Source of the DNA: Nitrospirota bacterium
GTDB lineage: Bacteria; Nitrospinota_A; UBA7883
Assembly (NCBI GenBank): GCA_024275315.1
Contig: JAJRZK010000052.1
Coordinates: 1 to 45,644 of the forward strand
DNA: 45,644 nt
Direction: 5' to 3'
Shown: one piece after another, positions 1 through 45,644 of the stretch
Layout of the letters: each line of letters begins with the position of its first letter
How positions within the stretch are numbered: position 1 is the first letter of the stretch
Translations under genes and position numbers: made by a program
The notes under the pieces: model-generated
Databases searched by the model: none
What the model saw: only the letters and a program-made list of their open reading frames with translations
Told to the model about the DNA's origin: nothing

Positions 1-468
1 GAATACCAGGCAGTAGATGGCTAAAAACAGAAAAAACCCGGCGATTTCAGGAATATACTTGTGAAACCCGATGACAAGGATCATATCCGCATCGCCCCAG
101 GTGTTGGCGAACTCGAACGTGATATGACGATTTACAAACGCATAATATTCGATATCGATAAAATTGTAGATCAGCAGAGCGGATTGTACGGCCAACAGGG
201 TAAAAAGCGCGGCGCGAACAAGCCCGCGTCTGGCTGAAAAGCCCGGGATGAAAAACAGGAGCGTAAACGGGCAGGTGAACATGCCTGCCACGGAGAGGTC
301 GTACCTGACTCCGCTGGCAAAAGCGCGGGCGACGCTGGAAAAATCAAGCCCTTCGAAATACTGGTAATACTTGATAAAAAAGAATACCCGCTCGGCGGTG
401 AAGGCTATCACCAACAAACCGACACCAGTGGCAAACAGCCGGAGCTTCTGTTTTAGCATAAGCTCCAT
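1..468 (-). CDS. LTA synthase/sulfatase-family membrane protein, N-terminal part
   Basis: The reading frame is open from an ATG at 468 (or 459) to the window edge, so only about 155 N-terminal residues are seen. The translation shows a membrane segment at about residues 8-23, then the sequence GVRYDLSVAGM followed by further hydrophobic stretches. An early arginine-aspartate pair between transmembrane helices is typical of the membrane domain of LtaS/MdoB-type proteins, which carry a periplasmic alkaline-phosphatase-like domain and move phosphoglycerol or phosphoethanolamine groups. That catalytic domain lies outside the window, so the substrate cannot be named. The ATG at 459 has GGGAG at a better distance than the ATG at 468. 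The gene follows ftsY on the same strand with a 63-nt gap and may be cotranscribed. A different polytopic membrane protein is possible. Confidence 0.6.
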   Translation of the reverse strand, partial: MELMLKQKLRLFATGVGLLVIAFTAERVFFFIKYYQYFEGLDFSSVARAFASGVRYDLSVAGMFTCPFTLLFFIPGFSARRGLVRAALFTLLAVQSALLIYNFIDIEYYAFVNRHITFEFANTWGDADMILVIGFHKYIPEIAGFFLFLAIYCLVF

Positions 469-531
469 AGCTCCCGCAGAGCCATAGCCTGCGCGTCAAC
501 GGCGTCGGGTTCGTCTCTTCTCACCGGGGCG

Positions 532-1578
532 CTAATTGGAGGGGCGCTTGTCGCTGGGGTGATAGTCGGTTTCAGAGTCGAACGCGTCTGAAAAAATGGC
601 GTGAACGAAATCCTCGGGAACGAACGGGCGAAGGTCTTCTATCCTCTCCCCCACGCCGACGAGTTTGACAGGTATTTTCAGTGTTTCCATAATGTTCAGG
701 ACAACACCTCCTTTTGCCGTGCCGTCGAGCTTTGTCAGCGCGATCCCGGTGACGCCTATGGCTTCGTCGAAAATCCTGGCCTGGCTGACCGCGTTCTGGC
801 CGGTTGTGGCGTCGAGCACCAGCAAAGTCTCGTGCGGAGCGCCTGGAAGCTCGCGGCTTATTATCCTCTTCACCTTTTTCAACTCCTCCATCAGGTTGAC
901 CTTGCTGTGCAAACGGCCCGCAGTATCGGCGATCAAAACGTCACACCCCCTGGCTCGGGCGGCTTTTAACGCGTCGAAAACCACCGCCGACGGGTCCGAT
1001 CCGTTTTTGTGGCTCACCAGGTCCGATCCGGACCGCTGGGCCCAGGTCGCAAGCTGGTCGATGGCGGCGGCGCGAAAAGTGTCCGCCGCGGCCAGCAGAA
1101 CAGATTCGCCCCGGGCTGTAAACCTGGAGGCTATCTTGCCTATCGTAGTGGTCTTGCCGGCGCCATTTACACCAATTACAAGAATGACATAAGGCTTGGT
1201 TTCGACAGTGGCGTCCACCGGTTCCACCTTCGCTCCCCGGACAATCGAAACCAGCTCGCTTTCAATAAAGCCTATCACCTCGCTGGTGTCCTTCAGCAGG
1301 TTTTTCTTCACATCCCTGCGAAGGTCGTTAACGATTCGCATGGTGATATCCACGCCTATATCGGAGGAAAACAGCACCTCTTCGAGCTCGTCCATGAAAT
1401 CGTCGTCAAGCTTCGTATGCGAGCCGATCAGCCGGCTGAACCCGTCGTTAAGATTCTTGCGGGTGCTGGACAACCCCTGCACAAGACGCCTGAAAAAACC
1501 GGTTTTGCCATCTTCGGGATTATCTGTGGCGGGTTCATCGGCGATATCAAGAGGATTGTCAAACAGACCAACAATCAT
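532..1578 (-). CDS. ftsY: signal recognition particle receptor FtsY
   Basis: FtsY is the membrane-associated GTPase that receives SRP-ribosome complexes and hands nascent membrane proteins to the translocon. The 348-residue product has an acidic N-terminal stretch (about 1-30), the helical N domain (about 30-120) and the NG GTPase domain. G1 GVNGAGKTT is at 136-144, G3 DTAGR at 218-222 and G4 TKLDGTAKG at 282-290; the DTFRAAA box of SRP GTPases is near 166. The acidic A region is short compared with E. coli, as in many bacteria. The ATG at 1578 has a clear AGGAG 7-8 nt upstream. It is transcribed away from the flagellar operon across a 390-bp AT-rich spacer. Identification is secure. Confidence 0.97.
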   Translation of the reverse strand: MIVGLFDNPLDIADEPATDNPEDGKTGFFRRLVQGLSSTRKNLNDGFSRLIGSHTKLDDDFMDELEEVLFSSDIGVDITMRIVNDLRRDVKKNLLKDTSEVIGFIESELVSIVRGAKVEPVDATVETKPYVILVIGVNGAGKTTTIGKIASRFTARGESVLLAAADTFRAAAIDQLATWAQRSGSDLVSHKNGSDPSAVVFDALKAARARGCDVLIADTAGRLHSKVNLMEELKKVKRIISRELPGAPHETLLVLDATTGQNAVSQARIFDEAIGVTGIALTKLDGTAKGGVVLNIMETLKIPVKLVGVGERIEDLRPFVPEDFVHAIFSDAFDSETDYHPSDKRPSN

Positions 1579-1734
1579 AGTTCACTCCTTCAAAAGAAGC
1601 GAATATAGCACAACACACGCCCCGCCGTCGCCGGAATTTAGCTTGACCCGCCGCCAACAGAGGCAAAACATGCCGGTTATTATCAGGATTTATCCGCTAA
1701 TTATATATTTATTTATACAAACTAATGTATATTA

Positions 1735-1748
1735 TATCTAATTAGATA
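1735..1748. promoter_or_regulatory. 14-bp perfect palindrome in AT-rich spacer
   Basis: TATCTAATTAGATA is a perfect 14-bp palindrome in a very AT-rich stretch (about 1680-1760) between ftsY and flgB. It lies about 110 bp upstream of the sigma-54 promoter, a distance at which an activator of sigma-54 RNA polymerase could bind. Its role is inferred from position only. Confidence 0.3.
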
Positions 1749-1830
1749 ATAGCATAAAGGCGTCAGAAAACCAGCCCCTTTTCAGGACGGCTCAGGGCTC
1801 ATAAACATCCTTATAAATCAATTATATACC

Positions 1831-1862
1831 ATATGCCATTTTCAAAAAGTCATTTGGCATAT
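1831..1862. promoter_or_regulatory. inverted repeat overlapping the -24 element
   Basis: ATATGCCA at 1831-1838 and its exact complement TGGCATAT at 1855-1862 form an 8-bp inverted repeat with a 16-nt spacer. The right arm overlaps the -24 box of the flgB sigma-54 promoter, so a protein bound here would compete with polymerase, or the repeat could form a weak hairpin. Which of these applies cannot be told from sequence. Confidence 0.35.
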
Positions 1863-1870
1863 CACTTGCT
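1854..1870 (+). promoter_or_regulatory. sigma-54 (RpoN) promoter of the flgB operon
   Basis: TTGGCATATCACTTGC keeps the -24 GG (1856-1857) and -12 GC (1868-1869) with exactly the ten-base gap required by RpoN, and also matches the flanking consensus (TTGGCA, TTGC followed by T). Transcription would start near 1881, about 90 nt before flgB. Early flagellar operons in many polarly flagellated bacteria are RpoN-dependent, which fits. No bacterial enhancer-binding protein of the FleQ/FlrC type is encoded in this window. Confidence 0.75.
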
Positions 1871-1884
1871 CATACATATCGCAT

Positions 1885-1910
1885 AAATAGATGTGTCATC
1901 TATTTGACAC
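1885..1910. promoter_or_regulatory. two overlapping dyads in the flgB leader
   Basis: AAATAGAT (1885-1892) and ATCTATTT (1898-1905) form a perfect 8-bp inverted repeat around a 5-nt centre. GTGTCA (1893-1898) and TGACAC (1905-1910) form a second, overlapping 6-bp inverted repeat. Both lie just downstream of the predicted transcription start, so they could be an operator for a repressor or two mutually exclusive hairpins in the 5' leader of the flagellar mRNA. Confidence 0.45.
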
Positions 1911-1970
1911 GCTAATAGCGTAAACGGAAAAAGAACACGCAACCTGAAGGTGAAATACGGAAAACCGCAA

Positions 1971-2378
1971 ATGAGCGACATATTCAAAATACGCGAGTTT
2001 GGATACCTGCAAAAAGGGCTGGATATGGCGCTGGCCCGGCAGGGAGCCATTACCGCCAATATCGCCAACAGCTCCACCCCCGGTTATAAAGCGGTCCGGG
2101 TGGACTTCGAGGAGAGCATGAAAGCCGCCCTGGGCAAAAGTCTCGGCATGAAAGAAACCAACCCCGGCCATCTGCCGCTGGGCATGAAAGGCGTGCAAAA
2201 CCTGAAACCTCAATACAGGGAAAGCCAGGACACCCCGCGCCTGGACGGAAACAACGTAAACCTCGACCAGGAGTTTTCCATAGGGGCGGTCAACACGATT
2301 AATTACAAAGTCCTGACCGCGGTGACAACCAAACGGCTAAAGACGCTTCTGGCCGTAATAAACAGCGCAAAAAAATAG
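1971..2378 (+). CDS. flgB: flagellar basal-body rod protein FlgB
   Basis: FlgB is a proximal rod subunit exported by the flagellar type III system. The product (135 residues from the ATG at 1971) has the N-terminal rod signature ITANIANSSTPGYKA and a heptad-rich C-terminal helix, as in the FlgB/FlgC/FlgF/FlgG family. An in-frame GTG at 1950 would add seven residues; I prefer the ATG because FlgB proteins usually begin a few residues before the first amphipathic helix, but neither start has a strong Shine-Dalgarno. It is the first gene of the basal-body operon, 90 nt after the predicted sigma-54 start. Confidence 0.93.
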   Translation: MSDIFKIREFGYLQKGLDMALARQGAITANIANSSTPGYKAVRVDFEESMKAALGKSLGMKETNPGHLPLGMKGVQNLKPQYRESQDTPRLDGNNVNLDQEFSIGAVNTINYKVLTAVTTKRLKTLLAVINSAKK

Positions 2379-2404
2379 TGGACAGCATAAACAGGGAGTA
2401 AACC

Positions 2405-2833
2405 ATGGATATTTTTTCCGCAATGAAAATCAGTTCCAGCGGCATGTCGTTGCAACGGACAAGGATGAACATCATCTCCAGCAACCTCGCCAACATAAAC
2501 ACCACCAGGACCCCGGAAGGAGGCCCCTACAGGCGCAAGATGGTTGTCGCGCAAGCCACCGCGCTGGATCAGGGAGGATTTTCCACAACGCTGGAGAACT
2601 CTATCAGAAAGGTGGACGTTGTCGAAATCAAGGAAGACACATCCCCGCCCCGCATGGTATACGACCCGGCCCACCCCGACGCCGACGAGCGGGGCTACGT
2701 GGCCATGCCCAACGTGAACATGATGGAAGAGATGATCGACATGATAAACGCCTCACGATCCTACGAAGCCAACGCGACCGCGATCAGCAACGCAAAATCC
2801 ATGGCGTCGCGGGCGCTGGATCTTGGAAGGTAG
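2405..2833 (+). CDS. flgC: flagellar basal-body rod protein FlgC
   Basis: FlgC is a proximal rod subunit polymerising next to FlgB. The 142-residue product begins with the family helix MDIFSAMKISSSGMS, carries the rod motif SSNLANINTTRTPEGGPYRRK, and ends with the conserved stretch MMEEMIDMINASRSYEANATA, which forms the second arm of the rod coiled coil. Length is normal. It follows flgB by 26 nt, with AGGGAGTA just before the ATG. The usual next gene, fliE, is absent: only 41 nt separate flgC from fliF. Confidence 0.97.
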   Translation: MDIFSAMKISSSGMSLQRTRMNIISSNLANINTTRTPEGGPYRRKMVVAQATALDQGGFSTTLENSIRKVDVVEIKEDTSPPRMVYDPAHPDADERGYVAMPNVNMMEEMIDMINASRSYEANATAISNAKSMASRALDLGR

Positions 2834-2874
2834 TGACAGGATAATTTAAAGGAACCCAGATCCCGGAGACACTG

Positions 2875-4464
2875 ATGCTGGAATTTTTTCAAAACTTGCG
2901 GAAGCAAATTCTTGAAGTAGTCAAAAGCCTTCCTCCCGGCAGGCTCGCGGCCATAGGGGCTGTCGGAATCATGATGCTGGCCGGTATACTAGGTGTCGCC
3001 TACATGGCCAAAAAACCTGATTACCAGGTGCTTTTCTCAGGCTTGTCGCCGGACGACACCACCGCTATAACCACCCGGCTAAGCGAGCAAAGGATAAAAT
3101 TCAAGCTCGCCCAGGACGGCGCCGCGGTGATGGTGCCTGCCGGAAAAGCTCTACAGCTCAGGCTCGAAATGGCCACCGCCGGACTCCCCTCCGGAGGCGT
3201 GGTCGGCTATGAGATTTTTGACAATTCAACGTTCGGCATGACCGAATTCGTACAGAAGCTCAACTACAAACGGGCGCTCCAGGGAGAGCTTTCCCGAACG
3301 ATCAACCAGTTCCGCGAAATCCAATCGAGCAGAGTGCACATCGCCATTCCCGAAAAAAGACTGTTCAGCAAAGACAATCAGGAGCCAACCGCGTCTATCG
3401 TCATAAAACTTGCCGTGGGACGCAGGCTTGGGAAAAACAAAGTCAGCGGGATCACCCACCTGGTCGCCTCCAGCGTTGAAGGGTTGCGCCCGGAAAAAGT
3501 TACGGTCGTGGACGTGGACGGCAACGTGCTGGCCGGGGGAGAGTCATCCGATGAAATGGCCATGCTCTCGTCGACCCAGCTCGAATATCAGAGCAATGTT
3601 GAAAGAGCCCTTGAAAAACGAATCACATCGATGATTGAAAAAATAGTCGGGCCCGGAAAGGTGGTCACCAGGGTCAGCTCCGAAATTAATTTCAAACAGG
3701 TGGAACGAACTGAAAAAACATTCGACCCCAACAGCCAGGTTGTCCGGTCGGAACAGCGGGCCGAGTCCAAGTCCACCGGCGAACAGGCGCCCATCGGCGT
3801 CCCCGGTGTCCAGAGCAACATCCCCGGAACCGAACAGGGCGCGGCCATGACAGCCAAACCGGCCTCTTCCACCAATTCCCAGGAGACCACCAACTATGAA
3901 ATAAACGAGGTAACCTCGCATGTCGTAGAGCAGATGGGAACCATCAAAAGATTGTCAGTGGCCGTCATAGTCGACGGCAAAAGAAGCGCCGGTGAGGATG
4001 GATCGGGCAAGACAAAATACACACCCCGCAGCGAGCAGGAGCTGAAACAGCTCGCCAGCCTGGTCAAGACAGCGGCGGGATTCGACGAAAAACGCGGCGA
4101 CAAGGTGGTGGTGGAATCCGCCCCGTTCGACATATCGAAATACGAAGCGCAAATCGAGGAAGCCAAGGCCGCCTCGGATAGACAGATGTATGGTCCCATT
4201 GTACAATACATAGGTATGGGAGTGCTCGGGCTTCTCCTCTTTGTGTTCGTCGCGCGCCCGATACTCCGGTCGCTGACAGCCGCCGGCAAGGACATCGACT
4301 CACTTCGCGCCTTCCCCCAGACTGTCCAGCAGATGGAGGCCAAATATGGTGTCGGAACCGAGGAAGAGGATAAGGACTACAGAACGCGAGCGCAAAACCT
4401 GATAGAGTCCGACCCGAAAATAGCGGCGGAAATGATGCGTGACTGGCTCCGGGCCAGGCGATGA
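2875..4464 (+). CDS. fliF: flagellar MS-ring protein FliF
   Basis: FliF forms the MS ring in the inner membrane, the platform on which rod, export gate and C ring are built. The 529-residue protein has one membrane segment at about 24-45, two ring-building motif regions in the periplasm (for example LFSGLSPDDTTAITTRL and the SRVHIAIPEK segment), a low-complexity periplasmic stretch rich in Ser, Gln and Ala around 290-340, a second membrane segment at about 442-464, and a cytoplasmic tail ending AAEMMRDWLRA, which is the FliG-binding helix. Length is in the family range (about 520-570). The ATG at 2875 lies close behind GGAG. Confidence 0.97.
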   Translation: MLEFFQNLRKQILEVVKSLPPGRLAAIGAVGIMMLAGILGVAYMAKKPDYQVLFSGLSPDDTTAITTRLSEQRIKFKLAQDGAAVMVPAGKALQLRLEMATAGLPSGGVVGYEIFDNSTFGMTEFVQKLNYKRALQGELSRTINQFREIQSSRVHIAIPEKRLFSKDNQEPTASIVIKLAVGRRLGKNKVSGITHLVASSVEGLRPEKVTVVDVDGNVLAGGESSDEMAMLSSTQLEYQSNVERALEKRITSMIEKIVGPGKVVTRVSSEINFKQVERTEKTFDPNSQVVRSEQRAESKSTGEQAPIGVPGVQSNIPGTEQGAAMTAKPASSTNSQETTNYEINEVTSHVVEQMGTIKRLSVAVIVDGKRSAGEDGSGKTKYTPRSEQELKQLASLVKTAAGFDEKRGDKVVVESAPFDISKYEAQIEEAKAASDRQMYGPIVQYIGMGVLGLLLFVFVARPILRSLTAAGKDIDSLRAFPQTVQQMEAKYGVGTEEEDKDYRTRAQNLIESDPKIAAEMMRDWLRARR

Positions 4465-4501
4465 CAGGCTTAACTTTTTATTTGATGGAGATAGACAGGA
4501 T

Positions 4502-5521
4502 ATGGCAACACAGGATTTAAAATCCTTATCCGGCGCCGAGAAGGCCGCCATAATGCTTGTCGCCATCGGTGATGAGCTTGCCTCAAAAGTTTTGCAGGAA
4601 CTCGACGACGCCGAAATCCACAAGCTTTCAAGCTACATGAGCACCCTGGGCAACATCCCGGCCAAACTCGTCGACGACGTGGCCGAGGAATTCGTCGTAA
4701 TGGTGGATTCGGGAGTCGGGGGCGTAATCTCCGGTGGCCGGGAGTATCTTCGCAAGATGCTCGAAGCCTCCCTGGAGCCGAGCAAAGTATCGGAGATAAT
4801 GGATAAAATAGCCTCGCCTGACGAAGACGTGGGCGGCGGGCTCGAGGCGGTGCGCAACCTCGACCCCAAAACCATAGCAAACTTTCTGAAAAACGAACAT
4901 CCCCAGACATGCGCCATCATCCTGGCCCATCTCGACCCCGCCCACGCCGCGGGAGTGATCAAGGAACTGCCCGAACGGTTCCAGCCGGAGGTAGCCTTCA
5001 GGATCGCCACCTTAGAGCGTATCCCGCCTGGTGTCATCAAGGAGCTGGACGAAGCGCTGGCCCACGAGTTCCGCACCACCGGGGCCATGGAGGGAGCCCA
5101 GATAGGCGGAGTGGAATCGGCCGCGGAAATAATAAACAACCTCGACAGAACCACCGAGGGCAACGTCCTGTCCGAGATAGAGGCCATCAACCCCGAGCTG
5201 TCCGAAAATATAAAACAACTGATGTTCGTCTTCGAGGACATCATAAATATCGACGACCGGGGCATGCAGACCGTGCTTAAGGAGGTAAACTCCGACGAGC
5301 TGATCATCGCCCTGAAAACGTCCAGCGACCCGTTGCGGGAAAAGATATTCTCCTCCATGTCGGAGCGCGCCGCGCTGATGATGAAAGAAGACCTGGAGGC
5401 CATGGGTCCTGTGAAGCTTTCGGACGTGGAAAAGGCCCAGCAATCAATCGTCCGGACCGTCAAACGTATGGAAGAAGAAGGCAAGATCGTCGTCGCCGGT
5501 GGAGGAGAAGAGCTTGTCTAA
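4502..5521 (+). CDS. fliG: flagellar motor switch protein FliG
   Basis: FliG is the C-ring subunit that couples MotA/B torque to rotation. From the ATG at 4502 the product is 339 residues, the normal size. The N-terminal FliF-binding domain starts LSGAEKAAIMLVAIG; the middle domain carries the EHPQ motif at 132-135; the C-terminal torque helix region contains charged residues around DPLREKIFSSMSERAALMM. An earlier in-frame start at 4439 would overlap fliF and add 21 residues with no homology, so I reject it; ACAGGAT precedes the 4502 ATG. The end overlaps the fliH start by 8 nt. Confidence 0.96.
   Translation: MATQDLKSLSGAEKAAIMLVAIGDELASKVLQELDDAEIHKLSSYMSTLGNIPAKLVDDVAEEFVVMVDSGVGGVISGGREYLRKMLEASLEPSKVSEIMDKIASPDEDVGGGLEAVRNLDPKTIANFLKNEHPQTCAIILAHLDPAHAAGVIKELPERFQPEVAFRIATLERIPPGVIKELDEALAHEFRTTGAMEGAQIGGVESAAEIINNLDRTTEGNVLSEIEAINPELSENIKQLMFVFEDIINIDDRGMQTVLKEVNSDELIIALKTSSDPLREKIFSSMSERAALMMKEDLEAMGPVKLSDVEKAQQSIVRTVKRMEEEGKIVVAGGGEELV
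5501..5507 (+). promoter_or_regulatory. ribosome binding site for fliH
   Basis: GGAGGAG lies inside the end of fliG, 6 nt before a TTG at 5514. This strong Shine-Dalgarno favours TTG 5514 over the in-frame GTG at 5499, which has no such site. Confidence 0.6.
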
Positions 5522-6317
5522 AATATACCGTAAAGGTGAAAACGAAAGCTCGATTCACGAATTCGAGTTCAGCAAGTTTACGTCCGCCACCCCCGAACCG
5601 CAGGAGGACAAGCAATCCCGGTTCGTTCCGCAATCCTATGGCTCATCCGGCGGAGAGTTCATACTCGGAGGTTTCAATTTTGATTACAAGGGCGGCCTGA
5701 GACGCGACGAGATACTCAACCGGTCGCTGGACGAGGCCAACAGGATCGTGGAAGAAGCCCACAACGAAGCCGGCGCCATCCGGGAGCAGGCGAAAAAAGA
5801 GGGTTTTGACAAGGGCCACGAGGAGGGCTACAAATCCGGCCTGGCCGAGGCGAAGCCGATCATTGAAACGTTCAACGCCCTGATAGAGGAGCTGACCACT
5901 GTCCGGAAGGAGTTTTACGTCCAGGCGGAGCGGGAAATGATCGACCTGGTTCTGAGCGTGGCCCACACGGTCATGGGGCTCGAGGTGGAGCGCAACCCGG
6001 CCCTGGTTCAAAATGTCATACTCAAAGCGGTCGAACAGATCAGGGTCCGTGAAAAAATCAGCATCCGCATCAACCAGGAAGACATGGCCCAGGCCGAAAA
6101 GACCCTCCCGGAGATAAGCAAGATCGTCGGCGACACGGAAAAAGTGTCTTTCAGGAGCGATCCTTACATAACCCGCGGCGGATGTATGGTGGAGACGAAC
6201 ATCGGAATGATAGACGCGAGGCTGGAAAGCCAGCTCGAGGCGATCCGTAAAACTTTCAAAAGGTCCATAGAGGAAGACGAGGCGAAAAATGCCCATCACG
6301 ACGAAGATGAAAAGTAA
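5514..6317 (+). CDS. fliH: flagellar export ATPase regulator FliH
   Basis: FliH is the stator-like partner of the FliI ATPase; it links FliI to the C ring and export gate. The 267-residue product (TTG start at 5514) has a variable N-terminus, then a long charged helix with the V-ATPase E-subunit-like pattern (DEILNRSLDEANRIVEEAH, then GFDKGHEEGYKSGLAEA, where glycines recur every four residues as in FliH GxxxG repeats). A conserved C-terminal domain contains the stretches DLVLSVAHTVMG and VEQIRVREKISIRI. The C-terminus overlaps fliI by 29 nt. A GTG at 5499 would add five residues. Confidence 0.92.
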   Translation: MSKIYRKGENESSIHEFEFSKFTSATPEPQEDKQSRFVPQSYGSSGGEFILGGFNFDYKGGLRRDEILNRSLDEANRIVEEAHNEAGAIREQAKKEGFDKGHEEGYKSGLAEAKPIIETFNALIEELTTVRKEFYVQAEREMIDLVLSVAHTVMGLEVERNPALVQNVILKAVEQIRVREKISIRINQEDMAQAEKTLPEISKIVGDTEKVSFRSDPYITRGGCMVETNIGMIDARLESQLEAIRKTFKRSIEEDEAKNAHHDEDEK

Positions 6318-7632
6318 GATCGACTTCGGCAAATACGACCTGGCCCTGGCGAAAAGCAAACCGGTGCAGGTGTCTGGAACAGTATACAGGATCGTCGGCC
6401 TGGTGGTGGAAGGCATCGGCCCCGACCTGCCGGTCGGAGGGACATGCGAAATCTACCCGAACAACGCCACAAAACCGGTCATGGCCGAGGTTGTCGGCTT
6501 TATAGGCAACAGGGTGCTGATGATGCCCCTGGGCGACCTGCGCGGGATATCGACGGGATGCCACATCACCGCCAGAAGCGAATCGGCCACCATACGCGTC
6601 GACAACTCCATACTGGGCAGGATCGTGGACGGGGTGGGAGCGCCTCTCGACGGCAAGGGGCCGATATTGTGCGACAACGAGCGGTCGATATACGCACAGC
6701 CGATAAACCCCATAGAACGCAGGCGCATCACGGAGCCCCTGGACCTGGGCGTAAAAGCCATCAACGGTCTGAACACCGTGGGCATGGGACAGAGGGTCGG
6801 CATCCTTTCCGGCACGGGAGTGGGCAAATCCGTCCTGCTTGGCATGATGGCGAAATATACGAACGCAGACGTCAACGTTATAGGGCTGATCGGTGAGCGC
6901 GGCAGGGAGGTCAAGGAATTTATCGAAAACAACCTGGGCGAGGAAGGGATGAAACGGTCCGTGGTGGTGGTGGCCACGTCCGACCATCCGCCGCTGATCA
7001 GGATGAGAGGCGCGTTCGTGGCCACGTCGATTGCGGAGCATTTTCGCGAACAGGGAAAAAACGTCCTGCTGATGATGGATTCGCTGACCAGGTTCTCCAT
7101 GGCACAGAGAGAGATAGGGCTTTCCATTGGCGAACCTCCGGCCACCAAGGGCTATACACCTTCGGTTTTCGCCGCCCTGCCAAAGCTTCTCGAGCGAGCC
7201 GGGACAAGCGCAGGCGAGGGGTCGATCACCGGGTTATACACGGTGCTCATAGAAGGCGACGACATTTCAGAGCCTATATCCGACGCGACAAGAGCGATTC
7301 TGGATGGTCACCTGGTGCTCTCCCGCCGCCTGGCGTCGCTGGGGCACTATCCGGCCATAGACCTTTTGAGCTCCATAAGCCGCGTGATGATCGACGTCGC
7401 CTCCGGAGAGCATATGGAACTGGCCATCCGGTTCAAGGAGCTTTATTCGACATACAGGGAAGCCGAGGACCTTATAAACATCGGCGCGTACGTGGCCGGG
7501 TCAAACCCGAGAATAGACAAGGCGATGGAAAAAATCGACGACATGAACAGCTTTCTGAGACAAAGAATAAACCAGAGCTTCAGCCTGGAAGATTCCGTTT
7601 CGGCCCTGAGACAAATTATCAACTCGGCGTAA
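6289..7632 (+). CDS. fliI: flagellum-specific export ATPase FliI
   Basis: FliI is the hexameric ATPase that unfolds and feeds substrates into the flagellar export gate. The 447-residue protein has an N-terminal beta-barrel domain (about 25-100), Walker A GTGVGKS at 175-181, a Walker B region ending VLLMMDSLTRF, and the conserved GEPPATKGYTPSVF loop of F1/V1-like export ATPases. The motif GRIVDGVGAPLDGKGP is also typical. The start is ATG 6289 with GAGG upstream; an ATG six codons later is possible. It overlaps fliH by 29 nt, suggesting translational coupling. Confidence 0.97.
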   Translation: MPITTKMKSKIDFGKYDLALAKSKPVQVSGTVYRIVGLVVEGIGPDLPVGGTCEIYPNNATKPVMAEVVGFIGNRVLMMPLGDLRGISTGCHITARSESATIRVDNSILGRIVDGVGAPLDGKGPILCDNERSIYAQPINPIERRRITEPLDLGVKAINGLNTVGMGQRVGILSGTGVGKSVLLGMMAKYTNADVNVIGLIGERGREVKEFIENNLGEEGMKRSVVVVATSDHPPLIRMRGAFVATSIAEHFREQGKNVLLMMDSLTRFSMAQREIGLSIGEPPATKGYTPSVFAALPKLLERAGTSAGEGSITGLYTVLIEGDDISEPISDATRAILDGHLVLSRRLASLGHYPAIDLLSSISRVMIDVASGEHMELAIRFKELYSTYREAEDLINIGAYVAGSNPRIDKAMEKIDDMNSFLRQRINQSFSLEDSVSALRQIINSA

Positions 7633-7656
7633 AACGGCCAGGGAGAATATACACAG

Positions 7657-8112
7657 ATGTTCAGATACAGGCTCGAGCCACTGCTTCGATACCGGAAAAA
7701 TCTGGAAGAACAGCAACAGCGGGTGTTGGCCGTGGCAAACAGAAGTCACATGGCTAATATCAGTTTCATCAACGAAAAAGAGCGGCAACGCGCGAAAACC
7801 ATGGAATGGGTGTCGGAAATGTTCAAAGACCAGACCGACCCGGAGCATCTCGCGCTGTACGACAACTACATGGCGGGGCTGGAGCTGGACATCAGAAAAG
7901 GTAAAATCCATGCCAGCCAGTCGCTTGAGGCTGTCAACGCCGAACGTCTCAAGCTTGGCGAGCTTGTGAAAAAAAGGCGGACAATAGAGCTTCACCGCGA
8001 CAGACTCAAGGAACGGTACGAGCGGGAAGAGGCTCGAAAAGAACGCGTTCAAAGCGATGAGATAGCCTTGGCCGTCTATTCCCGATTCGAAAGAGAAAAA
8101 GAAAATGACTGA
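7657..8112 (+). CDS. fliJ: flagellar export chaperone FliJ
   Basis: FliJ is a coiled-coil protein that sits in the FliI ring and cycles chaperones during export. The 151-residue product starts FRYRLEPLLRYRKNLEEQQQ, the usual FliJ opening, and is almost entirely helical and charged. Sequence conservation in this family is low, so the call rests on the N-terminal pattern, length (about 147-150 typical) and position directly after fliI. GGGAGA lies about 10 nt before the ATG. The last 8 nt overlap the next gene. Confidence 0.9.
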   Translation: MFRYRLEPLLRYRKNLEEQQQRVLAVANRSHMANISFINEKERQRAKTMEWVSEMFKDQTDPEHLALYDNYMAGLELDIRKGKIHASQSLEAVNAERLKLGELVKKRRTIELHRDRLKERYEREEARKERVQSDEIALAVYSRFEREKEND

Positions 8113-8734
8113 TCGATCGGGCTTGAGAAAAAAAGTCTTGTCCGGCATAGCCGCGCTGATGATGGTGAAGATCGCGTTTTTCATCATGCCATGGAGCTTA
8201 TATGGCCCGGACAAGGGAGCGGTCACCACCGCCCACGCCCAGGCGCGACCTGCAAAGGACGGCTCGAAGAATATTGAACCGAGCGACCCCGCGGAACTGG
8301 CTCCCGCGCCCACAACGATCGAGCCCGCTCCCGACAAGCTGGAGGGGGAGATACTGCGCGAGGTCAAGCAACGCCAGGAGGAGCTGGACAAAAAAGAAGA
8401 CGAGCTGGCAATAAGGGAGGAGCAACTGCGTACAATGAAGTCCGACCTGGACAAGCAGATATCACAGCTAAAAGCGCTCCAGGCCAGCATTGAAGAGCAA
8501 ATAAAACTCAGAACCGACCTGGAAACCAAGGCGATTATAAAACTGGCCAAAACATACTCCGCCATGCCGCCGGACAACGCCGCCTCGCTTATACAGAAAA
8601 TAGACACATCCATAGCCATCCGCGTGCTGGGGGCCATGAAAGAACGCTCCGCCGGCAGGATACTGGCCGCCCTTCCGCCAGACAAGGCGTCGAAACTTTC
8701 CGAGGGGCTGGTAAAAAAGGGAAAAAACCGCTGA
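8105..8734 (+). CDS. motE: MotE-like protein (MgtE N-terminal-type domain)
   Basis: MotE-type proteins are periplasmic partners of the flagellar stator and are commonly encoded right after fliJ. The 209-residue product has a signal-anchor (about 10-32, ALMMVKIAFFIMPWSL), a Pro/Ala-rich linker (about 45-78), a coiled coil (about 80-140, EVKQRQEELDKKEDELA onward) and a C-terminal domain with MPPDNAASLIQKID and LPPDKASKLSEGL. These two motifs are the repeats of the MgtE intracellular N domain found in MotE. It overlaps fliJ by 8 nt. The genes often found next (fliK, flgD, flgE) are not here; the flagellar run ends. Confidence 0.82.
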   Translation: MTDRSGLRKKVLSGIAALMMVKIAFFIMPWSLYGPDKGAVTTAHAQARPAKDGSKNIEPSDPAELAPAPTTIEPAPDKLEGEILREVKQRQEELDKKEDELAIREEQLRTMKSDLDKQISQLKALQASIEEQIKLRTDLETKAIIKLAKTYSAMPPDNAASLIQKIDTSIAIRVLGAMKERSAGRILAALPPDKASKLSEGLVKKGKNR

Positions 8735-8870
8735 CCCGGTTTCCCGTAAACCCTCTTCGCCCCGTCTCGTCACAAACGCAACCCGATAGTGACAAATCCC
8801 ACCTGCGCCATTATCATGTTCACCTGTGGCCACGCAGATGATTGTCAACCACTGGATCGGGGAAAGTAAT

Positions 8871-11012
8871 TTGAGCGCTTTGGATTTGTTGATCGGTATC
8901 CACAACCACCAGCCGGTGGGCAATTTCGGGCACGTGTTCGAGGAATGCTTCAACATGTGCTACCAACCCCAGATCAGCCTGCTGGAAAAATGGCCCGGGG
9001 TGCGGATGTCAATCCATCACAGCGGCCCGTTGCTGGACTGGATAGAGTCCAACCACCCGGGATATATCGACACCGTCGCAAAACTTGTCGATCGCGGGCA
9101 GGTGGAGATATTGTCCGGCGGATACTACGAGCCGATCCTCTCCTCGATCCCGGAGGATGACGCCATCGGCCAGGTGATGATGATGAACGAATACATAAAA
9201 AAGCGGTTCGGGCGCAACCCCGCCGGCATGTGGGCCGCCGAGAGGATATGGGACCCGGGCCTGCCAAAGATCATCAACGCCGCGGGGCTGAAGTTCACAT
9301 TGCTCGACGACACCCATTTTTATTACGCCGGGCTGGAATCCGGGGACATGTTCGGTTATTACATGACCGAAAAAAACGGGGCCACGGTCGCCGTTTTCCC
9401 GATAGACAAAACCCTCCGGTACACAATCCCCTTCAAGGAGCCGCATGAAACCATCGACTATTTGAAACACGCCCGGCAGGCCCATGGGGCCGACGGTGTC
9501 ACATACGGCGACGACGGGGAAAAATTCGGCGTGTGGCCCGGTACGCATCAATGGGTGTTCGAGGAAAAATGGCTCGAAAAATTTTACGGGTCGCTGATGG
9601 AAAACAGCGACCATATCAGGACATCTTTTTTTTCGGAGTATCTCGATCGGCGCCGTTCGAAAGGAAGGATATACCTCCCTGTGGCCTCGTACGATGAAAT
9701 GATGGAATGGTCGCTGCCCGTGAACGCGGGAGCGAAGTATGAAAACGCCATGCGCGAACTCGGGGATATGGGCAAGCTGGACGAGTGGAAACCTTTCATT
9801 CGCGGAGGGATGTGGGACAATTTCCTGGTGAAATACGAAGAGTCGAACAGGATGCACAAAAAGATGCTCCGCGTATCGGAAAGACTGGGCGAAATCCCCA
9901 CCGGCCAGGAAAACGATCTGGTCACCGAAGCCAGGATCCAGCTTTATCAGGGCCAATGCAACTGCGCATACTGGCACGGTCTGTTCGGGGGGCTGTATCT
10001 GAACTACCTTCGACACGCGGTCTACAACCGCATTATTGAAGCGGAAAAACTGGTCGACAGGGCCACCGGGAAAACCGGGGAATGGATAGATGTGACGAAA
10101 CTCGATTTCAACAAAGACGGAAGCGACGAGATCGTGGTGGAAAACCGGAGCGTGTCCGCCCTTTTCAACCCGGCCTGCGGAGCCAGCCTGACCGGGCTTG
10201 ACTATCGTCCGGCGGGGTTTTGCCTGACGAACACGCTGACCCGCCGCGAAGAAGTGTACCACCGGAAAATACGGGAGCAGGCGGCGGCGTCCGGAAACGG
10301 CGACCAGCCCGCCTCTATTCATGACATCGTCCATTTCAAGGAGGAAGGGCTTGACAAAAAGCTGGTGTACGACCTTTACGACCGGCACTGTTTCCAGGAC
10401 CGTTTTATGGACCCGTCGACCTCGATGGACGACTTTGTCACGCAAAGGTACGCCGAGCTCGGCGACTTTATAGGGGGATCATGGGATGTCGAAAGCGTCG
10501 AGACGGATGGCAAAGCCCTGATCACGATGGCCCGTGAAGGCGCGCTGGCCGTTAACGGCGAAAACGAACCCGTCCGGATTCGCAAGACGTTCAGCGTGAA
10601 CACGACCGACCCGGCAGTCTCCGCAAGTTACGAAGTGACCAACCTGTCCGGCGGGAGCCTGGAGTTTTGCATGGGGGTGGAGTTCAACCTGACACTGCTG
10701 GCCTCCGACGCCGGGGACAGGTATTGGACAGGCTTAAACGTACAGGACAAGCCAAGGCTGAAAACCGCCATGGCTGAAAAGGGGATAACAAGCATGGGTA
10801 TGCGTGACGATTTTTTCGGTTTCGAGGTCAGCGTCAGTTCCGACACCCCTTTTGACTGCTGGCGGTTTCCCGTGGAGACCGTCTCCCAGTCCGAATCGGG
10901 GTTTGAAAGCACGTACCAGGGCTCGTGCATGGTGGCGTTGCGCAGAATAAGCCTGGCCCCGGGCCAGAAGCGAACCTTCACGATGACCCTGGCGGCGGAT
11001 AATACGAAATGA
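8871..11012 (+). CDS. GH57 4-alpha-glucanotransferase/alpha-amylase
   Basis: The product belongs to glycoside hydrolase family 57 and closely follows the domain plan of the Thermococcus 4-alpha-glucanotransferase, which moves maltooligosaccharide units in glycogen or starch metabolism. The opening IGIHNHQPVGNFG, the nucleophile motif AAERIWDP (Glu about 124) and the acid/base motif YGDDGEKFGVWP (Asp about 214-215) are intact, and RGGMWDNFLVKYEESNRMHK and the GQCNCAYWHGLFGGLYL segment follow. The C-terminal beta-sandwich (DUF1925/DUF1926-like) spans about 380-710. I chose TTG 8871 (713 residues) because family members start at this point and GGGGA precedes it by 7 nt; GTG 8826 and ATG 8838 have no ribosome site. 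The end overlaps hisD by 4 nt. Precise specificity is not certain. Confidence 0.9.
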   Translation: MSALDLLIGIHNHQPVGNFGHVFEECFNMCYQPQISLLEKWPGVRMSIHHSGPLLDWIESNHPGYIDTVAKLVDRGQVEILSGGYYEPILSSIPEDDAIGQVMMMNEYIKKRFGRNPAGMWAAERIWDPGLPKIINAAGLKFTLLDDTHFYYAGLESGDMFGYYMTEKNGATVAVFPIDKTLRYTIPFKEPHETIDYLKHARQAHGADGVTYGDDGEKFGVWPGTHQWVFEEKWLEKFYGSLMENSDHIRTSFFSEYLDRRRSKGRIYLPVASYDEMMEWSLPVNAGAKYENAMRELGDMGKLDEWKPFIRGGMWDNFLVKYEESNRMHKKMLRVSERLGEIPTGQENDLVTEARIQLYQGQCNCAYWHGLFGGLYLNYLRHAVYNRIIEAEKLVDRATGKTGEWIDVTKLDFNKDGSDEIVVENRSVSALFNPACGASLTGLDYRPAGFCLTNTLTRREEVYHRKIREQAAASGNGDQPASIHDIVHFKEEGLDKKLVYDLYDRHCFQDRFMDPSTSMDDFVTQRYAELGDFIGGSWDVESVETDGKALITMAREGALAVNGENEPVRIRKTFSVNTTDPAVSASYEVTNLSGGSLEFCMGVEFNLTLLASDAGDRYWTGLNVQDKPRLKTAMAEKGITSMGMRDDFFGFEVSVSSDTPFDCWRFPVETVSQSESGFESTYQGSCMVALRRISLAPGQKRTFTMTLAADNTK

Positions 11013-12298
11013 AGATCATAAAGGCAAAAGGCGAGGATTTCAAAAAAGTGATGGCGCGGCTCGATTCGCGCCAAACCCGCGGCCTGCCGGATGTGGCCGG
11101 CGTGGTGGAGAAAATCATACGGGACGTCAGGGTCAGGGGTGACAAGGCGCTTTTTTCATATACCAGCAAGTTCGACGGGATAAAGCTGGACAAAAAAACA
11201 ATAAAAGTGAGCCGGAGCGAGTTTCGCAAAAGCCTCAAGTCCGCCGACCCTGCCGTGGTGGAGGCGTTGGAGATTTGCGCACGGAGGATCAGAAGCTTTC
11301 ACGAGCGCCAAAAAGAGCGTTCCTGGTCATATCGCGACGACAACGGCGCAACGCTGGGGCAGATAATAAATCCGCTCGACTCGGTGGGGATATATATCCC
11401 CGGCGGAAAAGCTTCGTATCCAAGCTCGGCGCTGATGAACGCCATCCCCGCGCGTATCGCCGGGGTGCGGCGAATCGTCATGGTCACCCCGGCCCCTTAC
11501 GGCGTGTTGAATCCATACACCCTTGTAGCCGCCGAAATCGCCGGTGTGGACGAGGTGTACAAGGTAGGAGGAGCCCAGGCGGTCGCCGCGCTGGCGTTTG
11601 GCTCCGAGTCTGTCAAACCGGTCGATAAAATCACCGGCCCGGGCAACGTCTACGTGGCCGAGGCCAAACGCCAGGTTTTCGGCAAGGTGGATATAGACAT
11701 GATCGCAGGTCCCAGCGAGATTCTCATACTGGCCGATAAATCCGCCAACCCGAAGTTTGCCGCGGCCGATCTTCTGTCCCAGGCGGAGCATGACGAAAAC
11801 GCCTATCCCATCCTGGTGACAACATCGGCCAGCCTGGCGGAAAAAGTGGCCGAAGAGCTCAAGCTCCAGACAAAAACGCTGGACCGCAGAAAAATCGTCA
11901 GAAAATGCCTTGGTAAAAACTGTTTCGCCATTGTCGCAAAAAACCTGGATGAAGCTTTCGGTATCGCCAACCGGGTGGCCCCGGAGCACCTGGAGTTATT
12001 GATCAAAGACGCGAAAAAACAGGTCGGCCGGGTGAAACACGCCGGGGCGGTCTTCGTGGGACCCTGGACACCGGAAGCTTTGGGGGACTACGCCGCCGGG
12101 CCGAACCACGTGCTTCCCACCGGCTGCGGCGCCAGGTTTTTCTCTCCGCTGGGGGTGTACGATTTCATAAAAAGAACCAGCCTGCTGGAGTTTACAAAGA
12201 GCGGCTGTGACACACTAGCCGACCCGGTGATCCGTGTCGCAGAGCGGGAGGGACTGCAAGCGCACGCCCGGGCGGTAGCGATCAGGGTTAAAAGATAG
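11009..12298 (+). CDS. hisD: histidinol dehydrogenase HisD
   Basis: HisD is the zinc- and NAD-dependent enzyme that oxidises L-histidinol twice to histidine, the last step of the pathway. The 429-residue protein has the typical blocks IYIPGGKASYPSS (about 129-140), GPGNVYVAEAK (211-220), AGPSEI (233-238), the zinc-site QAEHD (258-262) and the catalytic PEH at 325-327, matching E. coli Glu326/His327. Length is normal (about 430). The ATG sits in an ATGA overlap with the GH57 stop, so the two are translationally coupled although their pathways are unrelated. hisC follows after 26 nt. Confidence 0.97.
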   Translation: MKIIKAKGEDFKKVMARLDSRQTRGLPDVAGVVEKIIRDVRVRGDKALFSYTSKFDGIKLDKKTIKVSRSEFRKSLKSADPAVVEALEICARRIRSFHERQKERSWSYRDDNGATLGQIINPLDSVGIYIPGGKASYPSSALMNAIPARIAGVRRIVMVTPAPYGVLNPYTLVAAEIAGVDEVYKVGGAQAVAALAFGSESVKPVDKITGPGNVYVAEAKRQVFGKVDIDMIAGPSEILILADKSANPKFAAADLLSQAEHDENAYPILVTTSASLAEKVAEELKLQTKTLDRRKIVRKCLGKNCFAIVAKNLDEAFGIANRVAPEHLELLIKDAKKQVGRVKHAGAVFVGPWTPEALGDYAAGPNHVLPTGCGARFFSPLGVYDFIKRTSLLEFTKSGCDTLADPVIRVAEREGLQAHARAVAIRVKR

Positions 12299-12324
12299 CC
12301 ATTTTCGTGCTAAATTAACCCATC

Positions 12325-13404
12325 ATGAAAAAAGAGCTAGACAGGATCGATCCGGGCTCTCTTGTTCGGCCCCGCATACGAAACGCCAGCGCCTACCACG
12401 TAGACCAGTGTCCGTGCGAGGTGGTTCTCGACGCCAATGAATCGCCATACCCGCCGCCCGCAAAAATGCGGGAACGGCTGTGGGTGGTGATGGCCGGGAC
12501 AGCGTTTAACCGATACCCGGACATGGAAACGTCCCTGTTAAGAAACGCCATCGCCTCAAAAGAGGGTGTGGACGCCGCGGAAATCCTGCCCGGCAACGGG
12601 TCTGATGAAATAGTCCAGTCGCTTGTAATCGCCCTGTGCGAGCCCGGATCGAAGATACTGACCCCCTCGCCCACTTTCTCCATGTACCGGGCCATCGCCG
12701 GTTTCCACGGGGTTGACACCATCGAGGCGCCGTTGAATGAAGACTGGACGCTGGACACGGAAACCATGGTGCGGCTTGCGGGGGGTCAGCCGCCATCCAT
12801 CGTTTTTCTGGCGTCCCCGAACAACCCGACCGGTGTGCGGTATGACCTTGCGGACGTGGAATCGATCGCAGACACCTGCGGCGGGGTTGTGGTGGTGGAT
12901 GAAGCGTATGTGGATTTCTCGACCGAGCCTGTGGGCGCGATGTTCCGGGACCGGCCGAACGTGGTGATCCTCAAGACATTATCGAAAATCGGGCTGGCCG
13001 CCCTGCGCCTGGGCTACATGATGGCCGACAGACGGCTGATAGAGCAGGTGAACAAGGTGCGACTGCCGTTTAACATAAACTCGGTGACCCAGGCGGTCGT
13101 TGTGGAGGCGCTGAAGTACTGGGAAGAGTTCACACCGTTTTTCCGGGAGATAATCAGGGAGCGTGATCGTGTTTTTAGAGAGCTTGAATCTATAAGCGGT
13201 GTTGATCCTTTTCCGTCGGAGGCCAACTTTATCTTGATGCGGACAGGAACCGACCCAGCCCTGGTTTTTGATTCACTGATACGCAAAAGTGTCCGGGTGA
13301 GATGGTTTAAGGGGGCGGCCAGGGTTGGCGACTGTTTCAGGGTCACAATCGGGTCGCCGACGGAGAATGACAAGTTCCTGACCGCCCTGCGACAGTCGCT
13401 GTGA
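12325..13404 (+). CDS. hisC: histidinol-phosphate aminotransferase HisC
   Basis: HisC is a class-II fold, PLP-dependent transaminase that makes histidinol phosphate from imidazole-acetol phosphate and glutamate. The 359-residue product shows [11 protein letters not shown] at about 35-45, NGSDEIVQ (91-98), SPNNPTG (164-170), the PLP-phosphate Asp in [10 protein letters not shown] and the Schiff-base lysine in [16 protein letters not shown] (Lys221). Length matches the family (350-360). There is no good Shine-Dalgarno before the ATG, so it may depend on upstream translation. The stop overlaps the NUDIX start (GTGA). Only these two his genes are present; the rest of the pathway is elsewhere. Confidence 0.95.
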
Positions 13405-13838
13405 AAAAGTTCACCACCTGCCCGCAATGCGGCGCGGAAGTTTCCGAATGGGTCTGCCCGAGGCTCACGGTCGATATCATTATAGAGCTGGGCGGCAAGG
13501 TGGTCCTGATAGAACGAGCCAACGAGCCGTATGGATGGGCCATTCCCGGGGGGTTCGTCGATTACGGGGAATCTTTGGAGCAGGCCGCGGTCCGCGAGGC
13601 GAAAGAGGAGACGGGGCTTGACGTCACACTGCTAAAACAGCTTGGCGCCTATTCGGACCCGAAACGCGACCCTCGCCAGCATAACGTATCCGTCGTTTTC
13701 ATCGCCAGGGCCGACGGAGCCCCGGTTGGAGGCAGTGACGCGAAAAACGCGGAGTTGTTCGGAGCGCAGAACCTGCCCGCGCTGGTGTTTGACCACGAAA
13801 AGATATTGAAAGACTATTTCGGCTCGTTAAACCCGTAG
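13401..13838 (+). CDS. NUDIX hydrolase with N-terminal zinc ribbon
   Basis: NUDIX enzymes cleave nucleoside diphosphates linked to other groups. The 145-residue product has a short N-terminal CPQCG motif, with a second Cys about ten residues later (half a zinc ribbon), then the NUDIX box running from GGFVDYGE to REAKEETGL at about residues 50-72 with all consensus Gly, Glu and Arg residues. The combination of a small zinc ribbon and NUDIX box is seen in NADH-pyrophosphatase-like and ADP-ribose-type enzymes, but the substrate cannot be told. The GTG start overlaps the hisC stop by 4 nt. The next gene converges only 7 nt away, with no visible terminator between them. Confidence 0.88.
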
Positions 13839-13844
13839 CAGTCT

Positions 13845-15074
13845 TCAGTGTCTTAGTTCCGCTCCTCCGGCCGCCTCCTCGACGGACACCACCTTCTCCT
13901 TGTGCGGATCCCAGAGCGGGGAGATCTCGCGGATGGTCCTTATTATCCGAGGCAGATGGTTCATCACGTAGTCCACGTCCGCCATGGTGTTTTCGTACCC
14001 GAACGAAAACCTCAGGCTACCGTGGATGATCTCGTGCGGGATGCCCATGGCCATGAGCACGTGTGAAGGATCTAAAGAGCCGGAACTGCACGCCGACCCT
14101 GTGGATATGGCTATACCCGCCATATCCAGGTTGATCAACAGCGCCTCGCCTTCGACGCACTCAAAGCTCATGTCAAGAGTGTTGGGCGTTCTTTTGTCCT
14201 GGTGTCCGTTGAGCCTTACGAACGGGATGGCCTGCGTGATCCGTTTTTGGAGTTCGTCGCGCAGAGCTTTGGTGTGCGCGGCGATTTTTTCCATGTTCGC
14301 CATTCTGATCTCCACGGCCTTCGCAAACCCGATGATGCAAGCCACGTTTTCGGTGCCAGCCCTCAGGCTCCGCTCGTGATGCCCCCCGTGGACAAGTGGC
14401 TGAATCTTGACCCCCTTGCGTATGTACAGCGCCCCCACACCCTTGGGCCCGTTGATCTTGTGCCCCGACATGGACATCATATCCACACCAAGATCGTTGA
14501 CATCGACCGGAACCTTGCAAAACGTCTGCACCGCGTCCGTATGGATCGCGACACCGGCCTCTTTGGCCACTTCGGCGATCCGCTTTATCGGCTGGATTGT
14601 CCCGACTTCGTTGTTCGCGTGCATGATGGTCACCAGCAGAGCGTCGTTCCCCAGGGCCTTTTCCACCGATTCCGGGCTCACGACGGCCTCCGAATCCACA
14701 TCGACGAACGTGGCGTCGAACCCGGTTTTCGACAGATGCTTTACCACCTGTAAAACCGCGGGATGCTCTATGGTGGAGGTGATAATCCGTGTTTTCTCCC
14801 CCGTCCTGTTCGCCCACGCGTAACCTTTTACGGCCAGGTTGTCAGACTCGGTGCCGCCGCTGGTGAAGATTATCTCGGAAGGGTCGGCGCCTATGGCCTG
14901 GGCCACTGTTTCTCTCGCCTCGGAAATCTTCGCCTTGACAGACCTGCCGAAATGGTGTGCGGACGATGGATTGCCATACAAATCATTCAGATATGGCGAC
15001 ATCGCCTCGATCACCTCCGGGTGCACGTGCGTGGTCGCGTTGTTATCCAGATATACCTGGCGCAGTTCGTCCAT
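13845..15074 (-). CDS. nifS: cysteine desulfurase (NifS/IscS type)
   Basis: This PLP enzyme takes sulfur from cysteine to form a protein-bound persulfide for Fe-S clusters and thiolated tRNA. The 409-residue product has YLDNNATT at 8-15, SGGTESDN (72-79), the HANNEVGT stretch (152-159), the PLP lysine in SGHKINGPKG (Lys206) and the persulfide cysteine in STGSACSSGS (Cys329). The loop carrying Cys329 is the long IscS/NifS kind, not the SufS kind. No iscU/nifU gene is adjacent. Upstream lies a 148-bp spacer with a duplicated 31-bp element and then a ThiI/MnmA-like sulfurtransferase, which suggests delivery of sulfur to tRNA. The symbol could equally be iscS. Confidence 0.94.
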   Translation of the reverse strand: MDELRQVYLDNNATTHVHPEVIEAMSPYLNDLYGNPSSAHHFGRSVKAKISEARETVAQAIGADPSEIIFTSGGTESDNLAVKGYAWANRTGEKTRIITSTIEHPAVLQVVKHLSKTGFDATFVDVDSEAVVSPESVEKALGNDALLVTIMHANNEVGTIQPIKRIAEVAKEAGVAIHTDAVQTFCKVPVDVNDLGVDMMSMSGHKINGPKGVGALYIRKGVKIQPLVHGGHHERSLRAGTENVACIIGFAKAVEIRMANMEKIAAHTKALRDELQKRITQAIPFVRLNGHQDKRTPNTLDMSFECVEGEALLINLDMAGIAISTGSACSSGSLDPSHVLMAMGIPHEIIHGSLRFSFGYENTMADVDYVMNHLPRIIRTIREISPLWDPHKEKVVSVEEAAGGAELRH

Positions 15075-15111
15075 TTCCAGATCCTCTCAAATGACAGTCG
15101 CCCGATTTTTT

Positions 15112-15142
15112 CATAACCGGACACTGTGTTTAACAATTATCT
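15112..15142. repeat. 31-bp direct repeat, copy 1
   Basis: This 31-bp stretch recurs at 15185-15215 with a single difference (A or G at position 12). On the minus strand this copy lies 37 nt upstream of the nifS start. It contains TTGTTAAACA on that strand, which could be part of a promoter or a regulator site. Confidence 0.6.
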
Positions 15143-15184
15143 CAACATGCAAGCTCTTGAGATTTCCAGCCTATGGCCTCTGCC

Positions 15185-15215
15185 CATAACCGGACGCTGT
15201 GTTTAACAATTATCT
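15185..15215. repeat. 31-bp direct repeat, copy 2
   Basis: Second copy, 30 of 31 bases identical to 15112-15142, with a 73-bp period. It begins 7 nt beyond the stop codon of the ThiI/MnmA-like gene. The two copies fill much of the 148-bp spacer between that gene and nifS. Confidence 0.6.
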
Positions 15216-15222
15216 TACCTTG

Positions 15223-16242
15223 TTATATCCGCCATGACTCCAGGCTTTTTTCCGAAGCGGGCGTGGCGGACATGACCCAGCTTGTGTCATCGGATTTTCG
15301 CCGGTACCTGATCCGGACGGGGCCGCCGTTGGCGCCCTTGCAATAGCGCGCCGCGATGCGGACTATTTTTTCCACCGCCTCTTTGCCGAACGAACCTTTG
15401 GCGACGGTCAGGGCGCCCTTGGCGTCCCCGGAGGCGGGATAGAAGAAAAAATCGTCCTGGCCGGCCATTTTTTCCAGCTTGTTGTTTTCCTCGTGGTTCC
15501 TACCGACAATGACTTTCAGGTCGCTATCAAGGCGAAAATGTCTTCCCACACGCAACAGCCTGGCGTCTTTTACACCGGCGGATTTGTCGTTGTCGATAAG
15601 ATCGCGCATGCGCCCGGCGAAATGGGGGTCCGTCAACAGGCACCCGCCTGACGAGCAGAGATTTTCTGTCATCCCGAAATCCTCTTTCGCCACCCGGATC
15701 TGCTCCTTGCGCGACCTGCCCTGTATGGCCAGCATCTTGCCCCGGTCTATTATTCCCTCTTTTTCCGGGATGGTGGGCGGAAGCAGTTGCGCGCACATAG
15801 GCCGCACCACCAGGCCTGACAAACCGGATTCCCTGTCTATCAGCTCCATCGCGGTCGATCTCTGGGACATCGGCCGCTGGCCCACCACCTCGCCGGTGAA
15901 GATAAAACTGGCCCCGATCTCTTCCATCACCTGCTTTGCCCGTCTGAAAATCATTATGCGGCAGTCTATGCAGGGGTTGATGTTTTTCCCGTATCCAAAC
16001 TTCGGGTTTCTGACGAGATCTATATACTCCTGCCCCATGAACTCGACCCGCACCTTCATGCCCAGCTCCTCCGCGAGCCGCTTGGCCTCGTTTTTGCACC
16101 CGTGACTCTTGCTGGTGCATGTGCAAAAGGGGCTGAAAAAATTCAGCGCCGTAACGTCGAAACCCAATCTTTGCATTATCCGGGTCGCCAGGGCGCTATC
16201 CAGCCCTCCCGACAGCAACCCCACGGCTTTCACAACAAACAT
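15223..16242 (-). CDS. ThiI/MnmA-like PP-loop sulfurtransferase
   Basis: The 339-residue product starts with the ATP-pyrophosphatase PP-loop LSGGLDSALA (10-19), as in enzymes that adenylate a tRNA base before sulfur insertion. Cysteines are grouped: Cys40, 42 and 49 after the first strand, the motif NPCIDCR (Cys91, Cys94), which recalls the MnmA NPC motif, and a later LCSSGGC. The C-terminal third resembles the NFACT-R/DUF814-type RNA-binding module. Similar proteins are annotated as thiouridine synthases related to ThiI or MnmA, but THUMP and rhodanese domains of classical ThiI are absent. With nifS downstream, a role in tRNA thiolation is likely; the exact position modified is unknown. It follows the SurA-like gene by 13 nt. 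Confidence 0.75.
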   Translation of the reverse strand: MFVVKAVGLLSGGLDSALATRIMQRLGFDVTALNFFSPFCTCTSKSHGCKNEAKRLAEELGMKVRVEFMGQEYIDLVRNPKFGYGKNINPCIDCRIMIFRRAKQVMEEIGASFIFTGEVVGQRPMSQRSTAMELIDRESGLSGLVVRPMCAQLLPPTIPEKEGIIDRGKMLAIQGRSRKEQIRVAKEDFGMTENLCSSGGCLLTDPHFAGRMRDLIDNDKSAGVKDARLLRVGRHFRLDSDLKVIVGRNHEENNKLEKMAGQDDFFFYPASGDAKGALTVAKGSFGKEAVEKIVRIAARYCKGANGGPVRIRYRRKSDDTSWVMSATPASEKSLESWRI

Positions 16243-16255
16243 AACACCAGTTCCA

Positions 16256-17257
16256 TCAATACATAACTTCTATATACGCCTGGTTGCGAAGACGTTTCAG
16301 CCACTCCATCCGTTTCCGATTGTATAATTCGTTGGAGAGCCTGGCGTATATTTGCTTCGAAACTTCTTCAAAAGGCTTGATCTTGGATTCTTCCCGGTCC
16401 GTCACCTTTACAATGTGAAACCCGTACCGGGTCCGTATCGGGCCGCCGACCTCCCCTATTCCCAGAGCGAACGCCGTCTTCTCGAACGCCGGCAACATCT
16501 TGCCCCTGGTGAACCATCCAAGGTCACCGCCGGTCTTTGCGGATGCGTCCTGGGAATATTTCGCGGCCGTTTCGGCGAAATCCGCCCCGGCCCGGATTTC
16601 CCCCATGATCGACTCTATTTTGGCCTTCGCCTCTGAAATCGCGCGCTGGCCCGAGTTTTCCGTGACCAGCAGGATTATGTGGCTGGCCCGAACCCGTTCT
16701 TCGGTTTTGAACTCGCCCATATGGCGGCTGTAATAGTCCCTGGCCTCTTCTTCGCTTATCGAGGTTCCGGTAAGCTCCATGTTGACAATCCGTCTTATGA
16801 GAATCTGGTTGCGGAGCGTGTTCCTGAACTTTTTCAGCGTCGTCCCCTGGGTTTTGAGAGCCTGTTCGAGCGCTTTGTCCGAGAGGTTGTTGTTGGCTTT
16901 TACATTTTCTATGGCCTTGTCTATATCCGCGTCACTGACCTTGACATCTTTTTCCCGGGCGTAATATCCCATGACCTTTTCATCGATCATGTTGTTGAGG
17001 ATTCTGCGCTCGGTAATCTTACCGGCAGGCAGGTTTTTCGCCCCTTTATTCCTGAGGCTTTTAAACAGTGCCACCTGCTTGCGCAAATCCGAAAGCAGGA
17101 TTATCTCTCCATTCACGTTCGCCACGACCCGGTCGACAATCTCGGCGTCCGCGGCCGGAGAAAACCCGGCGATGGCGACGACGATCAGGACAAGGCCCGC
17201 GATAGCGCCTCGTAGTCTATGTTGACAGGAACCCTCTCCTTTAACTCGTCGATCCAA
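16256..17257 (-). CDS. SurA-like periplasmic peptidyl-prolyl isomerase
   Basis: The product (333 residues from TTG 17257) has a signal peptide (about 16-38, AIAGLVLIVVAIAG then a cleavage site near AADA), the SurA_N chaperone opening IVDRVVANVNGEIILLSDL, and one parvulin/PpiC domain at about 185-290 (HIILLV, then GGDLGWFTRGKM, then GFHIVKVTDRE). E. coli SurA has two parvulin domains; one is common outside Gammaproteobacteria. Such proteins escort outer-membrane proteins through the periplasm. The TTG start is chosen because AGGAG lies 8 nt upstream and no other start gives an intact signal peptide. The first 24 codons overlap the end of the upstream foldase gene. Confidence 0.88.
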   Translation of the reverse strand: MDRRVKGEGSCQHRLRGAIAGLVLIVVAIAGFSPAADAEIVDRVVANVNGEIILLSDLRKQVALFKSLRNKGAKNLPAGKITERRILNNMIDEKVMGYYAREKDVKVSDADIDKAIENVKANNNLSDKALEQALKTQGTTLKKFRNTLRNQILIRRIVNMELTGTSISEEEARDYYSRHMGEFKTEERVRASHIILLVTENSGQRAISEAKAKIESIMGEIRAGADFAETAAKYSQDASAKTGGDLGWFTRGKMLPAFEKTAFALGIGEVGGPIRTRYGFHIVKVTDREESKIKPFEEVSKQIYARLSNELYNRKRMEWLKRLRNQAYIEVMY

Positions 17258-18165
17258 TGTTTATACTCCTTCTCCCTTTTTTGGGCCATCAACAGCTTGC
17301 GTATCCGCCCACGCGCTTCATCATAACTCATATCCCCGGGCGGTTCACGGTTTACAACCTTGAACACGTGAAACCCGTATATCGATTCTATCACTTCGGA
17401 AATCTGGCCGACTTTCAGGCCGAAAACCGCGTTTTCAAATTCCGGAGGCATCTGCCCCCTGCTGAAATAGCCCAGGTCGCCGCCAGACGCGGCGTCGGGG
17501 CTTTGTGACCGTTCTCTCGCTATTTTAGCAAAGTCTCCTTTGTTCAATAATTTTTTTCGCACCTGCTCGGCCACCGTCTCGTCGGTGACCATTATCTGCA
17601 ACGCCCTCACTCTCTCCGGCCATTTGAACGAATCCTTGTTCTTATCGTAATAACTTTTGATTTCAGACTCATCAACGCTCAGTTTCGACTCCACCTGGAC
17701 AAGCTCGAGCTTTTTCACTACCAGCCCTTTTTTGACAGAGGCTTTCCATTCGTCGAAGCTCATTTCGTTTTTGGCGAGAATCAGGCCCAGTTTCGGGTTG
17801 TCATATTTTCCCAAAAGCAGGTTAACCTCTTTTTCCAATTCTTCATTGGACACCGATATGTTCAGCCGTTTGGCCTCCATTTCCAGCAGATATTCGTCTA
17901 TCAATTGATACAGCACGGCCTTGTTCAGGTTTTCATGTTTTGGCAATGGCTCCTTTTCCTCGAGGTTCAGCAATACCTTGTAGTGGTTCAGTCTTTGTTT
18001 CAGGTCCTCCCCGGTGATCTTCTTGGTTCCGACCGTGGCTATTACACTTGACAATTTCGAGACCTCCCCACCCTCGGTTGTTTCCTGGGCTTTCCGGCAC
18101 GAGGAAAACCAGACACAGCCTACAGCTACCCCGATGACCGCAAAGCGGATAATCTTTCTACGCAT
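17185..18165 (-). CDS. PpiC-type peptidyl-prolyl isomerase lipoprotein
   Basis: The 326-residue product has a lipoprotein-type signal (VIGVAVGCVWFSSC, lipidated Cys near 23), a SurA/PrsA-like helical N-domain (about 38-180) and a parvulin domain at about 185-280 with the motifs RALQIMVTDE, GGDLGYFSRGQMPPEFE and GFHVFKVVNREPP. It is predicted to sit on a membrane facing the periplasm and assist folding. It is a paralogue-like neighbour of the SurA-like gene, with the same parvulin blocks. The ATG at 18165 has AAGGA 9 nt upstream and overlaps the glycosyltransferase gene by 40 nt; its own end overlaps the next gene by 73 nt. The lipobox has Phe at -3, slightly atypical. Confidence 0.85.
   Translation of the reverse strand: MRRKIIRFAVIGVAVGCVWFSSCRKAQETTEGGEVSKLSSVIATVGTKKITGEDLKQRLNHYKVLLNLEEKEPLPKHENLNKAVLYQLIDEYLLEMEAKRLNISVSNEELEKEVNLLLGKYDNPKLGLILAKNEMSFDEWKASVKKGLVVKKLELVQVESKLSVDESEIKSYYDKNKDSFKWPERVRALQIMVTDETVAEQVRKKLLNKGDFAKIARERSQSPDAASGGDLGYFSRGQMPPEFENAVFGLKVGQISEVIESIYGFHVFKVVNREPPGDMSYDEARGRIRKLLMAQKREKEYKHWIDELKERVPVNIDYEALSRALS
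17266..17270 (-). promoter_or_regulatory. ribosome binding site for the SurA-like gene
   Basis: AGGAG on the minus strand, preceded by GGGAGA, stands 8 nt before TTG 17257. It lies inside the coding sequence of the upstream foldase and decides the TTG start. Confidence 0.6.
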
Positions 18166-19631
18166 AATTCATGGTCCTTACAGCGATTCAACACTTGTTC
18201 ATAATGGGCTATCGCGGATCGGTAATCGTGGCGGCACACCTCTTTTAGCTGGGCGAGGTTGACACGCGCGTCTATATCGTTTTCATCGAGCTCAAGAGCT
18301 TTTTCGAGGTTCATCTCGGCGTTGTCTATATCACCGACCCCGAACTGAGCGGCTCCCAGCGCCGCGTATGACCGGGCGTTATCGAGCGTATCGACCAGCG
18401 GCGCCAGGGCGTTGGCCACCAGGTCGAACCTGCGCATCGACAGGTATTTTGCCACGGCCTGGTTCACAAGCTCGCCCGTACGGGGAAAACGTCTCAGCCA
18501 TTCTACCATCTCAGAGCCCGCCCGCTGGTAATTTGAAGTGAACACCAGGCACTGCCAGTGGCCGAACATGGCCGGGACATGGCAGGGATCGAGCTCTATC
18601 GCCCTGGCGAAACACGGCTCCGCCTGGTCGAACCTGCTTTCGCCGGACAGGAGCGCGCCCTTGTTGAACCATGCGGTAAACATGCCCCCGTTTGCTTCGA
18701 TGGCCCGGTCGAACAGGGCTATGGCCTTGTCCACGTTCCCCTCCTGGCGCTCTACACCGGCCAGGTTGACCAGCGCGTCGGCGTGGGCGGAGTCTATCCG
18801 TATCATCTCCTCCAGGGCCCGCCGCGCCTCGTCCAGCCGGCCAAGCTTGTAATGGGCCGACCCGATATAAAACAATGATTTCGAATACGCCGGGTCCAGC
18901 TCGAAAGCTTCGGTGAAATACCCGATACATTCCTCGAACCGGCCCAGCTCGTGAAGTTGCACGCCAAGCTCGAACCGCGCCTTGGGGTCGCCGGGCGTTT
19001 CTTCCACCTTCAGTTCCCCCAGCCTGAGATACTCCCTCATTTTCTCTTCAAGCCGTCGCCGGTCGCCAGATTTGCCGTAATGGTGGATCACGACATCCGT
19101 CTTGGCGGTGACCCACCGGGTGGCCGGGTTTTTACAGACAAGGTTCTCGTGAACCCGGCCAGTGTATACATAATCGGAGCGTTTCCGATACAACCGCATG
19201 GCGTAGTTTTGTGAATAGCTTGAAAATCCGCGCTCCATCTGCGGATATTCACCGACGACCGGTCTCTGGTTGACATACCCGGCTCCCCTCAGATAATGGC
19301 GCTGGACAAGGTAATACCCGTCAATCCGGTCATCATCGATCAAGGCGCGTATCCGTGGATGGTCCCGCGGCGAAATCATCTCGTCCGCGTCGAGGCAAAG
19401 CGCCCACCCCTCCGCGACATACCCCAGCGCCGCGTTGCGGGCGGCGGAAAAATCATTCGTCCATCTATGGTGGCACACTCTTGCGCCCAGCGATTCGGCC
19501 ACATCGACGGTGTTGTCGTCCGAGCCGGTGTCCACTATGACAAGGTCGTCTATTATCGGCGTTACAGACTCCACGCAACGCGCGAGGTCGGCTTGCTCGT
19601 TCTTTACGATCATGCAAAGGGTAAGCTTCAT
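18126..19631 (-). CDS. family-2 glycosyltransferase with TPR repeats
   Basis: The N-terminal 210 residues are a GT-A fold glycosyltransferase of family 2: LTLCMIVKNEQADLARCVES, then IVDTGSDDNT, FSAARNAAL and the metal-binding LCLDADE (about 79-84). The rest (about 215-495) is a run of tetratricopeptide repeats, e.g. ARFELGVQLHELGRFEEC and KSLFYIGSAHYKLGRLDEA. Proteins of this type (SunS-like or protein glycosyltransferase-like) may modify proteins or peptides bound by the TPR part; acceptor and sugar are unknown. It starts in an ATGA overlap with the mfd stop and overlaps the lipoprotein foldase by 40 nt, so it is in one operon with mfd and two foldases. Confidence 0.86.
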   Translation of the reverse strand: MKLTLCMIVKNEQADLARCVESVTPIIDDLVIVDTGSDDNTVDVAESLGARVCHHRWTNDFSAARNAALGYVAEGWALCLDADEMISPRDHPRIRALIDDDRIDGYYLVQRHYLRGAGYVNQRPVVGEYPQMERGFSSYSQNYAMRLYRKRSDYVYTGRVHENLVCKNPATRWVTAKTDVVIHHYGKSGDRRRLEEKMREYLRLGELKVEETPGDPKARFELGVQLHELGRFEECIGYFTEAFELDPAYSKSLFYIGSAHYKLGRLDEARRALEEMIRIDSAHADALVNLAGVERQEGNVDKAIALFDRAIEANGGMFTAWFNKGALLSGESRFDQAEPCFARAIELDPCHVPAMFGHWQCLVFTSNYQRAGSEMVEWLRRFPRTGELVNQAVAKYLSMRRFDLVANALAPLVDTLDNARSYAALGAAQFGVGDIDNAEMNLEKALELDENDIDARVNLAQLKEVCRHDYRSAIAHYEQVLNRCKDHELCVERLSALRSSG

Positions 19632-22600
19632 CCCAGTTGTTCCGTAAGAAAAATGAAAAAATCTTTCACAGACTCGAACCTCTCCTTCCAGTCGGAGCCG
19701 GAGATGGTAAATTCCATCGTCATCTCCGAAACGAACCTGAAGACCCTGCCGGATTTGTTCGCCGCGGCCACGAGGCTCGATGGCGACACCCTGGTGCGTT
19801 CGTTGAACACGAGGTAGAGGCTGTTCCTGGTGATATCGACCTTTTCAATTCTCAGCTTTTTCGCCAGAAGCTTTATCCTGTATGTGGCCAGCAGTTTGCC
19901 GGCCTGTTCCGGTATGGGGCCGAACCTGTCCCGCATTTCGTTTTCCATCTCGTCAAGCTCGTCCATGGACGAAAGAGAGCTGAGCCTGTTATACAGCTCT
20001 ATCCGCCCTCCCAGATCCGGCACATAACCAGGTTCGAGCCTCCCCTGGAAATTCAGGTTCAGCTCCGAATCGAAACGATCCGCGACCGGCTCTCCTTTAA
20101 GCTCCCGTATGGTGTCTTCTAGCATCTGGCAATACATGTCGAACCCAACCGCGTCTATCTGGCCCGATTGCTGTGCGCCCAAAAGGTTGCCCGCCCCCCG
20201 GATCTCCATGTCTCTGGCCGCCAGTTTGAATCCGCTACCAAGATCGCTGAGGTCCTCTATGGCTATGAGGCGTTTGCGGGCGGTCTCCGTCAGCGCCGCC
20301 TGTCCGGGTATGAGCATATACCCGTACGCCCTGTGCCTGTCCCTGCCGACTCTTCCGCGAAGCTGGTACAGCTGGGCCAGGCCGAAATGGTCTGCGCGGT
20401 TGATTATGATCGTGTTAGCCGAATGGATATCCAGCCCCGACTCGATGATGGTGGTGCATACAAGTATATCGGCAGACCGGTCGACAAACTCGGTCATGAC
20501 CTGTTCCAGCTCCTTTTCGGGCATCTGGCCATGGGCGACACAGACCCTGGCTTCCGGCGCCAGCTTGCGTAAATACCGGGCCATGCTGTGGATGGATTTT
20601 ACCTTGTTGTGCACAAAGAAAACCTGCCCTCCCCTGTCCATCTCACGCATGATAGCTTCTTTAATCACATTGTCGGAAAACTTCACGATGAAATTGCGGA
20701 TCGACTGGCGGTCCGGCGGCGGGGTTTCTATGACGGACAGGTCCCTTATGCCCAAAAGCGACGTATGGAGCGTGCGGGGAATCGGGGTCGCCGTCAGCGT
20801 CAAAACATCCACGCTTGCGCGCATGCCGCGAAGCTTTTCCTTGTGGGCTACGCCGAAACGCTGTTCCTCGTCGATTATCACCAGGCCCAGGTTGTGAAAC
20901 TTTATATCCTTCTGAAGCAGTCTGTGTGTGCCTATGAGCACATTCACGTCACCGGCGGCGGTTCTTGCTATTATATCTTTCTGCTGTTTTTTCGACCTGA
21001 ACCGGCTAAGGACCTCTATGGACACGGAAAACGCTTTGAACCGCTCTGAAAACGTCTGGTAATGCTGTTGCGCCAGCAGGGTCGTGGGCACAAGCAGGGC
21101 GACCTGTTTCCCATCGTAAACCGCCTTGAAGGCCGCCCGCATGGCGATTTCGGTTTTTCCATATCCGACATCACCGCAAATCAGCCTGTCCATGGGTCTT
21201 TTTCTCTCCATATCCGCCGCCACTTCCGCAATCGCGGACAACTGGTCTTCTGTCTCCTCATACTCGAACATGGCGGCGAACTCGCTGTGAAACGGACCAT
21301 CCTGGGAAAACGAGTTCCCCTCGTTAAGCTGTCTTGACGCGTATATCTTAAGCAGTTTGTCGGCCATCACCAGCAGGTTCTTCTTGACTTTGGCGCGGGT
21401 CTTTTTCCAGGTGGACCCGCCCATTTTATCCAGCGCCGGCGCGTTTCCCCCGCAACCCGTATATTTGTTCAAAAGCTCTATATCCCTCATGGGGACGAAC
21501 AGCCTTTGACGTTCGGCGTACTCGATATCCAGATACTCATCCGCCGTATCTGCGATGATCATCTCCCTGGCCCCGATATAGCGCCCCACTCCGTGGACCT
21601 TGTGGACCACATAATCTCCGGGTTTCAGGTCCGCCACACCAACGCTGAAAGCATGGCGGATCTTACGGGATCTTCGCCTGATTTTTGGCGCCTTGCCGAA
21701 AATCTCGTCTTCCGTCACCAGCGCCCATTTGTCCGAAGGTATGGTAAAACCCTCGGATATTTTCCCGACGGTGATGTATAGCGAGGCTTCGAAAAGACGG
21801 GGTTGCGGCTCTTCCAGGCCGTCAAGGAACGAGCCGAGCTCATCCAAATCGAGCCTTCTGGCGCCCAGATCATAATCGCTGAGGCTGTTGTCCAGCCGGT
21901 CGGCTCCGCCGGGGGTCGTGGCGGCGATCACCACGCGGTAGCCCTCCTCCAGCAAATGGCGTATGTCATCGATGAAAACCGAAAACGCGCCTTTGTACCT
22001 GTTGGCGGCTTTGGCTCTTATTGTGCGGCAGTTTTCCCCCTGCCCGGTAACTGCAAGCTCGCCCAGGTTCAGCAACGAATCATGGCCAAGCTTTTTCTCC
22101 AGCTCCTCCCGGTCCAGGAAAAGCTTTTCGGGAGCGATAACGGCTTCCTTTCCCTCCCTGACCGTTTCTTCGTACCCCGACTCCACCAGGGTGTAAAAGG
22201 AATCCATATGCGCCATGACATTTTCAGGCTCGTCTACGATCACGGCGGCGGATTCGGGCAGGTAATCAAAGAGCGACTGCGGTTCGGGGAAAAACAACGG
22301 AAGATATTTCTCCATCCCGCTAAAAAACCGTTCCGACCGGAAAAAACCGATGATGCGTTCGGATGAAGCGCCGGAAACACCACCATTACCGCACAGTTCT
22401 TCGAATTTCCCGACCAGAGAGCCGGTGTCCACCCCGTCGTAAAAGACTTCCCGGTAGGGTATAAGGTCGAACGATTCGATTTGTCGAACCGATTTCTGGT
22501 TATCCGGGTTGAACAGCCGCAACGACTCGACAGTCTCCCCAAACAGCTCTATCCGAACCGGATGGGCGCCGGAGCCGGCGAATATATCCATTATCCCTCC

Positions 22601-23122
22601 GCGGACGGAAAACTCGCCCCGCTCCTGTGTCATATCGACCCGTCTGTAGCCGTGGGACACAAGATGACCGGAGAGCAGATCCAGATCCATCGAGTCGCCT
22701 TTGTCGATTGTAAGCAAAGATTTTTTCAATATTTCGGATGGGATAATCCTCCGCGCCAAAGCCTCTAAGGTGGTAACGACCACCATGCTGTTTCCGGATC
22801 CCCTGGCCAGGTTCATCAACTCGGACAGTCTCTGGCCGGAGATTTCGGGATGGGGGGACATCTGTTCGTATGGAAGTATCTCCCACGGCGGGAAATAGTG
22901 TAGCCCGACAGACGTGTTTTTCCCCGAAATGAAAAAGCGAAGCGTATCGTACAGCTCCTCGGCCCTGGCCGCCTTGTCGCACACCAGCACCAGCGGGCGG
23001 CGAAGCCACTTGGCCAGGAGCGCAACCGCCATCGCCTTGGCCGATCTGGTCAGGCCGTTTACGGTCAAGGGGCCTTGACCCTTGCCGCCAATGGCGGATT
23101 TCAGGGCGAACATGGATATCAT
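19628..23122 (-). CDS. mfd: transcription-repair coupling factor Mfd
   Basis: Mfd removes RNA polymerase stalled at DNA lesions and recruits UvrA. The 1164-residue protein (E. coli 1148) shows the UvrB-like N-terminal region (FPPWEILPYEQMSPHPEI at about 77-94, then RGEFSVRGGIMDIF), the CarD/RID polymerase-binding domain at about 495-560 (LKPGDYVVHKVHGVGRY), then the RecG-like translocase with Walker A GDVGYGKTE at 650-658 and the DEEQRFG box at 751-757. The TRCF C-terminal domain follows with the LGAQQSGQIDAVGF motif. The ATG at 23122 lacks a clear Shine-Dalgarno; ATG 23113 is the alternative. It is the first gene of a minus-strand run and diverges from dusB across 166 bp. Confidence 0.97.
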   Translation of the reverse strand: MISMFALKSAIGGKGQGPLTVNGLTRSAKAMAVALLAKWLRRPLVLVCDKAARAEELYDTLRFFISGKNTSVGLHYFPPWEILPYEQMSPHPEISGQRLSELMNLARGSGNSMVVVTTLEALARRIIPSEILKKSLLTIDKGDSMDLDLLSGHLVSHGYRRVDMTQERGEFSVRGGIMDIFAGSGAHPVRIELFGETVESLRLFNPDNQKSVRQIESFDLIPYREVFYDGVDTGSLVGKFEELCGNGGVSGASSERIIGFFRSERFFSGMEKYLPLFFPEPQSLFDYLPESAAVIVDEPENVMAHMDSFYTLVESGYEETVREGKEAVIAPEKLFLDREELEKKLGHDSLLNLGELAVTGQGENCRTIRAKAANRYKGAFSVFIDDIRHLLEEGYRVVIAATTPGGADRLDNSLSDYDLGARRLDLDELGSFLDGLEEPQPRLFEASLYITVGKISEGFTIPSDKWALVTEDEIFGKAPKIRRRSRKIRHAFSVGVADLKPGDYVVHKVHGVGRYIGAREMIIADTADEYLDIEYAERQRLFVPMRDIELLNKYTGCGGNAPALDKMGGSTWKKTRAKVKKNLLVMADKLLKIYASRQLNEGNSFSQDGPFHSEFAAMFEYEETEDQLSAIAEVAADMERKRPMDRLICGDVGYGKTEIAMRAAFKAVYDGKQVALLVPTTLLAQQHYQTFSERFKAFSVSIEVLSRFRSKKQQKDIIARTAAGDVNVLIGTHRLLQKDIKFHNLGLVIIDEEQRFGVAHKEKLRGMRASVDVLTLTATPIPRTLHTSLLGIRDLSVIETPPPDRQSIRNFIVKFSDNVIKEAIMREMDRGGQVFFVHNKVKSIHSMARYLRKLAPEARVCVAHGQMPEKELEQVMTEFVDRSADILVCTTIIESGLDIHSANTIIINRADHFGLAQLYQLRGRVGRDRHRAYGYMLIPGQAALTETARKRLIAIEDLSDLGSGFKLAARDMEIRGAGNLLGAQQSGQIDAVGFDMYCQMLEDTIRELKGEPVADRFDSELNLNFQGRLEPGYVPDLGGRIELYNRLSSLSSMDELDEMENEMRDRFGPIPEQAGKLLATYRIKLLAKKLRIEKVDITRNSLYLVFNERTRVSPSSLVAAANKSGRVFRFVSEMTMEFTISGSDWKERFESVKDFFIFLTEQLG

Positions 23123-23288
23123 ACGTGAACCAATAGCGACAAATCTTTATTGTAACTATCCGGCCCGCAAGTTTCCTTAACGAAATTTCAACCACTGGCG
23201 CAGGCGACTTTTTTTCCATTAATGATAGAATGAACCACGAGTCTGCGGTTTTCGCGTCCGGAATGTGAACCACATTAACAAAAGGCCC

Positions 23289-24278
23289 ATGCAAATAGCC
23301 GGTATCAAGATAAAATCAAGAGCTGTAATGGCGCCCATGGCGGGGATTACCGACTTTGCGTTTCGTTCGATCGTCGCGGAGTATGGCGCGGGGCTTGTCA
23401 CATCGGAACTGCTCAGCGCCAACGCCATCGTCCGGGGATCGGAAAAAACCATCATGATGCTTCCCCGCCCCGATGAGCCGGGCCCGGTCGCGGCGCAGAT
23501 ATTCGGCGCCGATCCGGAGATAATGCGCGAAGCGGCGATGATCGTTTCGCGATCGTCATGCCAAATCATTGATATCAATTTTGGTTGCCCGGTCAAAAAA
23601 GTCACAAAATGCGGAGCCGGGGCGGCGGCCCTGAAAGATATTAAAACCGCCGGCCGGATAGCGGCGGCCGTGGTGAATTCGACGGATAAACCGGTGACCG
23701 CCAAAATCCGGTCGGGATGGGGGGCGGAATCGGTCAACGCAATCGAGATGGCCAAAACGATGGAGGACGCAGGTGTGGACGCGATAACCATCCATGCCCG
23801 GACAGCGGCCCAGGGCTACTCCGGCGAAGCGGACTGGGAATTGATATCGGAAGTGGCGCGGAGGGTCAACATACCTGTCATCGGAAACGGAGACATCGAT
23901 TCGCCCGAGACCGCGGTTGAAAAGCTGTGGTCGGCCGGTTGCGATTTCGTCATGATAGGCAGGGCGGCGCTCGGGGCTCCATGGATATTCCGGCAATTTA
24001 ATGAGCTTTGCTCCACCGGAAGCTATGGTAAAATTTCCAACTCTGAAATAGCCGCCGTGATACTCCGTCAAATGGAGATGATGACCGGTCTTTACGGAGA
24101 GCGCAACGCGGCAAGAAAAATGAGAACGCGGCTCGGTTATTACACCAGGGGATTGACCGGCGCCGCCAGGTTCAGAAAAGCGGTAACTAAGCTGGAGTCG
24201 GCGCGCGAGCTTGAAGAGCTTGTCACCGGCTTTTTGTTGGAAAAGCAGGTATCTGCCACATACGGGGGGACGGGTTGA
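23289..24278 (+). CDS. dusB: tRNA-dihydrouridine synthase DusB
   Basis: Dus enzymes are FMN-dependent reductases that turn uridine in the tRNA D-loop to dihydrouridine. The product (329 residues from ATG 23289) has VMAPMAGITDFAFR at its N-terminus, QIFGADPE, the catalytic cysteine in NFGCPVKKV, IHARTAAQGYSGEADW, and the phosphate-binding VIGNGDIDSPE and VMIGRAALGAPW. This is the DusB-type subgroup. A GTG at 23265 would add eight residues, but homologues start at the later ATG, which follows AAAGG. The stop overlaps the next start by one base (TGATG). Confidence 0.95.
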   Translation: MQIAGIKIKSRAVMAPMAGITDFAFRSIVAEYGAGLVTSELLSANAIVRGSEKTIMMLPRPDEPGPVAAQIFGADPEIMREAAMIVSRSSCQIIDINFGCPVKKVTKCGAGAAALKDIKTAGRIAAAVVNSTDKPVTAKIRSGWGAESVNAIEMAKTMEDAGVDAITIHARTAAQGYSGEADWELISEVARRVNIPVIGNGDIDSPETAVEKLWSAGCDFVMIGRAALGAPWIFRQFNELCSTGSYGKISNSEIAAVILRQMEMMTGLYGERNAARKMRTRLGYYTRGLTGAARFRKAVTKLESARELEELVTGFLLEKQVSATYGGTG

Positions 24279-25651
24279 TGGAGATGAACAAGAGCATTTT
24301 CAGGGAATACGATATCCGGGGAATTGTCGACAAAGACCTGACTCCGGAAGTGGTCGAAAGCATAGGCAGGGCGTTCGGCAGTGTTGTGGCCAGAAACGGC
24401 GGCTCCACGGTCACCGTGGGGCATGACGCCAGGGAATCTTGCCCGGCGATCCTGAAATCCCTGTCGAAAGGTGTCATGGCCGCGGGAATCGACGTGATCA
24501 ATATCGGCATGGTCCCGACACCTCTTCTCTACTTTTCGATCCACCATCTCAAGCCCGACGGCGGGATGATGATAACAGGCTCCCACAACCCGCCGGAGTT
24601 CAACGGGTTCAAGCTGAACCTGGGGACAGGGTCCATTTATGGAGAGGGCATAAAGGCTATCTGCCGGATGATAGAAGATGGCGATTACGAATCCGGCTCC
24701 GGGTCCATGACCGAAAGAGACGTTATCGAAGACTACATATCCATGGTCAAAAGCAAGATCAGCCTGGATCGGAAACCGCGGATAGTGATAGATTCCGGCA
24801 ACGGATGCGGCGGCATAGTGGCCCCGCGCCTGATGAGGGAGCTCGGGTGCGGAGTGATAGAGCTGTTCTGCGAGGTGGACGGGAGCTTTCCGAACCACCA
24901 CCCTGACCCGACGGTGCCAGCCAACCTGGCCGACATCATCGCGAAGGTAAAAGAGACGGGAGCGGAGGCCGGCGTGGCCTATGACGGCGACGCGGACCGC
25001 ATCGGCGTGGTGGACGAAAAAGGGGGAATCCTTTTTGGCGACCAGCTTCTGATGATTTTCGCCCGGGACATACTCAAACGCAAGCCGCGGGCGAAGGTCG
25101 TATACGATGTAAAATGCTCCCGGAACCTGGAGCGCGACATAAAAAACCACGGAGGCTCCCCGATTATCAACGCCACCGGGCACTCGCTGATAAAGGCCAG
25201 GTTAGCCGAGGAAAATGCGGAGCTTGCAGGGGAGATGAGCGCGCACATATTCTTCAAAGATGGCTATTACGGTTACGACGACGCCATATTCGCCACCGCA
25301 AGGTTGTTGCGAATCATGTCAGAGACGGAGATGAAAGTGTCGGAATACCTCAAGGATCTGCCGGTGGTATACAACACTCCCGAGATCAGGATAGAGTGTC
25401 CTGATGATGTGAAGTTCGGCCTGGTGGCCGATATTACGGCTCATTTCAAGAAAACGCACGACGTGGTGGATATAGACGGCGCCAGGATAAACTTTGACGG
25501 TGGATGGGGGTTGATCCGCGCTTCCAACACACAGCCTGTGCTGGTGCTTCGGTTCGAGGCGGAAAGCGAGGAGAGGCTCGATGAGATAAAGCGGATGGTT
25601 TATGAAAAGTTGAGTTCCTATCCGTCCCAAAAAGGGATGGACATGTTCTAG
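24278..25651 (+). CDS. phosphomannomutase/phosphoglucomutase
   Basis: This alpha-D-phosphohexomutase interconverts mannose- or glucose-6-phosphate and the 1-phosphates used for sugar nucleotides. The product (457 residues from ATG 24278) opens with IFREYDIRG, carries the phosphoserine loop TGSHNPPEFNGFK (Ser102), the metal loop DGDADR (236-241), the sugar-specificity loop GEMSAHIFF and the phosphate-binding loop RASNTQPVLVLRFEA. The GEMSxH loop is typical of the bifunctional PMM/PGM (AlgC/ManB) group. The TTG at 24275 and ATG 24284 are alternatives; ATG 24278 has a G-rich ribosome site. It would feed LPS and exopolysaccharide synthesis, also represented further right in the window. Confidence 0.93.
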   Translation: MEMNKSIFREYDIRGIVDKDLTPEVVESIGRAFGSVVARNGGSTVTVGHDARESCPAILKSLSKGVMAAGIDVINIGMVPTPLLYFSIHHLKPDGGMMITGSHNPPEFNGFKLNLGTGSIYGEGIKAICRMIEDGDYESGSGSMTERDVIEDYISMVKSKISLDRKPRIVIDSGNGCGGIVAPRLMRELGCGVIELFCEVDGSFPNHHPDPTVPANLADIIAKVKETGAEAGVAYDGDADRIGVVDEKGGILFGDQLLMIFARDILKRKPRAKVVYDVKCSRNLERDIKNHGGSPIINATGHSLIKARLAEENAELAGEMSAHIFFKDGYYGYDDAIFATARLLRIMSETEMKVSEYLKDLPVVYNTPEIRIECPDDVKFGLVADITAHFKKTHDVVDIDGARINFDGGWGLIRASNTQPVLVLRFEAESEERLDEIKRMVYEKLSSYPSQKGMDMF

Positions 25652-25669
25652 GCGGGGTTTTTAACAAAC

Positions 25670-27550
25670 ATGTTGCGACCCAGAACAGAGTGGGAAAGTT
25701 TTATAAAACACCGCAAAAGCATGGGTCCCATCTTCACCGCCCTGGTGGGCGTCGCGTTTGTCATAGTGACCCTGCGTCTCTGGCACTTGCAGATTGTCCA
25801 GTACTCCAGCCTGGCTGACCGTGCGGAAAACAACCGGGTCCGGCAAATGACCCTGGACGGGCGCAGGGGTAAAATACTGGACCGCAACGGCTTTCCCATG
25901 GTGGACAGCAGGCCCTCTTTTCAGCTCTCGCTCATACCGGAAGATGTGGACAATCCCCGCGAGACTCTTGATTTTCTCCGGCGGCGGGTGGACTTCGACG
26001 TGGATTCGACTCTCGACAAAATGCGCCATTCACCGTCGTTCCAGACTATCGTAATCAAAAAGGATATCGACAGGGAGGATGTGGCGTTCGTGGAGGAAAA
26101 CAGGCTTGATTTGCCCGGGGTTTTTCTGGAGGTTAAAGCCTGGCGCAATTATATCTTTGGGCAGGAAGCGTCGCATATTCTCGGCTACCTGGGGGCCATC
26201 AGTTCCGCCCAGCTGGCCAAGGCCCCCAAGTCGGTCTATTCCATGGACGATTTTATCGGGCAGTATGGAATCGAAAAAGTTCACGAGCGGACCCTGCGCG
26301 GCGCCAAGGGTTACAAGAGGGTGGAGGTGGACGCGGCCGGCCGGGAGCTTGCGTTGTTGGAAGTGATCCGGCCCAAAAGCGGCCACGACCTGAGGCTTAC
26401 CATAGATTTCACCACCCAGACAGCGGCGGAGCGGGCGTTTGAAGGGAAAATGGGCGCGGCTGTGGCCATAGACCCCAACAACGGGGATATTATAGCGGCG
26501 TTGAGCAAGCCTGGATTCGATCCGAATGTTTTCGCGCATGGAATATCCGGCGATTCGTGGAAAAAGTTTATCCAGGACGAGTTCCACCCGTTGCAAAACA
26601 GGATCACGAGAGGGCAATATCCTCCCGGATCGACTTTCAAGATAATCATGGCGGCGGCGGCCCTGGAAGAGGGGATTGTCTCCCCGGAAACCACGATATA
26701 TTGCCCCGGCCACTATAGATTGGGACAACGCACCTATCGATGCTGGAAAAAGGCCGGTCACGGATCGATGAACCTCACATCCGCGCTGATACAGTCCTGC
26801 GATGTCTATTTCTATACAGTCGGTTTGCGGCTGGGCATCGACAGGATCGCCAAATACGCGAAGATGTTCGGTTTGGGCAAGCGGACAAACATAAACCTGG
26901 GCGCGGAGAGCCCCGGCCTTGTCCCCTCTACCGATTGGAAAAAAAAGGCGCGTGGCAAACCGTGGATTATGGGGGAAACCGTTTCGTGTTCCATCGGCCA
27001 GGGGTATAACCTTGTCACGCCGATCCAGCAGGCGATAATGATCGCGGCCATCGCCAACGGTGGAAAGCTGGTGACCCCCCGGCTCGTCAACTCTCCCCGC
27101 CCGGGGACCGGTGACCGGCCCGGCGCAAATCCAAAAAGCGTCAGCGTCAGCCCCGACACGATTTCCGTTATCCGCAACGCCCTCCGGCTGGTGGTGACCG
27201 CTCCCCACGGCACTGCGTGGAGGATCAAGAACGGCCCATACTCGTACGCGGGCAAAACGGGCACTTCGCAGGTTGTACGGATGAAGAAAAACGAGACCAG
27301 CGACATCGAGGAGATAAAGTTCAAGCACCGCGACCACGCGCTGTTCGTCGGGTTCGCCCCGTTTGACGATCCCAAAATAGCGGTGGCGGTGATCGTGGAG
27401 CACGCGGGGCACGGCGGCGAGGCGGCGGCTCCTGTCGCCCGGAAGATCATGGACGCATACCTGCAAAAAATAAACGTACCGCCATCGACCCCGCAGATAA
27501 CCGGCCATGTCACGGACAAAAGCGTTTTACCCATGGAGAATCCGTTGTGA
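25670..27550 (+). CDS. mrdA: penicillin-binding protein 2 (MrdA)
   Basis: PBP2 is the class B transpeptidase of the elongasome, cross-linking new peptidoglycan along the cell side wall. The 626-residue protein has one membrane anchor (about 18-36), the RGKILDRNG motif of class B PBPs at about 66-74, the catalytic STFK tetrad (Ser321), the SCD motif (376-378, as usual for PBP2 rather than SxN), and KTGTSQV (529-535). Length is normal. The ATG at 25670 is 18 nt after the mutase stop. Its end overlaps rodA by 4 nt (GTGA), so the transpeptidase and its glycosyltransferase partner are coupled. Confidence 0.96.
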   Translation: MLRPRTEWESFIKHRKSMGPIFTALVGVAFVIVTLRLWHLQIVQYSSLADRAENNRVRQMTLDGRRGKILDRNGFPMVDSRPSFQLSLIPEDVDNPRETLDFLRRRVDFDVDSTLDKMRHSPSFQTIVIKKDIDREDVAFVEENRLDLPGVFLEVKAWRNYIFGQEASHILGYLGAISSAQLAKAPKSVYSMDDFIGQYGIEKVHERTLRGAKGYKRVEVDAAGRELALLEVIRPKSGHDLRLTIDFTTQTAAERAFEGKMGAAVAIDPNNGDIIAALSKPGFDPNVFAHGISGDSWKKFIQDEFHPLQNRITRGQYPPGSTFKIIMAAAALEEGIVSPETTIYCPGHYRLGQRTYRCWKKAGHGSMNLTSALIQSCDVYFYTVGLRLGIDRIAKYAKMFGLGKRTNINLGAESPGLVPSTDWKKKARGKPWIMGETVSCSIGQGYNLVTPIQQAIMIAAIANGGKLVTPRLVNSPRPGTGDRPGANPKSVSVSPDTISVIRNALRLVVTAPHGTAWRIKNGPYSYAGKTGTSQVVRMKKNETSDIEEIKFKHRDHALFVGFAPFDDPKIAVAVIVEHAGHGGEAAAPVARKIMDAYLQKINVPPSTPQITGHVTDKSVLPMENPL

Positions 27551-28665
27551 GTGATATAGAACTGCCGGAACACAGGTTTCTGCGGAATTTCGATTTTATG
27601 TTGCTCGCCATCACGCTCACGCTGTGCGCGCTGGGTGTGACGGTCATATACAGCTCCAACCTGCAAAGCGATTCGGAGTTTATGCGGAGCCTTTATATCC
27701 GCCAGTTGTACTGGGTGGGAATCTCCCTAGTGGCCATGTCGATAGTGATCTGGATAGATTACCGTTTGATAGAAAGGATGGCCTATCCGCTCTATTTCTT
27801 CGGCGTCGGTTGTCTGGCCGCGGTCGGCTTCAGCGGACGGGTGATCGGCGGATCCCAACGGTGGCTGTCGGTGGGGGGCTTTAACATACAATCTTCGGAG
27901 ATCATGAAGATAATCCTGATAATTCTTATAGCGCGCATTTTCGACGACATGAGAAAAGAGGGGGACCTGGGAGTGCTTGACCTGGCAAAACCTTTGATAT
28001 TCACCCTCATTCCTTTCGCCATAGTCGCCCGCCAACCAGATCTGGGCACGGCGATGATCTTTATCATCGTATTCGGGTGCATGGCGTTTTTCAATGGAAT
28101 ACAAAGGAGGATCATCATATGGACGGCGGGAATATCCGCGTTCCTGGCTCCTGTTTCATGGTTCATGCTCAAACCGTATCAGCAGGAGAGAATATTGACG
28201 ATACTCAACCCGGACGCGGATCCCATGGGGCACGGGTACCAGATGATACAATCGAAAATAGCGATCGGGTCGGGAGGGTTATGGGGCAAGGGTATTTTTG
28301 AAGGAACGCAAAGCAAGTTGAATTTTCTGCCGGCCAAGCATACCGATTTCATCTTTTCAGTTTTCGCCGAGGAGGCAGGGTTTGTAGGCGCCATGATTTT
28401 CATCACCATATTCTTCTTTTTCCTCATGCGCCTGCTGGAGATTGTCCTCCACGCCAGGGACAAGTTCGGCTCTCTGGTCGTGGCCGGAATATTGTGCATG
28501 ATAACTTTCAACTTTTTTTACAACCTGGGCATGACCCTGGGGCTTTTCCCGATCGTCGGGATCCCCCTCCCCTTCATCTCTTACGGAGGATCGTCGTTGC
28601 TGACCAACTTCCTGGGGATCGGGCTCGCCCTGAACATATCCGTAAGCAGGTACAAGCTTGGATAA
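27547..28665 (+). CDS. rodA: rod-shape SEDS glycosyltransferase RodA
   Basis: RodA is the membrane peptidoglycan polymerase that works with PBP2 in cell elongation. The 372-residue product has about ten membrane helices, the motif QPDLGTAMIF that carries the essential Asp of SEDS proteins, LTILNPDADPMGHGYQMIQSK in the large loop, and the family C-terminal signature GIPLPFISYGGSS. The start is GTG in a GTGA overlap with mrdA. The last 8 nt overlap the radical SAM gene. Presence of mrdA-rodA indicates a rod-shaped or elongating cell. Confidence 0.96.
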   Translation: MSDIELPEHRFLRNFDFMLLAITLTLCALGVTVIYSSNLQSDSEFMRSLYIRQLYWVGISLVAMSIVIWIDYRLIERMAYPLYFFGVGCLAAVGFSGRVIGGSQRWLSVGGFNIQSSEIMKIILIILIARIFDDMRKEGDLGVLDLAKPLIFTLIPFAIVARQPDLGTAMIFIIVFGCMAFFNGIQRRIIIWTAGISAFLAPVSWFMLKPYQQERILTILNPDADPMGHGYQMIQSKIAIGSGGLWGKGIFEGTQSKLNFLPAKHTDFIFSVFAEEAGFVGAMIFITIFFFFLMRLLEIVLHARDKFGSLVVAGILCMITFNFFYNLGMTLGLFPIVGIPLPFISYGGSSLLTNFLGIGLALNISVSRYKLG

Positions 28666-31174
28666 CATCTCGCAGGACAGGTATTACAGGATTCTAAATT
28701 CTGTAAAAAACCCTTCGTCATATCTCGGGACGGAGCAAAACTGTGTGGCCAAGGACCCGGCTACCGTCAAAGGCTCGATGGTCCTTGCGTTCCCCGACCT
28801 CTACGAGATAGGCATGGCCCACCTGGGGCTTAAGATCCTCTACCACATTGTCAACGCGGAGCCGGACCTGGCGGCGGAAAGAGTGTTCGCGCCGGGCGAG
28901 GATTTCGCTGAAGCGATCCGGAGCGAGGGGATGCCCCTCATGTCGCTGGAGACAAAAAAATCCCTGTCAGATTTCGATATAATCGGGTTTACAATCCCCT
29001 ACGAGCTGTCATATACGACAATCTTATGGATGCTCGACGCCGCCGGTGTCCCGTTGAGATCGGCCGACCGTGACGAATCCCATCCCCTTGTCATCGGAGG
29101 CGGGGCGGGGGTGTACAACCCGGAGCCTATCGCGGATTTTTTCGATCTGTTCGTTCTTGGCGACGGAGAGACCGCCGCTGTGGAAATCCTGCGTGAAACC
29201 ATTTCGCACAAGGACGCGCCGCGACGCGCCAGGCTGGAGAATCTGGCGAAAATCCGTGGTGTGTACGTCCCCTCCTTTTTTGACGTAAGCTACAAAACAA
29301 CCGGGGAAATCGAACGGGTCACACCCCTGCTTGAAGGATACGACAAGGTAGATAGAACCTTCCTGCCCACCCTGTCCCAGTCCCCGTTTCCCGTAAAAAT
29401 GGTGACGCCGTTCGGCAGGCCCGTCCAGGACAGGCTGAACGTGGAGATCGACCGGGGTTGCACGCAGGGATGCCGGTTTTGCCAGGCGGGAACCACATAC
29501 AGGCCCGTCCGTGAAAGAACCCCGCAGGAGGTCATGGACATTTTTGATGAGGCGCTGAAAAACACCGGCTACAGCGAAATATCGCCCACCAGCTTAAGCG
29601 CGGGTGATTACTCGAAAATCGAACCTCTGCTTAAAGCGCTCATGGACAGGTACGCCGACGAAAAAATCTCCGTGTCGATGCCGTCGTTGCGGCCGGATAC
29701 CGTCACCGGGCCCGTTGTGGACCAGATCAGGCGGGTGCGCCGCACCGGTTTTACCATAGCCGCCGAAGCCGGAACAGACCGGTTGCGGGCCGTGATAAAC
29801 AAAAAGGTGACTGACGAACAAATCATCGAAACGGCAAAACGTCTGCTCGCTTCCGGATGGAGGTCGCTCAAGCTCTATTTCATGATAGGTCTGCCCACCG
29901 AAACCGACGAGGATATCGAGTCGATATTCCGGCTGGCCGCCAGGATAGACAAGATCAGGGTCGGTAGCGCGAGGCTGAACAACATCACCGTCAGCGTGTC
30001 CAACTTCGTCCCGAAGCCGCACACCCCGTTTCAATGGACCGGGCAGGACACCCTCGATGAGCTTCTGTCGAAAAAAGAAAAACTGTTCGAGCTTGTAAAA
30101 CCCAACAAACGGCTTCGCCTGAAATGGCACGACGCCGGCATGAGCTTTCTCGAGGCTGTTTTCAGCAGGGGAGACCGGCGCCTGTCAGACGTTGTGGAAA
30201 CGGCGTACCGGATGGGGCAAAAGTTCGACGCATGGACCGAAAAATTTGATTATGACAAATGGATCAAGGCTTTCGGGAAGGTGGGCCTGGACCCGTCCGG
30301 ATACGCCAACAGGCCATACGGAACCGATGAAACCCTGCCATGGGATCATCTGCGCACGGGAATCAGCAGGAAATTTCTGTTAAAGGAGCGTTCGCTGGCG
30401 ATGGAGGGGGTGATCACCGGAGACTGCAAAACCGGAGAATGCCTTGGTTGCGGAATCAATCCGAAAATGTGCTTCGAGCCGTATGACACAGCGTCAAGCA
30501 AACCGGAGCAAAAGAAAACACCCGCTCCGGAGGGACGGTTCCGGTACAGGTTGACGTATCACAAAACTGGCCCGGCGCGCTTTTTTTCCCAGCTTGAAAC
30601 ACAGTCCATAATCTTGCGTGCGTTACGGGCCGTAAGGGCGCCGGTGGCCTATTCCGAGGGATACTCGCCCGCGCCAAGGGTGTCGTTCGGGCCCGCAATT
30701 CCGGTCGGTGTGGAAAGCGCGGACGAGATGGTGGACGTGGAGCTCGCCATGTACTGGGAGCCATGGAAACTCAGCCACAAGCTCAACACATCCTCGCCGG
30801 AGGGAATACGTTTTGTCGACGCCCGGCAAATATCCCTGAGCCAGCGGTCGATCACCGGTTCCACCGAGGCTTTTGATTACAGGATAAGGCTGGACGACCC
30901 CAAAGACGCGGACAGGATAAAAAACGCAGTAACCCGGTTCAACGAAGCTTTGTCCGTGATGGTGCGAAGGCCCAGGAGGGATAAAATGGTGGATATCCGG
31001 CCATTGATAGTCGGCCTCGATGTGGAGCCCGAAAGCCTGGACCTTGTTTTCAAGGCTTCGTACGGACCCGATGGAACCGTCCGTCCTGATGACCTGCTGG
31101 AGGGGTTGTTTCCGGGAGAGGATATCCGCCCGTCGAGAGTGGTCCGCCTGAAGGCGCATTTCAAGCCTGTGTAA
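28658..31174 (+). CDS. B12-binding radical SAM protein fused to DUF2344
   Basis: The 838-residue product joins two families commonly found together (TIGR03960-type and TIGR03936/DUF2344-type). Residues about 35-200 form a cobalamin-binding-like Rossmann domain (for example PLVIGGGAGVYNPEPIADFFD). The radical SAM core holds the 4Fe-4S motif CTQGCRFC (Cys268, 272, 275), and more Cys (GDCKTGECLGCGINPKMC) lie near 595-612. The DUF2344 part starts around 628 (RYRLTYHKTGPARFFSQLE). The reaction is not established; such genes often sit beside rodA or RNase E/G genes, suggesting RNA modification. The TTG start at 28658 overlaps rodA by 8 nt. No rng/rne gene follows here. Confidence 0.9.
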   Translation: MDNISQDRYYRILNSVKNPSSYLGTEQNCVAKDPATVKGSMVLAFPDLYEIGMAHLGLKILYHIVNAEPDLAAERVFAPGEDFAEAIRSEGMPLMSLETKKSLSDFDIIGFTIPYELSYTTILWMLDAAGVPLRSADRDESHPLVIGGGAGVYNPEPIADFFDLFVLGDGETAAVEILRETISHKDAPRRARLENLAKIRGVYVPSFFDVSYKTTGEIERVTPLLEGYDKVDRTFLPTLSQSPFPVKMVTPFGRPVQDRLNVEIDRGCTQGCRFCQAGTTYRPVRERTPQEVMDIFDEALKNTGYSEISPTSLSAGDYSKIEPLLKALMDRYADEKISVSMPSLRPDTVTGPVVDQIRRVRRTGFTIAAEAGTDRLRAVINKKVTDEQIIETAKRLLASGWRSLKLYFMIGLPTETDEDIESIFRLAARIDKIRVGSARLNNITVSVSNFVPKPHTPFQWTGQDTLDELLSKKEKLFELVKPNKRLRLKWHDAGMSFLEAVFSRGDRRLSDVVETAYRMGQKFDAWTEKFDYDKWIKAFGKVGLDPSGYANRPYGTDETLPWDHLRTGISRKFLLKERSLAMEGVITGDCKTGECLGCGINPKMCFEPYDTASSKPEQKKTPAPEGRFRYRLTYHKTGPARFFSQLETQSIILRALRAVRAPVAYSEGYSPAPRVSFGPAIPVGVESADEMVDVELAMYWEPWKLSHKLNTSSPEGIRFVDARQISLSQRSITGSTEAFDYRIRLDDPKDADRIKNAVTRFNEALSVMVRRPRRDKMVDIRPLIVGLDVEPESLDLVFKASYGPDGTVRPDDLLEGLFPGEDIRPSRVVRLKAHFKPV

Positions 31175-31293
31175 CGGCGGTGACCGGTCCCGGCGGCGCG
31201 GCGCTCCGTATCGGCTCCGCGCAAATGACGCGGGTGATCGGCGCACATGGCGATATCGGACGCACCCTGTAAAACCGGAGTTTTCAATCAAAC

Positions 31294-31322
31294 TTGAACG
31301 CCCGGCCCCGCTACGATATATA
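31294..31322 (+). promoter_or_regulatory. sigma-70 promoter for selA
   Basis: TTGAAC (31294-31299) and TATATA (31317-31322) are 17 nt apart; an overlapping TATAAT at 31319-31324 is also present. They lie in a 197-bp spacer upstream of selA (start 31372), so selA is probably a separate transcription unit from the rodA group. Predicted start is near 31330. Confidence 0.55.
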
Positions 31323-31371
31323 ATTGTCCGGACATCGCACGACACTTGAAATATGACAGGCCCTGTATGAC

Positions 31372-32808
31372 ATGAAAAAAGAAGAACTGCTCCGAAACCT
31401 CCCCTCGGTGGACCGATTGACCGGCCATGAGAAATGCAGGGAAATGATCGCCGTTTACGGAAGGGGCCGTGTGGTTGACACCGCCAGAAAACTGATCGAC
31501 GAGGCGAGGAGCAAAATCCTGAAAGAAAAAACGGCGCCGGGCGACACCGTTAAAAGCGTCACCGACGTCAAAAACGTCACCGACGTTAGAAACGTCACCG
31601 ACGTTAGAAGCGTCACCGAATGGTTGGCTGTAATGGCGCAGACAATGGCAAAAGAATCCGTCCCCTCCCTCAAGCGGGTCGTAAACTGTTCCGGTGTGGT
31701 CGTCCACACCAACCTGGGCAGAGCCGCCATGGCCGACGCGGCAAGCGAAGCCGCGGCCCTTTGCGCCAGGTCTGCCGTGAATATCGAATACGACATAAAA
31801 AGCGGAACCAGGGGAGACCGGGACAGCATAGTCGAATCCCTTGTGACAGAGCTGACAGGCGCGCAAGCGGCCACGGTGGTCAACAACAACGCCGCGGCGG
31901 TGCTGCTGGCCCTTAACACGCTGTCTGACGGCAGGGAGACCATCGTCTCCAGGGGGGAGCTGATCGAGATCGGCGGATCGTTTCGCCTGCCGGAAATCAT
32001 GTCGAAAAGCGGATGCGTCCTTAAGGAAGTGGGAACTACGAACAGAACCAGCCTGGAGGATTACGCGGAATCGGTTAACGAAAACACCAGCTTGATCCTC
32101 CGCGCCCATACCAGCAACTACCGTATAATCGGCTTCACCTCCCAACCCGGCCTGGACGAGCTGTCCTCCATGGCGCGCTCTCGCGGCGTACCCCTGATGT
32201 ACGATCTCGGCTCGGGGACCCTGATCGACCTGCGGCGTTTTGGTTTGCCGCATGAGCCTACAGTCCAGGAGACGATCGAACAGGGGGTCGATGTGGTCAC
32301 CATATCCTGCGACAAACTGCTCGGCGGTCCCCAGGCGGGAATAATCGCCGGCTCGAAAGAAACGATCGACAAAATAAAGAAAAATCACCTCAAACGGGCG
32401 TTGCGGTGTGACAAGATGACTTTCGCCGCCCTGGAAACCACGCTCCGGCTATACCTGAACCCCGACGAAGCGGTGTCGAAAATTCCCACGCTCCGGCATT
32501 TGTCAAAAACCATCGACCAGATACGGCCCATCGCCCGGAAAGCGGCGGCGTTTTTTCGTGAGTATCTGGGATCTGACGCCACAGTCACCGTAGTAGACGA
32601 CGTTTCCCGGGCTGGTAGCGGGTCTTTGCCGCAGATCGATATCCCGACAGTTTCCGTCGCCATAGAGCATGGCCGGATGGGCCCGAACGAGCTGGCGTCG
32701 TGGTTCAGAAATATGGACAGGCCGATCATAGGCCGCGTGGAGGACGATCTTTTTCGCCTGGACATGCGATGTATCGACGATGTGGAGGATTTTGGCCTGA
32801 CAAAGTAG
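31372..32808 (+). CDS. selA: L-seryl-tRNA(Sec) selenium transferase SelA
   Basis: SelA is the decameric PLP enzyme that converts seryl-tRNA(Sec) to selenocysteyl-tRNA(Sec) with selenophosphate. The 478-residue product opens with the family start LLRNLPSVDRL, then VNCSGVVVHTNLGRA (about 104-118), TVVNNNAAAV (168-177) and the PLP lysine in SCDKLLGGPQAG (Lys315). Between the N-terminal domain and the catalytic core (residues 61-84) lies a four-fold repeat of the type (K/R)-(S/N)-V-T-(D/E)-V, from an 18-bp DNA repeat, probably an insertion in a linker. selB, selD and tRNA-Sec are not in the window. It converges with the sensor kinase gene, 46 nt away. Confidence 0.95.
   Translation: MKKEELLRNLPSVDRLTGHEKCREMIAVYGRGRVVDTARKLIDEARSKILKEKTAPGDTVKSVTDVKNVTDVRNVTDVRSVTEWLAVMAQTMAKESVPSLKRVVNCSGVVVHTNLGRAAMADAASEAAALCARSAVNIEYDIKSGTRGDRDSIVESLVTELTGAQAATVVNNNAAAVLLALNTLSDGRETIVSRGELIEIGGSFRLPEIMSKSGCVLKEVGTTNRTSLEDYAESVNENTSLILRAHTSNYRIIGFTSQPGLDELSSMARSRGVPLMYDLGSGTLIDLRRFGLPHEPTVQETIEQGVDVVTISCDKLLGGPQAGIIAGSKETIDKIKKNHLKRALRCDKMTFAALETTLRLYLNPDEAVSKIPTLRHLSKTIDQIRPIARKAAAFFREYLGSDATVTVVDDVSRAGSGSLPQIDIPTVSVAIEHGRMGPNELASWFRNMDRPIIGRVEDDLFRLDMRCIDDVEDFGLTK
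31552..31620 (+). repeat. 18-bp in-frame tandem repeat within selA
   Basis: About 3.8 copies of an 18-bp unit start at 31552, 31570, 31588 and 31606. The core GCGTCACCGACGT or ACGTCACCGACGT is nearly invariant. Each unit adds six codons, so copy-number change keeps the frame. The units differ by only one to three bases, which suggests recent expansion. Confidence 0.85.
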
Positions 32809-32854
32809 CGGAGAATCCCTTCCTAAGTGTGGAGCAGGGGAAAAACAGGCCCGT

Positions 32855-35401
32855 CTACTCGTCCGGGTCGAGCGCTTTTCGAATCGCAAATCCCAGGTCA
32901 CGCGAGAGAAACGGTTTCATCAGATATTCCCTGATACCAACCTGCCTCGCCTGGTCGGCGGAAAATTCCGAGCTGTAACCTGTGCACATTATCACGGGAA
33001 GATCAGGCCGAATCCTCATCAGCTCCACAACAAGCGCGTCACCGGATATTCCGGGCATGGACTGGTCGGTGATAACCAGGTCGAACCTGTCTGGTTGGGC
33101 TGTAAACAACTGCAAGGCCTCTTCGCCCCGGGTGGCGGCAACCACTTCATAACCCAGCCGCTCCAGCGCCTGGCTCGCCATGCGGGTGATTTGCGTCTCG
33201 TCATCCACGAAAAGGATACACTCGCTCCCCCGGGGGACCGGTTCGGGTTGTCGCTCCTGTTCCTGCTTTTCCACCATGGTCTGCGGGAAATATATGGCGA
33301 ACGTGGTTCCCTTGCCCGGGTCCGAAAACACGGATACGGCGCCACCGTGGCTCGCCACAATCCCGTGAACCGCGGACAACCCCAGCCCGGTGCCTTCGCC
33401 CACCTGTTTTGTGGTGTAAAACGGCTCGAATATGTGGTCTATGACGCTTTTGTCCATACCATGCCCGTTATCGCTGATGGTCAGTTTCAGTCGTTTTTCC
33501 GACTGGTCGGATGACGGAGTTGCGTCGTTTTCCGCATCCGGTTCGATGACCACGAGCCTCACCTCGAGCACCCCTCCCCCTTTTCCCCTCATGGCGTGTT
33601 CTGCGTTGGAGCAAAGGTTGAGTATCACCTGCTGTATCTGGGTCAGGTCAGCCATGATATAGCCTGTGTCGGGGTCGATATCGGACCTGATTTCCATGCT
33701 GGCGGGCAAAGACGCGCGAACCAGCTTCAGCGTTTCTAAGACGACCTGGGACAATTGCACCGGTTTGAAATCGCCTTGTTTCCTGTGGCTGAATGTAAGG
33801 ATCCGGCGTATCAGGTCTTTTGCTCTCAGGCCTGATTTCATTATCTCTCCAAGGCTTTCAAGCGCCTCATCGTTGCCCTCGGCGTCGGCTATGGCAAGCT
33901 CTGTATAGCCGAGGATAGCGGACAGGATGTTGTTAAAATCGTGTGCGATACCACCGGCCATGGTTCCGACAACCTCCATTTTCCTGGCGTGCCGAATCTG
34001 CTTTTCCAGAGTCATCTCTTTCGACGTGTCCCTCTGCACGGAAATGTAGCTCACTATCTCCCCGGAACTATCCATAACCGGCGATATCGACATCTCGGCT
34101 TCGAACAGCGACCCGTCTTTTTTCCTGTTGACAATGTTGCTTTTCCAAACCTTGCGGCTGGCGATGGTTTCCCACATGCTTTTATAGAAACTTTTGCCGT
34201 GTTTGCCGCTTTTAAGTATGCTGGTGTTCCGGTTTATCACCTCGTTGCGCAAATAGCCCGTAATGCGCCGGAACGCCGGATTGACATACTGGATCATGCC
34301 CTTGTTGTCTGTGATAATCACGGCCTCGGCGGCGTACTCGATGGCTGTGGCGAGGCGAGCCCTTTCGTCTTCCAGTTTTTTACGATCCGTAATATCCTCG
34401 TAGGAGCCAAGGACACCGACAACGACCCCTTTACTGTCATGAAGCGGAAGCCTGTTCCCTCTCAGCCACACGTACCTGCCGTCGGCCCGTTTACGGTGTT
34501 CAAGTATGTCGTATTCAGCCGTGTCGGCGCTCATCACCTTTCGATCAGTTTCCCGATAGGCGTCCGACTCCTCCTTCAGCCAGGCCAGGTCATAGTCAGT
34601 TTTGCCTGTTACATTCTCGGGCTCCCCCACTCCCGCGGCGATCGCGAAATTCCGGTTGCACCCCCTGTATATCAGGTTGATATCCTTCCAGAAAACGTAT
34701 TGCGGGATATTGTCGATGACAGATTCGAGCATCTCGTGCGAATCGCGCAGCTCCGCTTCGGAGTTTATGCTTTGCGTGATATCCTGGGATACAAGGGAAA
34801 ACCCTATCAACTCGTTTTTGTCATTTTTGACGCTCGACACTCTGGTGTCGATATGCCGAGTCGGGCCATCGCTTTTTTTTTCGATTGTATATTTGTGTTC
34901 GCCTACCTTTCGGACAATTTCGATGGCGTTTTCAAATTTTGCCAGTGCGTCCTTATCCTCGCTGAACAGCCGATAAATGGGCGTGTCGATAACCTCACCC
35001 ACGGCGTATCCGAAGATATCTTCGGACACCGGATTGTAATAGCAAACTCTGAGATCCAGGTCGGTCGCGACAATCGAGATATCTGTTGAAGAGCGCAGGA
35101 TGCTTTCAAGATAGGCCCCCTTTTTCGCGATTTCCTCCAACGCGTCCGCCAGTTCCTTGTAATGCGAAAGCGACGGTTTGTAATGAAGAAAGTAAAGAAT
35201 GGGAAGCATTATCACCATCAGCGCCAGAGAGTCCAGCGCGCCCGTCCATAACGGGGACAGTTCCGGGAGGATAACACCCAACACGAACATCACCGCGCCT
35301 TCGCCGAGAAAAATGGAGATCAATATGATCAGTAAAAGGCGTATGGGTGATTGCTCTTTCAGGATCGGAGCGTGGTTCATGTGGCTGGTTTTTTTAAACA
35401 T
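32855..35401 (-). CDS. hybrid sensor histidine kinase with three PAS domains
   Basis: The 848-residue protein has two membrane helices (about 20-45 and 55-73) with almost no periplasmic loop between them, then three PAS domains (about 95-212, 225-342 and 350-465). The dimerisation helix has phospho-acceptor His487 in GGIAHDFNNILSAILGY, a type-4-like HisKA box. The ATPase domain has the N box (Asn596, Asn599), DNGHG (644-648) and GTGLGL (670-675). A C-terminal receiver domain has phospho-acceptor Asp779 in LVITDQSMPG and Lys829. Signals are probably sensed inside the cell or in the membrane. No response regulator gene is adjacent, so the output is unknown. ATG 35380 is an alternative start; neither has a good ribosome site. 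Confidence 0.92.
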   Translation of the reverse strand: MFKKTSHMNHAPILKEQSPIRLLLIILISIFLGEGAVMFVLGVILPELSPLWTGALDSLALMVIMLPILYFLHYKPSLSHYKELADALEEIAKKGAYLESILRSSTDISIVATDLDLRVCYYNPVSEDIFGYAVGEVIDTPIYRLFSEDKDALAKFENAIEIVRKVGEHKYTIEKKSDGPTRHIDTRVSSVKNDKNELIGFSLVSQDITQSINSEAELRDSHEMLESVIDNIPQYVFWKDINLIYRGCNRNFAIAAGVGEPENVTGKTDYDLAWLKEESDAYRETDRKVMSADTAEYDILEHRKRADGRYVWLRGNRLPLHDSKGVVVGVLGSYEDITDRKKLEDERARLATAIEYAAEAVIITDNKGMIQYVNPAFRRITGYLRNEVINRNTSILKSGKHGKSFYKSMWETIASRKVWKSNIVNRKKDGSLFEAEMSISPVMDSSGEIVSYISVQRDTSKEMTLEKQIRHARKMEVVGTMAGGIAHDFNNILSAILGYTELAIADAEGNDEALESLGEIMKSGLRAKDLIRRILTFSHRKQGDFKPVQLSQVVLETLKLVRASLPASMEIRSDIDPDTGYIMADLTQIQQVILNLCSNAEHAMRGKGGGVLEVRLVVIEPDAENDATPSSDQSEKRLKLTISDNGHGMDKSVIDHIFEPFYTTKQVGEGTGLGLSAVHGIVASHGGAVSVFSDPGKGTTFAIYFPQTMVEKQEQERQPEPVPRGSECILFVDDETQITRMASQALERLGYEVVAATRGEEALQLFTAQPDRFDLVITDQSMPGISGDALVVELMRIRPDLPVIMCTGYSSEFSADQARQVGIREYLMKPFLSRDLGFAIRKALDPDE

Positions 35402-35576
35402 TTACTACAGATACGGGGTTGCCTCATGGCTTTTTGCGTCAACATGAGCAAGCCAGCGCAACTAGTCCACCCCCAAATGGTCCCAATGGCTGATTTTTTT
35501 GACAGCAAACAGGTTTTTTGTGAATATAGGCAGTCTGGTTGCGTTTTGGCAAGTTTTATTTGGCCATGCCGTCCCA

Positions 35577-35605
35577 TTGACAACCTTTATCGCTATGATT
35601 ATAAA
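35577..35605 (+). promoter_or_regulatory. consensus sigma-70 promoter
   Basis: TTGACA (35577-35582) and TATAAA (35600-35605) are exactly 17 nt apart. Transcription should start near 35612, only two bases before the ATG at 35614. That argues for the downstream ATG at 35638, which has AAGGA (35623-35627) in front. Confidence 0.8.
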
Positions 35606-35637
35606 GCAACCGTATGAAGCACAAGGATAGCCGCCAC

Positions 35638-36735
35638 ATGCCGCATCCCTACAAGGGTCCCCGTATCGGCGACTCCAGGATCCGCAAGGGTATGAGTGTC
35701 GATGAACTGATAGACAAGCATTTTTCCGCGTATAACGCCGCCCGCCTGGCCGAGGCTTGCCGCATTATGGAAAAGAAAATCCTTGGCGATGACACGGTGG
35801 TCGGCGTTTCCCTTTCCGGCGCCCTCACCCCCGCCGGGCTGGGGTCGTCCGCCCTTGTGACCTGGATAGAAAACGGATGGATCGACTACCTTGTCTCCAC
35901 CGGAGCCAATCTTTATCACGACCTGCATTTCGGCCTGGACCTGCCGCTTCATAAATCGACACCGTTCGTGGACGACACCGAACTGCGTGATCGCCAGCTT
36001 ATCCGCATATATGACATCGTTTTCGATTACGATGTGCTTTTAGAGTCCGATAAGTACATATACAGAATACTCAAGGACCCGGAGTTTAACCAGAAGATGG
36101 GCTCCGCCCAGCTCCATAACATGATGGGACAGTATGTGGACGCCACCGAAAAACAGACCGGACACGTGGGAAAAACAATACTGGCGGCGGCGTACAGAAA
36201 CGCCGTTCCTTGTTTCTGCCCGTCACCGGGGGATTCCACCATCGGGCTGAACATCGCCGCGTTGTCGTTCAACCATACCTTTCCAGACATAGACACCACC
36301 AGCGACGTAAACGACGCTACAGCCATCGCCTACGAGGCCAAAACAACAGGAAAAAGCGCCGTGGTGATTTTTGGCGGGGGGAGCCCGAAAAACTTCATGC
36401 TACAGACAATACCGCAACTAGATGAGATAATGGAGATACATGTCAAGGGTCATGACTATTTCATACAGATCACAGACGCCAGACCGGACACGGGCGGCTT
36501 ATCCGGGGCGACTCCCCAGGAGGCTGTGAGCTGGGGCAAGGTGGACCCGGACATGGTTCCCGATTCTGTGGTAGGCTATATGGACAGCGCCGTCGCCCTG
36601 CCGCTGATGACTGCGTACCTGCTTAACCGGTGCGCAAGTCGCGAACCTAAAAGGCTGTATGAAAAACGAAAACAACTTTACGACAAGCTTGCTTTAAAAT
36701 ATGAACAAACACGGGAAAAACTCGACAATCTATAG
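35638..36735 (+). CDS. deoxyhypusine synthase-like protein
   Basis: The product (365 residues from ATG 35638) belongs to the deoxyhypusine synthase family. In eukaryotes and archaea this enzyme moves the aminobutyl group of spermidine to a lysine of eIF5A. Bacteria have no eIF5A; bacterial relatives have been linked to homospermidine formation from polyamines, so a polyamine role is likely here. NAD-site features (VSTGANLYHDLHF, CPSPGDSTIG, VVIFGGGSPKNF) are intact, and the catalytic lysine is kept in the motif ATPQEAVSWGK (Lys301). An ATG at 35614 would add eight residues but lies at the predicted transcription start. The next gene overlaps its end by 35 nt. Confidence 0.88.
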   Translation: MPHPYKGPRIGDSRIRKGMSVDELIDKHFSAYNAARLAEACRIMEKKILGDDTVVGVSLSGALTPAGLGSSALVTWIENGWIDYLVSTGANLYHDLHFGLDLPLHKSTPFVDDTELRDRQLIRIYDIVFDYDVLLESDKYIYRILKDPEFNQKMGSAQLHNMMGQYVDATEKQTGHVGKTILAAAYRNAVPCFCPSPGDSTIGLNIAALSFNHTFPDIDTTSDVNDATAIAYEAKTTGKSAVVIFGGGSPKNFMLQTIPQLDEIMEIHVKGHDYFIQITDARPDTGGLSGATPQEAVSWGKVDPDMVPDSVVGYMDSAVALPLMTAYLLNRCASREPKRLYEKRKQLYDKLALKYEQTREKLDNL

Positions 36736-37258
36736 CAGAAGCGGATTCTTAGCATATACCCTGGCCATCTGCGTCACGGCGGTTTGCACCGGATGCCAAG
36801 ATCATCATTTCGAGTCCTACGAGGAGATCGGGCCGTTGCCGGAGCCTTCTCTATCGCAAAAGTCAGCGGCTCCCCGCGGTCCCGGGACGGCTCCAAAAAT
36901 CGCGTCTCCCTACAAGCCCGCCGATCTTATCGTAGCCGGCAAAATCGACCTCGCGGAATCCGTCAGGGCTGTTGATTATTCCGGCTGGGTCTTGTTTGTC
37001 ATCGCCCGCCCCGCCGGTGGAGGCGCTCCTCTTGCGGCCATAAAAGTGGAAAAACCGGCGTTCCCGCTCAACTTCAGGCTGACCACGCAGGACATAATGA
37101 TAGGCGACGTATCTGACGGCATTAAGCTTACCGTGGAGGCAAGATTCGATTCCGATGGCGACCCGGGCACAAAAAAGCCTGGCGACCTTTATGGAAAACA
37201 CAAAGGACCTGCGACTATCGGCGACACCGCCACGTCGATTATCCTGGGTTCCGGCTAG
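36701..37258 (+). CDS. lipoprotein with CcmI/CycH C-terminal-like domain
   Basis: The 185-residue product has a signal peptide with a lipobox-like CTGC (Cys32), a Pro/Ser-rich linker (about 45-75) and a C-terminal domain at about 80-183. The pattern VAGKIDLAESV, then LFVIARPAGGGAPLAAIKVE, FPLNFRLTTQDIM and KPGDLYGKHKGPA resembles the C-terminal domain of cytochrome c maturation protein CcmI/CycH, which contacts apocytochrome. No other ccm gene is nearby and TPR repeats are absent, so the function is open. The ATG lies inside the preceding gene with no Shine-Dalgarno, suggesting coupled translation. I am confident of the lipoprotein, less so of the domain match. Confidence 0.65.
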   Translation: MNKHGKNSTIYSRSGFLAYTLAICVTAVCTGCQDHHFESYEEIGPLPEPSLSQKSAAPRGPGTAPKIASPYKPADLIVAGKIDLAESVRAVDYSGWVLFVIARPAGGGAPLAAIKVEKPAFPLNFRLTTQDIMIGDVSDGIKLTVEARFDSDGDPGTKKPGDLYGKHKGPATIGDTATSIILGSG

Positions 37259-37326
37259 GGTCTATCCACCTGGGTCAGCCTGCCTGAACGGCGACCTGAC
37301 GCCGCGAACAGACCGGCTTTCAAAGC

Positions 37327-37365
37327 CCGGGAGTGTCATATCCAGCAGACCCGGATTTTTCTTTT
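37327..37365 (+). terminator. possible rho-independent terminator
   Basis: CCGGG (37327-37331) pairs with CCCGG (37350-37354) and is followed by ATTTTTCTTTT. The stem is short and the loop long (18 nt), so this is a weak candidate for ending the transcript of the two preceding genes. Confidence 0.35.
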
Positions 37366-37585
37366 CATATATAGCGTTGTTTTTACTTGGCATCCGTTTT
37401 TTTTCTGATTTTTTCTGTTTTACCGCTCAAGTATTCATGAAACCTTCCGATATTGCAGATAGGGTAATAACGCCCTGGCAAAGTTTAGTCGAAAAGCGTT
37501 GCTGATTGTATCGTTCGAAACAACGGTAATGCGGATGGACATACATTGCCGCCAACAGGGCTATCGGGCCAGACCCGAAGCTGAG

Positions 37586-37663
37586 CCTGTGAGGACAGGT
37601 TGGCCTGCGCAGACAGGCTTGAACCTGTGGCGGACAAGCTGAACCTGTGCGAGCAGGTTGAAA
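37586..37663. repeat. four tandem 20-bp palindromic repeats
   Basis: Four head-to-tail units begin at 37586, 37604, 37624 and 37644, each opening CCTG(T/C)G and ending (G)GTTGAA or a close variant; the spacing is 18, 20 and 20 bp. Units contain internal dyads such as CCTGT/ACAGG, GCCTG/CAGGC and AACCTG/CAGGTT, so RNA from either strand would fold into successive small hairpins. The units abut with no spacers, unlike CRISPR. They sit in the 594-bp non-coding region between the lipoprotein gene and fliD. Confidence 0.65.
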
Positions 37664-37794
37664 ATGTTTAAAAACATGTTCGACCAGTGGAAGGGTTTGG
37701 ATGATTTTTGTGAACGCGACAATTTTTTCCATTGAGCCGGCAAATATTTTTTTGGACGGTGTGAAAGCGGGAAAGCCATACTCTCTCACTTTCG

Positions 37795-37821
37795 TTATCG
37801 GCCGGGGTTTACATTACTTTA
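37795..37821 (-). promoter_or_regulatory. consensus sigma-28 (FliA) promoter, minus strand
   Basis: On the minus strand TAAA (37821-37818) is followed after 15 nt by GCCGATAA (37802-37795), an exact match to the flagellar sigma-28 core; the -35 side reads TAAAGT, also consensus. It lies 32 nt before fliD but fires away from it, with a start near 37788, through the tandem hairpin repeats. A 72-codon minus-strand frame begins at 37779, just after the start, but its sequence is not convincing as a protein. Confidence 0.6.
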
Positions 37822-37852
37822 GCCCTGGCGAAATAAAAAAGGCGGGTGACAG

Positions 37853-39685
37853 ATGTCCGGAATAACCTACGCCAGCTACTGGTCCGCCACGGCCGATATA
37901 GGCAGAAAGTTTCCCACGAAAAGCGAAGGCAGATCCGGCGCCAGCTATTTCTCCTCCACCGCCGATGTAGGCAGGCCGGACAAAATCTCCATCAGCGACA
38001 CCGTAACCGAGGCGACTTACTACAACACAAGAGGCGTACCCCCCGTCGCGAACCGCGGGGAGGCGGGCTCTGCCTACCGCACCCAGCAAACCATAGCCGA
38101 CCTGGAAAAGCGAAGGACCGGATCGTCAATTTCCATGAAGCTTAAAATCGGTGACGACCGAGCGCTAAACAACCAGGACACCTTTTTCGTCCGTCTCAAG
38201 GACCGGCTGGCCACTCTGGGCAAAAATCTGTTGCAGATGGAGCGGATGGAAACTTTCAACCCCTACACAGCCTCATCAAGCAAGCCGGAGGCCGTAAACG
38301 CCACTCCCGACATCCAGGCGACAAAGGGGACCTATTCGATCAGCGTGGACCGGCTGGCGCAATCGCACCAGGTTTCATCGGACAAACAGTCCGACCCATA
38401 CGCCGTGTTGAACCTTTCCGGGTCCATATCGATAAACGGCTATTCCATCACGATAGACACGACCGACACCATGGCCGACATACGCGACAAGATAAACCAG
38501 GGAGAAGACGCGAACAAAAACGGAACCCTGGAAACCATGTCCGAGGACAGCAACGGAAACGGGACGCTGGACCTGTACTATACCCCATCGATTTATATCG
38601 GGAACGGAACCTACGCCCCTTCGTTCAGCTATTATGAAGACTTGAATTATGACGGAAACATAGACACCTCCGAAGACATCAACAACAGCGGAACCCTCGA
38701 CGGCGGCTCCGGCCAAACCATGGCCGAGGCCAGGATAGAGGATGGACGGCTTATCATCACAAACCTGAAAGGGGCCGACACGAGCCTGACCCTGTCTGAC
38801 CCGGACAACATCTTAGAATCCCTCGGTTTTTATAAACGGGGGAATATGAATGAAAAACAGCTAAAAACATCGCTGGACAGCAAGTACAACATAGAACCGG
38901 TAACGGCGAAACTTGCCATAGACAACACGTCGCACACAGCCAACGACAACGTTGTCGACAACCTAATACCAAGCATAACCCTCTCGCTGAAAGATACGAC
39001 AACAAAAGAGGTAAAACTCGATATATACAAGGACACGCAAAAAGTTGTACAAAGAATCGAGGCTTTCTCCGCTTCGTTCAACAGCGTCATGGAGCTTATC
39101 GACAAGGAAAATATCGACCACCTGCAGATCCAGGACAACATCCGCATACAGGATTTCACCATCGACCTCGCCAGGAGCGCCCACGCGCAAATCGGTTCCT
39201 TGCCGGCGCCCCCGAAATCCATGAGCGACCTGGGGCTTCCCCCGGCGGAATCCTCCCCCAATACAATTGACGTGGCCTCTATCGAAGGGCTAAACTCCCC
39301 CTCATCGGCAAAATCCTTTCAGAACGAGGAGGGAGGCCAGCCGGGACTATTCGCCAGGCTCAGCCGGATCGGGATCACAAGCATGGACGATTACACGCTT
39401 TCACTGGACAAAAACCGTCTCGCCGACAAGATCGCAAGCGACCCCATGCAGGTCTATTCCGTATTCAACGCCGAGCCGGACGGGGTGGCAAAACGGCTGG
39501 GGCGTGATGTGACCTACGCAATCACCCAACCCAACGGAATGATAGAATATCAACGGCAGTTGCTCGGCCACTACAGGCAAAACTCCATGGACGTCGCCCA
39601 GACGCTGGAAAAACAGGTGGCGCCACTGGTCACACAATCGACCATCTCCATGTCCAGCTCTATCCTGGCTCCGGTGAAAGCATGA
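37853..39685 (+). CDS. fliD: flagellar filament cap FliD, divergent, with EF-hand-like insert
   Basis: FliD caps the growing filament and helps flagellin fold. The 610-residue product has the FliD_N blocks TYSISVDRLAQSHQVSS (about 160-176) and INGYSITIDTTDTMADIRDKIN (194-215), followed after an insert by EDGRLIITN and ILESLGF. FliD_C blocks are IEAFSASFNSVMELI and LFARLSRIGITSMDDYTLSLDKNRLADKIASD. Two things are unusual. First, the N-terminal 140 residues lack the usual GxGSGID opening and contain a duplicated segment, ASYWSATADIGR and ASYFSSTADVGR. Second, residues 217-290 hold four D-x-N-x-(D/N/S)-G loops like calcium-binding EF-hand or dockerin motifs. The ATG at 37853 follows GGCGGGTG. 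The end overlaps the next gene by 4 nt. Confidence 0.85.
   Translation: MSGITYASYWSATADIGRKFPTKSEGRSGASYFSSTADVGRPDKISISDTVTEATYYNTRGVPPVANRGEAGSAYRTQQTIADLEKRRTGSSISMKLKIGDDRALNNQDTFFVRLKDRLATLGKNLLQMERMETFNPYTASSSKPEAVNATPDIQATKGTYSISVDRLAQSHQVSSDKQSDPYAVLNLSGSISINGYSITIDTTDTMADIRDKINQGEDANKNGTLETMSEDSNGNGTLDLYYTPSIYIGNGTYAPSFSYYEDLNYDGNIDTSEDINNSGTLDGGSGQTMAEARIEDGRLIITNLKGADTSLTLSDPDNILESLGFYKRGNMNEKQLKTSLDSKYNIEPVTAKLAIDNTSHTANDNVVDNLIPSITLSLKDTTTKEVKLDIYKDTQKVVQRIEAFSASFNSVMELIDKENIDHLQIQDNIRIQDFTIDLARSAHAQIGSLPAPPKSMSDLGLPPAESSPNTIDVASIEGLNSPSSAKSFQNEEGGQPGLFARLSRIGITSMDDYTLSLDKNRLADKIASDPMQVYSVFNAEPDGVAKRLGRDVTYAITQPNGMIEYQRQLLGHYRQNSMDVAQTLEKQVAPLVTQSTISMSSSILAPVKA
38501..38722 (+). 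other. EF-hand/dockerin-like block inside FliD
   Basis: This segment codes for residues about 217-290 of FliD. Loops DANKNGTLE, DSNGNGTLD, DLNYDGNIDTSED and DINNSGTLD have acidic or amide residues at positions 1, 3 and 5, Gly at 6 and an aliphatic residue at 8, the pattern of calcium-binding loops. It interrupts FliD right after the DIRDKIN helix, where most homologues continue directly. Confidence 0.7.
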
Positions 39686-40113
39686 GCAAGACCGACAAGA
39701 TGATCCAAAACCTGGCCGACCAGAAGAGCCTGTACGAAAAGCTCCTTGAGTTGTCCGATGCGATTGTGTCCTCTCTTTCCGAAAACTCCGACGAGGCGCT
39801 GGTTCTTATGAATGAGCGGGAAAAGGTCCTGGAAAAACTGAAGGAACACGACGAGCTGATAGCGGAACTGGTGAAACACCGCGAGGTGGAAAGGTGGATC
39901 GACACACCCGAAGCGTCGAAGCTCAAGATGGGGCTGACCGGTCTTGTAAAGCAAAATATCGAAGCCGACGAGCGGCTGTATAAAAAAATCGATGAAGCCA
40001 GGAAAACAGCCGGGAATGAAATGGCTGAGCTGGGCAAAAGCTGGAAAACAATATCCGGGTACGGCAAATCCGGCAGGACAGTGTACGCCAGGTTCATAGA
40101 TTTCAAGAGTTAG
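39682..40113 (+). CDS. FlgN/FliT-like flagellar chaperone
   Basis: The 143-residue product is helical and highly charged, with a long coiled coil (about 5-70, for example LMNEREKVLEKLKEHDELIAE) and a second helix (about 85-125). The tail GKSGRTVYARFIDFKS resembles the short hydrophobic tail of FlgN/FliT-type export chaperones, which hold FliD or hook-junction proteins before export. An ATGA overlap with fliD supports a role as FliD chaperone. Sequence alone does not separate FlgN from FliT. No fliS lies next to it. Confidence 0.65.
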   Translation: MSKTDKMIQNLADQKSLYEKLLELSDAIVSSLSENSDEALVLMNEREKVLEKLKEHDELIAELVKHREVERWIDTPEASKLKMGLTGLVKQNIEADERLYKKIDEARKTAGNEMAELGKSWKTISGYGKSGRTVYARFIDFKS

Positions 40114-40125
40114 GATGGATTTGCG

Positions 40126-40452
40126 ATGATAAAGCCGGTTGGACCCACGCAAAAGTTCGTGGCCAAATATGATCAGCAACGGTTTTTCGCCGAACGCGCC
40201 GCAAAAATTAAAATACCGAAGACATACCAGATCGGCGCGGAAGACAAAATAAGCATCTCCACAGGCGCGATGGAAAAACTGGCCTACGCAAGCTCGGCGA
40301 CGCAACCCGGCCCGGTCGGCAAGGCCATCACCTACGAGGACCCGCGCAAGACAGCCCGTCAGGAAAAATCACACAGCTCGTTTGAAAAAATGAAGATTAA
40401 AAATATCACAACCGAAACCAGGGCCGCGATCGTTTCCGCCCCGGCAAGGTAA
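40126..40452 (+). CDS. uncharacterised small flagellar-cluster protein
   Basis: I do not recognise this 108-residue product. It is basic (many Lys, Arg), without a signal peptide or membrane segment, and looks largely disordered. Near its middle is the motif AEDKISISTGAMEKL; the DKISIS core also occurs in the N-terminus of the FliD encoded just upstream (residues 43-48). A similar short motif is found near the start of FlgM anti-sigma factors, but FlgM's C-terminal sigma-binding helices are not seen. It follows the chaperone gene by 12 nt, with AGGATGG upstream of the ATG, so it belongs to the fliD transcript. Confidence 0.6.
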   Translation: MIKPVGPTQKFVAKYDQQRFFAERAAKIKIPKTYQIGAEDKISISTGAMEKLAYASSATQPGPVGKAITYEDPRKTARQEKSHSSFEKMKIKNITTETRAAIVSAPAR

Positions 40453-40458
40453 CCGGCC

Positions 40459-40515
40459 GGCGTATTGCCACGCCACCCCCGCGCATATCGGCCCGTGTGA
40501 GGCGTAATAAACGCC
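40459..40515. repeat. two related short hairpins after the fliD operon
   Basis: GGCGT-N6-ACGCC (40459-40474) and GGCGT-N5-ACGCC (40501-40515) have the same stem. The first begins 7 nt after the stop of the orphan gene. Neither has a T-run behind it, so they are not standard terminators; they could protect the 3' end of the mRNA or bind a protein. Confidence 0.45.
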
Positions 40516-40532
40516 GGGAATACGCCCCGGGT

Positions 40533-40546
40533 CAACCAACTGGTTG
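40533..40546. promoter_or_regulatory. inverted repeat upstream of the sugar-transferase promoter
   Basis: CAACCA and TGGTTG flank a 2-nt centre, a compact operator-like dyad about 20 bp before the predicted -35 box of the next gene. Binding protein unknown. Confidence 0.35.
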
Positions 40547-40563
40547 TTTATTTTGTAATATAC

Positions 40564-40593
40564 TTGAATTTACACAGGCGCTGCATTTATACT
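40564..40593 (+). promoter_or_regulatory. sigma-70 promoter for the sugar-transferase gene
   Basis: TTGAAT (40564-40569) and TATACT (40588-40593) are separated by 18 nt. The predicted start near 40600 leaves a leader of about 30 nt before the ATG at 40630. Confidence 0.5.
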
Positions 40594-40629
40594 CTCTAAA
40601 ACTTTCGATCCTGGGTCATTTGCCAAAGT

Positions 40630-42033
40630 ATGCTAAAGAAACACAATCAACTGTTTCTAACCATAATGCTTGCAGCCGACATCGGGGTTGTCATCGTCTC
40701 ATGGATTCTGGCGTATCATCTCCGGTTCAGCCTCGGGCTGTTCGACGTGCCCAAAGGGCTTCCGCCGATCAGCCAGTACCTCTATTTCATCCCTGCCCTG
40801 GCGCTGATATGGACCTTTTCCATGAGGCTGGGAGGGCTGTACGTCCCCATGCGGTCCGATTCGAGGTTCAACGAATATTTCAGGATTTTCAAGACCGCCA
40901 CCATAGCCGCCGTGATAACGATGGCCGCCGCTTTTTTCTATCGTGAATACTCGTATTCGAGGCTGGTCATGGGCATGTTCTGGGTGATAAGCATCGTCCT
41001 GTTAATCGCGTCCCACGCCACGGCCCGGATGTTTTTGCGGGAGATTCGCAAACTGGGGTACAACCTGCGGTACATACTGATAGTCGGCTCCGGCAAGCTG
41101 GGGCAGGCGCTGGCGGAGACGTTCTCGCGGCATCCGGAATCCGGGATGAAGGTGGTCGGCATTCTGTCGGACGGCCCGGAGGATGTGGGCAAAACCATAC
41201 AGGGCGCCAAGGTTATCGGAACCATCGAGCAGTTGAAACAGAACATAAACGAATACAGGATCGACCAGGTGTTCATCGCCCTGCCCCACCGGGCCTACGA
41301 CAGGCTGGAAAAAACCCTCAAACTGATCGGGGACGAAACCGTGGATATAAAGATCGCTCCCGATGTCATGCATTTCACGCAACTGAACTCCAGTATCGAG
41401 GATTTTGACGGTATCCCGATCGTATCACTTACCGAAAGCCCCATGTATGGGTGGAACCTTGTGTTCAAGCGGGCTTTCGACATAATATTTTCCATCCTGT
41501 TCATAATCATCGGTTCGCCATTGATGATCCTTATCGCCATTCTTGTAAAGCTGGAGTCGAAAGGCCCCCTGCTGTACCGCCAGGAGAGGATGAGCATAGG
41601 GGGCGAGCCGTTCGTCATATACAAGTTCCGCTCCATGAAGGCAAACGCCGAAGAGGAAACCGGACCCGTGTGGGCCCCCAAGGACGACCGGCGCCGGACA
41701 CGGATCGGGGAGTTCCTGCGCAAAACCAGCCTGGATGAATTGCCTCAGTTGTTCAACGTGTTGCTGGGGGACATGAGCCTTGTCGGGCCCCGTCCCGAGC
41801 GGCCGGTTTTCGTGCAGAATTTCAGGAAAAACATTCCCATGTACATGCTTCGCCACAAGATGAAGGCGGGGATAACAGGCTGGGCGCAGGTGAACGGATG
41901 GAGAGGAAATACATCTTTGGAAAAGAGGATCGAGCATGACCTTTACTATATAGAAAACTGGTCCGTGCTTTTCGATCTGAAAATTCTGTGGCTGACTATC
42001 TGGAAAGGTTTTATCAATAAACACGCGTATTAA
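40630..42033 (+). CDS. undecaprenyl-phosphate glucose/galactose phosphotransferase (WcaJ-like)
   Basis: This polyprenyl-phosphate sugar-1-phosphate transferase starts a polysaccharide repeat unit on the inner membrane. The 467-residue product has four to five N-terminal membrane helices (about 8-115), a CoA-binding-like Rossmann domain (about 140-245, LRYILIVGSGKLGQALAE), one re-entrant helix (about 277-300) and the catalytic bacterial sugar-transferase domain with YRQERMSIGGEPFVIYKFRSM, TSLDELPQLFNVLLGDMSLVG and RPERP. This is the full-length WcaJ/WbaP/ExoY-type arrangement; glucose-1-phosphate is the most common sugar for this subtype, but galactose cannot be excluded. It lies behind its own promoter and upstream of KDO genes. 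Confidence 0.9.
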   Translation: MLKKHNQLFLTIMLAADIGVVIVSWILAYHLRFSLGLFDVPKGLPPISQYLYFIPALALIWTFSMRLGGLYVPMRSDSRFNEYFRIFKTATIAAVITMAAAFFYREYSYSRLVMGMFWVISIVLLIASHATARMFLREIRKLGYNLRYILIVGSGKLGQALAETFSRHPESGMKVVGILSDGPEDVGKTIQGAKVIGTIEQLKQNINEYRIDQVFIALPHRAYDRLEKTLKLIGDETVDIKIAPDVMHFTQLNSSIEDFDGIPIVSLTESPMYGWNLVFKRAFDIIFSILFIIIGSPLMILIAILVKLESKGPLLYRQERMSIGGEPFVIYKFRSMKANAEEETGPVWAPKDDRRRTRIGEFLRKTSLDELPQLFNVLLGDMSLVGPRPERPVFVQNFRKNIPMYMLRHKMKAGITGWAQVNGWRGNTSLEKRIEHDLYYIENWSVLFDLKILWLTIWKGFINKHAY

Positions 42034-42094
42034 CCGGCGCGGGTCCATCATAAACGGCCCACGCCATGAGCAGACCCGCCAGGTTCCCTGACCC

Positions 42095-45277
<3,183 letters not shown>

Positions 45278-45323
45278 AGCGCTCCACCCGCTCCATCTTT
45301 CCTATGTTCCCTGTCGAAACAAA

Positions 45324-45355
45324 ACGGGGTGAGGAGATGTCACTCCCCACCCCGT
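45324..45355 (-). terminator. rho-independent terminator of the flagellin gene
   Basis: ACGGGGTG (45324-45331) pairs with CACCCCGT (45348-45355), extended inside by GGAG/CTCC after one mismatch, with a 6-nt loop. On the minus strand the stem is followed by TTTTGTTTC, so it ends flagellin transcription, 35 nt after the stop codon. It may also stop read-through from kdsA, whose stop codon is about 47 bp away. Confidence 0.8.
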
Positions 45356-45390
45356 AAAGGCTCTACTTCTATCGCCGAGTCATCGCTTTG

Positions 45391-45644
45391 TTAACCCAGT
45401 AGCTGCAACACCGTCTGGGGCACCAGGTTGGCCTGGGCCAAAATTGCGGTGGAAGCCTGCACCAGTATCTGGTTCCTGGTGAACTGGGATATCTCGCTGG
45501 AGTAATCCGCGTCCCTGATCTGAGACTCCGCTGACTGCAGGTTCTCAGAGCTGACCGCCAGGTTGTTGATCGTGTGCACAAGGCGGTTCTGCACCGCGCC
45601 CAGCTTGCCGCGGCCGGCCGTAACTTTCGAAAGAGCCGAATCGA
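45391..45644 (-). CDS. fliC: flagellin, C-terminal part
   Basis: The frame is open from the window end to the TAA at 45391 and gives about 83 residues. The sequence GRGKLGAVQNRLVHTINNL, then AESQIRDADYSSEISQFTRNQILVQA and the end ANLVPQTVLQLLG is the conserved D0/D1 C-terminal helix of bacterial flagellin, which packs in the filament core and binds FliS. The internal ATG at 45594 is a normal residue of the helix (homologues carry Leu/Val/Met here), not a start; the gene begins beyond the window. It converges on kdsA with a strong terminator between. The number of flagellin copies cannot be judged. Confidence 0.95.
   Translation of the reverse strand, partial: DSALSKVTAGRGKLGAVQNRLVHTINNLAVSSENLQSAESQIRDADYSSEISQFTRNQILVQASTAILAQANLVPQTVLQLLG

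Follow-up and report, generated by a model that had tools for sequence, protein, structure and literature searches.

The window analysed here, a 45,644-nucleotide stretch of the Nitrospirota bacterium assembly GCA_024275315.1 (contig JAJRZK010000052.1), carries a gene for a paralogue of FliD, the flagellar cap protein; this paralogue has lost both D0 leg segments and holds four calcium-type loops within its head. In an alignment of orthologues, the ligand columns of those loops are the most conserved part of the protein. We lean slightly towards the view that this leg-less paralogue is an accessory component of the filament or tip, exported by the flagellar route, with a D2-D3 head that would be fixed by predicted calcium binding. 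Discussions of FliD usually assume one cap protein, with a plate-like head that varies and can even be dispensed with. The fold and the type of calcium loop are already known, and what is new is their combination and the leg-less paralogue family. Our literature search found no paper on a leg-less FliD paralogue or on calcium loops in FliD, a weak indication given that most subscription journals lay outside that search.

A FliD paralogue without legs

The gene and its recognisable domains are as follows.

37853 to 39685, + strand: FliD-like (leg-less) paralogue gene, 610 aa, assigned by Pfam, Foldseek and trees
37853 to 38137, + strand: N-terminal 95 residues, in place of the FliD D0 N-terminus; possible export signal
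38162 to 38368, + strand: FliD_N match (Pfam), residues 104-172, with profile positions 1-28 missing
38906 to 39109, + strand: FliD_C match (Pfam), residues 352-419

Both Pfam matches of the window protein are partial and above cut-off (FliD_N, E = 8.3e-9 over profile positions 29-97 of 97; FliD_C, E = 3.5e-19), and together they flank the insert. Foldseek searches with AlphaFold models returned FliD or cap-complex structures as their sole matches at E <= 1e-3 (best values 1e-18 and 4e-16), and on these models the D1-D2-D3 fold is predicted to be retained. The protein was unmatched in PHROGs.

A canonical FliD of 528 aa is encoded on another contig of the same genome, directly after a flagellin gene, and is matched almost end to end by FliD_N and FliD_C. 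We compared the two kinds of protein through a 542-position profile built from canonical FliD proteins of relatives. Canonical proteins match this profile end to end, truncated ones excepted, whereas every complete member of the paralogue family covers only positions ~46-390; the exceptions at the profile start are one weak match from position 21 and one from 33, and no member extends past ~425 of 542. By this comparison both terminal D0 segments are absent in every complete family member. In the window protein, canonical positions 1-45 find no counterpart in the N-terminal 95 residues, and residues 1-94 are predicted to be disordered (AlphaFold pLDDT <50). Those first 95 residues hold two SYWSATAD-type repeats, and a genome search found no second copy of the N-terminal repeat elsewhere in the window's own genome. 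Aromatic repeats of the form (A)SYWSATADxGR, in two to three copies within a disordered N-terminus, were seen in the window (37853-37980) and at loci L005 and L020-L022 (the window's order).

The extreme termini are the sole substitution-intolerant region of FliD, D2 and D3 being dispensable, and terminal truncations impair FliD function in Pseudomonas (PMC8533109); contacts made by D0 stabilise the FliD pentamer (PMC7316729). Because D0 is absent here and the termini are essential in published FliD, it is unlikely that the leg-less head caps the filament in the known way. The initial annotation had named the gene product a flagellar cap protein, and the FliD fold and domains hold up, but the word cap is too strong given that both D0 termini are missing and a separate, complete FliD is encoded in the genome; the identity of a canonical cap is disfavoured on the same grounds.

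The paralogue shares with FliD (HAP2) the FliD_N and FliD_C domains, the D1-D2-D3 fold, a place in the flagellar regulon and a nearby chaperone-like gene. It differs in lacking both D0 segments, in coexisting with a canonical FliD, in its four-loop insert and in forming a monophyletic family of its own. A known parallel to an enlarged head is Campylobacter jejuni FliD with its D4 domain (6SIH, 9GSX), in which an extra element likewise sits away from the cap cavity; unlike the window protein, it has D0 legs and is a working cap. Calcium is not mentioned for this D4-bearing FliD (PMC12221982).

Four calcium-type loops in the head

The insert is made of two pairs of abutting loops joined by a linker.

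38501 to 38722, + strand: residues 217-290, the insert with its four calcium-type loops, placed in the Flagellin_IN-like part of the head (D2-D3)
38507 to 38545, + strand: loop 1, DANKNGTLE (D219, N221, N223, G224, L226, E227 and, beyond these, E231)
38546 to 38572, + strand: loop 2, DSNGNGTLD (D232, N234, N236, G237, L239, D240), directly abutting loop 1
38573 to 38638, + strand: residues 241-262, the linker that joins the two loop pairs, predicted by AlphaFold to hold short strands
38639 to 38674, + strand: loop 3, DLNYDGNID (D263, N265, D267, G268, I270, D271, E274), a full 12-residue EF-type calcium loop
38675 to 38701, + strand: loop 4, DINNSGTLD (D275, N277, S279, G280, L282, D283), directly abutting loop 3

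The four loops follow the consensus D-x-N-x-(N/D/S)-G-x-(L/I)-(D/E), and the initial description of four D-x-N-x-(D/N/S)-G loops at 38501-38722 is borne out at residues 217-290. Among 20,000 whole-protein shuffles and 20,000 shuffles of the insert's composition, no sequence held more than one full nine-residue motif, and the loose six-residue motif reached three at most. A chance or low-complexity origin of the loops is ruled out by the shuffling together with their conservation in distant orthologues.

Loops within a pair are spaced ~12-13 residues apart, and in most members each pair (1-2 and 3-4) reads D-x-N-x-N-G-x-L-D-x-x-E-D-x-N-x-N-G-x-L-D; relative to these, the first pair of the window protein has one extra residue, in loop 1. 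Only loop 3 of the window protein fits the strict Dx[DN]xDG motif, the other loops having N or S at position 5. The position-12 acid is absent in loops 2 and 4, and loops 1 and 3 offer side-chain ligands at positions 1, 3, 5, 9 and 12 in most members.

In the orthologue alignment, mean conservation is 0.83 at the ligand columns, compared with 0.43 at the other insert columns and 0.46 in the FliD core, where identity drifts to 20-40% within the family. Loop 1 keeps positions 1, 3, 5 and 9 in all 27 orthologues and the position-12 acid in 22; loop 2 keeps positions 1, 3 and 5 in 27/27 and position 9 in 22/27. E274, at position 12 of loop 3, is invariant (27/27), with positions 1, 3 and 5 of that loop kept in 22 of the 27 and degenerate in one subclade. 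Positions 1, 5 and 9 of loop 4 are kept throughout (27/27), and its position-6 glycine is lost in 20/27. All four loops are intact at positions 1, 3 and 5 in 19 of these proteins and three loops in the remaining eight.

The family does not strictly depend on the loops: loop 3 is degenerate within a single subclade, and locus L056 (1501-3969, - strand; genome G016) is without them. In L056 the loop slot is filled by a beta-sandwich-like insert that weakly matches PKD or fibronectin-like domains, and another insert precedes it. The slot is modular in the other direction too. Two Nitrospina-type loci, L027 (223-2226) and L031 (2029-4029), have a longer insert in which the loop module is partly duplicated, giving six or more loops.

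Likeness to known calcium modules

Given 12 sequences, AlphaFold modelled the insert at pLDDT 40-65; given 27, it reached about 75-84. The latter model shows no helix in the insert, short strands in its middle and isolated bridge residues 229 and 272 beside loops 1 and 3; being metal-free, it gives the order and secondary structure of the insert, not ligand geometry. Pfam EF-hand models fell below cut-off for the window insert, and Dockerin_1 matched three of the 27 members, also below cut-off (best E 0.56). A profile of the insert found weak matches among solved structures, mostly to EF-hands (best E 0.011), and no TSP3 match was returned from solved structures or Pfam. All 27 inserts partly match DUF7151 (PF23657), a domain of unknown function, over the stretch G-x-D-x-N-x-N-G-x-L, to which the likeness is limited (best 1.6e-5); the window insert scores 0.015, under the curated cut-off, over ~16 of 46 positions.

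The classic calcium loop has D-x-N-x-D-G and, after it, acids at positions 9 and 12, and Dx[DN]xDG loops are known outside EF-hands (PMC3123361). An EF-hand is a helix-loop-helix whose 12-residue loop has ligands at 1, 3, 5, 7, 9 and 12, and a dockerin has two calcium loops, each with a helix after it. The insert shares with EF-hands and dockerins the ligand order 1, 3, 5, 9, 12, though loops 2 and 4 stop short of position 12; its loops lack flanking helices in the model and leave no space for them within a pair. A nearer likeness is to Dx[DN]xDG loops outside EF-hands, among them the thrombospondin type 3 repeats, which are tandem Dx[DN]xDGxx[DN] loops with calcium at their core and no helices. 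The insert too consists of short, close-set, helix-free tandem acidic loops, and calcium is expected to form the core of an irregular segment, as is predicted here. It departs from thrombospondin type 3 repeats in having no cysteines, in its arrangement as two loop pairs with a short-stranded linker, and in its position inside a FliD head. Taken together, the comparison and the model argue for tandem EF-type loops like those of thrombospondin or other Dx[DN]xDG segments. The original suggestion of calcium-type loops in FliD is well supported by position-by-position ligand conservation in 27 orthologues and by the insert being ordered in the model from the deeper alignment. Its likening of them to EF-hand or dockerin repeats is unsupported, because there are no flanking helices, no room for them at ~12-13 residue spacing and no Pfam match above cut-off; a true EF-hand or dockerin is ruled out by the helix-free model and the Pfam scores.

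A conserved cassette with flagellar features

Downstream and upstream of the paralogue lie the following features.

39682 to 40113, + strand: gene for a FlgN-like export chaperone of 143 aa, which overlaps the stop codon of the FliD-like gene (FlgN Pfam; conserved position)
40126 to 40452, + strand: third cassette gene, 108 aa, with a conserved D-x-(I/V)-S-I-S motif, found after the FlgN-like gene throughout the family
37427 to 37452, + strand: sigma-28-type promoter-like site TCAAG-N15-CCGATA, ~400 bases upstream, one mismatch to TAAAG-N15-CCGATA

The order of FliD-like gene, FlgN-like gene and small gene recurs across the family. All 18 true neighbours are hit by the FlgN profile with E no higher than 0.1; the best value is 2.2e-8, and the window copy is weak at 0.037, below cut-off. 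No confident Pfam or NCBIfam family was found for the third gene. The sigma-28-like site (p = 0.005 against shuffles) has an equivalent upstream of the gene in 13/13 tested members outside the Nitrospina clade, that is, the window and 12/12 others, and also before the canonical fliD of the same genome; it was not seen directly upstream in Nitrospina-clade members. No sigma-54 promoter signal was found. At one Nitrospina-type locus (L024), the paralogue has a flagellin gene and a sigma-54 activator no more than a few kilobases away.

No further flagellar gene lies directly beside the window cassette, and other neighbours in the window include a PAS histidine kinase, a deoxyhypusine synthase-like gene and sugar or Kdo-type biosynthesis genes. 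A perfect TAAAG-N15-CCGATA occurs just upstream of the FliD-like gene on the opposite strand (37796-37821, - strand), with no convincing gene after it on that strand. Short similar AACCTGTG-type stretches cluster in the intergenic region before the gene, at 37560-37670.

Distribution of the family

The paralogues form one side of a strongly supported branch in trees with FliD (support 100/99 with the insert), and support is 99 when the tree is rerun without the insert to guard against circularity. Genome surveys queried with the profile of the entire family, or with core plus insert, found carriers in 66 of 101 Nitrospinota-type genomes, Nitrospina included: 14/24 in the window's phylum and 52/77 in the GTDB phylum that holds Nitrospina sp. 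LS_NOB. A search of named records, biased towards loop-bearing members because its pattern came from the insert, returned 24, all but two of them titled Nitrospinota, Nitrospinae, Nitrospinales, Nitrospinaceae or Nitrospina; depositors titled the remaining two Nitrospirae. That the insert is unique to the window genome is ruled out by its presence in other Nitrospinota-type genomes.

Flagellin is present in 64 of the 66 carriers, the two without it being 72% and 57% complete genomes. Fisher's exact test for co-occurrence of paralogue and flagellin over the 101 genomes gives p = 8e-10, a value that overstates independence because the genomes are related. Nearly every carrier in the window's phylum also has a canonical FliD. 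The survey of FliD in related genomes proposed by the initial annotation shows that the insert recurs in the leg-less family and that the loop motif is found in none of 12 canonical FliD proteins from relatives. The accompanying suggestion of life in calcium-rich water is unsupported: by their record titles, loop-bearing members come from both groundwater and marine genomes, and a calcium-rich habitat is not indicated because both keep the same loops.

The lineage, its marine nitrite oxidisers (Nitrospina) included, has retained this second, leg-less FliD from a time before its members diverged, and the protein's most conserved part is the calcium-type module in the head.

Proposed role and alternatives

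We propose that the gene arose as a paralogue of the cap protein that kept the D1 helices and the D2-D3 head and lost both D0 end segments, which anchor and run a growth cap. Sigma-28 would drive its expression together with the late flagellar genes, the FlgN-like chaperone from the adjacent gene would deliver the protein to the flagellar export gate, and folding would take place outside the cell. There, calcium at the four loops would fix an irregular segment of ~70 residues, two abutting loop pairs and a short-stranded linker, and so give this accessory part of the filament or tip a rigid surface that depends on calcium. Sequence analysis shows the FliD homology and predicted fold, the loss of D0, the conserved insert and ligands, the co-occurrence with flagellin, the FlgN-like neighbour and the promoter-like site. 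That the insert binds calcium is very probable, export of the paralogue is probable, and a position on the filament or tip is somewhat favoured. We infer a structural rather than a regulatory role for the calcium.

The paralogue might instead be a true second cap, serving a second flagellin or growth phase, in which the disordered N-terminal tail replaces D0 and calcium stiffens the head. The FliD fold with D1-D3 retained, the several flagellin-domain proteins per genome and the flagellin gene near the paralogue in Nitrospina-type loci are in keeping with such a cap, but the loss of both D0 segments in every complete member, set against the damage that terminal truncations do to Pseudomonas FliD (PMC8533109), and the canonical FliD of nearly every carrier in the window's phylum make it rather improbable. 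We regard as unlikely, too, an adhesin secreted or surface-displayed via flagellar export, whose calcium module would order a surface that binds particles, surfaces or cells. Its loops are of the extracellular calcium type and resemble tandem loops in other long secreted-looking proteins of many genomes, L056 has a beta-sandwich-like domain in the loop slot, a kind of exchange seen in modular surface proteins, and adhesion has been linked to FliD head domains (PMC8533109); against this, no known binding domain was recognised in the paralogue, and the module is strongly conserved in sequence where the tips of many adhesins diversify fast.

The calcium step itself could be mistaken if the loops served as structural turns with no calcium bound in vivo, or took up Mg2+ or another divalent ion incidentally. 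In favour of this, N predominates at position 5, the acid at position 12 is missing from loops 2 and 4, and loop 4 has lost Gly-6 in most orthologues (20/27). Conservation nevertheless peaks exactly at the ligand positions and is weaker between them, and D-x-N-x-D-G with acids at 9 and 12 is the classic calcium order (PMC3123361), so that we consider such turns very improbable.

If the accessory-protein reading is confirmed, it would describe a FliD head working apart from capping and provide a defined test of extracellular calcium control over a flagellar part. A bolder version, which we think doubtful, is that Nitrospinota flagella have an extra axial or tip part, the leg-less FliD served by a dedicated chaperone, and that calcium outside the cell acts as a switch for the assembly or stiffness of this part. 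If true, this would be a flagellar part undescribed in model organisms, together with a calcium-dependent step in filament assembly.

Similar loops in other proteins

Among 385 relatives beyond the two phyla, the insert profile found no other FliD-like protein. The remaining matches scored at most 38 bits, and those read by eye were other long secreted-looking proteins. Proteins of ~700-750 aa at loci L091-L098, from several other phyla, share these tandem loops (ED-x-N-x-N-G-x-L-D), which sit immediately ahead of a conserved LPTPP-like stretch.
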